Assembly (NCBI RefSeq): GCF_000744815.1
Contig: NZ_JQMQ01000005.1
Span: 4,658,055 to 4,722,054, forward strand
Length of the DNA: 64,000 bases
Direction of reading: 5' to 3'
Source of the DNA: Phaeacidiphilus oryzae TH49
GTDB taxonomy: Bacteria; Actinomycetota; Actinomycetes; Streptomycetales; Streptomycetaceae
A program made the translations under genes and the position numbers. How positions within the stretch are numbered: position 1 is the first letter of the stretch; every line of letters begins with the position of its first letter. A model generated the notes under the pieces. The model was not told the origin of the DNA and searched no databases. It saw only the letters and a list, made by a program, of their open reading frames with translations. This document shows, piece by piece, positions 1 to 64,000 of the stretch.

Positions 1-1
1 G

Positions 2-1399
2 GACGGAGCGACCCTCGTCGGCGGGGGCCCCGCCGGGGTCTTCTGGGGCGCGCAGACCCTGCGCCAACTGCTGGGGGAGGGCGCCTTCCGTCGCGCGCCG
101 CTGCCGCTGCCACCCGGCGCGCAGTGGACGCTGCCCGCCGTGCACATCGAGGACGCCCCTCGCTTCGGCTGGCGCGGGGTCCTGCTGGACGTCGCCCGGC
201 ACTTCCTCCCCAAGGCGGACCTCTTCCGCTATCTGGACCTGATGGCGGCCCACAAGCTCAACGTCCTGCAACTGCATCTGACCGACGACCAGGGCTGGCG
301 GATGGAGATCCGCCGCTACCCCCGGCTCACCGAGTCCGGCGCCTGGCGCGAGCGCTCCATGGTCGGCTTCCGTGCCGGCGGGCGCCGGGACGACCGGCCG
401 CACGGCGGCTTCTACACCCAGGACGACCTCCGCGAACTGGTGGCGTACGCCGCCGCCCGGCAGATCACGGTGGTCCCGGAGATCGACGTCCCCGGCCACT
501 CGCAGGCGGCCATCGCCGCCTATCCGGAGCTCGGCAACCAGGACGTGGTGGACACCGCCGCCCTGCGCACCGGCACCGACTGGGGCGTCAACCCGAACGT
601 GCTGAACGTCTCGGACGAGACCCTGCGCTTCTACGAGAACGTCCTCACCGAGGTGCTGGAGGTCTTCCCCTCCGGCTACGTCCACCTCGGCGGCGACGAG
701 TGCCCGAAGGACCAGTGGCGGGCCAGCGCCGCCGCCCAGGCCCGGATGAAGGAACTGGGCCTGCCGGACGAGGAGGCCCTGCAGTCCTGGTTCATCCGGC
801 ACTTCGACTCCTGGCTGGCCGCGCGCGGACGGCGGCTGATCGGCTGGGACGAGATCCTCCAGGGCGGCCTCGCGCCCGGGGCGGCGGTCTCCTCCTGGCG
901 CGGCTACGCGGGCGGCGTCGCGGCGGCCCGGGCCGGGCACCGCGTGGTGATGTGCCCGGAGCAGCAGGTCTACCTGGACCACCGGGAGTCGGACCATCCG
1001 GACGAACCGGTACCGGTCGGCTGGGTGCGCACCCTGGAGGACGTCTACCGGTTCGAGCCGATCCCGCCGGAGCTGCGTGCGGACCCGGCGGCGGCCGGGC
1101 TGGTGATGGGCGCTCAGGCGAACATCTGGACCGAGTTCATGGACGACCCCCGCTCGGTGGACTACCACGCCTTTCCGCGGCTCGCGGCCTTCGCCGAGGT
1201 GGCGTGGTCGCGGAAGCTGCCGGCCGAGCCGGAGTCCAGGGACGCGGCCTGGGCGGACTTCGAACGCCGGATGGCCGTCCACTACCGGCGTCTTGACGCC
1301 CTCGGCGTCGAGTACCGCCCGCCGGAGGGGCCGCGTCCGTGGCACCGCCGGCCGGGTGTGCGGGGCCGGCCGATCGAGGGGCCGCCGCCCGCCCGGTGA
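2..1399 (+). CDS. Beta-N-acetylhexosaminidase, GH20 (5' end outside window)
   Basis: Removes terminal GlcNAc from chitooligosaccharides. The reading frame is open from base 2, so the N-terminal domain and the start lie upstream; 465 residues are visible and end at TGA 1397-1399. The early part reads GVFWGAQTLRQLL, the end of the usual GH20 N-terminal domain, followed by the catalytic barrel. The catalytic Asp-Glu pair is seen in HLGGDECPKDQW (codons 695-700). The other barrel motifs (HLTDDQGWR, EIDVPGHSQAA, GWDEI, NIWTEF) are also present. It fits with the two chitinases and the GlcNAc transporter further along. The family assignment is firm; secretion and regulation cannot be judged because the 5' end is missing. 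Confidence 0.95.
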   Translation, partial: DGATLVGGGPAGVFWGAQTLRQLLGEGAFRRAPLPLPPGAQWTLPAVHIEDAPRFGWRGVLLDVARHFLPKADLFRYLDLMAAHKLNVLQLHLTDDQGWRMEIRRYPRLTESGAWRERSMVGFRAGGRRDDRPHGGFYTQDDLRELVAYAAARQITVVPEIDVPGHSQAAIAAYPELGNQDVVDTAALRTGTDWGVNPNVLNVSDETLRFYENVLTEVLEVFPSGYVHLGGDECPKDQWRASAAAQARMKELGLPDEEALQSWFIRHFDSWLAARGRRLIGWDEILQGGLAPGAAVSSWRGYAGGVAAARAGHRVVMCPEQQVYLDHRESDHPDEPVPVGWVRTLEDVYRFEPIPPELRADPAAAGLVMGAQANIWTEFMDDPRSVDYHAFPRLAAFAEVAWSRKLPAEPESRDAAWADFERRMAVHYRRLDALGVEYRPPEGPRPWHRRPGVRGRPIEGPPPAR

Positions 1400-1699
1400 A
1401 CCGCCCGCCGAGCCGCCCGCCAGGGCGGCGGAAGTGAATCGTCCGCTTTCGGGGAGAGTGTCCGGAAAGATGGCTCCGAGGTGGGCCCGTTCGGCCGACG
1501 AACGGTCAACTCAGGTGCGGGACACTGGAGATGATCGGCGCCGCGGTGTGTCACAGTTGCCCTCCGGGACACACGGGTGGTGCGGACCCCGTGGAACGTA
1601 CGGGCAGGAGGGTGCGCCTCCTCGTGTTTTGCACGTACGGTACGGGTCACGGGCACACGCGGCGAAGGGCGCGAGCGAGACGAGCACGGTGGGACACAG
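1400..1699. other. Intergenic region upstream of the molybdo-flavoenzyme operon
   Basis: Three hundred bases without a convincing gene. Short frames that run through it show no codon bias or family motif. Repeated CGTACGG words near 1600 and 1636 and a short AGGAG/CTCCT hairpin near 1607-1623 are the only structure seen. It presumably carries the promoter of the downstream operon, but I see no clear -35/-10 pair. Confidence 0.4.
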
Positions 1700-2563
1700 G
1701 TGAACCAGACGATCATGCTGCCGGACTCACTCGGTGAGGCGGTGGACGCCCTTGCCGCCGTTCCGGCGGCTGTGCCCGTGGCCGGCGGAACCGACCTGAT
1801 GGCCGCGGTCAACGCCGGCCGGCTGCGCCCGGCCGCGCTGGTCGGCCTCGGCCGGATCAACGAGCTGCGGGGCTGGCAGTACCAGGACGGCTACGCGCTC
1901 CTCGGCGCCACCCTCACCCACTCCCGGATGGACCGGCCGGACTTCGCCGCGCTGATGCCGGCGCTGGCCGCCGCGGCCCGCGCCGCCGGGCCGCCGCAGG
2001 TGCGCAACGCCGGGACGCTCGGCGGCAACATCGTCTCCGCCCAGCCGACCGGCGACACCCTGCCGGTGCTCGCCGCCCTGGAGGCGGTCCTCTGCCTGGC
2101 CGGCCCGGACGGCGCCCGCGAGGTGCCGGTCAGCCATCTGCTGACCGGCCTCGACCCGCTGCGCGGCGGCGAACTGGTCAGCCACGTACGGGTGCAGCTG
2201 CTGCACGCCCCGCAGGTCTTCCTCAAGTCCTCACCGCGCAGCGGGCCTTCACGTGCGCCGGTGTCGATCGCCGTGGTCCTGGACCCGGGCCGGCGCGCGG
2301 TGCGCTGCGCGGTCGGCGGCCCCGCCCCGGTGCCGCTGCGGCCGCTGGAGGCCGAGCAGTGGGTGGCCGAGTACATCGACTGGGACGCCAGTCAGGGGGC
2401 CCGTTCGATCGACCCGGCGGCCTCCGCCGCCTTCGGCGACTACGTCGCCCAGGCCTGCGTGCCCGAGCCGCCCGAGGGGGGACCCCTGGGTGCGGGCGCG
2501 CAGCGGCTGCGGCGTACCGTCGCGGTACTTGCCCGCCGCGCGCTTGGGAGGGTGCTCCGGTGA
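1700..2563 (+). CDS. FAD-binding (medium) subunit of xanthine dehydrogenase family
   Basis: Predicted flavin subunit of a three-subunit molybdenum hydroxylase of the xanthine/CO dehydrogenase family. The 287-residue product starts VNQTIMLPDSLGEAVDAL and contains the two FAD-binding signatures expected: VAGGTDLMAAV near residue 30 and LGGNIVSAQPTGDTLP near residue 110. The GTG at 1700 gives the start expected for the family; the frame stays open upstream, but that part is not family-like. Its stop overlaps the next GTG by GTGA, so translation is probably coupled to the Fe-S subunit. The family's substrate cannot be read from sequence. Confidence 0.88.
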   Translation: MNQTIMLPDSLGEAVDALAAVPAAVPVAGGTDLMAAVNAGRLRPAALVGLGRINELRGWQYQDGYALLGATLTHSRMDRPDFAALMPALAAAARAAGPPQVRNAGTLGGNIVSAQPTGDTLPVLAALEAVLCLAGPDGAREVPVSHLLTGLDPLRGGELVSHVRVQLLHAPQVFLKSSPRSGPSRAPVSIAVVLDPGRRAVRCAVGGPAPVPLRPLEAEQWVAEYIDWDASQGARSIDPAASAAFGDYVAQACVPEPPEGGPLGAGAQRLRRTVAVLARRALGRVLR

Positions 2564-4512
2564 CGGACCGTTCGATGGTGGCCTCCGACGACACAGGGGC
2601 GATCGGGGCGGAGGGAGCCGCGGGCGCGGCCGACCCCGGCCCGGGCCCCGAGCCGGGCGGAAGCCTGGACGCCGGGCTGCCGCTGGGCGCCGAGGAGCCG
2701 CCGCGGGCCGGCTACGTCCTGCGGGTGAACGGCGTCGACCGGCCGGTCTCGGAGGCCTGGATCGGCGAGAGCCTCCTCTACGTGCTGCGCGAGCGGCTCG
2801 GCCTCGCGGGGGCCAAGGACGGTTGCGAGCAGGGCGAGTGCGGTGCCTGCTCGGTGCAGGTGGACGGCCAGCTGGTGGACGCCTGCCTGGTGCCCGCCGC
2901 GTTGGCGCAGGGCTGCGAGATCCACACCGTGGAGGGGCTCTCCGGGGTGGGCGCGGGCGACCCCTCGGGCGTCGGCGACCCGACCGACGTGCAGCGGGCG
3001 CTGGCCTGCAGCGGCGCGGTGCAGTGCGGATTCTGCACGCCCGGCCTGGTGATGGCGCTCCACGACCTGCTGGACCGCAACCACGAGCCGACCGATCTGG
3101 AGATCCGCCAGGCGCTCAGCGGCAACCTCTGCCGGTGCACCGGCTACCAGGGCGCGCTGGACGCCGCCCGCCGGGTGAGCGCGGTACGGCGGGCGGCCGC
3201 CCAGGCGGAGGCGCAGGCCCGCCGGGACGCGGCGGACGTGGCGCAGAGCGCGGAGGACGGCCGATCCGCCGAGCGGACGGGCGAGTTCGCGCTGGGCGGG
3301 GTCCCCGCGCAGAACCGGCACGGCGCGGCGCCGGGCGCGGGCGACCCGGCGGCCGGACGGCACGGGCGGGGCCCGGCCGAGGGCCTGCCGGAGGCCGGCT
3401 TCCACGACGGCGGCCCCTACGGCGAGGACCCCTACCCGGACGGCTCCTACGAGAACGGCTCCGCCGCGGAAGCCGGGCACACCGGGGAGTTCGCGGTGGT
3501 CGGCGGCTTGCCTCAGGATCCTGCCTCCACCGGGCGGTTCCCGGCCGTGGGCCAGGAGCAGGATCCGGCGCATACCGGACAGTTCCCCGCGATCGGCCAG
3601 GACCCAGGGCAGACCGGGCAGTTCACGGCCGTGCCGCAGACCCACGGCGCCGACCCGGCGGCCACCGGGGAGTTCCCGGTGGTCGACGCGCTGCCGGGCG
3701 CCGAGCCGCCCGGCGCGGAGGCCGGAGGCGACGAGGAGGCGGGCCGCCCGCGCGGCCCCCGCTCCCTCGGCGGGCTCGGCCTGGCGGCCGGATTCGCCGC
3801 GGTGGCCGGGATGCGCGCGCAGGCCGCCCGCGACCTCGCGGCCCAGGAGGCCGCCGGCCCGGAAGCCCACGACCCGCACGCCGGCCACGATCCGCACGCA
3901 GGAACCGACCCGCACGCCGGCCAGGGCCCGCACCCCGGCCACGACCCGCAGCAGGGGCGGAACGGCCACCTGCCGCCCGTCTCCCCGCCGCGCTACGACG
4001 ACATGGGCGACACCATGCCGGAGGGGCTCCCGGCGATCCCCGGGCAGCCCGGAGGGCCGGGGGAGCCCGACCCGGACGGGGAGTCCTCGGTCTACCGGGA
4101 GGCGGCCCCGGCGGGCGGCGGCTACGGCGGCGGCGAGTACTCCGTCTATCCGGAGGACCCGTACCAGCGGCAGGTCGAGGTCGACCAGGCCCAGCAGCTC
4201 TCCGGCTACCACGAGGTGGACCCGCTCTTCGGCCCGCTGGACGCGGTGATGAACGGCGGCGAGGGCGCCGAGCAGCACGCTCCCCACCCGGCCGAGCCGG
4301 GCGGGACCTACGCCCCCGACCCGTACGGCATGAGCAGCGACCCGTACCAGGCCGACCCGTACCGGCAGAACCACGGCGGGGACCCGGGGACCATCCCCCA
4401 GCTGCACATCCCGCCGGGGATGTGGGACTACCCGCAGCCGCCGGCCCGGCAGGACCCCCAGCAGCCCGCGCCGGAGGCTGACGGCCGACCGGCCCCGGAG
4501 GACCGCGCATGA
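2560..4512 (+). CDS. 2Fe-2S subunit of xanthine dehydrogenase family with long disordered tail
   Basis: Electron-transfer subunit carrying two 2Fe-2S clusters. After a 45-residue acidic/Gly-rich leader, the plant-type cluster motif C-x4-C-x2-C-x11-C is intact (CEQGECGACSV ... DAC), and so is the helical-domain cluster (QCGFCTPG and CRCTG). The core ends near residue 215. The protein is 650 residues, whereas family members are usually 150-200. The extra 430 residues are Gly/Pro/Asp-rich, with six TG[E/Q/R]F repeats (3274-3684), a DPHAG repeat rich in His (about 3868-3955), and DPY-rich C-terminal segments. The GTG start overlaps the upstream TGA, and the stop overlaps the next ATG (ATGA). Confidence 0.9.
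   Translation: MTDRSMVASDDTGAIGAEGAAGAADPGPGPEPGGSLDAGLPLGAEEPPRAGYVLRVNGVDRPVSEAWIGESLLYVLRERLGLAGAKDGCEQGECGACSVQVDGQLVDACLVPAALAQGCEIHTVEGLSGVGAGDPSGVGDPTDVQRALACSGAVQCGFCTPGLVMALHDLLDRNHEPTDLEIRQALSGNLCRCTGYQGALDAARRVSAVRRAAAQAEAQARRDAADVAQSAEDGRSAERTGEFALGGVPAQNRHGAAPGAGDPAAGRHGRGPAEGLPEAGFHDGGPYGEDPYPDGSYENGSAAEAGHTGEFAVVGGLPQDPASTGRFPAVGQEQDPAHTGQFPAIGQDPGQTGQFTAVPQTHGADPAATGEFPVVDALPGAEPPGAEAGGDEEAGRPRGPRSLGGLGLAAGFAAVAGMRAQAARDLAAQEAAGPEAHDPHAGHDPHAGTDPHAGQGPHPGHDPQQGRNGHLPPVSPPRYDDMGDTMPEGLPAIPGQPGGPGEPDPDGESSVYREAAPAGGGYGGGEYSVYPEDPYQRQVEVDQAQQLSGYHEVDPLFGPLDAVMNGGEGAEQHAPHPAEPGGTYAPDPYGMSSDPYQADPYRQNHGGDPGTIPQLHIPPGMWDYPQPPARQDPQQPAPEADGRPAPEDRA
3274..3684 (+). repeat. Six TG[E/Q/R]F peptide repeats in the Fe-S subunit tail
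   Basis: The coding sequence holds six copies of a short peptide of the form TG-[E/Q/R]-F-[A/P/T]-[V/A/I/L]: RTGEFAL, HTGEFAVV, STGRFPAV, HTGQFPAI, QTGQFTAV and ATGEFPVV. They lie in low-complexity linkers. The role is unknown; regular aromatic spacing suggests a multivalent binding surface. This is inference. Confidence 0.7.
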
Positions 4513-7028
4513 CCACCGACTCGGACACCCTCACCGGGCTGCCGCTGATCCCCGAAGGGGCCCCGGGCAGCGCCACCGGAGGCACCCTCGGCGGGCTGAC
4601 CGTCACCGGTGTCGGCGCCCCCGCCGAGGCCGGTTCGGGAGCCGGCGCCGAGGCCCGCGTCCCCGTTCAGCCGGGCGCGCCGGAGGCCGACCCGGCCGGC
4701 GCCCCCGCGCCGGGCGCCGGTGCCGAGGCGGGCGAAGGAGCGGACGGCGCGGCCGAGTTCGACGATCTGACGGCCGGCGGGCCGGACGGCAACGGGCCCA
4801 CCGGGCTCGGCGTCGGCCAGATCCGCGGGGACGCCCTGGCCAAGGCCCTGGGCACCTTTCCGTACGCCTCCGACCTGTGGGCGGAGGGGCTGCTCTGGGG
4901 CGCGGTGCTGCGCGCGCCGGTGGCGCACGCCCGGATCAGGTCCATCGACACCTCCCCGGCGATGGCCGTCCCCGGCGTGTACGCCGTGCTCACCGCGGCT
5001 GACCTGCCCGCCCCCGCCGGCGGCCGGCCGGCGCTGGCGGACGGCGTGGTCCGGCACCACGGGGAGGCGGTGGCCGCGGTGGCCGCCGACCACCCGGAGG
5101 CGGCCCGGCTGGCCGCCCAGGCGATCGTCGTCGACTACGAGCAGCTGGAGCCGGTCACCGACCCGGAGAAGTCCTTCCAGGCCCCGCCGATCCACCCGGA
5201 CGGCAACCTGTTCCGGCACATCCCGCTGCGCTACGGCGACCCGGACTCGGCCGGCGAGATCGTCGTCGAGGGCCTCTACCAGATCGGGCGGCAGGACCCG
5301 GCGCCGATCGGCGCCGAATCCGGCCTCGCGGTGCCCCGGCCGGACGGCGGGGTCGAACTCCACCTCGCCTCCACCGACCCGCACGGCGACCGCGACCGCA
5401 CGGCGGCCGCGCTCGGCCTGGAGGCCGAGCGGGTGCGGCTGGTCGTCACCGGGGTGCCGGGCGCGGCCGGCGACCGCGAGGACTTCGCCTTCCAGACCGT
5501 CCTCGGCCTGCTGGCCACCCGCACCGGGCGGCCGGTGAAGATGACCCTCACCCGGGAGGAGTCCTTCCTCTCGCACGGGCACCGGCATCCGGCGCTGCTG
5601 AGGTACCGCCACCACGCCGACGGCGAGGGCCGGTTGGTCAAGGTCGAGGCGCAGATCCTGCTGGACGGCGGCGCGTACGCGGAGTCCGCGAGCGAGGCGC
5701 TGGCCGCGGCCGCGGCGCTGGCCGTGGGGCCGTACCAGGTCGACAACGTCGTGGTGGACGCCTGGGCGGTGCGCACCAACAACCCGCCGGCCGGGCGGCT
5801 GCGGGCCGAGGGCGAGCTGCAGGCCTGCTTCGCCCACGAGTCCCAACTCGACAAGCTGGCCGCCCGGTTGGACCTGGATCCGCTGGAGGTGCGGCGGCGC
5901 AACATCATGCGGACCGGCGACCCGCTGCCCACCGGGCAGGCCGTCACCTGTCCGGCGCCGGTCTCCGACCTGCTGGACGCGATCGCCGCCGAGCCGCTGC
6001 CGCCGCTGCCGGTGGACGAGCCGGACACCGCCTGGCTGCTGCCCGGCGGCCCCGACGGGGCGGGCGAGCCGTCCGCGATCCGGCGCGGGATCGGATACGC
6101 GGTGGGGATGTCGCACATGCTCGGGGCGGAGGGCGCCGACGAGGTGTCGACGGCCTCGGTACGGGTGAGCGGGACGCAGGCCTCCGTCATCTGCGCGGCC
6201 GTGGACACCGGGGCCGGATTCTCCACCCTGGCCCGGCAGATCGTGCAGGACGTGCTGGGCGTCACCGACGTCTACGTCGCGCCGGTCGACACCGACCAGC
6301 CGCCGGCCGGGCCCTCCGCCCGCAGCCGGCAGACCTGGGTCAGCGGGGGCGCGGTCGAGCGGGCCGCGAAGATGGTCCGGCACCAGCTGCTGCAGCCGCT
6401 GGCCGCGCAGTTCGGGATGTCGCCGGAGCTGCTGACCATCTCCGACGGCAAGATCACCTCCTACGACGGGGTGCTGGGCGTCCCGATCGAGGAGGCCCTG
6501 GAGGGCAAGGAGCTCTGGGCCACCGCGCAGTGCCGGCCGCATCCGACCGAGCCGCTGGACGGGACGACCGGCCAGGGCGACGCCTTCGTCTCCATCGCGT
6601 TCTGCGCGATGCGGGCCGTGGTGGACGTGGACATCGAGCTGGGCACGGTCCGGGTGGTCGACGTGACGGTCGCCCAGGACGTCGGGCGGGCGCTCAACCC
6701 GGCGCAGATCCGGGCGCGGATCGAGGCCGGGGTGACGCAGGGCCTGGGCCTGGCGCTGATGGAGGAGCTGGCGGTCGAGGACGGTCTGGTGCTGGACCCG
6801 ACGCTGGGGGCGTACCGGCTGCCGACGGCGCTGGACGCGCCGGAGATCCGGGTCGCGGCGCTGGTCGAGGAGCGCGACGTGGTCGCCCCCTTCGGGGCGA
6901 AGGCGGTGGGCGCGGTGCCGGCCGCGACGGCGCCTGCGGCGGTCGCCGCGGCGGTACGGGCGGCGACGGGGCGGCCGATCCCGCGGCTCCCGGTGCGGCT
7001 GGACGACGCGGTCGCGCTGGCCGACTGA
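4509..7028 (+). CDS. Molybdopterin-binding (large) subunit, xanthine dehydrogenase family, degenerate active site
   Basis: An 839-residue homologue of the Moco subunit, with an Ala/Gly/Pro-rich N-terminal stretch of about 95 residues before the recognisable fold (GVGQIRGDALAKALGTFPYASDL). The overall fold is easy to follow: PVAHARI, RQDPAPIGAESGLAVP, TREESF, LDPLEVRRRN, SRQTWVSGGAV, AQDVGRALNP. Key cofactor and catalytic motifs are altered. The GGGFGGK loop reads GVPGAAGDRED (about residue 315), the FRGFG loop reads LRAEG (about 432), and the catalytic-Glu motif AVGE reads AVGA (about 800). It may be inactive or may do different chemistry. Its ATG overlaps the previous stop, making it the third gene of one operon. 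Confidence 0.88.
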   Translation: MTTDSDTLTGLPLIPEGAPGSATGGTLGGLTVTGVGAPAEAGSGAGAEARVPVQPGAPEADPAGAPAPGAGAEAGEGADGAAEFDDLTAGGPDGNGPTGLGVGQIRGDALAKALGTFPYASDLWAEGLLWGAVLRAPVAHARIRSIDTSPAMAVPGVYAVLTAADLPAPAGGRPALADGVVRHHGEAVAAVAADHPEAARLAAQAIVVDYEQLEPVTDPEKSFQAPPIHPDGNLFRHIPLRYGDPDSAGEIVVEGLYQIGRQDPAPIGAESGLAVPRPDGGVELHLASTDPHGDRDRTAAALGLEAERVRLVVTGVPGAAGDREDFAFQTVLGLLATRTGRPVKMTLTREESFLSHGHRHPALLRYRHHADGEGRLVKVEAQILLDGGAYAESASEALAAAAALAVGPYQVDNVVVDAWAVRTNNPPAGRLRAEGELQACFAHESQLDKLAARLDLDPLEVRRRNIMRTGDPLPTGQAVTCPAPVSDLLDAIAAEPLPPLPVDEPDTAWLLPGGPDGAGEPSAIRRGIGYAVGMSHMLGAEGADEVSTASVRVSGTQASVICAAVDTGAGFSTLARQIVQDVLGVTDVYVAPVDTDQPPAGPSARSRQTWVSGGAVERAAKMVRHQLLQPLAAQFGMSPELLTISDGKITSYDGVLGVPIEEALEGKELWATAQCRPHPTEPLDGTTGQGDAFVSIAFCAMRAVVDVDIELGTVRVVDVTVAQDVGRALNPAQIRARIEAGVTQGLGLALMEELAVEDGLVLDPTLGAYRLPTALDAPEIRVAALVEERDVVAPFGAKAVGAVPAATAPAAVAAAVRAATGRPIPRLPVRLDDAVALAD

Positions 7029-7080
7029 CCGGGGCCGCCGGCCGACTGACCGGGGCCGCCGGCCGACTGACCGGGCCGCG
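7021..7080 (+). repeat. Three 21-bp tandem repeats over the stop codon
   Basis: The word CCGACTGACC recurs at 7021, 7042 and 7063, giving a period of 21 bp. The stop codon of the Moco subunit lies in the first copy. Because 21 bp is seven codons, each copy supplies another in-frame TGA (7026, 7047, 7068). Confidence 0.85.
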
Positions 7081-7134
7081 GGGGCGCGGGGTCGCGGGGC
7101 CGTCCCCGCCGGGCCCCTGAGGCGCCCCGCAGGC

Positions 7135-8022
7135 TCACTCAGGTGTGGCGAGGAACGCGTCGACCAGCGCGCGGAACGCCTCCGGCCGGTCCACCCACGG
7201 GTAGTGGCCGGCGCCCGCGAGGGTGCGGTGCTGGGCGCGGGGGAAGGACACGGCGACCTCGTCGCCCGCGTCCACGCCGCTCAGGCCGTCCCGCTCGCCG
7301 GTGACGATCAGCACCGGCGCCGCCAGAGTCCGCAGCGAGTCCAGCAGCGTCAGCCGCGTCCCGTGGTCGACCCCCTGCCAGAACGCCGCTCTCGGCACCG
7401 GGTTGAGCTGCCCGCCCTCCGCCTCCGCATGGGCCTGCTGGGCCGGGCCCCACTCGCCGTAGGTGGCCGGCGCCGCCCGGAGCAGCAGCCGGCGCACCTC
7501 GGCGAGGTCCCGCGCGTTGTCCAGCGCGGAGACCGCCGCCACCGCGTCCTCGTACCAGGACTCGGCGCTGCGGGCCCGGAAGATCCGCTCGGCGTCGTCC
7601 GTGCGCCGGGCCTGGAGCCGGGTGCCGGGGGTGATCAGCAGCAGGTGGGAGACCCGCTCGGGGTGCCGCGCGGCGTACGCCTCGGCGAGGGTGGCCGCCG
7701 CGGAGTGGCCGAGCACCGCGACCCGCTCCAGGCCGAGCGCCCGGCGGAGCGCCTCGACGTCCTCGGCCAGCCGGGGGAAGGCGTACGCGGACGGGTCGGC
7801 GCCGGCGACCCGGGAGTCGCCGGTGCCGCGCAGGTCCGGGATGATCAGCGGGCGGTCGGCGGAGAGCCCGCCGAGGTCGCCCAGGTAGGCGGCGTCCCGG
7901 CCGGGCCCGCCCGCGAGGGCGATCAGCGGTGTGCCCGAGTCCCCGACGGGGTCGGGGCCGAGAACCCGGTAGGCGAGTTCTGAGCCGTCGTAGGACTGGT
8001 AGCGCGCGCTGGTTTCGGCCAT
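7135..8022 (-). CDS. Alpha/beta hydrolase (proline iminopeptidase-like)
   Basis: A 295-residue alpha/beta hydrolase of the S33/iminopeptidase type. The oxyanion motif GGPG is in LIALAGGPGRDAA, the nucleophile elbow is GHSAAA, the acid is in VTGERDGLSG, and the catalytic His is in AGHYPW near the C-terminus. No signal peptide is seen, so it is probably cytoplasmic. The start MAETSARYQSYDG (ATG at 8022) fits the family; longer frames upstream are Arg/Pro-rich and not family-like. It is divergent from the MFS exporter, with 173 bases between the two chosen starts. The substrate is unknown. Confidence 0.85.
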   Translation of the reverse strand: MAETSARYQSYDGSELAYRVLGPDPVGDSGTPLIALAGGPGRDAAYLGDLGGLSADRPLIIPDLRGTGDSRVAGADPSAYAFPRLAEDVEALRRALGLERVAVLGHSAAATLAEAYAARHPERVSHLLLITPGTRLQARRTDDAERIFRARSAESWYEDAVAAVSALDNARDLAEVRRLLLRAAPATYGEWGPAQQAHAEAEGGQLNPVPRAAFWQGVDHGTRLTLLDSLRTLAAPVLIVTGERDGLSGVDAGDEVAVSFPRAQHRTLAGAGHYPWVDRPEAFRALVDAFLATPE

Positions 8023-8164
8023 GACACGGATCCTCGCGGATCGGCATGGCCCGCGCCCGCGGGCGGGCGGGGCGACATGCGGCGGGTCCTGTGCACGCCC
8101 AGTGACGCGGCCCCCGGGGGCTCGGTCGGAAGGAGGAGCCGATCTCCGTCTCCGGACAGGCGCC

Positions 8165-8188
8165 AGTGGCAGGCATGCCACTTACAGT
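8165..8188 (+). promoter_or_regulatory. Operator-like palindrome and -10 box upstream of MFS exporter
   Basis: AGTGGCA-GGCA-TGCCACT is a perfect 7-bp inverted repeat (8165-8182) directly followed by TACAGT (8183-8188), a plausible -10 box. Seven bases later comes GTG 8196. This looks like a leaderless promoter with a repressor site across its spacer. The regulator is not in the window. Confidence 0.6.
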
Positions 8189-8195
8189 TGCTGGG

Positions 8196-9596
8196 GTGAC
8201 CACCACTTCCGATCGCCGGTCCGACGCCGCGCCGGCCTCAGCCGAAAGCTCCGCCGCCCCCGGCGTGCTGTCCCGTCCGTACCGGGCGTTCACCCTCGGC
8301 ATCGTCTCCTGTGTGCTGCTGATCGCCTTCGAGGCGACGGCGGTGAACACCGCGATGCCGGTGGCCGCGCGCAGCCTCCACGGGATCGGGCTCTACGCCT
8401 TCGCCTTCTCCGGGTTCTTCACCACCAGCCTGCTGGCGATGGTGCTCTCCGGCGAGTGGTGCGACAAACGCGGGCCGCTGGCGCCGCTGACCACCGGGAT
8501 CCTCCTCTTCGGGGCGGGGCTGCTGGTCGCCGGGACGGCGGGCCGGATGTGGGAGTTCATCGGCGGCCGGGCGGTGCAGGGCTTCGGCGGCGGACTGGTC
8601 ATCGTCGCGCTGTACGTGGTGGTCGGGCGGGCCTTTCCGGAGCGGTTGCGGCCGTCCGTCTTCGCGGCGTTCTCGGCCTCCTGGGTGGTGCCGTCCATCG
8701 TGGGGCCGGCCATCTCCGGGGCGGTGACCGAGAACCTCGGCTGGCGGTGGGTGTTCCTGTCGATCCCGGTGCTGATCCTGCTGCCGGGCTCGGTGATGGT
8801 GCCTCAGCTGCGGCGGCTCGAGGTCGAGCAGGAGGCGGCGGCCGACGGTCCTTCCGGCCGCTGGGCCGGCCGGATGGACCGGCGGCGGGTCCTCCTCGCG
8901 CTGGCCGTGGCGGTCGGCGCCGGGCTGCTGCAGTACGCCGGGCAGCGGCTGGTGCCGCTCTCGCTGGTGCCGGCCGTCCTGGGGGCGGCGGTGCTGGTGC
9001 CGGCGGTGCTGCGGATCCTCCCCCGGGGGACCGTGCGGGCCGGGCGGGGGCTGCCGACCGTGGTGCTGCTGCGCGGGATCGCGGCGGGGACCTTCTTCGC
9101 GGCGGAGTCCTTCGTACCGCTGATGCTGGTCACCGAGCGGGGGCTGTCGCCGACGCTGGCCGGGCTCTCGCTGGCCGGGGGAGGGGCGTCCTGGGCGGGC
9201 GGCTCCTGGCTGCAGGGGCGGCCGCGGCTGGAGCCGTACCGCGGGCGGCTGCTCCAACTGGGCTTCTGCCTCACGGCGTTGGCCATCGCGGGGGCGGGGA
9301 CCGCGCTGCTGCCGGGGGTTCCGGCGTGGGTGGTGGCCTGCGCCTGGGTGGTCGGCGGGGCCGGGATGGGGATGCTGATCTCCAGCCTGAGCGTGCTGCT
9401 GATGGCGCAGTCCGCGCCGGAGGACACCGGGACCAACTCGGCCTCCCTGCAGATGTCCGACTCGCTGGGGAACGTGCTGCTGGTGGGCCTGGCCGGGGTG
9501 CTGTTCGCGGCGCTGGGCGGGGCGCGGCGGCGGGGACGGCGGTCGGCGTGGCGGGCGCCGCGGGCGGGAGCCACCACCCCTTCGCCTTCGGCGTGA
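8196..9596 (+). CDS. MFS exporter, frameshifted near the C-terminus
   Basis: Major facilitator superfamily membrane protein, probably a proton-driven drug exporter. From GTG 8196 the protein reads VTTTSDRRSD and then a series of membrane helices from about residue 30 (ILVSCVLL-type segments). The loop motif is GEWCDKRGPLAPL after helix 2. The start is chosen because a -10-like TACAGT lies 7 bases upstream, and the earlier GTG 8166 and ATG 8175 fall inside a palindrome. The frame ends at 9596 in an Arg-rich tail, while the last helix is encoded in another frame (see 9515-9667). Either the gene has a 1-base deletion or there is a sequence error. Confidence 0.82.
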   Translation: MTTTSDRRSDAAPASAESSAAPGVLSRPYRAFTLGIVSCVLLIAFEATAVNTAMPVAARSLHGIGLYAFAFSGFFTTSLLAMVLSGEWCDKRGPLAPLTTGILLFGAGLLVAGTAGRMWEFIGGRAVQGFGGGLVIVALYVVVGRAFPERLRPSVFAAFSASWVVPSIVGPAISGAVTENLGWRWVFLSIPVLILLPGSVMVPQLRRLEVEQEAAADGPSGRWAGRMDRRRVLLALAVAVGAGLLQYAGQRLVPLSLVPAVLGAAVLVPAVLRILPRGTVRAGRGLPTVVLLRGIAAGTFFAAESFVPLMLVTERGLSPTLAGLSLAGGGASWAGGSWLQGRPRLEPYRGRLLQLGFCLTALAIAGAGTALLPGVPAWVVACAWVVGGAGMGMLISSLSVLLMAQSAPEDTGTNSASLQMSDSLGNVLLVGLAGVLFAALGGARRRGRRSAWRAPRAGATTPSPSA

Positions 9597-9667
9597 TCTT
9601 CATCGTGATGGCCTGCGGAGCGGCGGTCGGCGCGGTCCTCGCGCCCCGGGCGAAGACGGCGCCGTAG
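9515..9667 (+). other. Out-of-frame last helix of the MFS exporter
   Basis: A reading frame one base off from the exporter encodes AGGSHHPFAFGVIFIVMACG followed by AAVGAVLAPRAKTAP and a TAG at 9665. This is a typical final MFS helix and tail. Restoring one base within the G-rich run at about 9515-9540 would join it to the main frame. Confidence 0.75.
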
Positions 9668-9830
9668 CCTCTCCCCGTCCCGGCTCCGGCCCTTCGCCGT
9701 GGGGCGGGGGGTGGTGTTGGGCCGGGCGGGGCGGCCGCGGGCCGGTACTCTAGGCGGGTTGTCCGATTGCGGCCCAGCCTCGCGCAGCAACCGGGCGCGA
9801 CCGACGTACCCGAGGAACCCGACGGAGATC

Positions 9831-11684
9831 GTGAGTACCGCAGCCGCTTCCGCCGCAGCAGCAGGATCCCCCTCGCAGAGCACGCCCACCGGTTCGCAGA
9901 ACCCGGCAGTACAGCACCAGATCTCCCCGGCGTACCCGGGCCGCGCCCCCTGGGGCACGGCCGGCCGGCTCCGCGCCTGGCAGCAGCGGGCGATGGAGCG
10001 CTATCTGGAGGAGCAGCCGCGGGACTTCCTCGCGGTCGCCACCCCCGGCGCCGGCAAGACCACCTTCGCGCTGACCCTCGCCAGCTACCTCCTCCACCAC
10101 CACCTGGTGCAGCAGGTGACCGTGGTCGCCCCGACCGAGCACCTGAAGAAGCAGTGGGCGGAGGCGGCCGCCCGGCTCGGCATCCGGCTCGACCCGGAGT
10201 ACAGCAGCGGGCGGCTGTCGCCGGAGTACCACGGCGTCGCGGTCACCTACGCCGGCGTCGGGGTGAACCCGATGCTCCACCGCAACCGGGTGGAGAACCG
10301 CAAGACGCTGGTGATCCTGGACGAGATCCACCACGCCGGCGACTCCAAGTCCTGGGGCGAGGCCTGCTTCGAGGCCTTCGAACCGGCCACCCGCAGGCTG
10401 GCCCTGACGGGTACTCCGTTCCGCTCCGACACCAACCCGATCCCGTTCGTGACCTACGCGGAGGACCGGGAGGGGCTGCGCCGCTCGGTCGCCGACTACA
10501 CCTACGGCTACGGCAACGCCCTCGCCGACCACGTCGTCCGGCCGGTGATCTTCCTCTCCTACAGCGGCCAGATGCGCTGGCGCACCAAGCAGGGCGACGA
10601 GGTCTCCGCCCGGCTCGGCGAGCCCCTCACCAAGGACGCGATCAACCAGGCCTGGCGCACCGCCCTGGCCCCCGAGGGCGAGTGGATCCCCAACGTGCTG
10701 CGGGCCGCCGACCGCCGGCTGACCGAGGTCCGCAAGGCGATCCCGGACGCGGGCGCCCTGGTCATCGCCACCGACCAGCAGCACGCCCGGGCCTACGCCA
10801 AGATGATCCGGGAGATCACCGGGGAGGGCGCGACCCTCGTCCTCTCCGACGAGGCCGAGGCCTCCCAGCGGATCACCGACTTCTCCGAGGGCACCCAGCG
10901 GTGGATGGTCGCGGTCCGGATGGTCTCCGAGGGCGTGGACGTACCGCGGCTGGCGGTCGGCGTCTACGCCACCTCGATCCAGACGCCGCTCTTCTTCGCC
11001 CAGGCGGTGGGCCGCTTCGTCCGCGCCCGGCGGCGCGGCGAGACCGCGTCCGTCTTCCTGCCGACCGTGCCCGACCTCCTCGGCTTCGCGAGCAGCATGG
11101 AGGAGGAGCGCGACCACGTCCTGGACCGGCCGCGCCGCTCGGAGGACGAGGACATCTTCGCCGAGGAGGACGCGCTGCTCCGCGAGGCCGAGGAGGAGCA
11201 GAACGAGGGCGACGGCCTCGGCGAGGAGGAGTTCAAGTTCGAGGCCCTGGAGTCGGACGCGGTCTTCGACCGGGTGCTCTACGAGGGCGCGGAATTCGGC
11301 ATGCAGGCGCATGTGGGTTCCGAGGAGGAAGAGGAATACCTGGGAATCCCAGGTCTTCTGGAGCCCGATCAGGTACAAATGCTGCTTCAGAAGCGGCAGC
11401 ACCGGCAGATTCAGAAGTCCAAGTCCCGGCCGGCCGAGGAGGCCGACCTGATCGAGAAGCCCGCCGAGGAGCGGCCGATCGTCACCCACCAGCAGCTGCG
11501 CGAGCTCCGCAAGGAGCTGAACACGCTGGTCGGGGCCTGGCACCACCGCACCGGGCAGCCGCACGGGACCATCCACAACGAGCTGCGCCGGGAGTGCGGC
11601 GGCCCGCTGACCGCGCAGGCCTCGGCCGCCCAGCTGAACGCCCGGATCGCCAGGATCCGCGAATGGGCCACCCGGCCCCGCTGA
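9831..11684 (+). CDS. DEAD/DEAH-box helicase
   Basis: A 617-residue superfamily 2 helicase. Walker A is TPGAGKTTFAL, motif II is DEIHHAGD, motif III is LTGTPFRSD, and the C-terminal helicase domain shows SEGVDVPRLAVGVYAT and QAVGRFVRARR. A Glu-rich stretch (about residues 440-475) follows, then a lower-GC segment and a helical C-terminus. GTG 9831 (VSTAAASAAAAG) is chosen because GGAG lies just upstream and the preceding frame is not protein-like. The family is common in Streptomyces; whether it acts on DNA or RNA cannot be told here. A hairpin terminator begins at its stop codon. Confidence 0.9.
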   Translation: MSTAAASAAAAGSPSQSTPTGSQNPAVQHQISPAYPGRAPWGTAGRLRAWQQRAMERYLEEQPRDFLAVATPGAGKTTFALTLASYLLHHHLVQQVTVVAPTEHLKKQWAEAAARLGIRLDPEYSSGRLSPEYHGVAVTYAGVGVNPMLHRNRVENRKTLVILDEIHHAGDSKSWGEACFEAFEPATRRLALTGTPFRSDTNPIPFVTYAEDREGLRRSVADYTYGYGNALADHVVRPVIFLSYSGQMRWRTKQGDEVSARLGEPLTKDAINQAWRTALAPEGEWIPNVLRAADRRLTEVRKAIPDAGALVIATDQQHARAYAKMIREITGEGATLVLSDEAEASQRITDFSEGTQRWMVAVRMVSEGVDVPRLAVGVYATSIQTPLFFAQAVGRFVRARRRGETASVFLPTVPDLLGFASSMEEERDHVLDRPRRSEDEDIFAEEDALLREAEEEQNEGDGLGEEEFKFEALESDAVFDRVLYEGAEFGMQAHVGSEEEEEYLGIPGLLEPDQVQMLLQKRQHRQIQKSKSRPAEEADLIEKPAEERPIVTHQQLRELRKELNTLVGAWHHRTGQPHGTIHNELRRECGGPLTAQASAAQLNARIARIREWATRPR

Positions 11685-11718
11685 AACCGGCACAAGCGGA
11701 ATGCTTGTGCCCCGGTTT
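11684..11718 (+). terminator. Hairpin terminator after the helicase gene
   Basis: AAACCGGCACAAGC pairs with GCTTGTG-CC-CCGGTTT, giving a 14-bp stem with a 2-base bulge and a 5-base loop, starting at the helicase stop codon. There is no U-run, as is usual in this group. Confidence 0.75.
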
Positions 11719-11896
11719 GCGCGCATAGGCGGAATTCCCAGGTCACGATCTCTGACCGAATTCTGGACAGCCACTACCGCAGGGCGGATCCGCTCACTAC
11801 TTTCCTCTCACGCTCCCGCTGACGGAGTGCGCGGGACCACGTGTCGTCAACGACGCCGGTACGGGGTCCCGTCCGTGCGGAAGAGAGAAGCGCGTC

Positions 11897-12547
11897 GTGA
11901 CCGCCGAGACCTCGCAGACCCTGGATCGGGGCGTCCGCGTGCTCAAGCTGCTCGCGGACTCCGAACGCGGCCTCACCGTGACCGAGCTCGCCTCCCGGCT
12001 CGCCGTCAACCGGACCGTCGTCTACCGGCTGCTCGCCACCCTGGAACAGCACGGCCTGGTGCGCCGGGACATCGGCGGCCGGGCCCGGGTCGGCCTGGGT
12101 GTGCTGCGGCTCGCCCACCGGGTGCATCCGCTGCTGCGCGAGGCCTCGCTGCCCGCCCTGCGGTCGCTCGCCGAGGACCTGGGCGCGACGGCGCATCTGA
12201 CGCTGGTGGACGGGAACGACGCGCTGGCCGTCGCCGTCGTCGAACCCAGCTGGACGGACTACCACGTGGCCTACCGGACCGGGCAGCGGCATCCGCTGGA
12301 CGAGTCCGCCGCGGGCCGCGCGATACTCAGCGCCCGCGGCCTGCCGCCGGGCAGGCGCCCGGAGCCGCCCTATGTGGTCGCCGCCTCCGAGGTGCGCTCC
12401 GGCGCCTGCGGGGTCGCCGCTCCGCTGCTGGGGCTGGCCGGGGTGGAGGGCTCGGTGGGGGTGGTGCTGCTGGGCGGGCCGGTCGCGGAGAGCGTCGGGC
12501 CGCGGGTGATCGCCGCTGCGGCGGCGCTGGCGGAGACCCTGCGCTGA
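11897..12547 (+). CDS. IclR family transcriptional regulator
   Basis: A 216-residue DNA-binding regulator. The N-terminal winged helix-turn-helix is clear (LDRGVRVLKLLADSERGLTVTELASRL, then NRTVVYRLLATLEQHGLVRR). The effector domain reads AHLTLVDGNDALAVAVVEP and PLDESAAGRAILSA. It is somewhat shorter than the usual 250 residues, mainly in the effector domain. GTG 11897 follows GAGAGAAG. It sits alone between the helicase and the Lon-like protease, so its target is not obvious from context. Confidence 0.9.
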   Translation: MTAETSQTLDRGVRVLKLLADSERGLTVTELASRLAVNRTVVYRLLATLEQHGLVRRDIGGRARVGLGVLRLAHRVHPLLREASLPALRSLAEDLGATAHLTLVDGNDALAVAVVEPSWTDYHVAYRTGQRHPLDESAAGRAILSARGLPPGRRPEPPYVVAASEVRSGACGVAAPLLGLAGVEGSVGVVLLGGPVAESVGPRVIAAAAALAETLR

Positions 12548-12554
12548 GGGACCG

Positions 12555-12560
12555 TAGGAT
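12555..12560 (+). promoter_or_regulatory. -10 box of a leaderless promoter
   Basis: TAGGAT lies six bases before GTG 12567, with no Shine-Dalgarno sequence between them. That is the spacing of a leaderless transcript. No clear -35 box is seen. Confidence 0.5.
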
Positions 12561-12566
12561 ACCCGG

Positions 12567-13370
12567 GTGTCCCGACTGTCCCGAAAGCTGCTCTCGCGCC
12601 CTGTCGCGCTCGCGGTGAGCGCCGCCCTGGTGGTCGCGCTGCTGCTGGTCGCCTTCCTCGCCCCGCTGCCGTTCACCGTGATGCAGCCGGGGATCACCGC
12701 CGACACCCTGGGCTCGTACCAGGGCAAGCAGGTGATCACGATCAGCGGGCACGCCGTCCGCCCGACCAGCGGGCAGCTGCGGATGGTGACCATCGCGGCG
12801 ACCGCGCCGCAGGACTCCCTCTCGATCTGGGACGCCCTCAGCGCCTGGCCGGACCCGGACCGCGCGGTCGTGCCGCGGGACGCCGTCTATCCGTCCGGGC
12901 AGTCGCTCTCCGAGATCAACCGGACCGACCAGCAGCAGATGACGCAGTCGCAGAACGACGCGACGGCGGCGGCGCTGGGATACCTCCACCTGAACGCCGA
13001 CCAGGTCAAGGTGCAGCTGCGGCTGGCGGACGTGGGCGGCCCCAGCGCGGGGCTGCTGTTCGCGCTGGGGATCATCGACAAGCTGGCCGGGAACGGCGGC
13101 GGGGGCGACCTGACCGGGGGCAGGACCGTCGCCGGGACCGGGGAGATCACCTCGGACGGGCAGGTCAAGCAGGTCGGCGGGGTCGCGCTGAAGACGAAGG
13201 CGGCGGCGCGGGACGGGGCGACGGTCTTCCTGCTGCCCTCCGTGGAGTGCAGCGAGGGCCGGGCGGACACGCCGGCCGGGCTCCGGCTGGTGCCGGTCGA
13301 CAGCCTTGCGCAGGCGGTCAGCGCGCTGGAGGCGATCGACGCGGGGCGGGGCGCGGTACCGTCCTGCTGA
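12567..13370 (+). CDS. Membrane-anchored Lon-like (YlbL) S16 protease
   Basis: A 267-residue protein of the YlbL type. An N-terminal anchor (about residues 13-33) is followed by an extracytoplasmic region and a C-terminal Lon proteolytic domain. The catalytic Ser is in GGPSAGLLFAL and the partner Lys is in GGVALKTKAAARDGA. The central PDZ-like region is poorly preserved. GTG 12567 is preceded by a leaderless-type -10 box. Homologues are usually assigned to envelope protein quality control; no substrate is evident. Confidence 0.88.
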   Translation: MSRLSRKLLSRPVALAVSAALVVALLLVAFLAPLPFTVMQPGITADTLGSYQGKQVITISGHAVRPTSGQLRMVTIAATAPQDSLSIWDALSAWPDPDRAVVPRDAVYPSGQSLSEINRTDQQQMTQSQNDATAAALGYLHLNADQVKVQLRLADVGGPSAGLLFALGIIDKLAGNGGGGDLTGGRTVAGTGEITSDGQVKQVGGVALKTKAAARDGATVFLLPSVECSEGRADTPAGLRLVPVDSLAQAVSALEAIDAGRGAVPSC

Positions 13371-13482
13371 CGCCGGGACGCGCTTTCTCCGCCCCGGCTC
13401 AGCCCTTCCGCCGTCTCCTCCGCTGCTCCCGCCCCTGCGGTGCGCCCGCGGCGCCGCCGCCGCCGAGGCAAGGCGCCGGGCC

Positions 13483-14490
13483 TCAGCCGGACTTGATGAA
13501 GCCCTCCTGGACGAGCCAGTCCTTGGCCACCGTCCGGGGGTCCTTCCCCTGGACGTCGACCTCGCCGTTCAGCTTCTGCGCCAGTTCGGTGGTGAGCTTC
13601 TTCGTCACCGGTCCGAGGAGGCCGGCGATCGCCGGGTACCTCTTCAGGGAGGCGGAGTTGATCACCGGTGCGGCGTTGTAGTTGGGGAAGAACTTCTTGT
13701 CGTCCGCCAGGACCTTCAGGTTCAGCGCCGGGATCCGGCCGTCCGTGGTGAAGACCTCGCCGAAGCGGCAGGCGTGGCCGCCCGCCAGCGTGGTGTAGAC
13801 GATGCCGCTGTCCATCTTCTGCACCTGGCCGTTGGGGATGTCCATCCCGTAGGCCTTCTCCATCCCCTGCAGGCCGTCGCTGCGCACCGCGAACTCGTTC
13901 TCCACGCAGAGGGTGACCTTGCCGCGGTCGGTCCGGGTCAGCGCGGCCACGTCGGAGAGCGTCCGGACACCCGTCTCCTGCTGCGTCCGCGCGGTGACGG
14001 CCAGCGCGTAGGTGTTGTTGAGGTCGGACTGCGGCAGCCAGGTCACGCCGTTGGCGAGGTCGGCGTCGTGCACCGCCTGCCACTGCTGCTGGGGGTCGGC
14101 GATCGGTTTGGTGTGGCCGAGGTAGGTGATCCACCCGGTGCCGGTGTAGTCGTACAGCGCGTCCGCCGTGCCCTTGAGGATGGCCTGGCGGGCGCCGATC
14201 GAGCCCTGGATGTTGGTCTTGTCGATGACGGTCGCGCCGGCGGCCTTGAAGACCAGGCCGATGATCTCGCCCAGGATGATCTGCTCGCTGAAGTTCTTCG
14301 AGGTGACGGTGAGGGTCGCGCCCGCCAGCGGCTCGCCCTTGCCGACCGAGCCCGGCCGGACCGTGTCGGCGATCGGCTCGCCGCTCTGCAGGCCGCAGCC
14401 GGACAGCCCGGAGACCCCGGCCGGGAGCAGCGCCAGCAGCGCCGCCGCCAGCAGGCCGGCCCGCCGCCGTCCCCTCGCCCGCCCGCTCAC
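13483..14490 (-). CDS. Glycine betaine/osmoprotectant ABC transporter, substrate-binding lipoprotein
   Basis: Periplasmic-type binding protein of the OpuC/ProX (QAT) family, 335 residues. It has an Arg-rich n-region, a hydrophobic segment and a lipobox LSGC, so it should be a membrane-anchored lipoprotein. The mature part reads TLTVTSKNFSEQIILGEIIG and ALYDYTGTGWITYLG, as expected for the family. The GTG start at 14490 overlaps the stop of the upstream permease (GTGA). It is the last gene of a four-gene importer operon. Choline, betaine or carnitine cannot be distinguished from sequence. Confidence 0.92.
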   Translation of the reverse strand: MSGRARGRRRAGLLAAALLALLPAGVSGLSGCGLQSGEPIADTVRPGSVGKGEPLAGATLTVTSKNFSEQIILGEIIGLVFKAAGATVIDKTNIQGSIGARQAILKGTADALYDYTGTGWITYLGHTKPIADPQQQWQAVHDADLANGVTWLPQSDLNNTYALAVTARTQQETGVRTLSDVAALTRTDRGKVTLCVENEFAVRSDGLQGMEKAYGMDIPNGQVQKMDSGIVYTTLAGGHACRFGEVFTTDGRIPALNLKVLADDKKFFPNYNAAPVINSASLKRYPAIAGLLGPVTKKLTTELAQKLNGEVDVQGKDPRTVAKDWLVQEGFIKSG

Positions 14491-15332
14491 CGGGAACCCT
14501 CCAGTCCGCGGGGGTTGAGGAGGAGCTCGGCGATCGAGGCCAGCCAGTCCACCAGCAGCGCCAGGCCCACGGCCAGCACCGAGCCGACGATCAGCACCCG
14601 GGTCCGCTGGGTGACGATGCCGTCCGTGATCAGGTTGCCGAGCCCGCCGCCGCTGACGAACGCGGCCAGGGTCCCGGTGCCGACGTTGAAGACCAGGGCG
14701 GTCCGGACGCCGGCCAGGATCAGCGGGACCGCGAGCGGAAGCTCCACCTTGGCCAGCACGCCCAGCGGGGACATCCCGATCCCCCTGGCGGCGTCCAGCA
14801 GCGAGGGCTCGATCGAGCGCAGCCCGGCCATGGTGTTGGAGAGCACCGGCAGCACCGCGTACGCCACCATGCCGAAGAGGGCGGTCTTGACGCCGATGCC
14901 CAGCCAGAAGGTGAGCAGCGCCAGGATGCCGATGGCCGGGGAGGCCTGGCCGAGGTTGGCCAGGCTCACCGCGACCGGCACCCCCCACCGCGCCCACGGC
15001 CGGGTCAGGACGATGCCCAGCGGGATCGCGATGACCAGCACGAAGAAGGTGGAGATCGCGGTGAGCCTGATGTGCTGCCAGAGGTAGAGCTGCACCTGGC
15101 CGCCGCCGAGCGACTGCTTCTCGATGGCGTCCAGGTGGACGTTGCTGATCCACAGGTAGAGGGCGGCCACCGCGGCGACCACCACCAGCGGCGTCACGAT
15201 CAGCTTGGTGAGGGTGAGCCGCCGCGCCCGCGCCGGGTTGGCCGGCATCTCCTGCTCCTGGAGATCCGACGGGTCCTCGCGGCCGTCGGCGTCCCCGGGG
15301 TCGCGCCCGGGTGGCTGCATGAGGGTGCTCAT
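14487..15332 (-). CDS. Osmoprotectant ABC transporter permease
   Basis: A 281-residue BPD-type permease. About 50 hydrophilic residues precede the first helix (LIVTPLVVVAAVAALYLWI). The coupling-loop EAA-like region reads EPSLLDAARGIGMSPLGVLAKVELPLAVPLILAG. ATG 15332 overlaps the stop of the ATPase gene by ATGA. An internal Met near residue 27 is an alternative start, but the overlap favours the one given. It pairs with the second permease at 16644 to form a heterodimeric channel. Confidence 0.92.
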   Translation of the reverse strand: MSTLMQPPGRDPGDADGREDPSDLQEQEMPANPARARRLTLTKLIVTPLVVVAAVAALYLWISNVHLDAIEKQSLGGGQVQLYLWQHIRLTAISTFFVLVIAIPLGIVLTRPWARWGVPVAVSLANLGQASPAIGILALLTFWLGIGVKTALFGMVAYAVLPVLSNTMAGLRSIEPSLLDAARGIGMSPLGVLAKVELPLAVPLILAGVRTALVFNVGTGTLAAFVSGGGLGNLITDGIVTQRTRVLIVGSVLAVGLALLVDWLASIAELLLNPRGLEGSR

Positions 15333-16643
15333 GCCCGCCCCTCCTCGCCCGGGTGGCCCTCCAGCTGCCGGTCCGTCTCCGGATGTTGGAGCTGGGCCAG
15401 GTCGTGCTGGTGCTCGGCGGCGGTCAGCCGGTCCTCCTCCAGCAGCTCCTGGACGGAGTCCATCAGGGTCTTCATGTCGACCACGCCCAGGTACTCGCCG
15501 CGGCGGCCGGTGACCGAGACCCGGCCGGCGTTGTCGGTGAGCACCGCCTCCAGCGCGTCGCGGAGGGTGGCGTCCTGGGTGACGGTGTCCTGGACCAGCG
15601 CGCCGGCCCGGGCCAGCGAGCCCCGGGCGCGCATCAGGTCCCCGCGTCTCAGCCACTTGTACGGGCGGTTGCGGCGGTCGAGGAGGAGGAGCTCGCTGCC
15701 GCCGTGCTCGCGGAGGAAGTTGAAGATCCGCTCCAGCGGGTCGTCCACGGTGAAGGTGGGGACCTGGGCCATCTCGACGTCCCGGACCCGGGTGAGGTTG
15801 AGCCGCTTGAGGGCCGCCCCGGCGCCGACGAAGCCGGACACGAACTCGTCCGCCGGGTTGGTGAGGATCGCCTCCGGGGTGTCGAACTGGGCGATCACCG
15901 AGCGCTCGCGGAGCACCGCGATCCGGTCGCCCAGCTTGATCGCCTCGTCGAAGTCGTGGGTGACGAAGACGATCGTCTTGTGCAGCTCGTGCTGGAGCCG
16001 GATCAGCTCGTCCTGGAGGTGGTCGCGGGTGATCGGGTCCACCGCGCCGAACGGCTCGTCCATCAGCAGCACCGGCGGGTCGGCGGCGAGCGCCCGGGCC
16101 ACGCCGACGCGCTGCTGCTGGCCGCCGGAGAGCTGGCGGGGGTAGCGGTCGTGGAACTCCTTGGCGTCCAGGCCGACCAGGTCGAGCATCTCCTCCACCC
16201 GGTTCCTGATCCGCTTCTTCGACCAGCCGATCATCCTCGGCACCTGGCCGATGTTCTGGGCCACCGTCATGTGCGGGAAGAGGCCGGAGGACTGGATCGA
16301 GTAGCCGATGTGCCGGCGGAGCTTCACCGGGTCCAGCCTGGTGACGTCGTCGCCGGCGATCTTGATCTGCCCCGAGGTCGGCTCGATCAGCCGGTTGATC
16401 ATCTTCAGGGTGGTGGACTTCCCGGAGCCGGACGGGCCGACCAGCATGACCGTCTCGCCGGGGTTGATCTCCATGCTGATGTTGTCGACGGCGGGCAGCG
16501 TCGAGCCCGGGTAGACCTTGCTCAGGTTCACCAGCTCGATTCCGGCCCCGGTCACCCCCTCCGGCTTCTCGGCCAGGATCGCCGGGGTCTTCCCGCCGCC
16601 GCGCCGGCCGCCGGGCCCGGACGCGTCCGCGGTGGAGGTGGCA

Positions 16644-16651
<8 letters not shown>
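15329..16651 (-). CDS. Osmoprotectant ABC transporter ATP-binding protein with CBS domains
   Basis: A 440-residue OpuCA/ProV-like ATPase. Walker A is GPSGSGKST, the Q-loop region is GYSIQSSGLFPH, the signature is LSGGQQQR, and Walker B is VLLMDEPFGAVD. The C-terminal third holds a CBS pair (ending GEYLGVVDMKTLMDSV), the module that senses ionic strength or nucleotides in this family. It overlaps the upstream permease by 8 bases and the downstream one by 4, so the four genes are translated as one block. Confidence 0.94.
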
Positions 16652-18609
<1,958 letters not shown>

Positions 18610-18690
18610 CCCCTTGTACAAGCCCCTTCCAAGCGAAAGAGTTGCTGATCAAGCAGGAGTACGGATCGGCCGCTTGGGAGGGAACGAGCG

Positions 18691-20064
18691 ATGAGTCAGC
18701 TCAATCAACTCACTGACAAGTTGCGTGCTGCGCTGCCCGCGGAGGCGGTGGTCACCGATCCGGACGTGACCCGCACCTACGCGGTGGACACGGCCGCCTT
18801 CTGCGAGGCCGGCGCGCCGGCCGTGCTGGTCTTCCCGCGGACCACCGAGGACGTGCAGAACATCATGCGGACGGCGACCGAGCTGCGGGTGCCCGTCGTC
18901 CCGCAGGGCGCGCGGACGGGTCTGTCCGGCGCCGCCAACGCGGTGGACGGCTGCATCCTGCTGTCGATGGTGAAGATGGACGCCATCGAGGAGATCGACC
19001 CGGTCAACCGGATCGCGGTGGTGCAGCCCGGCGTGGTCAACGCGGTGCTGTCGCGGGCCGTCGAGGAGCACGGCCTCTACTACCCGCCGGACCCGTCCAG
19101 CTGGGAGATGTGCACCATAGGCGGCAACATCGGCACCGGCTCCGGCGGACTGTGCTGCGTCAAGTACGGGGTCACCGCCGAGTACGTCCTCGGGCTCGAC
19201 GTAGTGCTGGCCGACGGGCGGCTGCTGCACACCGGGCGCCGGACCGCCAAGGGCGTCGCCGGGTACGACCTCACCCGGCTGATCGTGGGCTCCGAGGGGA
19301 GCCTGGGGGTCGTCGTACGGGCGGTGCTGGCGCTGCGGCCCAAGCCGGCGCCGCAGCTGGCGCTGGCCGCGGAGTTCCCGGACAACGCGACGGCGGGCCG
19401 GGCGGTCTGCGAGATCATGGCGCGGGGGTTCGCGCCCTCGCTGATGGAGCTGATGGACCGGACCAGCATCCGGGCGGTCAACTCCTTCGCCTCGATGGGC
19501 CTTCCGGAGAGCACCGCCGCGCTGCTGATGGTGGCCTTCGACACCCCGGAGCCGGCGGCTGAGCTGGCCGCGGCGGCGGAGGTCTGCCGGGAGGCGGGGG
19601 CGACCGAGGTGGTCCCGGCGGAGGACCAGGCGGAGTCCGAACTGCTGCTGCAGGGACGGCGGTTGACGCTCACCGCGCTGGACGCGATGGGGACCACGAT
19701 GATCGACGACGTCGCGGTGCCGCGGTCGCGACTGGCCGAGCTGCTGGACGGGGTGGCGGAGATCGCCGACCGGTACGCGCTGACGATCGGGGTGTGCGCC
19801 CACGCGGGGGACGGCAACACCCACCCCACGGTCGTCTTCGACGGATCCGACGCGGAGGAGCGGGCGCGGGCGCAGGCGTCGTTCGACGACATCATGGCGC
19901 TGGGGCTGAAGCTGGGCGGGACGATCACCGGCGAGCACGGGGTCGGCCTGCTGAAGAAGGAGTGGCTGGCGCGGGAGATCGGCCCGGTGGGGGTGGAGCT
20001 CCAGCGCGCGATCAAGTCCGTCTTCGACCCCTTGGGCTTGCTGAACCCGGGCAAGCTGTTCTGA
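18691..20064 (+). CDS. FAD-linked oxidase, GlcD-like (2-hydroxyacid dehydrogenase)
   Basis: A 457-residue flavoprotein of the glycolate oxidase subunit D / D-lactate dehydrogenase family. The N-terminal FAD-binding (PCMH) domain shows PVVPQGARTGLSGAANA and GGNIGTGSGGLCCVKYG. The C-terminal oxidase domain ends AHAGDGNTHPTVVFD, GEHGVGLLKKEWL and DPLGLLNPGKLF. ATG 18691 follows GGGAGG at good spacing. It lies 81 bases after hppD in the same direction. No CxxC iron-sulfur partner (GlcF) is nearby. The exact 2-hydroxyacid is unknown. Confidence 0.92.
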   Translation: MSQLNQLTDKLRAALPAEAVVTDPDVTRTYAVDTAAFCEAGAPAVLVFPRTTEDVQNIMRTATELRVPVVPQGARTGLSGAANAVDGCILLSMVKMDAIEEIDPVNRIAVVQPGVVNAVLSRAVEEHGLYYPPDPSSWEMCTIGGNIGTGSGGLCCVKYGVTAEYVLGLDVVLADGRLLHTGRRTAKGVAGYDLTRLIVGSEGSLGVVVRAVLALRPKPAPQLALAAEFPDNATAGRAVCEIMARGFAPSLMELMDRTSIRAVNSFASMGLPESTAALLMVAFDTPEPAAELAAAAEVCREAGATEVVPAEDQAESELLLQGRRLTLTALDAMGTTMIDDVAVPRSRLAELLDGVAEIADRYALTIGVCAHAGDGNTHPTVVFDGSDAEERARAQASFDDIMALGLKLGGTITGEHGVGLLKKEWLAREIGPVGVELQRAIKSVFDPLGLLNPGKLF

Positions 20065-20089
20065 TTCAGCCCCGGCCCCGCTCACGCGC

Positions 20090-20279
20090 CCCGGGCGCAG
20101 CGCCGCAGGCGCAAGTAGGGGGCGCGGGGAACTGCGCGCCCAGGCATCTACGGCGCCGCAACCGGCAACGGCGTGGGGGAGGGTTGCAACCCGGACTCCG
20201 CTGCCGAGTGCGGCAGAGTGCGGCGCCGGCCGCTCAGTTCCCCGCGCCCCTTGCCTGCGCCTGCGGCGCTACGCCCGGG
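20090..20279. repeat. Pair of 45-bp inverted repeats between convergent genes
   Basis: The left arm (20090-20134) and right arm (20235-20279) are about 90% identical when one is reversed, enclosing 100 bases. Both carry GCGCGGGGAACTG (or its complement) and GCGCCGCAGGCGC. GGGGCGCGGGGAACTGCGCG-type words are, from memory, common dispersed intergenic repeats in Streptomyces. It may act as a bidirectional terminator for the two convergent genes. Confidence 0.85.
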
Positions 20280-20287
20280 GGGGTGGC

Positions 20288-20806
20288 CTACTGCTCGTAG
20301 CGGGAGACCAGCGGGGGGTGGCCGTTCCAGGTGACGAAGAGGGAGGAGTCGGAGGAGCCCTGCTGGAAGTCGACCCGGAACCACTCCGCGGAGCGGTAGA
20401 CATGCATGGACCAGCCCGCGTTCGGCACCGCCGAGACCACGCTCGCCGACGAGGCCCCGAGCGAGACGGCGACCCGCCCGCCCCGCAGCTGGTAGCTCTT
20501 GACGGATCCGGAGTCGCTCGGGCTCGCACTCGGCCGCGCGGAGGCGGGCGCGGAAGAGGGCGCCGCCTTGTGCGTCGCCGTCCGCGAGGACTCCGGCGCG
20601 GGCCGCCGCACCGCCTCGCCGACCGCCGGCGGCAGTGTGCTCTCGCTCGGCGAGCCGGACGGCAGCGCCACCGCCGCGGCCCCCGTCCCCGGGTCCCGCA
20701 GGACGCTGTGCACGCCCAGCCAGGACAGTGAGACGGCGGCTCCCGTGGCCACCGCCCACGCTCCTCCGCGGACCAGTCCTCTGCGCATGGCGTCCCATCG
20801 TGCCAT
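20288..20806 (-). CDS. Small exported or membrane-anchored protein of unknown function
   Basis: A 172-residue product I do not recognise. It starts MARWDAMRRGLVRGG, has a hydrophobic segment (AWAVATGAAVSLSWLGVHSVL) that could be a signal peptide or anchor, then a Ser/Pro/Ala-rich linker. It ends in a compact C-terminal part with Trp and Tyr (SMHVYRSAEWFRVDFQQG, LFVTWNGHPPLVSRYEQ). ATG 20788 is an alternative start. It is divergent from the two-component system and could be a sensor accessory or be regulated by it; that is a guess from position only. Confidence 0.7.
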   Translation of the reverse strand: MARWDAMRRGLVRGGAWAVATGAAVSLSWLGVHSVLRDPGTGAAAVALPSGSPSESTLPPAVGEAVRRPAPESSRTATHKAAPSSAPASARPSASPSDSGSVKSYQLRGGRVAVSLGASSASVVSAVPNAGWSMHVYRSAEWFRVDFQQGSSDSSLFVTWNGHPPLVSRYEQ

Positions 20807-20839
20807 GCCGCGCCCGACCAGGCGCTCCCGTCCGCCGTG

Positions 20840-20845
20840 TACCGT
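20840..20845 (+). promoter_or_regulatory. -10 box of a leaderless promoter
   Basis: TACCGT lies eight bases before ATG 20854, with no ribosome-binding site between them, suggesting a leaderless mRNA for the response regulator. Confidence 0.45.
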
Positions 20846-20853
20846 GACGCCCC

Positions 20854-21570
20854 ATGGCAACCGTGCTAGTGGTCGAGGACGATCCGTTCGTCCGTTCCGC
20901 CCTGATCCGGCATCTGACCGACACCGGCCACGCCGTACGCAGCGTCGGGACCGCGCTGGAGGCGCTGCGCGAGGTCTCCCGGATCGGCTGCGACGTGGTG
21001 ATCCTCGACCTCGGCCTGCCGGACCTGGACGGGGCCGAGGCGCTGAAGATGATCCGCGGGGTCACCGATGTCCCGGTGATCATATCCACCGCCCGGGACG
21101 ACGAGGCCGAGATCGTCAAGCTGCTCAACGACGGCGCCGACGACTACCTGGTCAAGCCGTTCTCCGGGGACCACCTCAGCGCCCGGATGGGCGCCGTGCT
21201 GCGCCGCGCCGGCGCCGCCGCGGCCGGCGGCCAGCCGAACGGCACCGTCCTCGCCGTCGGCGGCCTGCGCATCGACGTCCAGCGCCGGGAGGCCGCCCTG
21301 GACGGCGAGCAGCTCGACCTGACCAGGCGCGAGTTCGACCTGCTGGCCTTCCTCGCCGCCCGCCCCGGAGTGGTGGTGCCCCGCCGCGAGCTCCTCGCCG
21401 AGGTCTGGCGCCAGCCGTACGGCGGGGACCAGACCATCGACGTCCACCTCTCCTGGCTGCGCCGGAAGCTCGGCGAGACGGCCTCCCGCCCGCGCTACCT
21501 CCACACCGTGCGGGGGGTCGGGGTGCGGCTGGACGACCCGGCGGCGCCGGCACCGGGGGCCGGCGCGTGA
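20854..21570 (+). CDS. Two-component response regulator, OmpR family
   Basis: A 238-residue regulator. The receiver domain has the acidic pair in VVEDDPFV, the phospho-acceptor Asp in VVILDLGLPDLDG, Thr in IISTARDD and Lys in LVKPFSG. The C-terminal OmpR/PhoB winged helix reads LTRREFDLLAFLAARPGVVVPRRELLAEVW and ends YLHTVRGVGVRL. Its stop overlaps the GTG of the kinase gene by four bases, so the pair is co-translated. Target genes are not evident. Confidence 0.95.
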   Translation: MATVLVVEDDPFVRSALIRHLTDTGHAVRSVGTALEALREVSRIGCDVVILDLGLPDLDGAEALKMIRGVTDVPVIISTARDDEAEIVKLLNDGADDYLVKPFSGDHLSARMGAVLRRAGAAAAGGQPNGTVLAVGGLRIDVQRREAALDGEQLDLTRREFDLLAFLAARPGVVVPRRELLAEVWRQPYGGDQTIDVHLSWLRRKLGETASRPRYLHTVRGVGVRLDDPAAPAPGAGA

Positions 21571-23081
21571 GATGGGCCCTGGTCCGGGTCTCCGTGGCGG
21601 TGACCACGATGGTGGCCCTGGCCTTCCTCGTCCCGCTCGGCCTGATGGTCCGGGAGACCGCCCGCGACCGCGCGTACACCGAGGCCGAGCGGCAGGCCGC
21701 CGCGATCGGCCCGGCACTCGCCATCACCACCGACCCGGCCTCCCTCCAGCGGGCCGTCGCCAGCACCGAGGACGGCTCAGACGGGCTGGCCGTGCACATC
21801 CCGGCCTCGGCGGGGAGTTCCGGCCGGGCCGCCGACATCGGCCACCCGCGGGCCGGCGCCGACCAGATCGCGGCCGCCGAGCGGACCGGGGACTCGGTAC
21901 GGGTGCCGGTGCGCGGCGGGCTCGCCTACCTCCAGCCGATCGCGGTCGGCGGCGGCGGGGTCGCGGTGATCGAGGTGTTCATCCCGAACGCGGCCCAGAC
22001 GCAGGGCGTGGTGACCGCCTGGGTGGTGCTCACCGGGGTCGCGCTGGCGCTGGTGCTGATCTCGGTCGCGGTCGCCGACCGCCTGGGCACCCGGATCGTC
22101 GGCTCGGCCCGCCGGCTGTCCGACGCGGCGCGCGCCCTCGGCGAGGGCGACCTGGCGGTGCGGGTACCGGAGGAGGAACCCGGCACCCCGCCCGAACTGC
22201 GGGACGCCGCCGGAGCGTTCAACAGCATGGCCGGACGCGTCGTGGAACTGCTGGCCGCGGAGCGGGAGTTGGCGGCGGACCTGTCACATCGGCTGCGCAC
22301 CCCGCTGACCGTGCTGCGGCTGAACGCCGCCTCGCTGGGCGGCGGGGTCGCCGCGGAGCAGACCCGGCACGCGGTCGAGCAGCTGGAGGGCGAGGTGGAC
22401 CGGATCATCCGCACCGCGCGGGAGCGCAGCCGCAGCCTGGCCGGCCTGAACGGAACGGCCGGCGGCGGCGAGGGCGGCGGGCCCGCCGGAGCGGCCGGGC
22501 CGGCCGGAGCGGCCCCGGTGCCGGCCGGGCGGTGCGACGCGGCGGAGGTGATCCGCGAGCGGGCCGGGTTCTGGTCGGCGCTGGCCGAGGACGAGGGCCG
22601 GCAGTGGCGTCTGGCCGGGGCCGACCGGCCGTGCGCGGTGCCGGTGCCGGCGTCCGAGCTGACCGCGGCGCTGGACGCGCTGCTGGGCAACGTCTTCCGG
22701 CACACCCCGGTCGGGACGGCGTACGCGGTGGACGTCCATCCGACCGACGACGGGGTGATCGTGCTGGTCTCGGACGCCGGGCCGGGGATACCGGACCCGG
22801 AGGCGGCGCTGCGGCGCGGCCACGGGGACGGCGGGGCCGGGTCGACCGGGCTCGGCCTGGACATCGTGCGGCGGGTCGCCGAGAGCACGGGCGGCGAGGT
22901 CGGGGTCGGCCGCAGCGTCCTCGGCGGGGCGGAGGTCCGGATGCGCCTGCAGACCGCGCGCACCGTCGGGGTGCCCCGGCGGGCACGCCGGGCCGCCCGG
23001 GCGGGGGGCTCCCTTAAACGTGGCCTAAAGGGAGGCTACGCCTCCCTGAGCAGGGGGGCCGGGGGCTCCCGGCGGCGGTAG
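21567..23081 (+). CDS. Sensor histidine kinase
   Basis: A 504-residue membrane kinase. Helix 1 is near residues 9-28, an extracytoplasmic sensor of about 125 residues follows, then helix 2 (VVTAWVVLTGVALALVLISVAVA), a HAMP region, and the H-box with phospho-His in ADLSHRLRTPLTVLRL. The ATPase domain has N in LLGNVFRHTPVG, DAGPGIP and TGLGLDIV. GTG 21567 overlaps the regulator stop. The last 25 residues are Arg/Gly-rich and read through a hairpin (23029-23047), which suggests the C-terminus runs into terminator DNA. Confidence 0.93.
   Translation: MRWALVRVSVAVTTMVALAFLVPLGLMVRETARDRAYTEAERQAAAIGPALAITTDPASLQRAVASTEDGSDGLAVHIPASAGSSGRAADIGHPRAGADQIAAAERTGDSVRVPVRGGLAYLQPIAVGGGGVAVIEVFIPNAAQTQGVVTAWVVLTGVALALVLISVAVADRLGTRIVGSARRLSDAARALGEGDLAVRVPEEEPGTPPELRDAAGAFNSMAGRVVELLAAERELAADLSHRLRTPLTVLRLNAASLGGGVAAEQTRHAVEQLEGEVDRIIRTARERSRSLAGLNGTAGGGEGGGPAGAAGPAGAAPVPAGRCDAAEVIRERAGFWSALAEDEGRQWRLAGADRPCAVPVPASELTAALDALLGNVFRHTPVGTAYAVDVHPTDDGVIVLVSDAGPGIPDPEAALRRGHGDGGAGSTGLGLDIVRRVAESTGGEVGVGRSVLGGAEVRMRLQTARTVGVPRRARRAARAGGSLKRGLKGGYASLSRGAGGSRRR
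23029..23047 (+). terminator. Hairpin overlapping the kinase C-terminus
   Basis: AGGGAGGC-TAC-GCCTCCCT is a perfect 8-bp stem with a 3-base loop, preceded by TAAA. It lies 35 bases before the kinase stop codon and probably ends the two-component transcript or is a dispersed repeat. Confidence 0.55.
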
Positions 23082-23174
23082 CGTCTCTCGCGGCCGGACC
23101 GAGACGCGGGCCCCACCCCGCCTCGGGTCCCCCACTCCGGCCCCCAGTCGAGCACCGTGGAGGTACCCCCCGCA

Positions 23175-24683
23175 ATGACCCCCCACCAGCGCACCCCCGG
23201 TCACCGCCGCCGCTCCCGCCGCAAGGCGGTGATCGGCGCGACCGTCGCCTCCGCCGCGGTCGTCGGCGGGACCGTGATCGCCGTCGCGAGCAATGCCAGC
23301 GCCGCCACGGTGGGTGCGAGCTATCAGACCACCAGCAGCTGGGATGCCGGCTACAGCGCGCAGTACACGATCGCCAACACCTCGTCGAGCACCCTCGACG
23401 GCTGGACGCTGACCTTCACCCTGCCCTCCGGGGACCGGATCAGCTCGCTCTGGAACGGCAGCTACACCGTCAGCGGCCAGACCGTCACGGTCAAGCCGGC
23501 GAGCTGGAACAGCAGCGTCCCCGCCGGATCCTCGGTCGAGGTCGGCTTCGTCGCCGACGGCGCCGACCCGACCGCGCCGAGCGCCTGCACGGTCAACGGC
23601 ACCAGCTGCACCGCCGGCGGCGGGAGCGGCGGGAGCGGCGGGAGTCCCAGCACCGCCCCCAGCGTCAGTGCGAGCGCCGCTCCCAGTGCCCCGGCGAGTG
23701 CGAGCCCCAGCGCCGGTACGAGTGGCGGTGCCACCGCCGGCGCGTCCGCGAGCGGCCCGGCCTCCGCCGGCAGCGGCAGCGGGACGGACGCCGGTTTCTC
23801 GCCCTACGTGGACACCTCGCTCTACCCGCCGTTCAGCCTGACGGACGCTCAGAAGGCCGCCGGTGTGAAGGACTTCAACCTCGCCTTCGTCACCGCGGGC
23901 GGCGGCTGCACCCCCGAGTGGGGCGGTGTCACCGCCCTCGGCAGTGACAGCGTGGCGAGCCAGATCGGCGCCCTCCGCTCGGCCGGCGGCGACGTGCGGG
24001 TCTCCTTCGGCGGGGCCAACGGCACCGAGCTGGGCGACTCCTGCTCCTCCGCCGGCACCCTGCAGGCCGCGTACCAGAAGGTGATCGACGCCTACAAGCT
24101 GACCAAGGTCGACTTCGACATCGAGGGCGCCGCCCTCTCCAACACCGCCGACATCACCAAGCGCGACCAGGCGATAGCCGGCCTGCAGAAGGCGAACCCG
24201 GGGCTGGAGGTCTCCTACACCCTGCCGGTGCTGCCCACCGGCCTCACCCAGGCCGGGGTGGACCTCCTCACCGACGCCAAGAAGCAGGGGGTGGCCGTCT
24301 CCGCGGTCAACGTCATGGCCATGGACTACGGGGACAGCGCGGCGCCCAGCCCCTCCGGCAAGATGGGCCAGTACGCGATCGACTCGGCCACCGCCACCCA
24401 GGCCCAGGTGAAGAGCGTCTTCGGCTACGACGACGCGACCGCCTGGAAGCACGTCGCGGTCACCCCGATGATCGGCGTCAACGACACCAGCGACGAGGTC
24501 TTCACCGTCTCGGACGCCGCCCAGCTGGCGAGCTTCGCCAAGAGCAAGGGCCTGGCCTGGCTCTCCATGTGGTCTGCCACCCGCGACAAGCAGTGCGCCG
24601 GCGGCGCCCAGTCCTACGCCGACGCCACCTGCAGCTCGGTCACCCAGAGCCAGTGGGACTTCAGCAAGGCACTCAACGGCTGA
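23175..24683 (+). CDS. Secreted GH18 chitinase with CBM2
   Basis: Predicted extracellular chitinase, 502 residues. A twin-Arg-like basic n-region and hydrophobic stretch end at ASA-ATVGASYQ (cleavage near residue 44). A carbohydrate-binding module of the CBM2 type follows (SWDAGYSAQYTIANTSSS, LDGWTLTFTLPSG, VPAGSSVEVGF), then a Ser/Ala/Pro linker (about 150-215), then the GH18 domain (YVDTSLYPPFSL, FVTAGGGCTPEWGG). The catalytic motif is VDFDIEG, with the acid Glu present. ATG 23175 follows GGAGG; GTG 23157 is an upstream alternative. No DasR-like box is visible upstream. Confidence 0.92.
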   Translation: MTPHQRTPGHRRRSRRKAVIGATVASAAVVGGTVIAVASNASAATVGASYQTTSSWDAGYSAQYTIANTSSSTLDGWTLTFTLPSGDRISSLWNGSYTVSGQTVTVKPASWNSSVPAGSSVEVGFVADGADPTAPSACTVNGTSCTAGGGSGGSGGSPSTAPSVSASAAPSAPASASPSAGTSGGATAGASASGPASAGSGSGTDAGFSPYVDTSLYPPFSLTDAQKAAGVKDFNLAFVTAGGGCTPEWGGVTALGSDSVASQIGALRSAGGDVRVSFGGANGTELGDSCSSAGTLQAAYQKVIDAYKLTKVDFDIEGAALSNTADITKRDQAIAGLQKANPGLEVSYTLPVLPTGLTQAGVDLLTDAKKQGVAVSAVNVMAMDYGDSAAPSPSGKMGQYAIDSATATQAQVKSVFGYDDATAWKHVAVTPMIGVNDTSDEVFTVSDAAQLASFAKSKGLAWLSMWSATRDKQCAGGAQSYADATCSSVTQSQWDFSKALNG

Positions 24684-24752
24684 GCCCGCTCCCGGACGCG
24701 GCCGGTCCCCCGTAGCCCGTGGGTCCCCACGGCGGGGCCGCCGCCGCGACCC

Positions 24753-24783
24753 GGCCCCCGCCGCCCTGCCCGCGGCGGGGGCC
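24753..24783 (+). terminator. Hairpin terminator after the CBM2 chitinase
   Basis: GGCCCCCGCCG pairs with CGGCGGGGGCC: an 11-bp stem with a 9-base loop, 70 bases past the chitinase stop. A smaller CCGTGGG/CCCACGG hairpin lies just upstream. Confidence 0.6.
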
Positions 24784-24974
24784 GTGGCCTCTGCGCGTCC
24801 CTCCGCGGCCCTCCGCGTCCTCGCCGGGTGCCGGAGGACCGCTCCCGCCGCCCGGCGTTCCGCTTCCCGACGCCTCCCGGCCGGTGCGCCGCCATCCGCC
24901 CGCTGGAATGATGGACGCGGATGCGGAACGACATCGGTTAGGGTCACGCAGGGTCGGCGAAGAGGAGAGTTTGC

Positions 24975-26519
24975 GTGACGGTCCTGAAGTGGGGCGAGGC
25001 CGGAGACGAGACCCAGGGGGAGGGCTCCGGCGGGGGGGACGGGCAGCCGCAGCCGCGGCCGGACCGCGGCCGGCCGGACGGCGGGCCGAGCCCGGCCGCC
25101 CGGCTGCTGGCACCGCTGCTGGCACCCGTGGCCGAGATCAGGAACGCCCTCCGGGACGCGCCCCGGCGGGCCACCCTGCGGGCGGCCGGCATCGCCGTGC
25201 TCTCGCTCCTCGCCTATTTCCTCGTCCGGCACCTGGTCAAGGTGTCCATGGTCGACATGGTGGTGTACCGCGCCGAGGGCAGCGCCGTGAAGAACGGCCA
25301 GGACCTCTACGACATGCGGGTCACCCAGTGGAACCTGCCCGCCACCTACCCGCCGTTCGCCGCCCTCCTCTTCACGCCGACCGCCTGGCTGCCGATCCCG
25401 CTGTTGAGGGTCCTGGTGACCGGCGCGAACGTGCTGCTGCTGGGCGGCTTCTCGTTCCTCTCCACCCGGCTCGCCGACTGGCCCCGGCGCGAGCTGCGGC
25501 CCGTCGCCGTGCTGCTCGCCGCCGGCCTCGGCGTCTGGCTGGAGCCGATCTGGACCACCTTCCGCTACGGCCAGGTCAATCTGATCATCGGCTGCCTGGT
25601 GCTGTGGGACCTCACCCGCCCGGACGGCCACCGCGGCAAGGGCATCGGCATCGGCATCGCCGCCGGGCTCAAGCTCACCCCGGGGCTGTTCGCCGTCTGG
25701 CTGCTGCTCACCGGCCGGGTCCGGGCGGCCTGCACGGCCGCCGCCACCGGGGTCGGCACCATGCTGGTCGGCTGGCTGCTGCTGCCGAGGGCCTCGCTCT
25801 CCTTCTGGACCAAGGACATCTTCGACACCAGCCGGGTCGGCAAGGTCTGGATCGTCGACAACCAGTCGATCCGCGGTGTCGTCTGCCGCTTCCTCCACAC
25901 CACCGAGCCCGGCACGGCGGGGCTGGTCGCCGCCGCCTGCTGCGGGGTGCTCGGCCTCGGCGTCGCGGTCGGCTGGTCGCGGTACGGGGCGCGGCTGCGC
26001 AGCGCGCGCGGGGAGGCGTGGGGGGCCATCGCCTGCGCCGTCACCGCGCTGCTGATCTCGCCGATCAGCTGGTCGCACCACTGGGTGTGGGTGCTGCCGA
26101 TGATCGTGCTGCTGATGTCCGAGGCGGCCCGGGAGGCCCGGGCGCCGGAGGCCGTCCGGCACCTCCGGTGGCGGGTGGCGACCGGGCTGGCCATCGCCGC
26201 CTGCGTCAGCTTCTGCCTGTGGATAGTGCCGCGAAAGGGCGACCTGGACCTCCACCAGAAGCTCTGGGAGCAGCCGTTCACGGCCGTCTACCCGCTGGTC
26301 GGCCTGGCCTTCCTGCTGCTCGCCGGGGAGCTGCTGCGGCGCGAGCTGCGCCGGGTGCGCGGACCGTGGCCGGGCCGGCCGCTGCTGCCGCATCCGCGGG
26401 CGAACGCGGCCGCCGCCGGGCCGGCCGGGCCGGATCGGACGGGGCGAGCGGATCAGGCGGAGCAGGCGGAGCAAGCGGCTCAGGCGGATCAGATGGAGAA
26501 GTCCCCGCCGTCGTCGTAA
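24975..26519 (+). CDS. GT87-family (DUF2029) membrane glycosyltransferase
   Basis: A 514-residue polytopic protein resembling polyprenyl-phosphate-mannose-dependent alpha-(1,2)-mannosyltransferases. About 70 hydrophilic residues precede the first helix. Typical features are VSMVDMVVYRAEG with an Asp in the first periplasmic loop, TYPPFAALLFTP, RYGQVNLIIGCLVLWDL and SHHWVWVLPM. Around ten helices are visible. GTG 24975 follows AGAGGAGAG. The C-terminus is a run of short DQAEQ-type repeats and overlaps a convergent gene by 31 bases. The acceptor glycan is unknown. Confidence 0.85.
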   Translation: MTVLKWGEAGDETQGEGSGGGDGQPQPRPDRGRPDGGPSPAARLLAPLLAPVAEIRNALRDAPRRATLRAAGIAVLSLLAYFLVRHLVKVSMVDMVVYRAEGSAVKNGQDLYDMRVTQWNLPATYPPFAALLFTPTAWLPIPLLRVLVTGANVLLLGGFSFLSTRLADWPRRELRPVAVLLAAGLGVWLEPIWTTFRYGQVNLIIGCLVLWDLTRPDGHRGKGIGIGIAAGLKLTPGLFAVWLLLTGRVRAACTAAATGVGTMLVGWLLLPRASLSFWTKDIFDTSRVGKVWIVDNQSIRGVVCRFLHTTEPGTAGLVAAACCGVLGLGVAVGWSRYGARLRSARGEAWGAIACAVTALLISPISWSHHWVWVLPMIVLLMSEAAREARAPEAVRHLRWRVATGLAIAACVSFCLWIVPRKGDLDLHQKLWEQPFTAVYPLVGLAFLLLAGELLRRELRRVRGPWPGRPLLPHPRANAAAAGPAGPDRTGRADQAEQAEQAAQADQMEKSPPSS

Positions 26520-27007
26520 CCCTGGTCGTCGTAGCCGCCCTGGTCCTGGTCCTCGTAGCCGTCGAAGAAGCCCCCGGCGTCCGGGTTCACGCCCTCGGTG
26601 TTCTCGACGTAGGTGTTGTTCTCGACGATCTCGGGGCGGCGGTCGTCGTCGTCCAGCATCTCGTTCAGCAGCGCGCCGCCGACCAGCCCGGCCACCCCCG
26701 CGCCGACCACCGCTCCGGTGCTGTGGCCGTGGCGCTGGTGCGGGTAGTCGCCGCCCGGGTAGCCGTAGCCCTGCGGGTAGCCGCCGCCGTAGCCCTGCTG
26801 GCCGCCGTAGCCCTGCTGGACGCCCGGGCCGGCCTGCGGGTAGCCGTTGGGGGCGGCGCCCTGCGGCAGGTAGTACGGCGGCTGGGCGCTCTGCACCCGC
26901 TGGCCGCAGGCCACGCAGGTCTGGATCGGACGGGGCACGCCCCACTGCGGAACCCACGTCACCGTCGTCGAGCCCGGGCCGTGTGACGGATCGAAGAAGC
27001 AGGTCAT
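26489..27007 (-). CDS. Gly/Tyr-rich protein with N-terminal CxxC motif, unknown function
   Basis: A 172-residue protein without a family I can name. The N-terminus reads MTCFFDPSHGPGSTTVTWVP and has a CVACGQ knuckle near residue 31. The middle is a YGG/YPQG-rich low-complexity region. A Gly-rich helix (AVVGAGVAGLVGGALLNEML) and an Asp-rich tail (DDDDRRPEIVENNTYVENTEG) follow. ATG 27007 has GGAGGT five bases upstream, which decides the start. The last 31 bases overlap the 3' end of the convergent GT87-like gene. Confidence 0.75.
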   Translation of the reverse strand: MTCFFDPSHGPGSTTVTWVPQWGVPRPIQTCVACGQRVQSAQPPYYLPQGAAPNGYPQAGPGVQQGYGGQQGYGGGYPQGYGYPGGDYPHQRHGHSTGAVVGAGVAGLVGGALLNEMLDDDDRRPEIVENNTYVENTEGVNPDAGGFFDGYEDQDQGGYDDQGYDDGGDFSI

Positions 27008-27136
27008 GGCGTACCTCCACATTCGGTGCTACGTCGCGATCCTGACCGATCCGGGGGGTGAAGTCCAGGCGGCCTGGCAGCGGCGGAGGTTGACTGTGCG
27101 TCAATTCACGTGCGGAGAACTCACCCCGACGAGCGA

Positions 27137-27568
27137 TCAGTACTCGGTGAGGAGCTCGGCCAGCTCGCGATCCAGGTCCAGCGACTGGTGCTCCCGGCCC
27201 GACGGGATCAGGCGAAGGGCCTTCTCCAGCCACTCCGCGACCGGTTCGGCCGGAGCCTCCAGCAGCGCGTCGCCGGCCGGGGAGCTCAGCGCCAGGCAGA
27301 TCAGCCCGCGCCGGCCGGAGCGGGTCGGCCAGACCCGCACGTCCCCGTGGCCGCAGGCCCGGAAGACCCCCTCGATCAGCAGCTCCCGGGAGAAGACCCA
27401 GTGCACCGGGGAGTCCGAGCCGAGGTGGAAGGTGAAGTGCACCGCGTACGGATCGTCCGTGCGGTAGGAGAGCAGCGCCGGCACCGGCACGCTGTCCTCC
27501 GGCGACAGCACCAGCTGCACCTCGAGCTCCTGCTCCACCACGTTCTTCATCGGCGGGTGCTTGGGCAT
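27137..27568 (-). CDS. ssgG: SsgA-like sporulation/cell division protein, probably SsgG
   Basis: A 143-residue SsgA-like protein, a family restricted to sporulating actinomycetes that guides septum placement. It shows the expected ALLSYRTDDPYAVHFTFHLG, WVFSRELLIEGVF, GHGDVRVWPTR and DRELAELL. The name SsgG comes from memory of genome position (between hppD and pncB in S. coelicolor) as well as family. The start ATG 27568 (MPKHPPMKNVVEQ) has GAGGAG upstream; a longer frame is Gly/Arg-rich and unlikely. It is divergent from an RDD protein gene, with a palindrome in the shared promoter region. Confidence 0.88.
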   Translation of the reverse strand: MPKHPPMKNVVEQELEVQLVLSPEDSVPVPALLSYRTDDPYAVHFTFHLGSDSPVHWVFSRELLIEGVFRACGHGDVRVWPTRSGRRGLICLALSSPAGDALLEAPAEPVAEWLEKALRLIPSGREHQSLDLDRELAELLTEY

Positions 27569-27679
27569 CGCCGGGCTCCTCTCTGTACCGGCCCCGGGCC
27601 CCTGCGGTCCCCCGGGGCCACCGCCACGCCTCCGTCGCAAGGAGAGAGCGGGCCCGGTGGAGGCTCTTACACCGGTTTC

Positions 27680-27691
27680 GAGAAATTTCTC
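27680..27691. promoter_or_regulatory. AT-rich palindrome in the ssgG / RDD intergenic region
   Basis: GAGAAATTTCTC is a perfect 12-bp palindrome, flanked by ACCGG on one side and CCGGT on the other. It stands out in the GC-rich background and lies 112 bases from the ssgG start and 95 from the RDD gene start. It is a candidate operator for one or both genes. Confidence 0.5.
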
Positions 27692-27785
27692 CGGTCGGAC
27701 GTACTACGCTGGGTGTCTGCCCGGCGACCCGGAGTGCGGTCGGCCGGTACTCAGTTCTCGGTTCTCCCAGGTGGTTTCCTCCCCC

Positions 27786-29426
27786 ATGACGGCCGACCCC
27801 CCGTTCGACCCCGTCCTCGGCGCCGCTCCGGGCTACTATCCGGACCCGTCCGTGCCCGGATACGTCCGGTACTGGGACGGCGGGTGGGTGCCCGGCACCA
27901 GCCGGCCCGCCCCGGGCCCCGGCCAGCGGCTCGACCCGCCGGCCGCGGCGCTTCGGCGCGGCGTCTCGCTGCGCCATCCGAACGCCGCCCCCGAGGGCTT
28001 CGGCGCGCCCGTGAGTTCGGAGCAGTCCGGGGTCCTCTACCTGGACGGGACGCTGCCCGGGGGCGTCGGCCTCACCCTGTCTCCCGCCGAGCCGGAGCCG
28101 GAGCCGGAGGCACCGGAGTGGGAAGGGCCGGAGTGGGAAGGGCCGGGGTCGCAGGTCGATGGCGGTGGCGCGGAGGCCCCGCCGCTGACCGGGAGTTGGC
28201 GGGTGGCCCCGCCGTCGCCCGCGCAGCGCGAGCTGCCGCCGGCGCCCTCCCCGGCCTCGGGGCCGCAGGCGCTGCCCTCGGCGCCGCCCGCGCCGAGGCG
28301 GGGCGGCGGCGCGGACTCGGGTGCCGCCTCCGTCGCCGAGGAGTGGTCGCGGCCGGCGCCGGAGCAGCACAGCCGCGAGTGGTCGTCGGGGCCGCAGCCG
28401 CGAGCCGCGCGCGAGCACCGGCCGAGCGCCGAGCCGTACGACGACGGTCCGGGTACTCCGGCGGGCGGTTCGGCCTTCCACGGCGCCGAGACCTCCTCGG
28501 GGGAGATCCCGGTCGCCGGGGCGGCGCGGGTGTCCAGCGGCACCGGCTCCTGGCCGGGCGCCGCGACCGCTCCGCCGCCCGGCGCCGGACCCGGCTCCCG
28601 GTCCAAGCGGCTCCGGCCCACGCCCTACGCCCAGCGGGTCTCCTGGGGGGCGGAGGAGGAGCAGGCGGAGGCCCGGGCCCGAGCCCGGGCGCTGGAGGCG
28701 GCGCCCGGACCTTCCGCCGCTCCGGCTCCGACTTCGCCGGCGCCGGCGCCGGAGGCCACGCCCGCGGCCGACTCCGTTCCCGCCCCTGCGGCCGCACCTG
28801 CACCGCCACCCGCACCAGCACCTGCCCCCGCTCCCGCCGCCACTCCCCGTCCTGCGGTCGCCGCCACCCCCACCCCCGCCCCCCGGTCGCGGAACGCGGC
28901 GGCCCGCAAGCGGCGCCCCGCGCCGGCCCCGTACGGGCGGCGGATGTTCGCACGCCTGGTCGACACAGCCGTGGTGTGGACGGCGCTCGCCGTCTACATC
29001 GCCCTCCCGCTGTACGACTCGGTCGCACGGCACATCCAGCTGAAGATCGCCGCCGCCCACACCTCCTACGGCGGCGGCATCACCCGGGTCTGGCTGGTGG
29101 ACGGCACCGTGCTGCGGGCCGCCGGCATGCTGCTGCTGGCGCTGTTCGGCGCCGGGCTGCTCTACGAGGCACTGCCGACGGTGATGTTCGGTCGCACCCT
29201 CGGCAAGGCGCTCTGCGGGCTGCGGGTGGTCGACGCGGCCTCCGGCCGCCGGCCGGGCTTCCGCCGCGGGGTGCTGCGCTGGCTGTCGCACCAGCCGCTG
29301 CTGCTGGTGCTCCTCGCCCCGTTCGCCCTGATCGGCTCCGTGTGCGACCGGCCGCTGCGCCGGAGCTGGCCGGACCGGGTGGCGCGGACCTATGTGGCCG
29401 GCTCGGCCCGCCGGGACGGAGGCTGA
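27786..29426 (+). CDS. RDD family membrane protein with N-terminal DUF2510
   Basis: A 546-residue protein in three parts. The N-terminus is a DUF2510-like motif with paired Trp/Tyr (PGYYPDPSVPGYVRYWDGGWVPGTS). The middle (about 45-375) is Pro/Ala/Glu-rich and looks disordered. The C-terminus is an RDD domain with helices and the motif YGRRMFARLVDTAVVWTALAVYI ... FGRTLGKALCGLRVVDAASG. DUF2510 proteins are common in actinobacteria and often membrane linked. Function unknown. It heads a plus-strand pair with the next RDD gene. Confidence 0.85.
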   Translation: MTADPPFDPVLGAAPGYYPDPSVPGYVRYWDGGWVPGTSRPAPGPGQRLDPPAAALRRGVSLRHPNAAPEGFGAPVSSEQSGVLYLDGTLPGGVGLTLSPAEPEPEPEAPEWEGPEWEGPGSQVDGGGAEAPPLTGSWRVAPPSPAQRELPPAPSPASGPQALPSAPPAPRRGGGADSGAASVAEEWSRPAPEQHSREWSSGPQPRAAREHRPSAEPYDDGPGTPAGGSAFHGAETSSGEIPVAGAARVSSGTGSWPGAATAPPPGAGPGSRSKRLRPTPYAQRVSWGAEEEQAEARARARALEAAPGPSAAPAPTSPAPAPEATPAADSVPAPAAAPAPPPAPAPAPAPAATPRPAVAATPTPAPRSRNAAARKRRPAPAPYGRRMFARLVDTAVVWTALAVYIALPLYDSVARHIQLKIAAAHTSYGGGITRVWLVDGTVLRAAGMLLLALFGAGLLYEALPTVMFGRTLGKALCGLRVVDAASGRRPGFRRGVLRWLSHQPLLLVLLAPFALIGSVCDRPLRRSWPDRVARTYVAGSARRDGG

Positions 29427-29544
29427 CCTCCCGGTCCTCTCCGTCTCTCCGGTCCTCTCCGTCCTCTCGGCCGAATGGCGGGGGCGCCGGGTCGGCGCGG
29501 TCGCGGTCCGTGATCGACCCCGCCCGGATGGTGTACTCGGAGCC

Positions 29545-30195
29545 ATGAGCACTACCGAGCCCGGAGACCGTGACGGCGATCGCGGGTACGGAGAGCAGCC
29601 GCCGCCCGCGGCCCCACCGCCGCCCTCGGCCCCGCCGCCCCCGCCCCCGCCGTCCCAGCCCTCCTTCGGCGAGATGCCGCCGCCCGACCAGCCGGGCCCC
29701 GGACGGGGCTACGGCCCGGGGCCCGGGTCCGGCGGCGAACCGCCGATCGCGGGGATGCCGCCGCTGGGCGGGCTCTTCCGGCGCGTCGTCGCACGGTTCG
29801 TGGACGGCGTGCTGATGGCGATCGTCTCCGGGATCATCGTGGTGGCCGGCGGCTGGCAGCACTCGTTCGACTCCGGCGGGGCCGGCTCGGTCTGGGTCGG
29901 CATCCTCACCTCGGTGCTGTACTGGGTGTACGACGCGCTGATGATGATGTACTGGCGCGGCCAGACGGTCGGCAAGCGGCTGATGCGGATCCGGGTGGCG
30001 ATGCTCGCCGACGGCCGCGTCCCGGCGCCGGGCGCCGCCTGGGTGCGCGCCGCGGTCTACGCGCTGCCCAGCATCATCAGCTGCATCGGCGAGCTGTTCT
30101 GGCTGGTCAACGTCCTGTGGTGCACCTGGGACCGGCCGTTCCGGCAGTGCCTCCACGACAAGGCGGCCAAGACCGTGGTGGTCAGCACCGCCTGA
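29545..30195 (+). CDS. RDD family membrane protein
   Basis: A 216-residue paralogue-type RDD protein. A Pro-rich cytoplasmic N-terminus (about 75 residues) leads to the RDD domain: GLFRRVVARFVDGVLMAIVSG, then YWRGQTVGKRLMRIRVAML and a third helix near the C-terminus with LHDKAAKTVVV. The ATG at 29545 gives a typical start. The frame ends 14 bases inside the convergent small membrane protein gene. Function unknown. Confidence 0.88.
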   Translation: MSTTEPGDRDGDRGYGEQPPPAAPPPPSAPPPPPPPSQPSFGEMPPPDQPGPGRGYGPGPGSGGEPPIAGMPPLGGLFRRVVARFVDGVLMAIVSGIIVVAGGWQHSFDSGGAGSVWVGILTSVLYWVYDALMMMYWRGQTVGKRLMRIRVAMLADGRVPAPGAAWVRAAVYALPSIISCIGELFWLVNVLWCTWDRPFRQCLHDKAAKTVVVSTA

Positions 30196-30589
30196 GTCCG
30201 CGCCTGACGCCCTGCCCGGCTCCGTGCCGGCTCGGTGCCGGCTCAGTGGCGTGCGGTCTCCGAGACCAGCGGCGCGCCCCCGTGGCTGCCGGCCCGCTGG
30301 CCGGGCACCCGGCCCCGGCGCGGCTCGTCCGGCCGGCCCTCCGCCGCCGCCCCGGCGCGGCCTCCGGTGCGGTGCCCTCCGACGCGCCGCCCGGGGGGCG
30401 GGGCGCCGCAGCCCGGCGCGGCCTGCCGATCGCCAGCGCGGTCGCCGTGGTGGCGAGCAGCAGCACGCCCACCACCAGGACGCTGATCGCCGGCACGCTG
30501 TCGGTCCCGGTGAAGGCCAGCGCCGCCACCGTGACGAGGACGACGGCGAGGGTCCCGATGCAGATCTGAGCAGATGTGGGGCGCGCCAT
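30182..30589 (-). CDS. Small membrane protein, two predicted helices
   Basis: A 135-residue product starting MARPTSAQICIGTLAVVLV. Two hydrophobic segments are separated by a short turn (ICIGTLAVVLVTVAALAF and AISVLVVGVLLLATTATAL), followed by a basic, Pro/Arg-rich tail. I do not recognise a family. The Arg-rich tail could partly reflect read-through of GC-rich DNA, so the C-terminal half is less certain. It overlaps the end of the convergent RDD gene by 14 bases. Confidence 0.6.
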   Translation of the reverse strand: MARPTSAQICIGTLAVVLVTVAALAFTGTDSVPAISVLVVGVLLLATTATALAIGRPRRAAAPRPPGGASEGTAPEAAPGRRRRAGRTSRAGAGCPASGPAATGARRWSRRPHATEPAPSRHGAGQGVRRGLRRC

Positions 30590-30801
30590 GAGGGTTCCGC
30601 CTTCATGAGGGGCCGACGGGGTCGCAGCGGAGCCGGCGCACCGGGCCCGGCGGGAAGAACCGGACGGCCCGTCAACTCCTGTCCTGGATCTACCCGTTGG
30701 TATGCGGAATGACCCGTCGTCCGGCGTCCTGCCGGTGCACGGGGGGCGCACGGCATCACACCGGCGGGCGGACGGCCCCCGCGGCCCCCGTCCGGGAGGG
30801 C

Positions 30802-31401
30802 TCAGCCGAGTACGATCGGCGTCCCCGTCAGCGTCACCCCGGCCGCCTGGAGCTCGTCCAGCGCCCGCTCGGTGGTCTCCTTGGCCACGCCGGCCGTGAG
30901 GTCGAGCAGGACCCGGGTGGTGAACCCCTCCCGGACGGCGTCCAGCGCGGTCGCCCGGACGCAGTGGTCGGTGGCGATCCCGACCACGTCGACCTCGGTG
31001 ATCCGGCGCTCTCGCAGCCACTCGGCCAGCCCCCGGCCGTTCTCGTCGGCCCCCTCGAAACCGCTGTACGCGGCCGCGTGGGCGCCCTTGTCGAAGACCG
31101 CCTCGACGGCGCCCGAGGTCACCGCGGGGGCGAAGTTGGGGTGGAAGCCGACGCCCTCCGTACCGGCCACGCAGTGCGGCGGCCAGGTGCGGACGTAGTC
31201 CGGCGCGTCCGGCGGCCGGGCGAAGTGGTCGCCCGGGTCGACGTGGCAGTCCCGGGTGGCGACCACATGGTCGTATCCGGCCGCACGCTCCGCCACCAGG
31301 TCGGTGATGGCCGCGGCCACCTCCGCGCCTCCGGTGACAGCGAGGCTGCCGCCTTCGCAGAAGTCGTTCTGCACATCGACGACGATCAGTGCCCGTTGCA
31401 T
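30802..31401 (-). CDS. pncA: Nicotinamidase
   Basis: Converts nicotinamide to nicotinate in NAD salvage. The 199-residue isochorismatase-fold enzyme has the catalytic Asp in LIVVDVQNDF (Asp9), the Lys in VFDKGAH and the nucleophilic Cys in GIATDHCVRATA. The metal-binding region is CHVDPGDHF. ATG 31401 follows GAGGT. It lies downstream of pncB on the same strand with a 178-base gap, so it may have its own promoter; no matching palindrome is seen there. Confidence 0.95.
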   Translation of the reverse strand: MQRALIVVDVQNDFCEGGSLAVTGGAEVAAAITDLVAERAAGYDHVVATRDCHVDPGDHFARPPDAPDYVRTWPPHCVAGTEGVGFHPNFAPAVTSGAVEAVFDKGAHAAAYSGFEGADENGRGLAEWLRERRITEVDVVGIATDHCVRATALDAVREGFTTRVLLDLTAGVAKETTERALDELQAAGVTLTGTPIVLG

Positions 31402-31579
31402 GGTGGTACCTCGCTGATCCGAAATCAGAGGCGGGTCACGGTCCGGAGCCTACGGACCCGGCGTGCCCGCAGGGAAGAGGTGGTACGCCACCTGCCGCAC
31501 CCCGCACACGCAGGGCGGACGGGCCGCGCGCCCCCTGCGCCCCGCCGCCGGGCGTCCGGGCCGCAGGCGGCGGCGCCGG

Positions 31580-32953
31580 TCACCCTCCGGAGTAGTACTC
31601 GGTGGGGATCACCGGCTCGCCGCGGGAGAGCTGCGCCGCCGAGATCGGCAGCCGGTCCAGCGAGGCCCGGTGCCGGTCCCGGGCCGCCGAGAGCGGCTCC
31701 CGGCCGACGATCCGGCCCTCGCTCACCAGCGGCACCTGCAACTGGTGCGCCGCCAGGTCGTCGGGGACCGGCCCGGTGCCGATCACCTCGGCCTCGGCCA
31801 CCCCCTCCGCGTCCGGCCGGCGGGCGCCCCACTTGCGGCCGCCGCGGCTGGACTTGGCGCCCGCCGAGCGCTTCGCCACCGGCACCAGCGGCGCGTCCGG
31901 GTCGTTCGAGGAGGCCCTGGCCACCAGCTTGTACACCATCGAGCAGGTGGGGTAGCCGCTGCCGGTGACCAGCGAGGTGCCGACCCCGTAAGCGTCCACC
32001 GGGGCCGCGCCGAGGGCGGCGATCGCGTACTCGTCCAGGTCGCTGGTGACGGTGATCCGGGCCTTGCCCGCGCCGGCCTCGTCCAGCTGCTTCCGCACCC
32101 GGTGGGCGAGGAGCAGCAGGTCGCCGGAGTCGATCCGGACCGCGCCCAGCTCGGGGCCGGCCACCTCGACGGCGGTCTGCACCGCCTCGCCGAGGTCGTA
32201 GGTGTCCACCAGCAGGGTGGTGTCCCGGCCCATCGACTCGACCTGCGCGGTGAAGGCGTCCCGCTCGGTGTCGTGCAGCAGGGTGAAGGCGTGGGCGCTG
32301 GTGCCCACGGTGGGGATGCCGTACCGGAAGCCCGCGTCCAGGTCGGAGGTGGCCGCGAAGCCCACCACATAGGCGGCCCGGGCCGCGGAGACGGCGGCGA
32401 GCTCGTGGGTGCGCCGGGCGCCCATCTCCAGGAGCGGGCGGCCGGCGGCGGCGTTCACCATCCGGGAGGCCGCGGCGGCGATCGCCGAGTCGTGGTTGAG
32501 GATGGAGAGGACGACGGTCTCCAGGATCACCGCCTCCGCGAAGGTCCCCTCGACCGTCATGATCGGGGAGCCGGGGAAGTAGCACTCGCCCTCCGGATAG
32601 CCGTACACCGATCCGGTGAAGCGGTAGTCGGAGAGCCAGGAGAGGGTCGCGTCGTCCACCACCCGCTGGTCGGCGAGGAAGTCCAGCACCGGGGTGTCGA
32701 AGCGGAACGCCTCGATGGCGTCCAGCACCCGGCCGACGCCGGCCGTGACCCCGTAGCGGCGGCCGTCCGGGAGGCGGCGGGTGAAGACCTCGAAGACCGA
32801 GCGGCGGTGCGCCGCCCCGCTGCGCAGCGCGGCCTGCAGCATCGTCAGCTCGTAGCGGTCCGTCAGCAGCGCGGTGCTGGGCGCGTGCGGGCCGTTCCGG
32901 CCGTTGCCCGCGGCGGCGGAGGGCGAGGGGGCGGAGGTGGTGCCGGTGTCCAT
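31580..32953 (-). CDS. pncB: Nicotinate phosphoribosyltransferase
   Basis: Second step of the nicotinamide salvage route, making nicotinate mononucleotide. The 457-residue protein shows LLTDRYELTMLQAAL at the N-terminus, EMGARRTHELAAVSAARAAY near the centre, and VRIDSGDLLLLA with TSDLDEYAI in the phosphate-binding half. ATG 32953 has a TAGCAT -10 box seven bases upstream, suggesting a leaderless mRNA. A perfect inverted repeat sits just upstream of that box. Confidence 0.95.
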   Translation of the reverse strand: MDTGTTSAPSPSAAAGNGRNGPHAPSTALLTDRYELTMLQAALRSGAAHRRSVFEVFTRRLPDGRRYGVTAGVGRVLDAIEAFRFDTPVLDFLADQRVVDDATLSWLSDYRFTGSVYGYPEGECYFPGSPIMTVEGTFAEAVILETVVLSILNHDSAIAAAASRMVNAAAGRPLLEMGARRTHELAAVSAARAAYVVGFAATSDLDAGFRYGIPTVGTSAHAFTLLHDTERDAFTAQVESMGRDTTLLVDTYDLGEAVQTAVEVAGPELGAVRIDSGDLLLLAHRVRKQLDEAGAGKARITVTSDLDEYAIAALGAAPVDAYGVGTSLVTGSGYPTCSMVYKLVARASSNDPDAPLVPVAKRSAGAKSSRGGRKWGARRPDAEGVAEAEVIGTGPVPDDLAAHQLQVPLVSEGRIVGREPLSAARDRHRASLDRLPISAAQLSRGEPVIPTEYYSGG

Positions 32954-32960
32954 GCAGATG

Positions 32961-32991
32961 ATGCTACCGCCAGTAGTCGTCAGTCTGACGA
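32961..32991 (-). promoter_or_regulatory. pncB promoter with TCGTCAG-T-CTGACGA palindrome
   Basis: On the minus strand TAGCAT (32961-32966) is a -10 box seven bases before the pncB ATG. Upstream, 32977-32991 is a 7-bp inverted repeat around one base. It would cover the spacer/-35 region and so could repress. NAD genes in actinobacteria are often controlled by a Nudix-type repressor (NrtR); the match to that regulator is a guess. Confidence 0.6.
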
Positions 32992-33105
32992 TTTCTCCGC
33001 AGGGACTCGCCAGACCTCCGGGTTCGCCTGGTATTCGCCCGGATGGCAGCATGGGCGCAGGAGCCCCTGGAGCGGGGAGTCCCCTTCGAACTGGAGCTGG
33101 AAGCC

Positions 33106-33408
33106 GTGAGCGTTGCACCGGTGGAGACCGAGCGCACCGAGGAGACCTCGGAGCCGATGTCGGTGCCCGCGCCGGACACTCCCTGGGTGACGATCGTCCA
33201 CAACGACCCGGTCAACCTGATGAGTTACGTCGTGTACGTCTTCCAGACCTATTTCGGCTATTCCAAGGACAAGGCGCGCAAGCTGATGCTGGACGTCCAC
33301 CACAAGGGCCGCGCCGTGGTGTCCAGCGGCTCCCGCGAGGAGATGGAGCGGGACGTCCAGGCCATGCACGGCTACGGGCTCTGGGCCACCCTCCAGCACG
33401 ACCGCTGA
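33106..33408 (+). CDS. clpS: ATP-dependent Clp protease adaptor ClpS
   Basis: N-end-rule adaptor that hands substrates to ClpAP/ClpCP. The 100-residue protein has the core [21 protein letters not shown], with the Asn-Asp pair that contacts the N-terminal residue. [22 protein letters not shown] follows. GTG 33106 is chosen because family members begin shortly before this core; an in-frame ATG at 33043 would add 21 residues without family support. It is followed closely by a DUF2017 gene, the usual actinobacterial pairing. Confidence 0.94.
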
Positions 33409-33445
33409 CCTCGTTCGTACCTCGTACGGAGACCTCACTCACCTC

Positions 33446-34072
33446 ATGGCCGGACTCTTCGAACCCGCCCCCGACGGAGGAGCGGCGATCGCCCTCGACT
33501 CCGTCGAGATCTCGATCCTCCGCAACCTCACCGCCCAACTGCTCGAACTGATCGGCCCAGGACCGGGCGCCGCCGAGGGCCCGGACGGCCCCGGGGCCGA
33601 CGCCGACCCGCTGGCCGCGCTCTTCGCCGACGGCCCCACCAAGCCCCCCGCCGATCCCGCGCTGGCCCGGCTCTTCCCCGACGCCTACCGCCCGGACGCG
33701 CTCGGCGAGGGGCCGGAGTCGGCGGACGAGGCCGCGGCCGCCTCCGCCGAGTTCCGCCGCTACACCGAGAACGACCTGCGGGCCAGGAAGCGCGAGGACG
33801 GACTCGCGATGATCCGGACCCTGGACGCGGCCTCCGCAGGCGCGGCCGGCGGCGGCGGGGCCGTCGTCCGGCTCGGCGCCGAGGACTGCGGGCACTGGCT
33901 CGGCGCCCTCAACGACCTCCGGCTCACCCTCGGCAGCCGGCTGGAGATCGACGACGACGAGAGCACCGAGATCTACGAGCTCGCGGACGACGACCCGCGC
34001 AAGCCGCTGGCCATGGCGTACCTCTGGCTGGGCGGGCTCCAGGAGACGCTGCTCGAGGTCCTGATGGGCTGA
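33446..34072 (+). CDS. DUF2017 family protein
   Basis: A 208-residue protein of the actinobacterial DUF2017 family, almost always found after clpS. It shows the conserved SVEISILRNLTAQLLELI near the N-terminus, FRRYTENDLRARKREDGLAMIRTLD in the middle, and LRLTLGSRLEI ... MAYLWLGGLQETLLEVL at the C-terminus. Mostly helical with an acidic linker; no membrane segment. The function is unknown; co-occurrence suggests a role with Clp proteolysis. Confidence 0.9.
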   Translation: MAGLFEPAPDGGAAIALDSVEISILRNLTAQLLELIGPGPGAAEGPDGPGADADPLAALFADGPTKPPADPALARLFPDAYRPDALGEGPESADEAAAASAEFRRYTENDLRARKREDGLAMIRTLDAASAGAAGGGGAVVRLGAEDCGHWLGALNDLRLTLGSRLEIDDDESTEIYELADDDPRKPLAMAYLWLGGLQETLLEVLMG

Positions 34073-34188
34073 GCGCGCCGGCGGGCGGGCCGGCGGGCGG
34101 GGCCGCGGTGGCCGGAGGCCGCCCCAAGCCGCCGGAGGTCGCCGGAGAGCCGCTGGAGGTCGCCGGAGGGCCGCCTTGCCCGGCGGCA

Positions 34189-34194
34189 TACTCT
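34189..34194 (+). promoter_or_regulatory. -10 box of a leaderless promoter (mec)
   Basis: TACTCT lies six bases before ATG 34201, with no ribosome-binding site. It marks a leaderless start for the metalloprotease gene. Confidence 0.5.
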
Positions 34195-34200
34195 GACCGC

Positions 34201-34635
34201 ATGACGCTGAGGATCACCACCGCCCTGCGCGACGCCATCGTGGAGCACGCCCGCCGGGACCACCCCGACGAGGCCTGCGGCGTGATCGCCGGGCCCGCCG
34301 GGAGCGACCGGCCCGAGCGGTTCATCCCGATGCTGAACGCGGCCCGGTCGCCCACCTTCTACGAGTTCGACTCCGCCGACCTGCTCAAGCTCTACCGGGA
34401 GATGGACGACCGGGACGAGGAGCCGGTGGTGGTCTACCACTCGCACACCGCCACCGAGGCGTACCCGTCCCGCACCGACATCTCGTACGCCTCCGAGCCG
34501 GCCGCCCACTACGTGCTGGTCTCCACCGCCGAGTGCGGGAACGACGAGGGGCCGGTCAGCTTCCGGTCGTTCCGTATCGTGGACGGAGAGGTCACAGAGG
34601 AAGACGTGGACCTCGTCGAGGCCTACCAGGGCTGA
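34201..34635 (+). CDS. mec: JAMM/MPN metalloprotease, Mec-type (CysO-cysteine hydrolase)
   Basis: A 144-residue JAB1/MPN (M67) metallopeptidase. The zinc ligands and acid follow the JAMM pattern: Glu in HPDEACGVIAG, then YHSHTATEAYPSRTDISYA (His-x-His and Asp). In mycobacteria, Mec releases cysteine from the CysO-cysteine adduct made by CysM. Here the gene lies 446 bases before cysO and cysM, supporting that role. ATG 34201 is leaderless. It might also trim the CysO C-terminus (see findings). Confidence 0.9.
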   Translation: MTLRITTALRDAIVEHARRDHPDEACGVIAGPAGSDRPERFIPMLNAARSPTFYEFDSADLLKLYREMDDRDEEPVVVYHSHTATEAYPSRTDISYASEPAAHYVLVSTAECGNDEGPVSFRSFRIVDGEVTEEDVDLVEAYQG

Positions 34636-34751
34636 GCCCGGGGCCGGGCCCGGCCGCTCAACGGCGCGGGTTCCGGCCGCCTCCTCCCGCATCGCGAGAT
34701 GTGATCGTCCACCCCTCGGGACGGGCATGCCGGAAGCGGGGCGGGAATCCA

Positions 34752-34757
34752 TATGAT
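34752..34757 (+). promoter_or_regulatory. -10 box of a leaderless promoter (leader peptide)
   Basis: TATGAT lies six bases before ATG 34764 and is close to consensus. It is the strongest promoter-like hexamer in this cluster and should start the leader-cysO-cysM transcript at the first codon. Confidence 0.6.
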
Positions 34758-34763
34758 GAGCCC

Positions 34764-34883
34764 ATGCGTTCTGTCGATGTGAGCATTTCCGCCCCGGGGA
34801 CCCGGCTCGTGGCGCGGCTGCACGTCGACCTGTGCCGCCTCGCCAGCGCGATCTGTCGCCCTGACGCCACCGCCGCGCGCTGA
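34764..34883 (+). CDS. Putative cysteine-responsive leader peptide
   Basis: A 39-residue ORF, MRSVDVSISAPGTRLVARLH followed by VDLCRLASAICRPDATAAR. The HVDLCRLASAIC motif with two Cys codons matches the short leader peptides found before sulfur and cysteine genes in actinobacteria (recalled family). Ribosome stalling at Cys codons under cysteine shortage is the expected mechanism. It starts leaderless from TATGAT and ends 198 bases before cysO. A stable hairpin follows at 34959-34990. Confidence 0.75.
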   Translation: MRSVDVSISAPGTRLVARLHVDLCRLASAICRPDATAAR

Positions 34884-34958
34884 GCCGCCGCGCCCCGCCG
34901 CGGGCGGCACCCCGGGCGGCATCTCGGGGGCGGGCCACCCACCCTCCGCGCACCGCCG

Positions 34959-34990
34959 CTCGCCGAAGCCGCCACCGCCGACTCGGCGAG
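34959..34990 (+). promoter_or_regulatory. Hairpin between leader peptide and cysO
   Basis: CTCGCCGA pairs with TCGGCGAG (8 bp, 16-base loop). It lies 75 bases past the leader stop and 92 before cysO, where an attenuator or a translation-blocking structure would be expected. Alternative pairings in this GC-rich leader are likely. Confidence 0.45.
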
Positions 34991-35053
34991 ACCCGAACCA
35001 AGCCCCCGGAGCGGGGCGACCACCGGCTGCCGACAGCCCCGGCAGCCTCCTGA

Positions 35054-36346
<1,293 letters not shown>

Positions 36347-36356
36347 CGCTGCGCAG

Positions 36357-36380
36357 GGGGCGCCAGGGCAAGAGCGCCCC
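36357..36380 (+). terminator. Hairpin after cysM
   Basis: GGGGCGC pairs with GCGCCCC (7 bp, 10-base loop), starting 10 bases past the cysM stop, with TT after the stem. A probable terminator of the cysO-cysM transcript. Confidence 0.55.
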
Positions 36381-36546
36381 TTGGTGGGACTCCGGTGGGC
36401 GCTGATACTTTGTCAGTTTCCTGATGTGGAACTGTCACGGAACGTCGACAGCGGACAATCATGGACAAGCGGTCTCGTTGAGCCGGGCGAGTCTGGCCCT
36501 GCCGGAAAGAACGGCAGGTCGAACGCCCACTCCCGAGGAGGCTGCT

Positions 36547-36744
36547 ATGAGTTCGAGGAACGACGAGCTCTGGTCCTATGTGGAGATCGCCGCCCACATC
36601 GGCGTCAAGACCGAGACGGTCCGGTCCTACCGCCGGCACGGCCTCCTACCCCAGCCCGATCGCACCGATCGCCTCGGGCATCCACGCTGGTACCCCCAGA
36701 CGATCCGGGACTGGGCCGGGAGCCGCCCCGGAAACCGCGGCTGA
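36547..36744 (+). CDS. Small helix-turn-helix DNA-binding protein
   Basis: A 65-residue protein with an excisionase/MerR-like helix-turn-helix: WSYVEIAAHIGVKTETVRSYRRHGLLPQPDRT, then LGHPRWYPQTIRDWAGSRPG. The start ATG 36547 has GAGGAGG just upstream. The 200-base region before it holds a near-perfect inverted repeat (CAGTTTCC at 36414 / GGAACTG at 36428), which could be an autoregulatory site. Such small HTH proteins are frequent in Streptomyces; the target is unknown. Confidence 0.82.
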   Translation: MSSRNDELWSYVEIAAHIGVKTETVRSYRRHGLLPQPDRTDRLGHPRWYPQTIRDWAGSRPGNRG

Positions 36745-36928
36745 GATCCGAACGGCTGACCCGGCGGGGACTCGCGTTCCCGCCGGGTGCCCCTCCGGGG
36801 CGCGCGAGCCCCGTCCGTCCTGGTGATTCCTGACACACCGCAGCTGGCCACCCGTGGTGCAGCCCCCGCGCCACCGTACCCTCGACGCCAAGGACCTGAT
36901 GGCCGGCGGAGCACGCGGGAGAAGCGGG

Positions 36929-37675
36929 ATGAAACTGACCGTGGTGGGGAGCGCCGGAAGCTTCCCCGCTGTCGACTCGCCCTGCTCCAGTTACCTGGTC
37001 GAGGCCGACGGCTACCGGCTCCTCATGGACCTCGGCAACGGCGCCCTCGGCGCCCTCCAGAAGCACGCCGGCCTCTACGACATCGACGCCGTCCTCCTCA
37101 GCCACCTCCACGCCGACCACTGCGTGGACATGTGCGCCTACTACGTCGCCCGCAACTACCGGGTCGAGGGCTGCCCGGACCCGGTCCCGGTCTACGGCCC
37201 GCACGGCACTCCCGAGCGGCTGGCCCGCGCCTACGACATGGACGAGCACCCGGGGATGAAGGAGGTCTTCGACTTCCGCACCCTGGAGGACGGCGTCTTC
37301 GACCTGGGCCCGCTGCGGGTGACCGCCGCCCGGGTGGCCCACCCGGTGGAGGCGTTCGGCTTCCGCGTCGAGCACGCCGGCCGGGTGCTGACCTACTCCG
37401 GCGACACCGGACCCTGCCCGGCCCTGGCCGAACTCGCCCGGGACGCCGACCTGTTCCTCTGCGAGGCCTCCTTCACCGACGGCAAGGAGGACATCCCCGA
37501 CCTCCACCTCAACGGCCGGGAGGCCGGCGAGATCGCCGCCCGGGCCGGCGCCCGCCGCCTGGTGCTGACCCACATCCCGCCGTGGACCGACCCCGAGCGG
37601 AACCGCGCCGACGCGGAACGCGCGTACGCCGCACCGGTCGGGCTGGCCCGGCCGGATACGGTGTACGAGATCTGA
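36929..37675 (+). CDS. MBL-fold hydrolase (RNase Z-like)
   Basis: A 248-residue metallo-beta-lactamase fold protein. Metal ligands are in LLSHLHADHCVDM (H-x-H-x-DH), AARVAHPVEAFG, TYSGDTGPCPAL and LTHIPPW. It starts MKLTVVGSAGSFP, typical of the short RNase Z-related group. ATG 36929 is chosen because it begins the first beta strand. It is convergent with nagE2, only 15 bases apart. Substrate unknown. Confidence 0.88.
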   Translation: MKLTVVGSAGSFPAVDSPCSSYLVEADGYRLLMDLGNGALGALQKHAGLYDIDAVLLSHLHADHCVDMCAYYVARNYRVEGCPDPVPVYGPHGTPERLARAYDMDEHPGMKEVFDFRTLEDGVFDLGPLRVTAARVAHPVEAFGFRVEHAGRVLTYSGDTGPCPALAELARDADLFLCEASFTDGKEDIPDLHLNGREAGEIAARAGARRLVLTHIPPWTDPERNRADAERAYAAPVGLARPDTVYEI

Positions 37676-37690
37676 TCTTGTGACGCTCCG

Positions 37691-38956
37691 TCAGGAGACG
37701 CTCTCGGCGGCGGGGTCCTCGTCCTCCCGGCCGGGGGTCTTGAGGTCGAACTTCGCGATGGCGAAGCGGAAGACCGCGTAGTACACCACGCCGAAGACCA
37801 GTCCCACCGGGATCAGCAGCCACGGCTTGGTGTCCAGATGCCAGTTGACCACGTAGTCGATCAGGCCGGCCGAGAAGCTGAACCCCGCGTGGATGCCCAG
37901 CGCCCAGGTGACCGCCATCGACACCGCGGTGAGCACGGCGTGGATCGCGTACAGCACCGGTGCGATGAACATGAAGGTGAACTCGATCGGCTCGGTGACA
38001 CCGGTGACGAACGAGGTCGCGGCCATCGAGAGCATCATGCCGAGCACCTCCTTGCGGCGGTGCGGCTTGGCGGCGTGGGCGATCGCCAGCGCGGCGGCCG
38101 GCAGGCCGAACATCATGATCGGGTAGAAGCCGGTCATGAACTGGCCGGCGGAGTGGTCGCCGTTCATCCAGCGGGTCAGGTCGCCCTGGAACACATGGCC
38201 GCCGGCGTGGAAGGTGCCGGCCTGGAACCACATGAAGGTGTTCACGAACTGGTGCATCCCGATCGGGATCAGCAGCCGGTTGATCAGGCCGAAGATGCCG
38301 GAGCCGGCCGCGCCGAGGCCGATCAGCCAGTCGGAGACGTGGTTGAGGGCGTCGCCTACCGGGCCCCAGACGACACCGAAGAGGATGCCGAGCGCGGTGC
38401 CGATGAAGGCCATCAGGATCGGCACCAGGCGGCGGCCGTTGAAGAAGCCCAGCCAGTCCACCAGCCGGGTGCGGTGGTACCGCTGCCAGACCACCGCGGT
38501 GATCAGGCCGATGATGATGCCGCCGAGGACGCCGGGGTTGATCGGGCTGCCTGACGGGGCCTCGGCGGTGACGGTGCCGGGGATCGGCGGAAAGGCCGTC
38601 AGGACGTTGTGGTAGACGAGGAAGCCGGCCACCGCGGCGAGGGCGGTGGAGCCGTCGGCCTTCTTGGCGAAGCCGATGGCCACGCCTATGCAGAAGAGGA
38701 GCGGCAGGCCGAGGCCGCCGTCCAGGATGCCGCTGCCGGCGGCGAGGAAGATCTTCGAGACCCGGGTCCAGAAGTCGTCGTGGAGGTAGCCGCCGATGAG
38801 GTTGCCGACACTCACCAGGAGGCCGGCCGCGGGCAGGACGGCGATGGGGAGCTGCAGGCTGCGGCCGACCTTCTGCAGTCCCTGGAACAGGCCGGAGCCG
38901 CGCTTCTTCGCGGGAGCTGCGGGGGCGGTGGCCGCCGGGGCGGTCGTCGAACTCAT
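37691..38956 (-). CDS. nagE2: PTS N-acetylglucosamine permease, EIIC
   Basis: A 421-residue EIIC permease of the glucose/GlcNAc family. Key parts are GRSLQLPIAVLPAAGLL, DGGLGLPLLFCIGVAIGFAKKADGSTALAA, IGMHQFVNTFMWFQ and GVTEPIEFTFMFIAPVLY, the last matching the sugar-binding/phosphotransfer loop. It has no EIIB domain, which is encoded by the separate nagF. Its promoter carries two DasR-like boxes. The name nagE2 follows recalled S. coelicolor order (nagE2, nagE1, nagF). Confidence 0.93.
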   Translation of the reverse strand: MSSTTAPAATAPAAPAKKRGSGLFQGLQKVGRSLQLPIAVLPAAGLLVSVGNLIGGYLHDDFWTRVSKIFLAAGSGILDGGLGLPLLFCIGVAIGFAKKADGSTALAAVAGFLVYHNVLTAFPPIPGTVTAEAPSGSPINPGVLGGIIIGLITAVVWQRYHRTRLVDWLGFFNGRRLVPILMAFIGTALGILFGVVWGPVGDALNHVSDWLIGLGAAGSGIFGLINRLLIPIGMHQFVNTFMWFQAGTFHAGGHVFQGDLTRWMNGDHSAGQFMTGFYPIMMFGLPAAALAIAHAAKPHRRKEVLGMMLSMAATSFVTGVTEPIEFTFMFIAPVLYAIHAVLTAVSMAVTWALGIHAGFSFSAGLIDYVVNWHLDTKPWLLIPVGLVFGVVYYAVFRFAIAKFDLKTPGREDEDPAAESVS

Positions 38957-38976
38957 GGACTTCCTTGTCAGAGAGT

Positions 38977-38992
38977 ACTGGTCTAAACCACT
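38977..38992. promoter_or_regulatory. DasR-like box (dre) 1 upstream of nagE2
   Basis: ACTGGTCTAAACCACT matches the 16-bp DasR consensus ACTGGTCTAGACCACT in 15 positions. It lies 20 bases upstream of the nagE2 start. DasR is the GntR-type repressor of GlcNAc uptake and chitin genes, relieved by glucosamine-6-phosphate. Confidence 0.85.
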
Positions 38993-38993
38993 C

Positions 38994-39009
38994 AGTGGTT
39001 TAGACCAGC
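38994..39009. promoter_or_regulatory. DasR-like box (dre) 2 upstream of nagE2
   Basis: AGTGGTTTAGACCAGC is the mirror image of box 1 (except the last base), separated from it by one base. Together they form a perfect palindrome of 15-bp arms around one base (38978-39008). Two adjacent boxes suggest strong repression. Confidence 0.85.
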
Positions 39010-39077
39010 TTTCTAACACGGCGCCCGCCCGCGCGGGAACCCCGGACCTGGGAGAAGGCCCTGGTCCGGGCCAACCG

Positions 39078-40385
39078 TTAGTCCTTCGTGATGGAGGCCT
39101 CCCGGGACTCGTCCTCGTCCTCGCGGCCGGGGGTCTTCAGGTCGAACCGCTTGATCACGAAGAGGAAGAGGAAGTAGTAGACCGCCGCGAAGCAGGCGCC
39201 GATCGGCAGGATCAGCCACGGTTTGGTCGCCAGGCTCCAGTTGATCACGTAGTCGATCAGACCGGCCGAGAAGCTGAATCCGGCGTGCACCCCGAGGGCC
39301 CAGGTCACCCCCATCGACACGCCGGTCAGCAGGGCGTGGATGCCGTACAGCGCCGGGGCCACATAGAGGAAGGAGTACTCGATCGGCTCGGTGACGCCGG
39401 TGACCAGGGAGGTCAGTGCCATCGAGATCATCATGCCGGTCACCTCCTTGCGGCGATGCGGCTTGGCGCAGCGGGCGATCGCCATCGCCGCGGCCGGCAG
39501 CGCGAACATCATGATCGGGAAGAAGCCGGACTGGAACTGGCCGGCCGTCGGGTCGCCGTGGAGGAAGCGGGTGATGTCGCCGTTGTAGGTCACCCCGCCC
39601 TTGGTGAACGAGCCGAACTGGAACCAGAGGAAGGTGTTGAGGAACTGGTGCATGCCGATGGTCAGCAGCGCCCGGTTCGCCACCCCGTAGATCCCGGAGC
39701 CGATCGAGCCCCGGTCGCTCATCCACTGCGCGAAGGACTGCAGACCGTCCCCGATCGGCCCCCAGATCAGCAGGCAGAGGACGGCGAAGCAGATGGCCAC
39801 AGCCGACATGATGATCGGCACCAGCCGGCGGCCGTTGAAGAAGCCCAGCCAGTCCACCAGCTTGGTGCGGTGGTACCGCACCCAGAACCACGAGGTCAGC
39901 AGCCCCAGGATGATCCCGCCGAAGACGCTCGGGTTCTGGTACGTGGCCGGGGCGGCGGTGCCGTGGGGATCGACGCAGACGCCGCCGAGGCCGGCCGAGG
40001 CGAAGGTCTGGCCAGCGGGGCAGTCCTGCGGGAACTGGTGGAGGACGGTGTAGTAGACGAGGAACGCCGCCACCGCCGCCAGGCCGGTCGAGCCGTCCGA
40101 CTTCTTCGCCATGCCGATCGCGACGCCGACACAGAAGAGGAGGGGCAGGCCCAGCGAGGAGTCCAGCAGCGCGGAGCCCGCGCCGGCCAGCACCTTGGCC
40201 ACGTTGTCCCAGCCGAGCCCGTCCGTGCCGAAGATGTCCGGCTGGCCGAGGCGGTTCAGGATGCCGGCCGCGGGCAGCACCGCGATCGGCACCTGGAGGC
40301 TGCGGCCCATCTTCTGCAGACCGTTGTAGAAGCTCTGCCAGAAGTGGCGTCCGCCTGACGGGGCTGTCGCGCTGGAGGCACTCAT
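39078..40385 (-). CDS. nagE1: PTS N-acetylglucosamine permease, EIIC (second copy)
   Basis: A 435-residue EIIC permease, clearly a paralogue of nagE2. Shared blocks are GRSLQVPIAVLPAAGIL, SSLGLPLLFCVGVAIGMAKKSDGSTGLAA, IGMHQFLNTFLWFQ and GVTEPIEYSFLYVAPALY. It has a longer loop with two Cys (FPQDCPAGQTF, GGVCVDPHG) that nagE2 lacks. It is divergent from nagF and shares a DasR-like box with it. Tandem EIIC genes are known in S. coelicolor, where nagE2 is the main GlcNAc route; the role of this copy is less clear. Confidence 0.92.
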   Translation of the reverse strand: MSASSATAPSGGRHFWQSFYNGLQKMGRSLQVPIAVLPAAGILNRLGQPDIFGTDGLGWDNVAKVLAGAGSALLDSSLGLPLLFCVGVAIGMAKKSDGSTGLAAVAAFLVYYTVLHQFPQDCPAGQTFASAGLGGVCVDPHGTAAPATYQNPSVFGGIILGLLTSWFWVRYHRTKLVDWLGFFNGRRLVPIIMSAVAICFAVLCLLIWGPIGDGLQSFAQWMSDRGSIGSGIYGVANRALLTIGMHQFLNTFLWFQFGSFTKGGVTYNGDITRFLHGDPTAGQFQSGFFPIMMFALPAAAMAIARCAKPHRRKEVTGMMISMALTSLVTGVTEPIEYSFLYVAPALYGIHALLTGVSMGVTWALGVHAGFSFSAGLIDYVINWSLATKPWLILPIGACFAAVYYFLFLFVIKRFDLKTPGREDEDESREASITKD

Positions 40386-40425
40386 CGGCGCTCGTCTCCG
40401 ATCCCGCTGGCTGCGGTTATTCTTT

Positions 40426-40441
40426 GGTGGTGTAGACCAGT
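40426..40441. promoter_or_regulatory. DasR-like box (dre) between nagE1 and nagF
   Basis: GGTGGTGTAGACCAGT matches the DasR consensus in most positions (core TGGT-N4-ACCA). It lies 41 bases upstream of nagE1 and 185 upstream of nagF, so it could control both divergent genes. Confidence 0.75.
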
Positions 40442-40625
40442 CGGCCTGGGCGACGGCAGTCCGAGCCGCCGTACAGGCCATCGTCGGGTGCGCACGAGGC
40501 CGGGTCGGCGACAACACGCTGGCATTGCGCCGACCGTGGGTTACCGTGACGAATCAGGAGAACCCCGGCATGTCGGGGGAAACCTGGTCCATGAGGACAA
40601 CGGTGTTCGGAAACAGGAGAAGCGC

Positions 40626-40862
40626 ATGGCCAGCAAGGCTGAGAAGATCGTCGCCGGGCTCGGCGGCATCGACAACATCGACGAGATCGAGGGCTGCATC
40701 ACCCGGCTGCGCACCGAGGTCCACGACGCGTCCAAGGTCGACGAGGCCGCGCTGAAGGCCGCCGGGGCGCACGGCGTCGTCAAGATGGGCACCGCGATCC
40801 AGGTCGTCATCGGCACCGACGCCGACCCGATCGCCGCCGACATCGAGGACATGATGGAGTGA
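40626..40862 (+). CDS. nagF: PTS GlcNAc EIIB component
   Basis: A 78-residue EIIB protein of the glucose family. The phosphorylated Cys24 is in [20 protein letters not shown] (with the typical CITRLR motif). It passes phosphate from EIIA (crr, not in this window) to the sugar bound by the EIIC permeases. ATG 40626 follows AGGAG. It is divergent from nagE1 and lies just upstream of rph, which has its own leaderless promoter. Confidence 0.93.
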
Positions 40863-40951
40863 CCTCCCGCCGGCTCCCGGCCCAGGGCCCGCGACCGCAG
40901 GACACCCTCTGCGGACGCGGGCCCTCGGCGCTGCCGGGACACCGGAACGGA

Positions 40952-40957
40952 TAGGCT
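40952..40957 (+). promoter_or_regulatory. -10 box of a leaderless promoter (rph)
   Basis: TAGGCT lies eight bases before ATG 40966, with no ribosome-binding site between them. Confidence 0.45.
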
Positions 40958-40965
40958 CATTTGCC

Positions 40966-41691
40966 ATGTCACGCATCGATGGCCGCACCCCCGACCAACT
41001 CCGCCCGATCAGCATCGAACGGGGCTGGAGCAAGCACGCCGAGGGCTCCGTGCTCGTCTCCTTCGGAGACACCCGGGTGCTCTGCACCGCCAGCTTCACC
41101 GAGGGCGTCCCGCGCTGGCGCAAGGGCAGCGGGGAGGGCTGGGTCACCGCCGAGTACTCCATGCTGCCCCGCTCCACCAACACCCGCGGCGACCGCGAGT
41201 CCGTGCGCGGCCGGATCGGTGGGCGTACCCACGAGATCTCCCGCCTGATCGGGCGCTCGCTGCGCGCCGTCATCGACTACAAGGCGCTCGGCGAGAACAC
41301 CGTGGTACTGGACTGCGACGTCCTCCAGGCGGACGGCGGGACCCGGACCGCGGCCATCACCGGAGCGTATGTGGCGCTGGCCGACGCGGTCGGCTGGGCG
41401 AAGACGAAGAAGCTGGTCAAGCCCAAGGCCGAGCCGCTAACCGGTGCGGTGAGCGCGGTCAGCGTCGGCATCATCGACGGGGTGCCGATGCTCGACCTCT
41501 GCTACGAGGAGGACGTCCGGGCCGAGACCGACATGAACATCGTCTGCACCGGGGACGGCCGGTTCGTCGAGGTGCAGGGCACCGCGGAAGGCGCGCCGTT
41601 CGACCGTTCGCTACTGGACCGGCTGCTCGACCTGGGCGTGCTGGGCTGCGGCGAGCTGGACGCGGTGCAGCGCAAGGCGCTGGAGGGCTGA
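40966..41691 (+). CDS. rph: Ribonuclease PH
   Basis: A 241-residue phosphorolytic exonuclease that trims tRNA 3' ends. It begins [20 protein letters not shown] and shows [39 protein letters not shown] and [20 protein letters not shown], all standard for the family. RdgB follows 6 bases after its stop, the common actinobacterial rph-rdgB pair. Confidence 0.96.
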
Positions 41692-41697
41692 GCAGTC

Positions 41698-42312
41698 GTG
41701 ACCGATCGTCAGAAACTGGTGCTGGCCACCCGCAACCACGGCAAGATCCGCGAGCTGAGGGTGATCCTCGGGGAGTCGGGCCTGGACGTCGACCTGGTCG
41801 GCGCGGACGACTACCCGGAGGTCCCCGACGTCAAGGAGACCGGGGTGACCTTCGCCGAGAACGCGCTGCTGAAGGCGCACGCGCTGGCGAAGGCCACCGG
41901 GCTGCCGGCGGTCGCCGACGACTCCGGGCTGTGCGTGGACGTGCTGGGCGGGGCGCCGGGGATCTTCTCCGCGCGGTGGGCCGGGCGGCACGGCGACGAC
42001 ATCGCCAACCTGGAGCTGCTGCTCGGGCAGCTCTCCGACATCGCGCAGGAGCACCGGGCCGCGCACTTCGCCTGCGCGGCGGCGCTGGCGCTGCCGGACG
42101 GGACGGAACGCGTCGTCGAGGGCCGGATGCCGGGCAGCCTCGCCTTCGCCCCGCGGGGCGCGAACGGCTTCGGCTACGACCCGATCCTGATCGTCGAGGA
42201 CGACACCCGCACGGCGGCCGAACTGACCCCCGAGGAGAAGAACGCGATCTCCCACCGGGGGAAGGCGTTCCGGGGGCTGGCGGTGGTGGTGGGGGAGTTG
42301 CTGGGGGGCTGA
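41698..42312 (+). CDS. rdgB: dITP/XTP pyrophosphatase (RdgB/HAM1)
   Basis: Removes non-canonical purine nucleotides (dITP, XTP) from the pool. The 204-residue product shows LVLATRNHGKIRELRVIL, VADDSGLCVDVLGGAPGIFSARWAG, NGFGYDPILI and ISHRGKAFRGL, the conserved HAM1 blocks. GTG 41698 is in the expected place after rph. A strong hairpin follows. Confidence 0.96.
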   Translation: MTDRQKLVLATRNHGKIRELRVILGESGLDVDLVGADDYPEVPDVKETGVTFAENALLKAHALAKATGLPAVADDSGLCVDVLGGAPGIFSARWAGRHGDDIANLELLLGQLSDIAQEHRAAHFACAAALALPDGTERVVEGRMPGSLAFAPRGANGFGYDPILIVEDDTRTAAELTPEEKNAISHRGKAFRGLAVVVGELLGG

Positions 42313-42322
42313 GGCGAAGCGA

Positions 42323-42347
42323 CCCCGCCTTCGTTTCGAAGGCGGGG
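42323..42347. terminator. Bidirectional hairpin between rdgB and tRNA-Leu
   Basis: CCCCGCCTTCG pairs with CGAAGGCGGGG: an 11-bp perfect stem with a 3-base loop, 10 bases after the rdgB stop and 8 bases after the tRNA 3' end on the other strand. It can end both converging transcripts. Confidence 0.8.
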
Positions 42348-42354
42348 CCCGGGG

Positions 42355-42437
42355 TGCGGCCTGAGGGACTCGAACCCTCACGGATGCTATCCACAAGGAC
42401 CTAAACCTTGCGCGTCTGCCAGTTTCGCCAAGGCCGC
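42355..42437 (-). tRNA. tRNA-Leu (anticodon UAG)
   Basis: Read on the minus strand, the acceptor stem GCGGCCT/AGGCCGC closes the molecule. The anticodon stem CAAGG/CCTTG holds the loop TTTAGGT with anticodon TAG. A long variable arm is present and the T arm is GAGGGTTCGAGTCCCTC. The long variable arm and anticodon identify Leu (CUA codons). CCA is not encoded. An HNH nuclease gene lies just upstream on the same strand. Confidence 0.93.
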
Positions 42438-42480
42438 AGGTTCGCGGCCCCATCCTATGTGCTGGAGCTGAGGGGCGGCA

Positions 42481-43476
42481 TCAGACGGAGGGCTTCCGGC
42501 GGCAGTAGGTGTCGGTGGTGGCATGGCAGTTCGGGCAGAGCAGCCGCAGGTTCTCCCGCCGGTTGTCCAGCCAGTCCCCGTTGACGTGGTCGATCTCGAG
42601 GGCCAGCGGCCTGCCTCGCCACTCCGGGCCCTGGCCGCAGTCGACGCAGAGGTACGGCACGCCGGTCTTGAGGAGCGCGGCGAGCAGCGGCCTCCGGGAC
42701 GGTCGGGCCGAACCGGCGGGCCGGACGCAGAGGACCTCGGCCGGCGGCTTCCGCCGGTGGGCGCCCCGGTCGATGTCGCCGGAACGGCCGGTGAAGTGGC
42801 CGGTGGCCAATCCCGTGCGCTGGATCGCGGTACGCAGCCGGCGATGCTCGTGGGGCGTGGTCGGCAGGTCCAGCGCGCGGAGTACCTCGGCGTAGCTGGT
42901 GGACCTGGCCACCAGTTCCGCCAGGAGCTCCGGCGGGACCCGGTGGCGGGCACCGCCGCCGTAGGTGAAGTGCGAGGTGTCGATCCGGAGTTCGGCGATG
43001 GTGCGCTTGAGGACCCCGCGGCTGGCCTGATCGTCGCCGAGGCCGAGCCGGCGGGCGACACCGCGGTAGCTGGATTCCGCGGCGACCGCCGTACGCAGGG
43101 CCTCGGGCGGCAGGTCCAGGGTGGGGCGCCCGGGGCGCATGGCGGGGAAGCGGCCCTCCAGGCCGAGCCGCTTGACGCGTCGGCTCAGATGGCTGAGGGT
43201 GCCGCTGGCCGGGACGGCGCCGAGGGCGAGAGCGAGCTCCCGCAGGGTGCCGGACTCGGCGACGGCGGCGGTGATGGCGGCGTCGGTGTAGCGCGTCCAG
43301 GGGCTGCGCTGCTTGAAGTGGCTGGTGTCGATGGCGAACTCGGCCGCCAGTCTCTGGAGCTGCGTGCGCAGGCCGCCGCTCTCCCGGCGGCCGAGTCGGC
43401 GGATCAGGTCGGACCAGTTGGCGGAAGCGGCGGCGGCCGCGGCGAGCTCCTCGCGAGTGCAGGTGGCGGTGCGCAT
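42481..43476 (-). CDS. HNH endonuclease with four N-terminal repeat modules
   Basis: A 331-residue protein. The C-terminal HNH domain (about 272-331) has paired Cys and the signature LEIDHVNGDWLDNRRENLRL followed by LCPNCHATTDTYC, with zinc-binding CVDCG upstream. The first 240 residues contain four degenerate modules of 50-60 residues, each with an S-x-x-x-x-x-LG helix-turn and ending in FAIDTSHF, LGLEGRF, LRIDTSHF or LATGHF. They probably bind DNA. The start ATG 43476 has GGAGGG upstream. It lies beside tRNA-Leu. It could be a domesticated mobile nuclease or a phage-defence enzyme. Confidence 0.88.
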   Translation of the reverse strand: MRTATCTREELAAAAAASANWSDLIRRLGRRESGGLRTQLQRLAAEFAIDTSHFKQRSPWTRYTDAAITAAVAESGTLRELALALGAVPASGTLSHLSRRVKRLGLEGRFPAMRPGRPTLDLPPEALRTAVAAESSYRGVARRLGLGDDQASRGVLKRTIAELRIDTSHFTYGGGARHRVPPELLAELVARSTSYAEVLRALDLPTTPHEHRRLRTAIQRTGLATGHFTGRSGDIDRGAHRRKPPAEVLCVRPAGSARPSRRPLLAALLKTGVPYLCVDCGQGPEWRGRPLALEIDHVNGDWLDNRRENLRLLCPNCHATTDTYCRRKPSV

Positions 43477-43535
43477 GGTGTTCCCTCCCCGGGTTCGTAG
43501 GGGTCAACGAGTGGCGAACGCCTGGGTTGCGCTGC

Positions 43536-43551
43536 CATGGTCTTGACCAAT
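43536..43551. promoter_or_regulatory. DasR-like box upstream of the second chitinase
   Basis: CATGGTCTTGACCAAT contains the perfect palindrome TGGTCTTGACCA and fits the DasR core TGGTCT-N-GACCA, with poorer flanks. It is 157 bases before the chitinase start. A weaker related motif, ATTGGGCTAGGCCAAT, follows at once. Confidence 0.65.
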
Positions 43552-43707
43552 TGGGCTAGGCCAATGAGGAGTTGATGTGTCGTGAGCTGGAGGTTTGGTT
43601 CGGGTTAAGGGAACGGTTGTGAATGGGGGCTTGACGCGGGGCTTGGTCCAGGCCAACTTGTACGGTGCTCGGTTCCGTCGGAGTGCCTCGGGTCGGGGGA
43701 GTGGGAG

Positions 43708-45186
43708 ATGGGACGCACGAGAGGGTGGGGCGCCACCGGCCTCGCGCTCGCGCTGGTCGCGGGCGGCGGAGTGGGGCTGCTGGCGTTCAGTGGCGGCGCC
43801 GCCCGCGCCGACAGCGTGCAGCTGCTGGCCAACGGCGGGTTCGAAAGTGGGACGTTGAGCCCCTGGAACTGCTCGGCGGCGGACGCGGTCGTCGGTTCGC
43901 CGGTCGAGGACGGGAGTGGGGCGCTCGCGGGCAGCGCCTCGGCGAGCGATGACGCGCAGTGCGCGCAGACCGTCGCGGTCGCGCCGAACTCGACGTACAC
44001 CCTCAGCGGCGAGGTGGAGGGGAACTACGTCTACCTCGGCGACAGCGGTACGGGGACGAGCGACACCAGTGCCTGGACGCCCGGCAGCGGCGGCGGCTGG
44101 CAGCGGCTGTCGACCACCTTCACGACCGGGGCGGACACCACCTCGGTGACGGTCTACGTCCACGGGTGGTACGGGGAGGGCACGTTCGGGGCGGACGACC
44201 TGTCGTTGGTCGGACCCAGTGGGGGGACTTCGCCGACGCCCACCCCCACCTCGACCTCCGGCTCGACGACGCCGCCCCCCGCCGATCCCGGCTTCGCGCA
44301 TCCGGTCTACTTCATGCCGCTGGACAACAGCCCCCAGGCGGTCGGCGACATCGTCTCCGGCAGCGGGGAGAACGAGTTCCTCCTCGCCTTCGTGCTGGAC
44401 TCGGGCGGATGCACGCCCGCCTGGGACGGGGACGCCGCGCACACGGTGGCCTCGGACACCGCCGTCGCGGCCGACGTCCAGGCGATCCGCGCGGCCGGCG
44501 GGGACGTCGGCGTCTCCTTCGGCGGCTACAACGGCACCGAGCTGGGCTCCTCCTGCGGATCGGCCTCGGCCCTCGCCGCCGCCTACCAGCAGGTGATCGA
44601 CAAGTACCAGCTCACCCGGATCGACCTGGACTGGGAGAACACCGCGCTGGACAGCGGCATGGAGGTGCGGTGGGGCGCGATCAAGCAGCTGGAGGCGGCG
44701 AACCCGAGCCTGAAGGTCTCCCTGACCATTCCGATGACCAGCGTCGGGCTGCCGGACACCGGCAAGGACGAGATCCGGCAGGGGATCGCGGACGGTGCCC
44801 GGATCGACCGGGTGAACATCATGGACTTCGACTTCGGGCTGACCTCCGGGACGGAGACGCAGGCGGCCGAGACCGTCGCCGACGACGTCAACGGTCAGCT
44901 GACGGCGCTCTTCGGCTGGGACTCGGCGACGGCCTGGGCGCACACCGGGATCCAGCTGATGAACGGCCACACCGACCAGCCGAGCGAGCTGTTCACCCAG
45001 AGCACCTTCACCGACCTGCTGGCCTTCGCCCAGTCCAAGCACGTCGCCCAGTTCTCCTACTGGGACGTGAACCGGGACCGGGTCTGCGATCCGAGCGTGC
45101 CGCACAACTGGGCGGACGGGGCCTGCAGTTCGGTCGACCAGAGCCCGTACGACTTCACCAGGACCATCACCCGGTACACCGGTTGA
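43708..45186 (+). CDS. Secreted GH18 chitinase with N-terminal carbohydrate-binding module
   Basis: A 492-residue exported glycosidase. The signal peptide ends about residue 35 (GGAARADSVQLL). A jelly-roll module similar to CBM16/CBM4_9 follows (NGGFESGTLSPWNC ... GADDLSLVG, about 35-172), then a Thr/Pro linker, then GH18. The catalytic motif is RIDLDWEN, with Glu present. Blocks such as FGGYNGTEL and GDVGVSFGG resemble the other chitinase in this window, so the catalytic domains are related while the binding modules differ. ATG 43708 follows a GGGAG-type site. The promoter carries a DasR-like box. Confidence 0.92.
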   Translation: MGRTRGWGATGLALALVAGGGVGLLAFSGGAARADSVQLLANGGFESGTLSPWNCSAADAVVGSPVEDGSGALAGSASASDDAQCAQTVAVAPNSTYTLSGEVEGNYVYLGDSGTGTSDTSAWTPGSGGGWQRLSTTFTTGADTTSVTVYVHGWYGEGTFGADDLSLVGPSGGTSPTPTPTSTSGSTTPPPADPGFAHPVYFMPLDNSPQAVGDIVSGSGENEFLLAFVLDSGGCTPAWDGDAAHTVASDTAVAADVQAIRAAGGDVGVSFGGYNGTELGSSCGSASALAAAYQQVIDKYQLTRIDLDWENTALDSGMEVRWGAIKQLEAANPSLKVSLTIPMTSVGLPDTGKDEIRQGIADGARIDRVNIMDFDFGLTSGTETQAAETVADDVNGQLTALFGWDSATAWAHTGIQLMNGHTDQPSELFTQSTFTDLLAFAQSKHVAQFSYWDVNRDRVCDPSVPHNWADGACSSVDQSPYDFTRTITRYTG

Positions 45187-45308
45187 GCACGCGGTCTCCC
45201 GTGCCGCCGCGGGCCGGACGCCCCCACATCACGCCTGCGGCGGCGCGGGTCCTCCCCTGGTCCCTCCCGCGGTCCCCCGCGGTCCCCCGCGGTCCCTCTC
45301 GCCGGGGA

Positions 45309-45782
45309 TCAGAAGTCCCGGACCACCAGCGTCTTGGCGACCAGGTCGCCGATCCGCTGGTGGTCCCGGGTGGCCAGCATGCTGATCAGTCCGACCAGTC
45401 CGAGGAACAGCCCGTCGACGAGCAACAGCAGTCCGCGGACCAGGGTGTCGGTGCGGCTGAGGAGGGCCCCGTCGGCGCGGACGATGCGGACGCCGATCAG
45501 TTCCATCCCCCAGGTCTTCCCGGTGGCGGCCGGCCGGAGCACCCAGTACCAGAGGTATGCGGCGACCGCGAGGACGCCCCACAGCACGGCGAGGACGACC
45601 GCGACCACCGGCCAGCGCACGGCGCCGTCGGGGCCGGTGGGCAGCGCGTAGAAGACCGCGGCGAAGGGCACGGCGATCATCGCGCTGAGGAATCCGTCGA
45701 CGACGTACTGCACGACCCGGCGCCAGACGACGTCGACGTCGCCCTCCTGGATCGAGGCGATGGGGGCGCTGCTGATGGTCAT
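45309..45782 (-). CDS. RDD family membrane protein
   Basis: A 157-residue protein with an RDD domain: VVWRRVVQYVVDGFLSAMIAVPF, then ATGKTWGMELIGVRIVRADG and three to four helices. It lacks the long disordered part of the two RDD proteins at 27.8 and 29.5 kb. ATG 45782 gives a compact N-terminus. Stands alone between the chitinase and bcp. Function unknown. Confidence 0.87.
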   Translation of the reverse strand: MTISSAPIASIQEGDVDVVWRRVVQYVVDGFLSAMIAVPFAAVFYALPTGPDGAVRWPVVAVVLAVLWGVLAVAAYLWYWVLRPAATGKTWGMELIGVRIVRADGALLSRTDTLVRGLLLLVDGLFLGLVGLISMLATRDHQRIGDLVAKTLVVRDF

Positions 45783-45943
45783 CGGTTGCCTCCGGGCTCC
45801 TGGGCGGGCGGGCGGACGCGCAGGTGACGCCTGGTCACCGCGTACCGCCCACCAGCCTTTCCCCGGGAGGGCGCCGGGTCGCCCGCGCTGCGTCCGTTCG
45901 GCGCAACGAAGCTCACCCGCGCCGGGGACCGGGGCGGAGCGGG

Positions 45944-46426
45944 TCAGGAGGCGGGGATGGCCAGGTCCTTGAGGAGCTTGGCGACGTGGCCGGTGGCGCG
46001 GACGTTGTACCAGGCGTGCTCGACCCTGCCGTCCTCGCCGACCACGACCGTGGAGCGGATCACGCCGGTGACCTTCTTGCCGTACATGGTCTTCTCGCCG
46101 AACGCGCCGTAGGCCTCCAGGACCTTCTTCTCCGGGTCGCCGACCAGGGTGACCCGCAGGTTCTCCTTCTCGCGGAACCTGGCCAGCTTCTCCGGCTTGT
46201 CCGGGGAGACGCCGATGACGTCGTAGCCGGCGGCGGCCAGCACGTCCAGGTTGTCGGTGAAGTCGCAGGCCTGCTTGGTGCAGCCGGGTGTCAGTGCCGC
46301 GGGGTAGAAGTAGACGATGGTGCGCCGGCCCTTGCCCAGGTGGTCGGCGAGGGACACCTGCTCGCCGTCGGCGTCGGGGAGGGAGAAGGCGGGCGCGGTG
46401 TCCCCGGGGGAGAGGCGGTCGCTCAC
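45944..46426 (-). CDS. bcp: Thioredoxin-dependent peroxiredoxin, Bcp/PrxQ type
   Basis: A 160-residue peroxiredoxin that reduces peroxides using thioredoxin. The peroxidatic Cys is in YPAALTPGCTKQACDF, and a second Cys five residues later marks the atypical 2-Cys PrxQ class. It begins VSDRLSPGDTAPAFSLPDADG. GTG 46426 has GGAG upstream; a longer frame is Arg-rich and not family-like. Divergent from the DUF3618 gene. Confidence 0.94.
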   Translation of the reverse strand: MSDRLSPGDTAPAFSLPDADGEQVSLADHLGKGRRTIVYFYPAALTPGCTKQACDFTDNLDVLAAAGYDVIGVSPDKPEKLARFREKENLRVTLVGDPEKKVLEAYGAFGEKTMYGKKVTGVIRSTVVVGEDGRVEHAWYNVRATGHVAKLLKDLAIPAS

Positions 46427-46625
46427 GGTGGTTCGCTCCTCGGGCTGGTAGGAGGTGGTGTTCGTCGGTGCGTGCTGAAACGTACTCCAGAATCGCGGAA
46501 GTACACGTAAGGACGGGTGCCGCTGCGCGCTCGGGGCGGGGACCTGACAGACTGTCGGGAGTGCGCGGCGCAGGGTGCGCGCGGCGCCGGATCCCGCGGA
46601 CCAGTCGGATAAGTGAGGTGTCCTG

Positions 46626-47012
46626 TTGAGCGAGGTCAGTACTCGGGGTGGTGGCCCCGACGGGCGTTCCACCGCCGAGATCGAGGCGGACATCGTCCGT
46701 ACCCGCCGGCAGCTGGCAGCGACGCTGGACGAGCTCGCGGTGCGCGTCCATCCCTCCACCATCGCCGCGGACGCGAAGGCGCAGGCGCGGGCGGCCGTGG
46801 ACCGTACCGTCGGACGGGCGTACGCGGCCGCGAACGGTGCTGTGGAGCGGGTGTCGTCGCAGTTCAAGGACGAGAAGGGGGAGCCGCGCAAGGACCGGAT
46901 CGCGCTGGCGGCGGGCGCCGCGGCGGCGGTCGTGGTCGGGATCGCGGTGCTGTCCGCGCGGGGCGGCGACGCGGGTTCGGGCCGCTCGAAGAAGTCGAGG
47001 AAGCGCCGCTGA
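46626..47012 (+). CDS. DUF3618 family protein with TTG start
   Basis: A 128-residue protein of the actinobacterial DUF3618 type. The N-terminal helix STAEIEADIVRTRRQLAATLDELAVRVHP is diagnostic. A hydrophobic segment (IALAAGAAAAVVVGIAVLSA) near the C-terminus and a basic tail (RSKKSRKRR) suggest a single-pass membrane protein. TTG 46626, six bases after GAGGTG, is chosen as start because no ATG or GTG is available at that position. Function unknown. Confidence 0.88.
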   Translation: MSEVSTRGGGPDGRSTAEIEADIVRTRRQLAATLDELAVRVHPSTIAADAKAQARAAVDRTVGRAYAAANGAVERVSSQFKDEKGEPRKDRIALAAGAAAAVVVGIAVLSARGGDAGSGRSKKSRKRR

Positions 47013-47080
47013 GCACCGGCGGAGCCGCGCCGGCAGCGCGCCGGACGTGACCCGGCGCCCCGCTGGGGGCGTCGGGCGGG

Positions 47081-47086
47081 TACCTT
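47081..47086 (+). promoter_or_regulatory. -10 box of a leaderless promoter (GroES-like)
   Basis: TACCTT lies seven bases before GTG 47094. It also lies one base before the in-frame ATG 47088, which is too close to be transcribed, so it favours GTG 47094 as the start. Confidence 0.5.
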
Positions 47087-47093
47087 CATGGGC

Positions 47094-47504
47094 GTGAGTG
47101 ACAGTGTCCAGCCCGAGGTGAGCGAAGCAGTGACCGAGTCCGCGCCGAAGAACGCCGCTCAGGCCCCGCACGACTCCTTCGGGGAGAAGCTCCCGATCCG
47201 CATGCTGCACGACAGGGTGCTGGTGCGGGTGGACTCCGTGGAGGGGGAGCGGAAGTCCAGCGGCGGCATCCTGATCCCCGCGACCGCGGCCCTTTCCAAG
47301 AGGTGCGCCTGGGCGGAGGCGGTGGCCGTCGGCCAGAACGTCCGGTCCATCGAGCCGGGCGACCGGGTGCTCTTCGACCCGGAGGACCGCTCGGAGGTCG
47401 AGGTCCGGGGGGTGATGTACGTGCTGCTGCGGGAGCGCGACATCCACGCCGTGGCCTCGGAGCGGGTGGGGGACACCGGGGACTCCACCGGGCTCTACCT
47501 GTGA
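47094..47504 (+). CDS. GroES-like chaperonin 10 family protein
   Basis: A 136-residue Cpn10 homologue, longer than the usual 95-105 residues because of an N-terminal extension (about 35 residues). The core reads IRMLHDRVLVRVDSVEGERKSSGGILIPATA, then VRSIEPGDRVLFDPEDRSEVEVRG. The mobile-loop region resembles GroES (SSGGILIP). No groEL is adjacent, so it is an orphan and may not serve the main chaperonin. ATG 47088 is the alternative start. A perfect hairpin follows. Confidence 0.86.
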   Translation: MSDSVQPEVSEAVTESAPKNAAQAPHDSFGEKLPIRMLHDRVLVRVDSVEGERKSSGGILIPATAALSKRCAWAEAVAVGQNVRSIEPGDRVLFDPEDRSEVEVRGVMYVLLRERDIHAVASERVGDTGDSTGLYL

Positions 47505-47508
47505 ACCG

Positions 47509-47534
47509 CGGGACGTCCCGGCTGGGACGTCCCG
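47509..47534. terminator. Hairpin between convergent GroES-like and PBP genes
   Basis: CGGGACGTCCC pairs with GGGACGTCCCG: an 11-bp perfect stem with a 4-base loop, just past the GroES-like stop. Likely terminates both convergent transcripts. Confidence 0.75.
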
Positions 47535-47566
47535 CCGAACCTCGCGGCTGACCCTCCCGGCCGGCC

Positions 47567-49879
47567 TCAGCCCGGCCACTCCTGCTGCCTGAGGGGCGAG
47601 ACCGGGTTGCCGGGGCTGGTCGGGCCGCTGCCGGGGGCGGTGGGGAGGACCGGGGCGGTCGGGGTGGGGAAGGTCGGGCTGGGCGACGGGGAGAGCGGCG
47701 GCGTGGTCGCCGGTGTGCTCGGCGTCGGGGAGGCCGTCGGCGTCGGCGAAGGCGTCGGCGAGGGGGACGGGCTGGCCGAGGGCGTCGAGCCGTTGTCGGT
47801 GCCGGCCATCAGCTGGAAGTCCTGTACCGGCCGGCCGGAGAGCGCCGAGGACATGTAGTCGGTCCAGATCTGGGCCGGGAACGATCCGCCGTTGACCCGG
47901 GTGATGCCGGCCGCCGTGCCCAGCGACTCGCGCGCGTGGGTCTGCGGGTTCTCCGCGAACATGCAGACGGCGGTGGTGAGTTGGGGGGTGTACCCGATGA
48001 ACCAGGCGGACTTGTTGTCGTCCGTGGTGCCGGTCTTGCCGGCCGCGGGCCGGCCGAGGCCGGTGGCCACGTAGCCGGTGCCGTTGGAGCTGATCACGTT
48101 CCGCAGCACGGAGGTGACGTCGTCCGCCGCGCTGCGGGTGATCGCGGTGGTCGGGTCGTTCTGCGGCAGGGTCTGCTTCTCGCCGTTCCGGGAGATCTCC
48201 TCCACCGACCAGGCCGGGCGGTGCACCCCGTGGGCGTCCAGGGTGGCGTAGGCGTCGGCCATGGACAGCGAGGACGGGGTGGCCACGCCCAGCGCGAGGG
48301 CCGGGTTGCCGGCCGACATGTCGGGGGTGTTCTCCGGGAGCCCGAGGGCGATCGCGGTGTTCCGGACGTTGTTCAGCCCGGCGTCGACGGCCTCCTGGGC
48401 GTAGACCGCGTTGACCGACTTCTGCATGGCGTAGCGCAGGGTGATGTTGCCGTAGTCGACGTTGTCCTCGTTGGGCGGGGCGTAGTGGACGCCGGCCGGG
48501 AGGCCCTGGACGGTGCGGCCGCTGGTGCCGTCGTAGTAGGTGGACGGGGTGATCGGGCGGCCGTCCTGGGTGGTGGCGTTGTTCTGCAGGCCGGCGGCGA
48601 GGTCGAAGGCCTTGAAGGTGGAGCCGACCTGGATGTCGTCGCGGACCGCGTCGTTGTACGGCTGGGTGGCGTAGTCCGGCCCGCCGTACGCGGCCAGCAC
48701 CTTGCCCGAGTTCGGGTCGACCGAGCTGGCGCCGACCCGGACGTCCTTCGCCTGGGTGGTGCTGGGCAGGGAGGCGGAGAGCCGGTCCTTGACCGACTTG
48801 GCGAGGGCGTCCTGGTCCTTCTTGTCGAAGGTGGTGACGATCCGCCAGCCGCCGGAGCTGAGGGTGGCGTCGTCGACGACGTTGTTGGCGGTGAGGTACT
48901 GGTCGGCGATGTCGATCAGGTAGCCGGCCTGGCCGCCGGTTCCGCTGCTGACGGCGCCGGGGGACTTGGGCTCCTCGAACCTGACCGCGTTCCGCTCGGC
49001 CTGGGTGAGCCAGTGCAGCTTGACCTGGCCGTCCAGGACGTAGTTCCAGCGGTTGAGGGCGGCCTGGCGGCCGGCGGCGGTCGCGGTGGAGACGTCGTAG
49101 GCGCTCGGGGCCTGGAGGAGGGTGGCGAGGTAGGAGGCCTGGGCGACGTTCAGCTGGGAGGCGTCGACGCCGTAGTAGGCGCGGGCGGCGGCCTCCACGC
49201 CGTAGGCGCCGCGGCCGAAGTAGCTGGTGTTGAGGTAGCCGGCCAGGATGTCGTCCTTGCTCTGGGTCTGGTCGACCTTGAGCGCGATGATGACTTCCTT
49301 GATCTTGCGGGTGACGGTCTGGGACTGGTTCAGGTAGTAGTTCTTCACGTACTGCTGGGTGATCGTCGAACCGGACTGCAGCCCCTTGCCGGTCGCCACG
49401 TTCCATCCGGCCCGGATCATGCCGCGGACGTCGATGCCGGTGTTCGAGTAGAAGGAGCGGTCCTCGGCGGAGACCGCGGCGTGCTGCATCGGGGTGGAGA
49501 TCTGGTCGATCGGCACCGACTCGCGGTTGATGTCGCCGGTGCGGCCGAGGACGGTCCGGCCGTCGGAGTAGTAGTAGACGTTGCTCTGCGCGGTGGCCAG
49601 GGCGTTCGGGTCCGGTACCGAGACGGCCAGATAGGCGATCACGAAGGCCGCCACACAGGCCAGGATGATCGTGACGATCCCACCCACGACCATCCGCCAG
49701 GTCGGCACGATCCGACGGTACCAAGGCATCGCGCGCCTGCGGGCCTTGCGCGCGCGACGCTTGGCGCGACGGCGCTGGCCGCCGCTGAGGCCCGGACCGC
49801 CGCCGTCGGCGCGGTCCTCGGACTCCAGGGAGTCCCGGCTCATGGGGTGGTCGGGGCTGTCCGGGTCGTCCTGGCTCAC
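47567..49879 (-). CDS. Class A penicillin-binding protein (transglycosylase/transpeptidase)
   Basis: A 770-residue bifunctional peptidoglycan synthase. A basic cytoplasmic part and one membrane helix (about 64-86) precede the GT51 domain (AAVSAEDRSFYSNTGIDVRG, GSTITQQYVKN). The transpeptidase domain has the SxxK Ser in QVGSTFKAFD, the SxN motif in MQKSVNAVYA and KTG in AAGKTGTTDD. The last 90 residues are Pro/Ser/Thr repeats. GTG 49879 (VSQDDPDSPD) has GGAGG nine bases upstream; GTG 49930 would extend it but lacks a site. Confidence 0.94.
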   Translation of the reverse strand: MSQDDPDSPDHPMSRDSLESEDRADGGGPGLSGGQRRRAKRRARKARRRAMPWYRRIVPTWRMVVGGIVTIILACVAAFVIAYLAVSVPDPNALATAQSNVYYYSDGRTVLGRTGDINRESVPIDQISTPMQHAAVSAEDRSFYSNTGIDVRGMIRAGWNVATGKGLQSGSTITQQYVKNYYLNQSQTVTRKIKEVIIALKVDQTQSKDDILAGYLNTSYFGRGAYGVEAAARAYYGVDASQLNVAQASYLATLLQAPSAYDVSTATAAGRQAALNRWNYVLDGQVKLHWLTQAERNAVRFEEPKSPGAVSSGTGGQAGYLIDIADQYLTANNVVDDATLSSGGWRIVTTFDKKDQDALAKSVKDRLSASLPSTTQAKDVRVGASSVDPNSGKVLAAYGGPDYATQPYNDAVRDDIQVGSTFKAFDLAAGLQNNATTQDGRPITPSTYYDGTSGRTVQGLPAGVHYAPPNEDNVDYGNITLRYAMQKSVNAVYAQEAVDAGLNNVRNTAIALGLPENTPDMSAGNPALALGVATPSSLSMADAYATLDAHGVHRPAWSVEEISRNGEKQTLPQNDPTTAITRSAADDVTSVLRNVISSNGTGYVATGLGRPAAGKTGTTDDNKSAWFIGYTPQLTTAVCMFAENPQTHARESLGTAAGITRVNGGSFPAQIWTDYMSSALSGRPVQDFQLMAGTDNGSTPSASPSPSPTPSPTPTASPTPSTPATTPPLSPSPSPTFPTPTAPVLPTAPGSGPTSPGNPVSPLRQQEWPG

Positions 49880-50250
49880 GACTGGCTTCCTCCGGGCGGG
49901 TGGAATGACGCGGGTTTGACGCACCGTCACGAGACCCTTGCATTATGAGCCGCGGAGGAACGATTCGCCTTCCGTGGCGCGGCCGGAAAAACCGCCTGCG
50001 CGGCGGAAGCGGGGACGCTACCGTTCCGGTGGGAACAGGTACGGCCGAGGATCGACGAGCGACAACGGCATAGCAGCGACTCGCCACGCGAGGGCCCCCC
50101 GGGGGGTCGGTCTCGCGGGGCTACTGCTGCGTGCGCGCGGAGGTTTCCTGCTGTGTGCCCCGGCCCCCGCCCCTTTCGTTCTCCGGGGCTCCCTCCCGGG
50201 GCGGGGGCCGGGGCCGGGGCCGGGGCCGGAAAAGAATAGGAGGGAAAGGG
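49880..50250. other. Divergent region between PBP and ABC-2 transporter genes
   Basis: A 371-base region without a supported gene. It holds the divergent promoters and four GGGGCC tandem units (50204-50227). TACCGT near 50019 could be a -10 box for the plus side. I see no other structure that I can support. Confidence 0.4.
50204..50227 (+). repeat. Four GGGGCC tandem units
   Basis: Four exact copies of GGGGCC in a row, 24 bases before the TTG start of the first ABC permease gene. The G-runs on the plus strand could form a quadruplex. Confidence 0.7.
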
Positions 50251-51066
50251 TTGGGGCTTTATCTCGCCGTCGCCGGCGGCGGCTTTCGGCGCTATGCGAC
50301 CTATCGCGCGGCCACCGCGGCCGGCGTGGTCGCGAACACCGCCTTCGGGTTCATCATCGCCTACACGTATCTCGCGCTCTGGCACACCCGTCCGCATCTG
50401 GGCGGATACGACGCCACGTCGGCGCTGACCTTCGCCTGGATCGGTCAGGCCCTGCTGGCGACGGTCGCGCTGTGGGGCGGCGGCTTCCAGAACGACCTGG
50501 AGAGCCGGATCCGCAGCGGCGACATCGCCGTGGACCTGGCCCGTCCGGTCGACCAGCAGAGCTGGTGGCTGGCGACGGACCTCGGCCGGGCCGGCTACGA
50601 GCTGCTGGTCCGCGGCTCGGTGCCGATGCTCGCCGGAGCACTCGCCTTCCACCTGAGGTTCCCCCAGGGCAGTGCCGCCACCGTCCTGCTGACCGTCGGG
50701 GCGTTCCTGCTGTCGGTGCTGCTCGCCGTCGTCGTCAGCTTCGCGCTGCGCTATCTGGTCGCGCTGGCCGGCTTCTGGGTGGTGGACACCATGGGGTTGC
50801 GGCAGCTCCTCATGGTCAGCGGCATGGTGCTGTCCGGGATGCTGCTGCCGCTCCAGCTCTTCCCGCCCACCATGGCCCGGATCGCCGAGGCGCTGCCGTG
50901 GAGCGGAGTGCTGCAGATCCCGGCGGACGTCCTGCTCCAGCGCCGGGTGGGCGCGGCCCTCGCGGCCGGCCTCGGGCAGCAGCTGGCCTGGGCGGCGGTG
51001 CTGCTGGCGCTGGGCCGTCTGGTGCAGTCCACGGCGGTGCGGAAGGTGGTGCTCCAGGGTGGCTGA
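50251..51066 (+). CDS. ABC-2 family permease, first subunit
   Basis: A 271-residue polytopic protein of the ABC-2/DUF990-like exporter permease type, with about six helices (AGVVANTAFGFIIAYTYLAL, LLTVGAFLLSVLLAVVVSFALR). TTG 50251 is chosen since AGGAGGG lies six bases upstream and a longer frame is Arg/Gly-rich low complexity. Cytoplasmic motif SRIRSGDIAVDLARPVDQ resembles the loop in the second subunit (ERVRDGSLDTVLLRPAPA), so the two are paralogues. Its stop overlaps the next GTG by 8 bases. Confidence 0.88.
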   Translation: MGLYLAVAGGGFRRYATYRAATAAGVVANTAFGFIIAYTYLALWHTRPHLGGYDATSALTFAWIGQALLATVALWGGGFQNDLESRIRSGDIAVDLARPVDQQSWWLATDLGRAGYELLVRGSVPMLAGALAFHLRFPQGSAATVLLTVGAFLLSVLLAVVVSFALRYLVALAGFWVVDTMGLRQLLMVSGMVLSGMLLPLQLFPPTMARIAEALPWSGVLQIPADVLLQRRVGAALAAGLGQQLAWAAVLLALGRLVQSTAVRKVVLQGG

Positions 51067-51874
51067 CACGGGGGCGCAGGGGCTGCGCGCGTACGGGCTG
51101 ATCGCCGGGATGTGGCTGCGGTCCTCGCTCGCCTACCCCTGGTCGTTCTGGCTGACCACGGCCGGGAACCTGGTGGTGACCTTCCTGGACTTCGTGGTGC
51201 TGGCGGTGATGTTCACCCACGTCCAGCGGCTCGGCGGCTGGTCGCTGCCCGAGGTGGCCTTCCTCTACGGGACCTCGGCGATCTGCCTCGGCCTGGCCGA
51301 TCTGACGGTGGGCAGCCTGGACCAGGTCGGCGAGCGGGTCAGGGACGGCTCGCTGGACACCGTGCTGCTGCGGCCCGCGCCGGCCCTGGCGCAGCTGGCC
51401 GCGGACCGGATGGCGCCGCGCCGGCTCGGCCGGGTGCTGCAGGGCGCCGGGGTGCTGGCCTGGTCGCTGGTCTCGCTGCGGATCGACTGGACCTGGGGGC
51501 GGGTGGCCATGGTGCCGCTGCTGGTGGTGGCCGGGACGGTGATCTTCGGGGCGGTGTTCGTGGCCGCGGCCGGCTTCCAGATCGTGGTGCCGGGCGCGGC
51601 CGAGGCGCAGAACGCGCTGACCTTCGGCGGATCCACGCTGCTGCAGTACCCGCCGACGGTCTACGGCCGGGACCTCGTCCGGGGGGTGCTGTACGGGGTG
51701 CCGCTGGGGTTCGCCAACTGGGTGCCGGCGGCGTATGTGCTGGGCCGGCCGCTGCCGGAGGGGCTGCCCGGCTGGCTGCGGTTCGCCTCGCCGGCCGTGG
51801 CCGCGCTCTTCGCGGCGCTCGCCGCGCTGTGCTGGCGCGCGGGGCTGCGCGCCTACCGGAGCACCGGAAGCTGA
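51059..51874 (+). CDS. ABC-2 family permease, second subunit
   Basis: A 271-residue paralogue of the preceding permease; both probably form a heterodimer with the ATPase at 51959. Helices include NLVVTFLDFVVLAVMFTHV and VAALFAALAALCWRAG. The shared loop GSLDTVLLRPAPALAQL is diagnostic of DUF990-type ABC-2 permeases. GTG 51059 overlaps the previous gene by 8 bases. A cluster of 11-bp repeats follows. The substrate is unknown. Confidence 0.88.
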   Translation: MADTGAQGLRAYGLIAGMWLRSSLAYPWSFWLTTAGNLVVTFLDFVVLAVMFTHVQRLGGWSLPEVAFLYGTSAICLGLADLTVGSLDQVGERVRDGSLDTVLLRPAPALAQLAADRMAPRRLGRVLQGAGVLAWSLVSLRIDWTWGRVAMVPLLVVAGTVIFGAVFVAAAGFQIVVPGAAEAQNALTFGGSTLLQYPPTVYGRDLVRGVLYGVPLGFANWVPAAYVLGRPLPEGLPGWLRFASPAVAALFAALAALCWRAGLRAYRSTGS

Positions 51875-51875
51875 C

Positions 51876-51940
51876 CGGAACCAAGCGGAAACCGAACGGA
51901 AACCGAACGGAAGACGAGCGGAAACCGAGCGGAAGACGAG
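51876..51940 (+). repeat. Six 10-11 bp tandem repeats between permease and ATPase
   Basis: CGGAACCAAG, CGGAAACCGAA (twice), CGGAAGACGAG, CGGAAACCGAG, CGGAAGACGAG in direct order. The array fills most of the 84-base gap between the second permease and the ATPase in an otherwise overlapping operon. Confidence 0.85.
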
Positions 51941-51958
51941 TCGAGGGGAAGTGGGCCG

Positions 51959-52933
51959 ATGATCGAGGTCTCGGGTGTGGAGAAGCGGTTCAGCGTGCGC
52001 GAGGGCCGGTGGTGGAGCCGCCGGCGGCGGACCGTGGAGGCGGTGCGGGGGCTGGACTTCAAGGTGGCGGCCGGGGAGATGGTCGGCTACATCGGGCCGA
52101 ACGGGGCCGGGAAGTCGACCACGGTGAAGATGCTGACCGGGATCCTGGTCCCGTCCGCGGGGCGGCTGCGGGTGGCGGGCGCGGACCCGGTGCGGCAGCG
52201 GGTGGAGCTGGCCCGGCGGGTCGGGGTGGTCTTCGGGCAGCGCACCGGTCTGTGGTGGGACCTGCCGCTGCGGGACTCGTACCGGCTGGCGCGGCGGATG
52301 CACCGGATCCCGGAGCAGCGGTTCCGCACGGTGCTCGACCGCTGCGTGGAGCTGCTGGAGCTGGGGCCGCTGCTGGACGTGCCGGTCCGTCAGCTGTCGC
52401 TGGGGCAGCGGATGCGCGGGGACATCGGGGCGGCGCTGCTCCACGAGCCGGAGGTGCTCTACCTGGACGAGCCGACGATCGGGCTGGACGTGCTGAGCCG
52501 CAACCGGGTGCGCTCCTTCCTGCGGGCGGAGAACGCCGAGCGCGGGACGACGGTGCTGCTGACCACCCACGATCTGACCGACATCGAGCAGTTGTGCTCC
52601 CGGGTGATGGTGATCGACCACGGTCGGCTGGTGTACGACGGCGGGCTGGGCGGGCTGCACCGGCTGGGCGAGAGCGAGCGGACGCTGGTGGTGGACCTCG
52701 CCGAGGAGCGGCCGCCGCTGGCCGTGCCGGGAGCGCGGACGGTGCGGGTGGACGGGCCCCGGCAGTGGCTGGCGTTCCCGGCGGGGGCGAGCGCGGCGCC
52801 GCTGGTGGCGGCGGTGGCGGCGGTGGCCCCGGTGGTGGATCTCTCCCTTCGGGAGCCGGCGATCGAGGATGTGATCGCGCGCTTGTACGCGGGCGAGGTG
52901 GGGGACGCCGTGCCGGCGGGCGGCGGGGTGTAG
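51959..52933 (+). CDS. ABC transporter ATP-binding protein (ABC-2 exporter type)
   Basis: A 324-residue ATPase. Walker A is GPNGAGKST, the Q-loop region is GVVFGQRTGLWWDLPL, the signature is LSLGQRMR (a variant of LSGGQ), Walker B is VLYLDEPTIGLD and the H-loop is TTHDLTDIE. The DrrA-like C-terminal domain ends REPAIEDVIARLYAGE. It powers the two ABC-2 permeases just upstream. ATG 51959 follows GAGGGGAAG at a long spacing. Confidence 0.93.
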   Translation: MIEVSGVEKRFSVREGRWWSRRRRTVEAVRGLDFKVAAGEMVGYIGPNGAGKSTTVKMLTGILVPSAGRLRVAGADPVRQRVELARRVGVVFGQRTGLWWDLPLRDSYRLARRMHRIPEQRFRTVLDRCVELLELGPLLDVPVRQLSLGQRMRGDIGAALLHEPEVLYLDEPTIGLDVLSRNRVRSFLRAENAERGTTVLLTTHDLTDIEQLCSRVMVIDHGRLVYDGGLGGLHRLGESERTLVVDLAEERPPLAVPGARTVRVDGPRQWLAFPAGASAAPLVAAVAAVAPVVDLSLREPAIEDVIARLYAGEVGDAVPAGGGV

Positions 52934-52965
52934 CCCCGTATCTTCTGCCCCGGTCCCGCCCGGGC

Positions 52966-55431
52966 TCAGTCGTCGTGGGTGAGTTCGAGGTCCAGCAGTG
53001 CGGAGGCCTGGCCGTCCAGGCGGATGGGGGTGGCTCGGGGCGGGTAGCCGGTGGCGACCAGGGTGTAGTCCTGGGAGGACAGGTTCGGGAAGGCGTAGCT
53101 GCCGTCGTGGGCGGTGGTGCGGACGTCCAGCACGTTGCCGGTGGCGTCCAGGAGGGAGACCCGGGTGTCGGCGAGGGGGCGCCCGGACCGGTTCCGTACC
53201 GTGCCGCTGACCTCCGCCGCGGGGGCGAGCCGGATGTGGTGCTCGGCCGGGCCGGCGGTGCCGTCCACCGAGACCGAGTGGGCGACCGGCCGGGTGCCCG
53301 GGGCGCTCACCGTCACCACGTAGGCGCCGGGGGAGAGGGCGGAGAAGCGGTAGCCGCCGTCGGGGCCGGTGGTCGAGGAGCCGATCACCTCTCCGTGCGG
53401 ATCGGTCGCGACCACCAGGGCGTCCGGCAGCGGCGTGCCCTCGGCGGAGGTGACGGTGCCGGTCAGCCCGCCCTGCCCGGTGAGCACCACGTCGTGGCCG
53501 AGCACGCCGCCGAAGGCGGGCAGCCGCAGCAGGGCGGCGCTCGGCCGGCGGCCGTGCGCCGCGCCGACCAGGACGCAGGCGCCGTCGGCGGAGGCCGGCG
53601 GGTCGATCCGGTAGCTGCCGTCGGCGTGGCTGTGCGCGCGGGCGAGTTGCCGGCCGGTCGGGTCGACCAGGGTGAGGACGGCGTCGGCCACCGGGGCGCC
53701 GGAGGCGTCCACCACCCGGCCGGTGACGCCGGGCCGGCCGGAGCCGGAGGGGCCGGGAGAGCCGGGAGAGCCGGGAGAGCCGGAGTCCGGCGGCGGGAGG
53801 GCGGGGACGGCGGCGGTGGTGGCGGCGGTGCCGCCGGCCGGCTCGACGGCGGGGAGGGCCGCCGTGTCGGCCTCGGCGGGGCCGAGCGCCTCCGCCGCCT
53901 CCGCTCCCGGCTGCTCCGCGGGCTCGACCACGAAGTCCGCGTCGTGCCCGGCCGAGGCGGCCGCGTGGGCGGCGCGCATCTGCGCCATCGGCGAGCCCTT
54001 GCGGTAGAGGAGGCCCGCCACCACCAGCACCACCAGGAAGAAGGCGCCGGCCCAGCGGAAGGCCACGGTGTAGCTGTGCACGGCCGCGTTCGCGCCGACC
54101 AGCGGGGTGACCGGCTGGTGGTTCCTGAGGTAGTCGGTGACGGCGGTGGCCGCGATGGTGTTGAAGAGGGCGGTGCCGATCGAACCGCCCACCTGCTGCA
54201 TGGTGTTGACCATCGCCGAGGCGACGCCCTGGTCGCGGTGGGCGACGCCGAGGGTGGCCAGGCTCATCGCCGGCGGCATCATCGTGCCCATTCCGGCGCC
54301 GATCAGGATCAGGCCGGGCATCACGTCCCCGGTGTAGCTGCTGTGCAGCCCGATCCGGGAGAGGAGGTAGAGCCCGCCCGCGGCGAGCGCCGCGCCGACC
54401 GGCATCACCGGCTTGCCGCCGATCCGCGGCACCAGCAGGTTGATGCCGATCTGGGCGCACACCATCAGCGCGGCGACCATCGGCAGATAGGCGACGCCGG
54501 CCCGGACCGGTGAGTAGTGGAGGGTCTGCTGCAGGTAGTAGGTGAGGAAGAGGGAGACGCCGAACATCCCCATCCCGGTGACGAAGACCGAGAGGTAGGA
54601 GGCGGCGCGGTTGCGGTCCTCGAGGATCCGCAGCGGCAGCAGCGGATGCGCGGCCCTGCGCTCCCACAGCACGAAGAGGATCAGCAGCAGCGCGGCGCCG
54701 GAGAGGAACCCCCAGCACATCGGGTCGTGCCAGGAGTACGTGTCGGCGTTGGCGAACCCGTACACCAGGCAGAAGAGCCCGGCGGCGGCCAGCAGCGTGC
54801 CGAGGACGTCCAGCGTCGGCCTCGGCGGCTTCGGGGGGCGGCGGACGAAGGCGAGGGTGCCGAGGACGCCGAGGGCGGCGAAGATCAGGTTGACGAAGAG
54901 GGTCCAGCGCCAGTTCAGGTGCTCCGTCAGCACGCCGCCGAGGAGCAGCCCGATGGCGCCGCCGCCGCCGGCGAGCGCGCCGAAGACGCCGAAGGCGCGG
55001 GCGCGTTCGCGCGGCTCGGTGAAGGTCGTGGTGAGGAGGGAGAGCGCGGAGGGCGCGAGGAGCGCGCCGAAGGCGCCCTGCGCCGCCCGGCCGGCGACCA
55101 GGGTGGAGAAGTTCTGTGCGGCGCCGGCCAGCGCGGAGGAGCCGGCGAACCCGACCAGGCCGATCAGCAGGGTGTTCTTCCGGCCGAACAGGTCGGCCAG
55201 CCGGCCGCCGAAGAGCAGCAGGGAGCCGAAGGCCAGCGAGTAGGCGGTGACCACCCACTGCCGGCCGTCATTGTCGAAGTGGAGGGACTGCTGCGCGGAG
55301 GGCAGCGCGATGTTCACGATGGTGGCGTCCAGCACCACCATGAGCTGGGCCAGTCCGAAGACGCCGAGGGCCCACCAGCGGTGGGGCACGGGCGCCTGGG
55401 CCGTCTGCTGTCCGGGCACGGCTATCGCCAT
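52966..55431 (-). CDS. MFS exporter fused to carboxypeptidase-regulatory-like domains
   Basis: An 821-residue protein. The first 470 residues are a 14-helix DHA2-type drug exporter (FGLAQLMVVLDATIVNIALP, GGRLADLFGRKNTLLIG, GGVLTEHLNWRWTLFVN). A Pro/Gly/Ser linker follows, then three repeated beta-sandwich units of about 80 residues (GVTGRVVDASGAPVADAVLTL, GLTGTVTSAEGTPLPDALVV, EVSGTVRNRSGRPLADTRVSL), typical of CarboxypepD_reg folds. ATG 55431 gives a short N-terminus before helix 1. It is divergent from DUF445. No regulator gene is adjacent. Confidence 0.92.
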   Translation of the reverse strand: MAIAVPGQQTAQAPVPHRWWALGVFGLAQLMVVLDATIVNIALPSAQQSLHFDNDGRQWVVTAYSLAFGSLLLFGGRLADLFGRKNTLLIGLVGFAGSSALAGAAQNFSTLVAGRAAQGAFGALLAPSALSLLTTTFTEPRERARAFGVFGALAGGGGAIGLLLGGVLTEHLNWRWTLFVNLIFAALGVLGTLAFVRRPPKPPRPTLDVLGTLLAAAGLFCLVYGFANADTYSWHDPMCWGFLSGAALLLILFVLWERRAAHPLLPLRILEDRNRAASYLSVFVTGMGMFGVSLFLTYYLQQTLHYSPVRAGVAYLPMVAALMVCAQIGINLLVPRIGGKPVMPVGAALAAGGLYLLSRIGLHSSYTGDVMPGLILIGAGMGTMMPPAMSLATLGVAHRDQGVASAMVNTMQQVGGSIGTALFNTIAATAVTDYLRNHQPVTPLVGANAAVHSYTVAFRWAGAFFLVVLVVAGLLYRKGSPMAQMRAAHAAASAGHDADFVVEPAEQPGAEAAEALGPAEADTAALPAVEPAGGTAATTAAVPALPPPDSGSPGSPGSPGPSGSGRPGVTGRVVDASGAPVADAVLTLVDPTGRQLARAHSHADGSYRIDPPASADGACVLVGAAHGRRPSAALLRLPAFGGVLGHDVVLTGQGGLTGTVTSAEGTPLPDALVVATDPHGEVIGSSTTGPDGGYRFSALSPGAYVVTVSAPGTRPVAHSVSVDGTAGPAEHHIRLAPAAEVSGTVRNRSGRPLADTRVSLLDATGNVLDVRTTAHDGSYAFPNLSSQDYTLVATGYPPRATPIRLDGQASALLDLELTHDD

Positions 55432-55627
55432 GGCGCAGAGGGTAAGCCGCTGGGTGAGCGCTGTGGAAGCCTTTTACGGAACGGCCTGGTGACGAAAGGT
55501 CAGCCGTTTCGCGAAGCGGCGCCCAGGGGGGCCGGAGACGGCCGTGACGGCATGGTGACGTGGGCACGCCGCCGTGCGAAGGGGGGTGTCGGCGGCCGTG
55601 CGGTCGGTTGTGGGTGAGACTGAGGGC

Positions 55628-56998
55628 GTGGATCAGTTCGAGAAGCGGGGTGCGAACGGCAGTTCGTCGCTGTCCGCGTTGCCCGCAGACGCGGGGAGGC
55701 CCGGCCGGGCGGACCCGCCCCAGGTGCCCGGAATGCAGTACACCGAGTCGGACGCGCTCAAGCGCCGCGGGGTGCGCAAGATGAAGACGGTCGCGACCGG
55801 CTTCCTCCTCGGCGCGACCCTGGTGTACGCGCTCACCACCTGGGGCCTTCGGTCCGGCGGCGGCTGGTGGTCCTGGGACTGGGCCGGGTATGTGCAGGCC
55901 GCGGCGGAGGCCGGGATGGTCGGCGGGCTCGCCGACTGGTTCGCGGTGACCGCCCTCTTCAAGCACCCGCTGGGGCTGCCGATCCCGCACACCGCGATCA
56001 TCCCCACCAAGAAGGACGTGTTCGGCCGCAGCCTGGGCCAGTTCGTGGGGGAGAACTTCCTCGCCGTACCGGTGGTGCGGGCCAGGCTCGGCGGCCTGTC
56101 GGTCGCCCGGCGGGCCGGCGAGTGGCTGGCCGCGCCGGGCAGCGCGGAACGGGTGACCAAGGAGCTGTCGGCGGCGCTGCGCGGCGCCCTGCGGGTGCTG
56201 CGGGACGAGGACGTGCAGGCGGTCGTCGGCGAGGCGGTGACCAGGCGGGCGCAGGCCACCCAGATCGCCCAGCCGATAGGGCAGATGCTGGCCCGGGTGT
56301 TCGCGGACGGCGGCCACCGCGGGGTGGTGGACATGGTGGTCAACCGGCTGCACGACTGGCTGGTGACCCACGAGGACCGGATCGTCGCCACGGTCTCCCA
56401 GGGCGCGCCCGGCTGGACCCCGCGGTTCATCGACCGGCAGGTCGGCACCCGGGTCTACCGGGAGCTGCTGCGGTTCGCCACCGAGATGCGGGACGACCCG
56501 GAGCACGCGGCCCGGGGCGCGCTGGACGAGTTCCTGGCCGACTTCGCCAAGGAGCTGCAGACCGATCCGGACACCATCGCCCGGGTCGAGCGGGCCAAGA
56601 ACGACCTGCTGGACCGGCCGGAGGTGCAGGGCCTGATCGCCTCGGCCTGGTCGGCGGTGCGGACGATGGTGATGGAGGCCGCCGAGGACCCGGACAGCGA
56701 GCTGCGCCGCCGGGCGACCTCGGCCATCCGCTCCTTCGGCCGCCGGCTGGCCTCGGACGGGCGGATGCAGGGCAAGGCCGACAAGTGGCTGGGGGACGCC
56801 GCGGAGTACGTGGTGACCACCTACCGCAGCGACATCACCTCGCTGATCTCGGACACGGTGGCCGGCTGGGACGCGGACGAGGCGTCCCGGAAGATCGAGG
56901 CGAACGTCGGGCGGGACCTGCAGTTCATCCGGATCAACGGCACCGTGGTCGGCGCCTTCGCCGGGCTGCTGATCCACACCGCCTCCACCTGGCTGTGA
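55628..56998 (+). CDS. DUF445 family membrane-associated protein
   Basis: A 456-residue protein of the DUF445/YheB type. After about 45 low-complexity residues it shows KMKTVATGFLLGATLVYAL (helix 1), GGLADWFAVTALFKHPLGLPIPHTAIIP and, at the C-terminus, a second hydrophobic segment IRINGTVVGAFAGLLIH. The conserved HPLG-PIPHTAI region is diagnostic. GTG 55628 is chosen because of a possible -10 box (GAGACT) six bases earlier; ATG 55574 would add 18 residues. The 11 bases around the stop (CCTGGCTGTGA) are repeated directly downstream. Function unknown. Confidence 0.88.
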   Translation: MDQFEKRGANGSSSLSALPADAGRPGRADPPQVPGMQYTESDALKRRGVRKMKTVATGFLLGATLVYALTTWGLRSGGGWWSWDWAGYVQAAAEAGMVGGLADWFAVTALFKHPLGLPIPHTAIIPTKKDVFGRSLGQFVGENFLAVPVVRARLGGLSVARRAGEWLAAPGSAERVTKELSAALRGALRVLRDEDVQAVVGEAVTRRAQATQIAQPIGQMLARVFADGGHRGVVDMVVNRLHDWLVTHEDRIVATVSQGAPGWTPRFIDRQVGTRVYRELLRFATEMRDDPEHAARGALDEFLADFAKELQTDPDTIARVERAKNDLLDRPEVQGLIASAWSAVRTMVMEAAEDPDSELRRRATSAIRSFGRRLASDGRMQGKADKWLGDAAEYVVTTYRSDITSLISDTVAGWDADEASRKIEANVGRDLQFIRINGTVVGAFAGLLIHTASTWL

Positions 56999-57058
56999 AC
57001 CTGGCTGTGATCATCTGACTATTGCTGCAGGTGGATGGCGCCGCCGGGGCTCGGGTAG

Positions 57059-59374
<2,316 letters not shown>

Positions 59375-59393
59375 GAACGGGCACGGCAATGGT

Positions 59394-59399
59394 TACCCT
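59394..59399 (+). promoter_or_regulatory. -10 box of a leaderless promoter (MBL hydrolase)
   Basis: TACCCT lies six bases before ATG 59406, with no ribosome-binding site. The gene therefore probably has its own promoter rather than depending on geosmin synthase transcription. Confidence 0.5.
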
Positions 59400-59405
59400 G
59401 CGGGC

Positions 59406-60380
59406 ATGGCAATGGCATCAGGACCGTGGATGGAGTGCTGCCGGGCGATCGCCGCCACGCCGGGGCGGGTGCTGCGGCCGTGGCCGAAGAACGGCCGGCT
59501 GCTCGGGGCCCTGCGGCAGCGGGTACGGGAGCGGCCGGCGCCGCCGGCGGCCCGGACCGTCCGGCTGACCGCCCTGCCGCAGGGCCGGGCCGCGGTGCCC
59601 ACCGTGGTGCTGGCCGAGGGGATCTGGGGCCTGCCGCTGCGCACCCCGATCGGGATGGGCGGCTTCCTGGTCGAGCACCCCCGGGCGCGGTTCCTGGTCG
59701 ACCCGGCGCTCTGCGCCGACGTCCACCGCCGGGTGCTGCCCGAACTGCCGCAGCCGCTGCGGTCGTTGGTGGCCCCGGAGAAGCCGGTGCGGGGGCTGGG
59801 CGAGGCGCTGCGGGAGCAGGGGGTGGACGCGGCGGACATCGACTTCGCGCTCCCCACCCATCTCCACTGGGACCACGTCAGCGGACTGCTCGACCTCCCG
59901 GACGGGCTGCCGGTCCGGGTCCGGGCGGTGGAGCGCGCCTTCGCCCTGGACGGGGGGCCGGAGGCGCCGCTCGGCTTCGCCCGGCTCCCGCTGCGGGGCC
60001 GGGAGTTGGCGGAGTACGAGCTGGACGGGCCGCCGGTGCTGTCCTTCGAGCGGTCGCTCGACCTCTTCGGGGACGGCTCGGCGGTGCTGGTCGAGCTGGC
60101 CGGCCACACCCCCGGCAGCGTCGGACTGCTCCTCGCGCTGGACGGTGGGCGCCGGGTGCTGCTGGCGGGGGACGCGGTCTGGCATCGGGCGCAGATCGCG
60201 CACGTCCGGCAGCTCGCGCCGATGCCCGGCGCCCTCGTCAACGCCGATCCGCCGGAGGCGTTCACCACCCTCCACCGGCTGGCGGCGCTGCCCCCCGAGA
60301 TCCAGGTGGTGCCGGCCCACGACCCGGACGCGGCGGCCCGGTTCGCGGCCGTCCCCCGGCCCGCCGGGAAGGCCGGGTAG
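59406..60380 (+). CDS. MBL-fold metallohydrolase
   Basis: A 324-residue metallo-beta-lactamase fold enzyme. The metal site is in ALPTHLHWDHVSGLLDL (H-x-H-x-DH), ELAGHTPGSVGLLL, LLAGDAVW and VVPAHDPDA. The N-terminal 60 residues are basic and may be an extension. It lies 31 bases after the geosmin synthase gene in the same direction but carries its own leaderless promoter. Substrate unknown; position after geosmin synthase is not enough to link it to terpene metabolism. Confidence 0.87.
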   Translation: MAMASGPWMECCRAIAATPGRVLRPWPKNGRLLGALRQRVRERPAPPAARTVRLTALPQGRAAVPTVVLAEGIWGLPLRTPIGMGGFLVEHPRARFLVDPALCADVHRRVLPELPQPLRSLVAPEKPVRGLGEALREQGVDAADIDFALPTHLHWDHVSGLLDLPDGLPVRVRAVERAFALDGGPEAPLGFARLPLRGRELAEYELDGPPVLSFERSLDLFGDGSAVLVELAGHTPGSVGLLLALDGGRRVLLAGDAVWHRAQIAHVRQLAPMPGALVNADPPEAFTTLHRLAALPPEIQVVPAHDPDAAARFAAVPRPAGKAG

Positions 60381-60389
60381 GCGGAGGGA

Positions 60390-60432
60390 GCCCCGGGGGC
60401 CGGCCGACCGCCGAGACGGCCGGCCCCGGGGC
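60390..60432. terminator. Long hairpin between convergent MBL and betA genes
   Basis: GCCCCGGGGGCCGGCCG pairs with CGGCCGGCCCCGGGGC: 16 bp with one bulged base and a 10-base loop. It fills most of the 66-base gap between two convergent genes and should act as a bidirectional terminator. Confidence 0.8.
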
Positions 60433-60446
60433 GGTTCGGGGAGCCG

Positions 60447-62027
60447 TCAGGCGGCGGCGTCCGCCTTCAGCATGTCGGCGCACTTCTCACCGATCATCAT
60501 GGTGGTGATGCACGGGTTGACGGTGATGATGTCCGGCATCGCCGAGCCGTCGGCCACCCGCAGGCCCTGGACGCCCTTGACCCGGAGGCGGGAGTCCAGG
60601 GGCGCCATGACGTCCCCGTCGGCGCCCATCCGCACCGTGCAGGAGGGGTGGTAGACGGTGTTGTGGGTCTTGGCGATGTAGTCGAAGAGCTCGTCGTCGG
60701 TGCGGACGTCCGGTCCTGGGGCCAGCTCGGCGCCCTTCCAGCCGGCCAGCGCCGGCTGCTCGGCGATCCGCCGGGCCAGCTTGAGGCCCTCCGTCATCAC
60801 CCGGCGGTCGTGCTCGTGGGAGAAGTAGCGCGGGTCGACCATCGGCTTGTCCCGGAAGTCCCGGGTGCGCAGCCGTACCGTCCCCCTGGACTTCGCCTGG
60901 GTGACGTTCGGGGTCAGGCAGAAGGCGTTCTCGGTGGTCGGGTAGCCGTGCCGGGCGGTGTTCAGGTCGAAGGGCACCGAGCCGTAGTGGAACATCAGGT
61001 CGGGCCGGTCGAGCCCGGGCTCGGTGTCGTAGAAGATGCCGGCCTCCCACCACTGGGTGGAGGTCTCCACCATGGGCCGCGCGGCCTCCCACATGATGAC
61101 GCCCTCCGGGTGGTCCTGGAGGTTCTCGCCGACGCCGGGGGAGTCCAGGAGGACGTCCACGCCGACCGAGCGGAGGTGCTCGGCCGGGCCGATCCCGGAG
61201 AGCATCAGCAGCTTCGGGGTGTCGATGGAGCCGCAGGAGACGACCACCTCGCGGCGGGCCCGGACGGTCCGGGTGTGCAGCAGGTCCGCGTCCAGGTACT
61301 GGGCGCCGGTGCAGCGGGTGCCGTCGAAGGTGAGCTTCCTGGCCCGGACGCCGGTGCGTATCTCCAGGTTGGGCCGCCTGCCGATGATCGGGTGGAGGTA
61401 GGCCACGGAGGAGGACTGCCGGACGTTGTCCTCGTCCGAGTTGATCTGGAAGAAGTTGGCGCCGCGGAGCACCGGCCGGTCCGCGTTGAACGGCACGGTG
61501 GGGATGCCGGCCTGGGCGCAGGCCTCCAGCAGCGCCACCCCGCACGGGTCGTTCGGCTTGATCTGGCGGATCTTCACCGGGCCGCTGCGGCCGTGGTGGT
61601 CGCCCGGGCTGTCGTTGGTCTCCAGCCGCTGGTAGAGCGGGTAGACCTCGTCGGCGGTCCAGCCGCGCAGCCCGTGCTCGGCGGTCCAGTGGGCGAAGTC
61701 CTCGCGCGGGGCCCAGAAGGCGATGCAGGAGTTGTGGGAGGAGCAGCCGCCGAGCACCTTGGCCCGGGCGTGCCGCATGAAGCTGTTGCCGCTGGCCTGC
61801 GGCTCGACCGGGTAGTCCCAGTCGTAGCCGGACTCCAGCAGGGCCATCCAGCGGTCCAGCCGGAGGACGGCGTCGTCGCCGACGTCGGAGGGGCCCGCCT
61901 CCAGCAGGCAGACCCGGACGCCGGGGTCCTCGCTCAGCCGGGCCGCGACCACGTTCCCCGCGGTGCCGCCGCCGACCACCACGTAGTCGAACTCCTCCTG
62001 GTGGGACGGGTTGTGCTCTTCGGTCAT
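60447..62027 (-). CDS. betA: GMC oxidoreductase, probable choline dehydrogenase
   Basis: Oxidises choline to betaine aldehyde. The 526-residue flavoprotein has the ADP-binding GGGTAGNVVAARLSE at the N-terminus, the GMC signature RHARAKVLGGCSSHNSCIAF, and the catalytic His region in HNTVYHPSCTVRMGADGD with VADGSAMPDIITVNP at the C-terminus. The neighbouring betaine-aldehyde dehydrogenase and APC permease support the choline substrate; a wider alcohol oxidase role cannot be excluded. It is the third gene of the minus-strand betaine locus, 35 bases after the permease. Confidence 0.9.
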   Translation of the reverse strand: MTEEHNPSHQEEFDYVVVGGGTAGNVVAARLSEDPGVRVCLLEAGPSDVGDDAVLRLDRWMALLESGYDWDYPVEPQASGNSFMRHARAKVLGGCSSHNSCIAFWAPREDFAHWTAEHGLRGWTADEVYPLYQRLETNDSPGDHHGRSGPVKIRQIKPNDPCGVALLEACAQAGIPTVPFNADRPVLRGANFFQINSDEDNVRQSSSVAYLHPIIGRRPNLEIRTGVRARKLTFDGTRCTGAQYLDADLLHTRTVRARREVVVSCGSIDTPKLLMLSGIGPAEHLRSVGVDVLLDSPGVGENLQDHPEGVIMWEAARPMVETSTQWWEAGIFYDTEPGLDRPDLMFHYGSVPFDLNTARHGYPTTENAFCLTPNVTQAKSRGTVRLRTRDFRDKPMVDPRYFSHEHDRRVMTEGLKLARRIAEQPALAGWKGAELAPGPDVRTDDELFDYIAKTHNTVYHPSCTVRMGADGDVMAPLDSRLRVKGVQGLRVADGSAMPDIITVNPCITTMMIGEKCADMLKADAAA

Positions 62028-62062
62028 GGAAGCCAGCTCTCTCTCGCTCGCGGGTCGGTCGG

Positions 62063-63610
62063 TCAGTGGGTGGTGGACACGGGGTCGGAGGTCCCGTCCG
62101 CCGGCCGGGGCTCCGCGGCGTGCTCGGCGCGGACGCCCGTCCGGTGCCGCTGGACGAACCAGTAGTACGCGAACCCGCCCAGAGCGACGACGCCCACGAA
62201 GAGCACAGCTCCCCACTGCAGGTACCAGTGGTGCGGCGGGGTGGAGTTGTAGACGGAGTTCCGCGGCCAGGCCAGGTTGACGATCATCCCCGCGCCCCAG
62301 AGCACCGCCAGGATGTTGATCGGCAGACCGAGCCTCCCCAGGGTGAACCGGCCGGGCGCCGGATGCCAGGTCCCGCGCAGCCGGGAGACCAGCATCGGCA
62401 GGGTCACCAGCAGGTAGGCCAGGTAGATCATGATGATGGCGACGCTGGTCACCAGTGAGAAGATCTGCGGCGTACGGATGTTGACGACCAGTACCAGGAC
62501 GGCCAGTGCGCCGATCACGACGGCCGGCAGCACCGGCGTCCTGAACCGCGGGCTGACCCGGGCCATCAGGCCGGAGGCCGGCAGGTTGTTGTCCCGGGAC
62601 ATCGCGAAGGCCAGCCGGATCGCCGCGGTGTGGACGGCCAGCTCGCAGACGGTGACCGCGATCAGCACGCACCACAGCATGGCCTTGCCGACCGTCGAGC
62701 CCAGCACGTCGATGACCACGTACTGCAGTCCGTCGGTGGAGAGCCCCCCGCCGGTCAGGCTGTGCACGGCCATCAGGGCCAGCAGCAGCACCAGCCCGCC
62801 GAGGACGAACGAGGCCAGCAGCGCCCGCATGATCGCCCGGGGCGCGTTCCGCGAGGGGTCCAGGGACTCCTCGCCGAGCGAGGCCGCAGTGTCGAAGCCG
62901 TACATGACGTACGCCGAGGCCAGCGAGGCGACCAGGAAGGCGCCGAGGTAGCCGGCCGGGTGCCCGGCGCCGTGCTGCTGGGTGTCGGTCAGCACGGCGG
63001 CGGGGGAGCGGACGATGTGCACCGCGAAGAGGACGATCAGCACCACGGTGGCGACCAGTTCGAGGAAGACGCCCGCGGTGTTGATGGTCGCCATCAGCTT
63101 CACGCCGAAGGCGTTGACCAGGGTGGTGAAGACGATCAGGATCCCGCCGAGGAGCACGGCGTTCTCGGCGGCGTCGTACCTGCCTGTTCCGTCGCCGACG
63201 ATCTGGAAGACCTGGGAGATCTGCGGCAGCGTCTCCTGGTAGGAGAGGGCGACGGCGGCCAGCGAGACGATCGAGGCGGTCAGCATCATCCAGCCGGCCA
63301 GCCAGCCGACGTGCGGATTGCCGATCCGCTTCGCCCAGTTGTAGATCGAACCGGCGACCGGGTAGCGGGCGGCCAGCTCTGCGAAGCAGAGCGCCACCAT
63401 CAGCTGCCCGACGAAGACCAGCGGCCAGGACCACCAGTACGCGGGCCCGCCGTGGGCGAACCCGAAGTAGAACATCTGGAAGGTGCCGGTGAGGATCGAG
63501 ATGTAGGAGACGCCGGCGGCGAAGGTGTGGAAGTCGCCGAGGGTGCGCTTGAGTTCGGGCTTGTAGCCGAACTCGGACAGTTCCGCGTCGTCGGTGGGGC
63601 TCTTGGGCAT
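62063..63610 (-). CDS. APC family amino acid/amine permease
   Basis: A 515-residue permease of the amino acid-polyamine-organocation family with about 12 helices. Typical segments are TFAAGVSYISILTGTFQMFYFG, CFAELAARYPVAGSIYNWAKRIG, YGFDTAASLGEESLDPSRNAPRAI and IMIYLAYLLVTLPMLVSRL. Placed between betB and betA, it probably imports choline or a related amine rather than an amino acid. That is inference from position. ATG 63610 gives a short cytoplasmic N-terminus. Confidence 0.9.
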   Translation of the reverse strand: MPKSPTDDAELSEFGYKPELKRTLGDFHTFAAGVSYISILTGTFQMFYFGFAHGGPAYWWSWPLVFVGQLMVALCFAELAARYPVAGSIYNWAKRIGNPHVGWLAGWMMLTASIVSLAAVALSYQETLPQISQVFQIVGDGTGRYDAAENAVLLGGILIVFTTLVNAFGVKLMATINTAGVFLELVATVVLIVLFAVHIVRSPAAVLTDTQQHGAGHPAGYLGAFLVASLASAYVMYGFDTAASLGEESLDPSRNAPRAIMRALLASFVLGGLVLLLALMAVHSLTGGGLSTDGLQYVVIDVLGSTVGKAMLWCVLIAVTVCELAVHTAAIRLAFAMSRDNNLPASGLMARVSPRFRTPVLPAVVIGALAVLVLVVNIRTPQIFSLVTSVAIIMIYLAYLLVTLPMLVSRLRGTWHPAPGRFTLGRLGLPINILAVLWGAGMIVNLAWPRNSVYNSTPPHHWYLQWGAVLFVGVVALGGFAYYWFVQRHRTGVRAEHAAEPRPADGTSDPVSTTH

Positions 63611-63711
63611 GGGCCGGCTCTCGGTCGGGGGGGGGGCAACGGGGCGGGGGCAGTGGCGGGGCAGCGGGCGGGCGGCGCGCGCGGCTCAGACGCGCGCCGG
63701 CCGGGGGTCCG

Positions 63712-64000
63712 TCAGGAGAACCAGCCCTGCGGGCGCGGGTCCGTGTTGCGCCAGATGTGCTTGGTCTCGCGGTACTCGGCGAGGCCCGCCGGACCCAGCT
63801 CGCGGCCGAAGCCGGACTGCTTGTAACCGCCCCACTCGGCCTGCGGCACGTACGGGTGGTAGTCGTTGATCCAGACCGTGCCCAGGCGGAGCGCGCCGGC
63901 GACCCGCCGGGCCCGCGCCTGGTCGCCGGTGAAGACCGCGCCGGCCAGACCGTAGATGGTGCGGTTGGCGAGGGCGACCGCCTCCTCCTCGGTGCTGAAC
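63712..64000 (-). CDS. betB: Betaine-aldehyde dehydrogenase, C-terminal part (5' end outside window)
   Basis: The last 95 residues of an NAD-dependent aldehyde dehydrogenase. The frame reads FSTEEEAVALANRTIYGLAG, then LRLGTVWINDYHPYVPQAEWGG, and YKQSGFGRELGPAGLAEYRETKHIW, ending at TGA (63712-63714). The motif WINDYHPY-x-PQAEWGGYKQSGFGRELG is typical of betaine-aldehyde dehydrogenase. It is the first visible gene of the minus-strand betaine locus and converts betaine aldehyde to glycine betaine. The start and catalytic Cys are beyond the window. Confidence 0.9.
   Translation of the reverse strand, partial: FSTEEEAVALANRTIYGLAGAVFTGDQARARRVAGALRLGTVWINDYHPYVPQAEWGGYKQSGFGRELGPAGLAEYRETKHIWRNTDPRPQGWFS

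Follow-up and report, generated by a model that had tools for sequence, protein, structure and literature searches.

A probable free-standing homing endonuclease exchanged together with a hypervariable tRNA-Leu(UAG) gene in Streptomycetaceae

Introduction

tRNA genes are textbook examples of slow evolution. Cleave-and-rescue gene drives are synthetic and use a guide-RNA nuclease against protein-coding targets. Homing endonucleases in phage tRNA regions are already known, and homing with co-conversion of the flanks is established for the free-standing endonucleases of phages (PMC13096335). In phage T5, three HNH endonucleases have been reported in the tRNA gene region (PMC3326045). The activity described for F-TflII is that of making single-strand breaks in DNA (PMC6105707), and F-TflIV, according to the title of the original paper and to papers citing it, is a site-specific endonuclease. 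SegB, a GIY-YIG enzyme of T-even phages, is also a free-standing endonuclease beside tRNA genes; it reportedly cleaves inside tRNA-containing DNA and amplifies the tRNA genes next to it (PMC13096335). Septu (PtuB) and retron-Eco7 provide a different example, in which a system with an HNH nuclease acts on a type II tRNA and a phage tRNA whose variable loop is distinctive allows escape from it; Septu is a precedent for an HNH-nuclease system that cuts tRNA rather than DNA (PMC13096335).

Here we describe an HNH nuclease gene found in a 64,000-nucleotide stretch of Phaeacidiphilus oryzae TH49 DNA, which we call the window. Like T5 HegA (F-TflIV) and the phage family PHROG 10822, to which its product is homologous and whose genes lie in phage tRNA gene regions, it is free-standing. 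Unlike them, it is chromosomal, lies beside the only CUA-decoding tRNA gene found and is exchanged with this tRNA; its product has four modules, whereas the phage proteins have one or none detected. SegB differs by its unrelated nuclease fold, its restriction to phages and the lack of a hypervariable cellular tRNA. The likeness to Septu PtuB and retron-Eco7 is that of an HNH nuclease in a system tied to type II tRNA, but Septu needs the PtuA ATPase and acts on tRNA molecules, whereas no PtuA gene was recognised by reading the ORFs neighbouring the window gene, and PADLOC gave no Septu match for its product. Zorya ZorE was also rejected, the match reaching 14 bits against a cut-off of 600 and covering the HNH part only. 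With cleave-and-rescue drives the locus would share the proposed logic only, namely a nuclease linked to a recoded copy of its target.

Results

A nuclease gene of a phage family next to tRNA-Leu(UAG)

The locus comprises the following features.

42481..43476, minus strand: gene for the HNH endonuclease (331 aa and stop codon), with four helical modules and an HNH domain
42502..42663, minus strand: HNH nuclease domain (aa 272-325), CxxC and IDHVNGDW..DNR..NL..LCPNCH
42452..42457, minus strand: TAGGAT, putative -10 box of a promoter belonging to the tRNA, located after the HNH stop codon and before the tRNA
42352..42438, minus strand: tRNA-Leu(UAG), the only type II tRNA with a UAG anticodon found in the genome
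41698..42312, plus strand: rdgB, convergent neighbour and conserved reference flank, outside the exchanged unit

The HNH gene is present in one copy in the 7.8-Mb genome and lies outside any intron or intein. The C-terminus of its product gave weak matches to the Pfam families HNH (E 2.4e-4) and HNH_3 (E 4.8e-5), and the whole protein matched PHROG 10822, 'HNH endonuclease', over several stretches (E 8.9e-68). When four T5 homing endonucleases were compared with it, HegA matched with an E-value of 1.3e-13 and the other three had only the HNH motif in common. By sequence, then, HegA/F-TflIV is the closest characterised relative, and the preliminary description, which knew of no named system with this architecture, has to be amended on this point. 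The HNH domain is homologous to that of the F-TflIV/PHROG 10822 family, with intact catalytic residues: the CxxC and the other motifs listed above are intact, 22 four-module homologues show almost no variation in them, and 53 homologous ORFs next to a tRNA have the HNH motifs. No significant solved relative was found by sequence or by fold search.

The tRNA gene lies on the same strand, 42 nt downstream of the HNH stop codon. In nearly all of 97 genomes, a TANNNT box precedes the tRNA by 12-25 nt, for a background of 0.9% per 21-nt window. The tRNA thus appears to have its own -10 box and is therefore not transcribed simply by read-through from the HNH gene. Its codon, CTA, accounts for 2 of the 13,635 codons of the window ORFs and is as rare as TTA (also 2 of 13,635). 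The surrounding ORFs were identified by reading as a GH18-like protein, rdgB and rph. The first of these (43708-45186) encodes a secreted, chitinase-type protein and is oriented divergently to the HNH gene; in an HNH-free genome (L161), too, a chitinase-like gene related to it, recognised by reading its translation, lies upstream of the tRNA.

Relatives of the window protein occur in 185 phage records, and the gene lies beside a tRNA gene at 12 of the 14 phage loci examined, most of them within tRNA arrays. The partner is tRNA-Leu(UAG) in Escherichia phage mistaenkt (HNH relative 1 nt before it), Vibrio phage D69 (overlapping), phiPsa347 (just before), GodonK (just after) and Atu_ph07 (convergent). 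Other tRNAs are found beside the relatives in Francesca, Smoothie, Bop, LCK69, V45v66, PHA46 and one uncultured phage. A scan of viral contigs with single-protein patterns yielded no relative, though annotated phages did.

Four helical modules precede the nuclease domain

The region upstream of the HNH domain contains four units, defined by module HMMs and an AlphaFold2 model and, for module 1, also by a single-module model.

43315..43455, minus strand: module 1, aa 8-54, ending IDTSHF
43144..43287, minus strand: module 2, aa 64-111, degenerate ending LEGRFP
42967..43110, minus strand: module 3, aa 123-170, ending IDTSHF
42793..42936, minus strand: module 4, aa 181-228, ending LATGHF

HMMs were built from one module position across 20-21 homologues and run on the other positions. 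The module-1 HMM scored 32.3 bits on module 4 of the window protein (E 3e-12; best of 1000 shuffles, 4.9 bits), and the module-4 HMM scored 34.4 bits on module 3 (E 1e-12; best of 1000 shuffles, 4.6 bits). Module 2 is the most degenerate, some of its cross-hits being at or below the shuffle maximum. In the AlphaFold2 model (22 sequences, mean pLDDT 76.9, pTM 0.29), the HNH domain is preceded by four three-helix units that stand apart, no packing of one unit against another being confidently predicted, and one module modelled alone gave the same three helices (pLDDT 84.6). These comparisons and models indicate that the modules are real repeats of about 50 aa, with three helices each, which are predicted to fold separately. 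The four repeats noticed previously from the sequence are thus confirmed, as is their separateness from the nuclease, and the possibility that they form one globular fold finds no counterpart in the model. Their endings, described as being of the DTSHF type, are so in modules 1 and 3; module 2 lacks this ending and module 4 has LATGHF.

Fold matches of the module model in the PDB were all weak (E>4) and were mostly to winged or helix-turn-helix DNA-binding domains of the LysR, DtxR and DeoR types, a resemblance that is only suggestive of DNA binding. Phage proteins have one module (none was detected in PHA46) and bacterial proteins up to four.

The nuclease gene is linked to tRNA genes

A homologue of the HNH gene was found in 63 of the 101 genomes of the family (Streptomycetaceae). 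Among the 101 rdgB loci, 62 have an HNH gene (53 with an HNH-motif ORF, the rest with fragments) and 39 have none. With this patchy distribution and intact HNH residues, the gene does not behave as an ordinary core gene with a mutated nuclease.

The HNH gene adjoins tRNA-Leu(UAG) at all 73 close-homologue loci retrieved, of which 30 belong to the family and 43 to a species-wide contig collection that includes MAGs. The neighbour singled out in the preliminary description proves meaningful. Three of the 73 loci belong to MAGs of other lineages, named Frankiales, Kofleriaceae and Myxococcales. The distance from the stop codon to the tRNA ranges from -10 to 107 nt among the HNH loci. Outside the family, across the phylum, a tRNA gene is nearby at 23 of 24 loci, the exception being at a contig end. 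As there is roughly one tRNA gene per 80-130 kb, this proximity cannot be due to chance. The partners are Leu(UAA) (8 loci), Leu(CAA) (7), Gln (4), Thr (2), Leu(CAG) (1) and Leu(UAG) (1), and at 16 of the 24 loci a tRNA-Leu starts 9-106 nt downstream of the match on the same strand. At five loci (L126, L178, L193, L194, L202) the tRNA is away from rdgB or inverted relative to it and the HNH gene still lies beside the tRNA, indicating that its partner is the tRNA and not the rdgB site.

Some loci have other arrangements. HNH relatives lie beside tRNA-Gln in L222, L230, L238 and L239, with the tRNA 5' of the HNH gene in the first two. In genus g19 (L241, L242), the order is the opposite, tRNA-Thr(UGU) being followed about 225 nt downstream by a shorter HNH relative. 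In genus g4 (L204, L206, L209), neither tRNA-Leu(UAG) nor the HNH gene is found within about 5.5 kb of rdgB; this tRNA may be elsewhere or missing.

tRNA-Leu(UAG) is hypervariable

In Streptomycetaceae, tRNA-Leu(UAG) is 58-84% identical to that of the window genome (median 72%). The figure for tRNA-Leu(CAG) in the same genomes is 98-100% in about 90 of 101, and that for bldA, where found, is 83-94%. The fold of tRNA-Leu(UAG) is preserved, 1645 of the 1649 pairs of the acceptor, anticodon and T stems being kept (99.8%). The UAG anticodon and A73 are present in 97/97 tRNAs, the A73 count leaning on the trimming of the sequences at a terminal A. The T loop is nearly constant; the D-arm is represented by 70 distinct sequences and the anticodon stem by 38 in the 97 tRNAs, and the variable arm also changes freely. 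We conclude that this tRNA is under constraint while its sequence changes rapidly.

A 5-nt variable region replaces the long arm in 30 of the 97 tRNAs, which by inspection keep a tRNA-Leu-like D-arm. Such short-arm tRNAs were found in 26 of the 62 genomes with the HNH gene vs 4 of the 35 without it (Fisher p=0.0025), a difference that is indicative, the genomes being related. Short tRNA-Leu genes with UAA, CAA and CAG anticodons also occur beside HNH genes. tRNA-Leu genes of 74-78 nt without a long arm lie beside HNH genes in L119, L120, L217, L224, L233, L236 and others, and the tRNA-Leu(UAG) of phage mistaenkt (L243) has 77 nt.

We considered the possibility that codon rarity alone causes this variation. 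This explanation is insufficient, as bldA reads an equally rare codon and is more conserved, although bldA is a developmental regulator tRNA, whose own regulatory role makes it an imperfect control. Ten genomes of genus g14 (G013, G035, G040, G044, G048, G056, G064, G080, G083, G086) have no match to the window genome's bldA tRNA-Leu(UAA), which may be absent or strongly diverged there; other members of g14 match.

Nuclease and tRNA genes are exchanged as a block

Allele exchange was studied across the family, the window's genus being represented by a single genome. L117 and L120 are about 97% identical up to about 1.2 kb before the tRNA and again from about 50 nt after it. The block between these flanks is unrelated, with HNH cores 43% identical and tRNAs (86 nt and 75 nt) 65% identical. 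The same pattern of block replacement was observed in L174/L190, L131/L133 and L166/L167; close relatives with flanks 92-97% identical thus carry unrelated units of HNH gene and tRNA. L200 represents an empty site, lacking about 1.2 kb that is present in L190 just upstream of the same tRNA allele.

The tRNA distance did not follow the rdgB distance (rho 0.07). With rdgB distance removed, the partial correlation between HNH and tRNA was 0.16, weak in size and reached in 0 of 2000 permutations. In non-overlapping close pairs (rdgB DNA at least 90% identical), the tRNA had been replaced in 11 of 12 pairs in which both genomes have the HNH gene vs 0 of 3 pairs in which neither does (p=0.009; p 0.05-0.06 with looser cut-offs). 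HNH-negative genomes have diverse tRNA-Leu(UAG) alleles too, and linkage is therefore not needed at every moment. Tandem HNH genes, fragments, intact copies together with decayed ones, and empty sites are all found at the tRNA loci, and they fit a homing cycle of gain, decay and loss. Taken together, the block replacement between conserved flanks and the phylogenetic discordance indicate horizontal movement of the unit, with flanking DNA, into the allelic site. This exchange of a hypervariable tRNA together with the nuclease gene is the main point that the preliminary description missed.

Discussion

We consider it probable that the gene encodes a free-standing homing endonuclease which travels with a rare-codon tRNA gene and brings about its replacement, presumably by cutting the DNA of rival alleles. 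A sequence-specific homing-type nuclease, among the options raised initially, is thus the best reading; the locus is not a mobile remnant. We propose that the chromosomal HNH endonuclease, of the phage tRNA-array family, and the downstream tRNA-Leu(UAG) would form a mobile allelic cassette. A DNA target located within rival tRNA-Leu(UAG) alleles or next to them would be recognised by the helical modules and nicked or cut by the HNH domain, and repair from the incoming cassette would install the HNH gene with its own tRNA. The linked tRNA would escape cleavage because it is divergent; it would provide immunity and, at the same time, keep the very rare CUA codon readable. Tandem HNH genes, fragments and empty sites would be the traces of one invasion after another.

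Such a cassette is possibly a natural cleave-and-rescue element. In its full form this reading, which we advance tentatively and as a whole, would be a bacterial cleave-and-rescue in which a multi-module HNH nuclease destroys rival single-copy tRNA-Leu alleles, the linked recoded tRNA being immune; an arms race would diversify the tRNA and would have repeatedly removed its long variable arm; and the modules would act as an array for DNA recognition that can be expanded and is adapted to the tRNA gene sequence.

The nuclease might instead target a site near the tRNA, whose alleles would be dragged along by co-conversion, the tRNA being neither target nor antidote and varying as CUA is almost unused. 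The rarity of CTA in the window ORFs and the varied tRNA alleles of HNH-negative genomes agree with this, as does the co-conversion of flanks established for phage free-standing endonucleases (PMC13096335). We nevertheless find this explanation unlikely. TTA is equally rare, yet bldA, even if an imperfect control, is far from being as variable (83-94% identical), and the stem pairing, A73 and UAG anticodon of tRNA-Leu(UAG) reveal strong constraint. Furthermore, other families and phages have the same nuclease beside other tRNAs, so the tRNA itself seems to matter.

We also considered the possibility that HNH cleaves tRNA-Leu molecules, for example in the variable arm, the linked diverged tRNA acting as a resistant antidote. 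Septu offers a precedent (PMC13096335), but F-TflIV is reported, as far as title and citing papers tell, to be a site-specific endonuclease, and F-TflII is reported to nick DNA (PMC3326045, PMC6105707). The excess of short-arm tRNA-Leu with HNH and its recurrence with UAA, CAA and CAG anticodons would be accounted for by such a toxin, but phage copies lie beside many kinds of tRNA (Gly, Asn, Glu) and more than half of the HNH-linked tRNAs have kept their variable arm, which makes it improbable.

An anti-phage or regulatory nuclease using the tRNA-Leu locus only as an integration hot spot is very improbable: tRNA genes are common integration sites and PADLOC lists homing-endonuclease and ZorE HNH matches, but these span the HNH domain only, no integrase or defence partner was seen among the neighbouring ORFs, and it is the 3' end of a tRNA gene that most integrases use, whereas the HNH gene is on the 5' side. 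A defence system as such was rejected, PADLOC and NCBIfam matches being to the HNH domain only; with housekeeping genes as neighbours, the locus gives no sign of the phage defence envisaged at the outset.

The homing reading would extend what is known of phage tRNA regions. A literature search covering few subscription journals disclosed no link of this nuclease to a hypervariable tRNA-Leu(UAG), nor did the papers so covered describe a chromosomal family associated with rare-codon tRNA genes, the replacement of a tRNA with it or an expansion of the modules. The locus provides a set of tRNA-Leu variants that arose in nature and are probably functional, together with a modular nuclease; the DNA specificity of this nuclease may be decodable from a comparison of many linked pairs, and the arms-race model lends itself to direct testing. 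In Streptomycetaceae, a tRNA gene that seems to be the only one decoding a particular sense codon is replaced in its entirety, along with a nuclease gene, between close species, and some of its alleles no longer have the variable arm by which tRNA-Leu is defined. Should the proposed mechanism prove right, it would be a natural counterpart of synthetic cleave-and-rescue drives, and the homing endonucleases of phage tRNA arrays would also reshape the translation machinery of cellular genomes.
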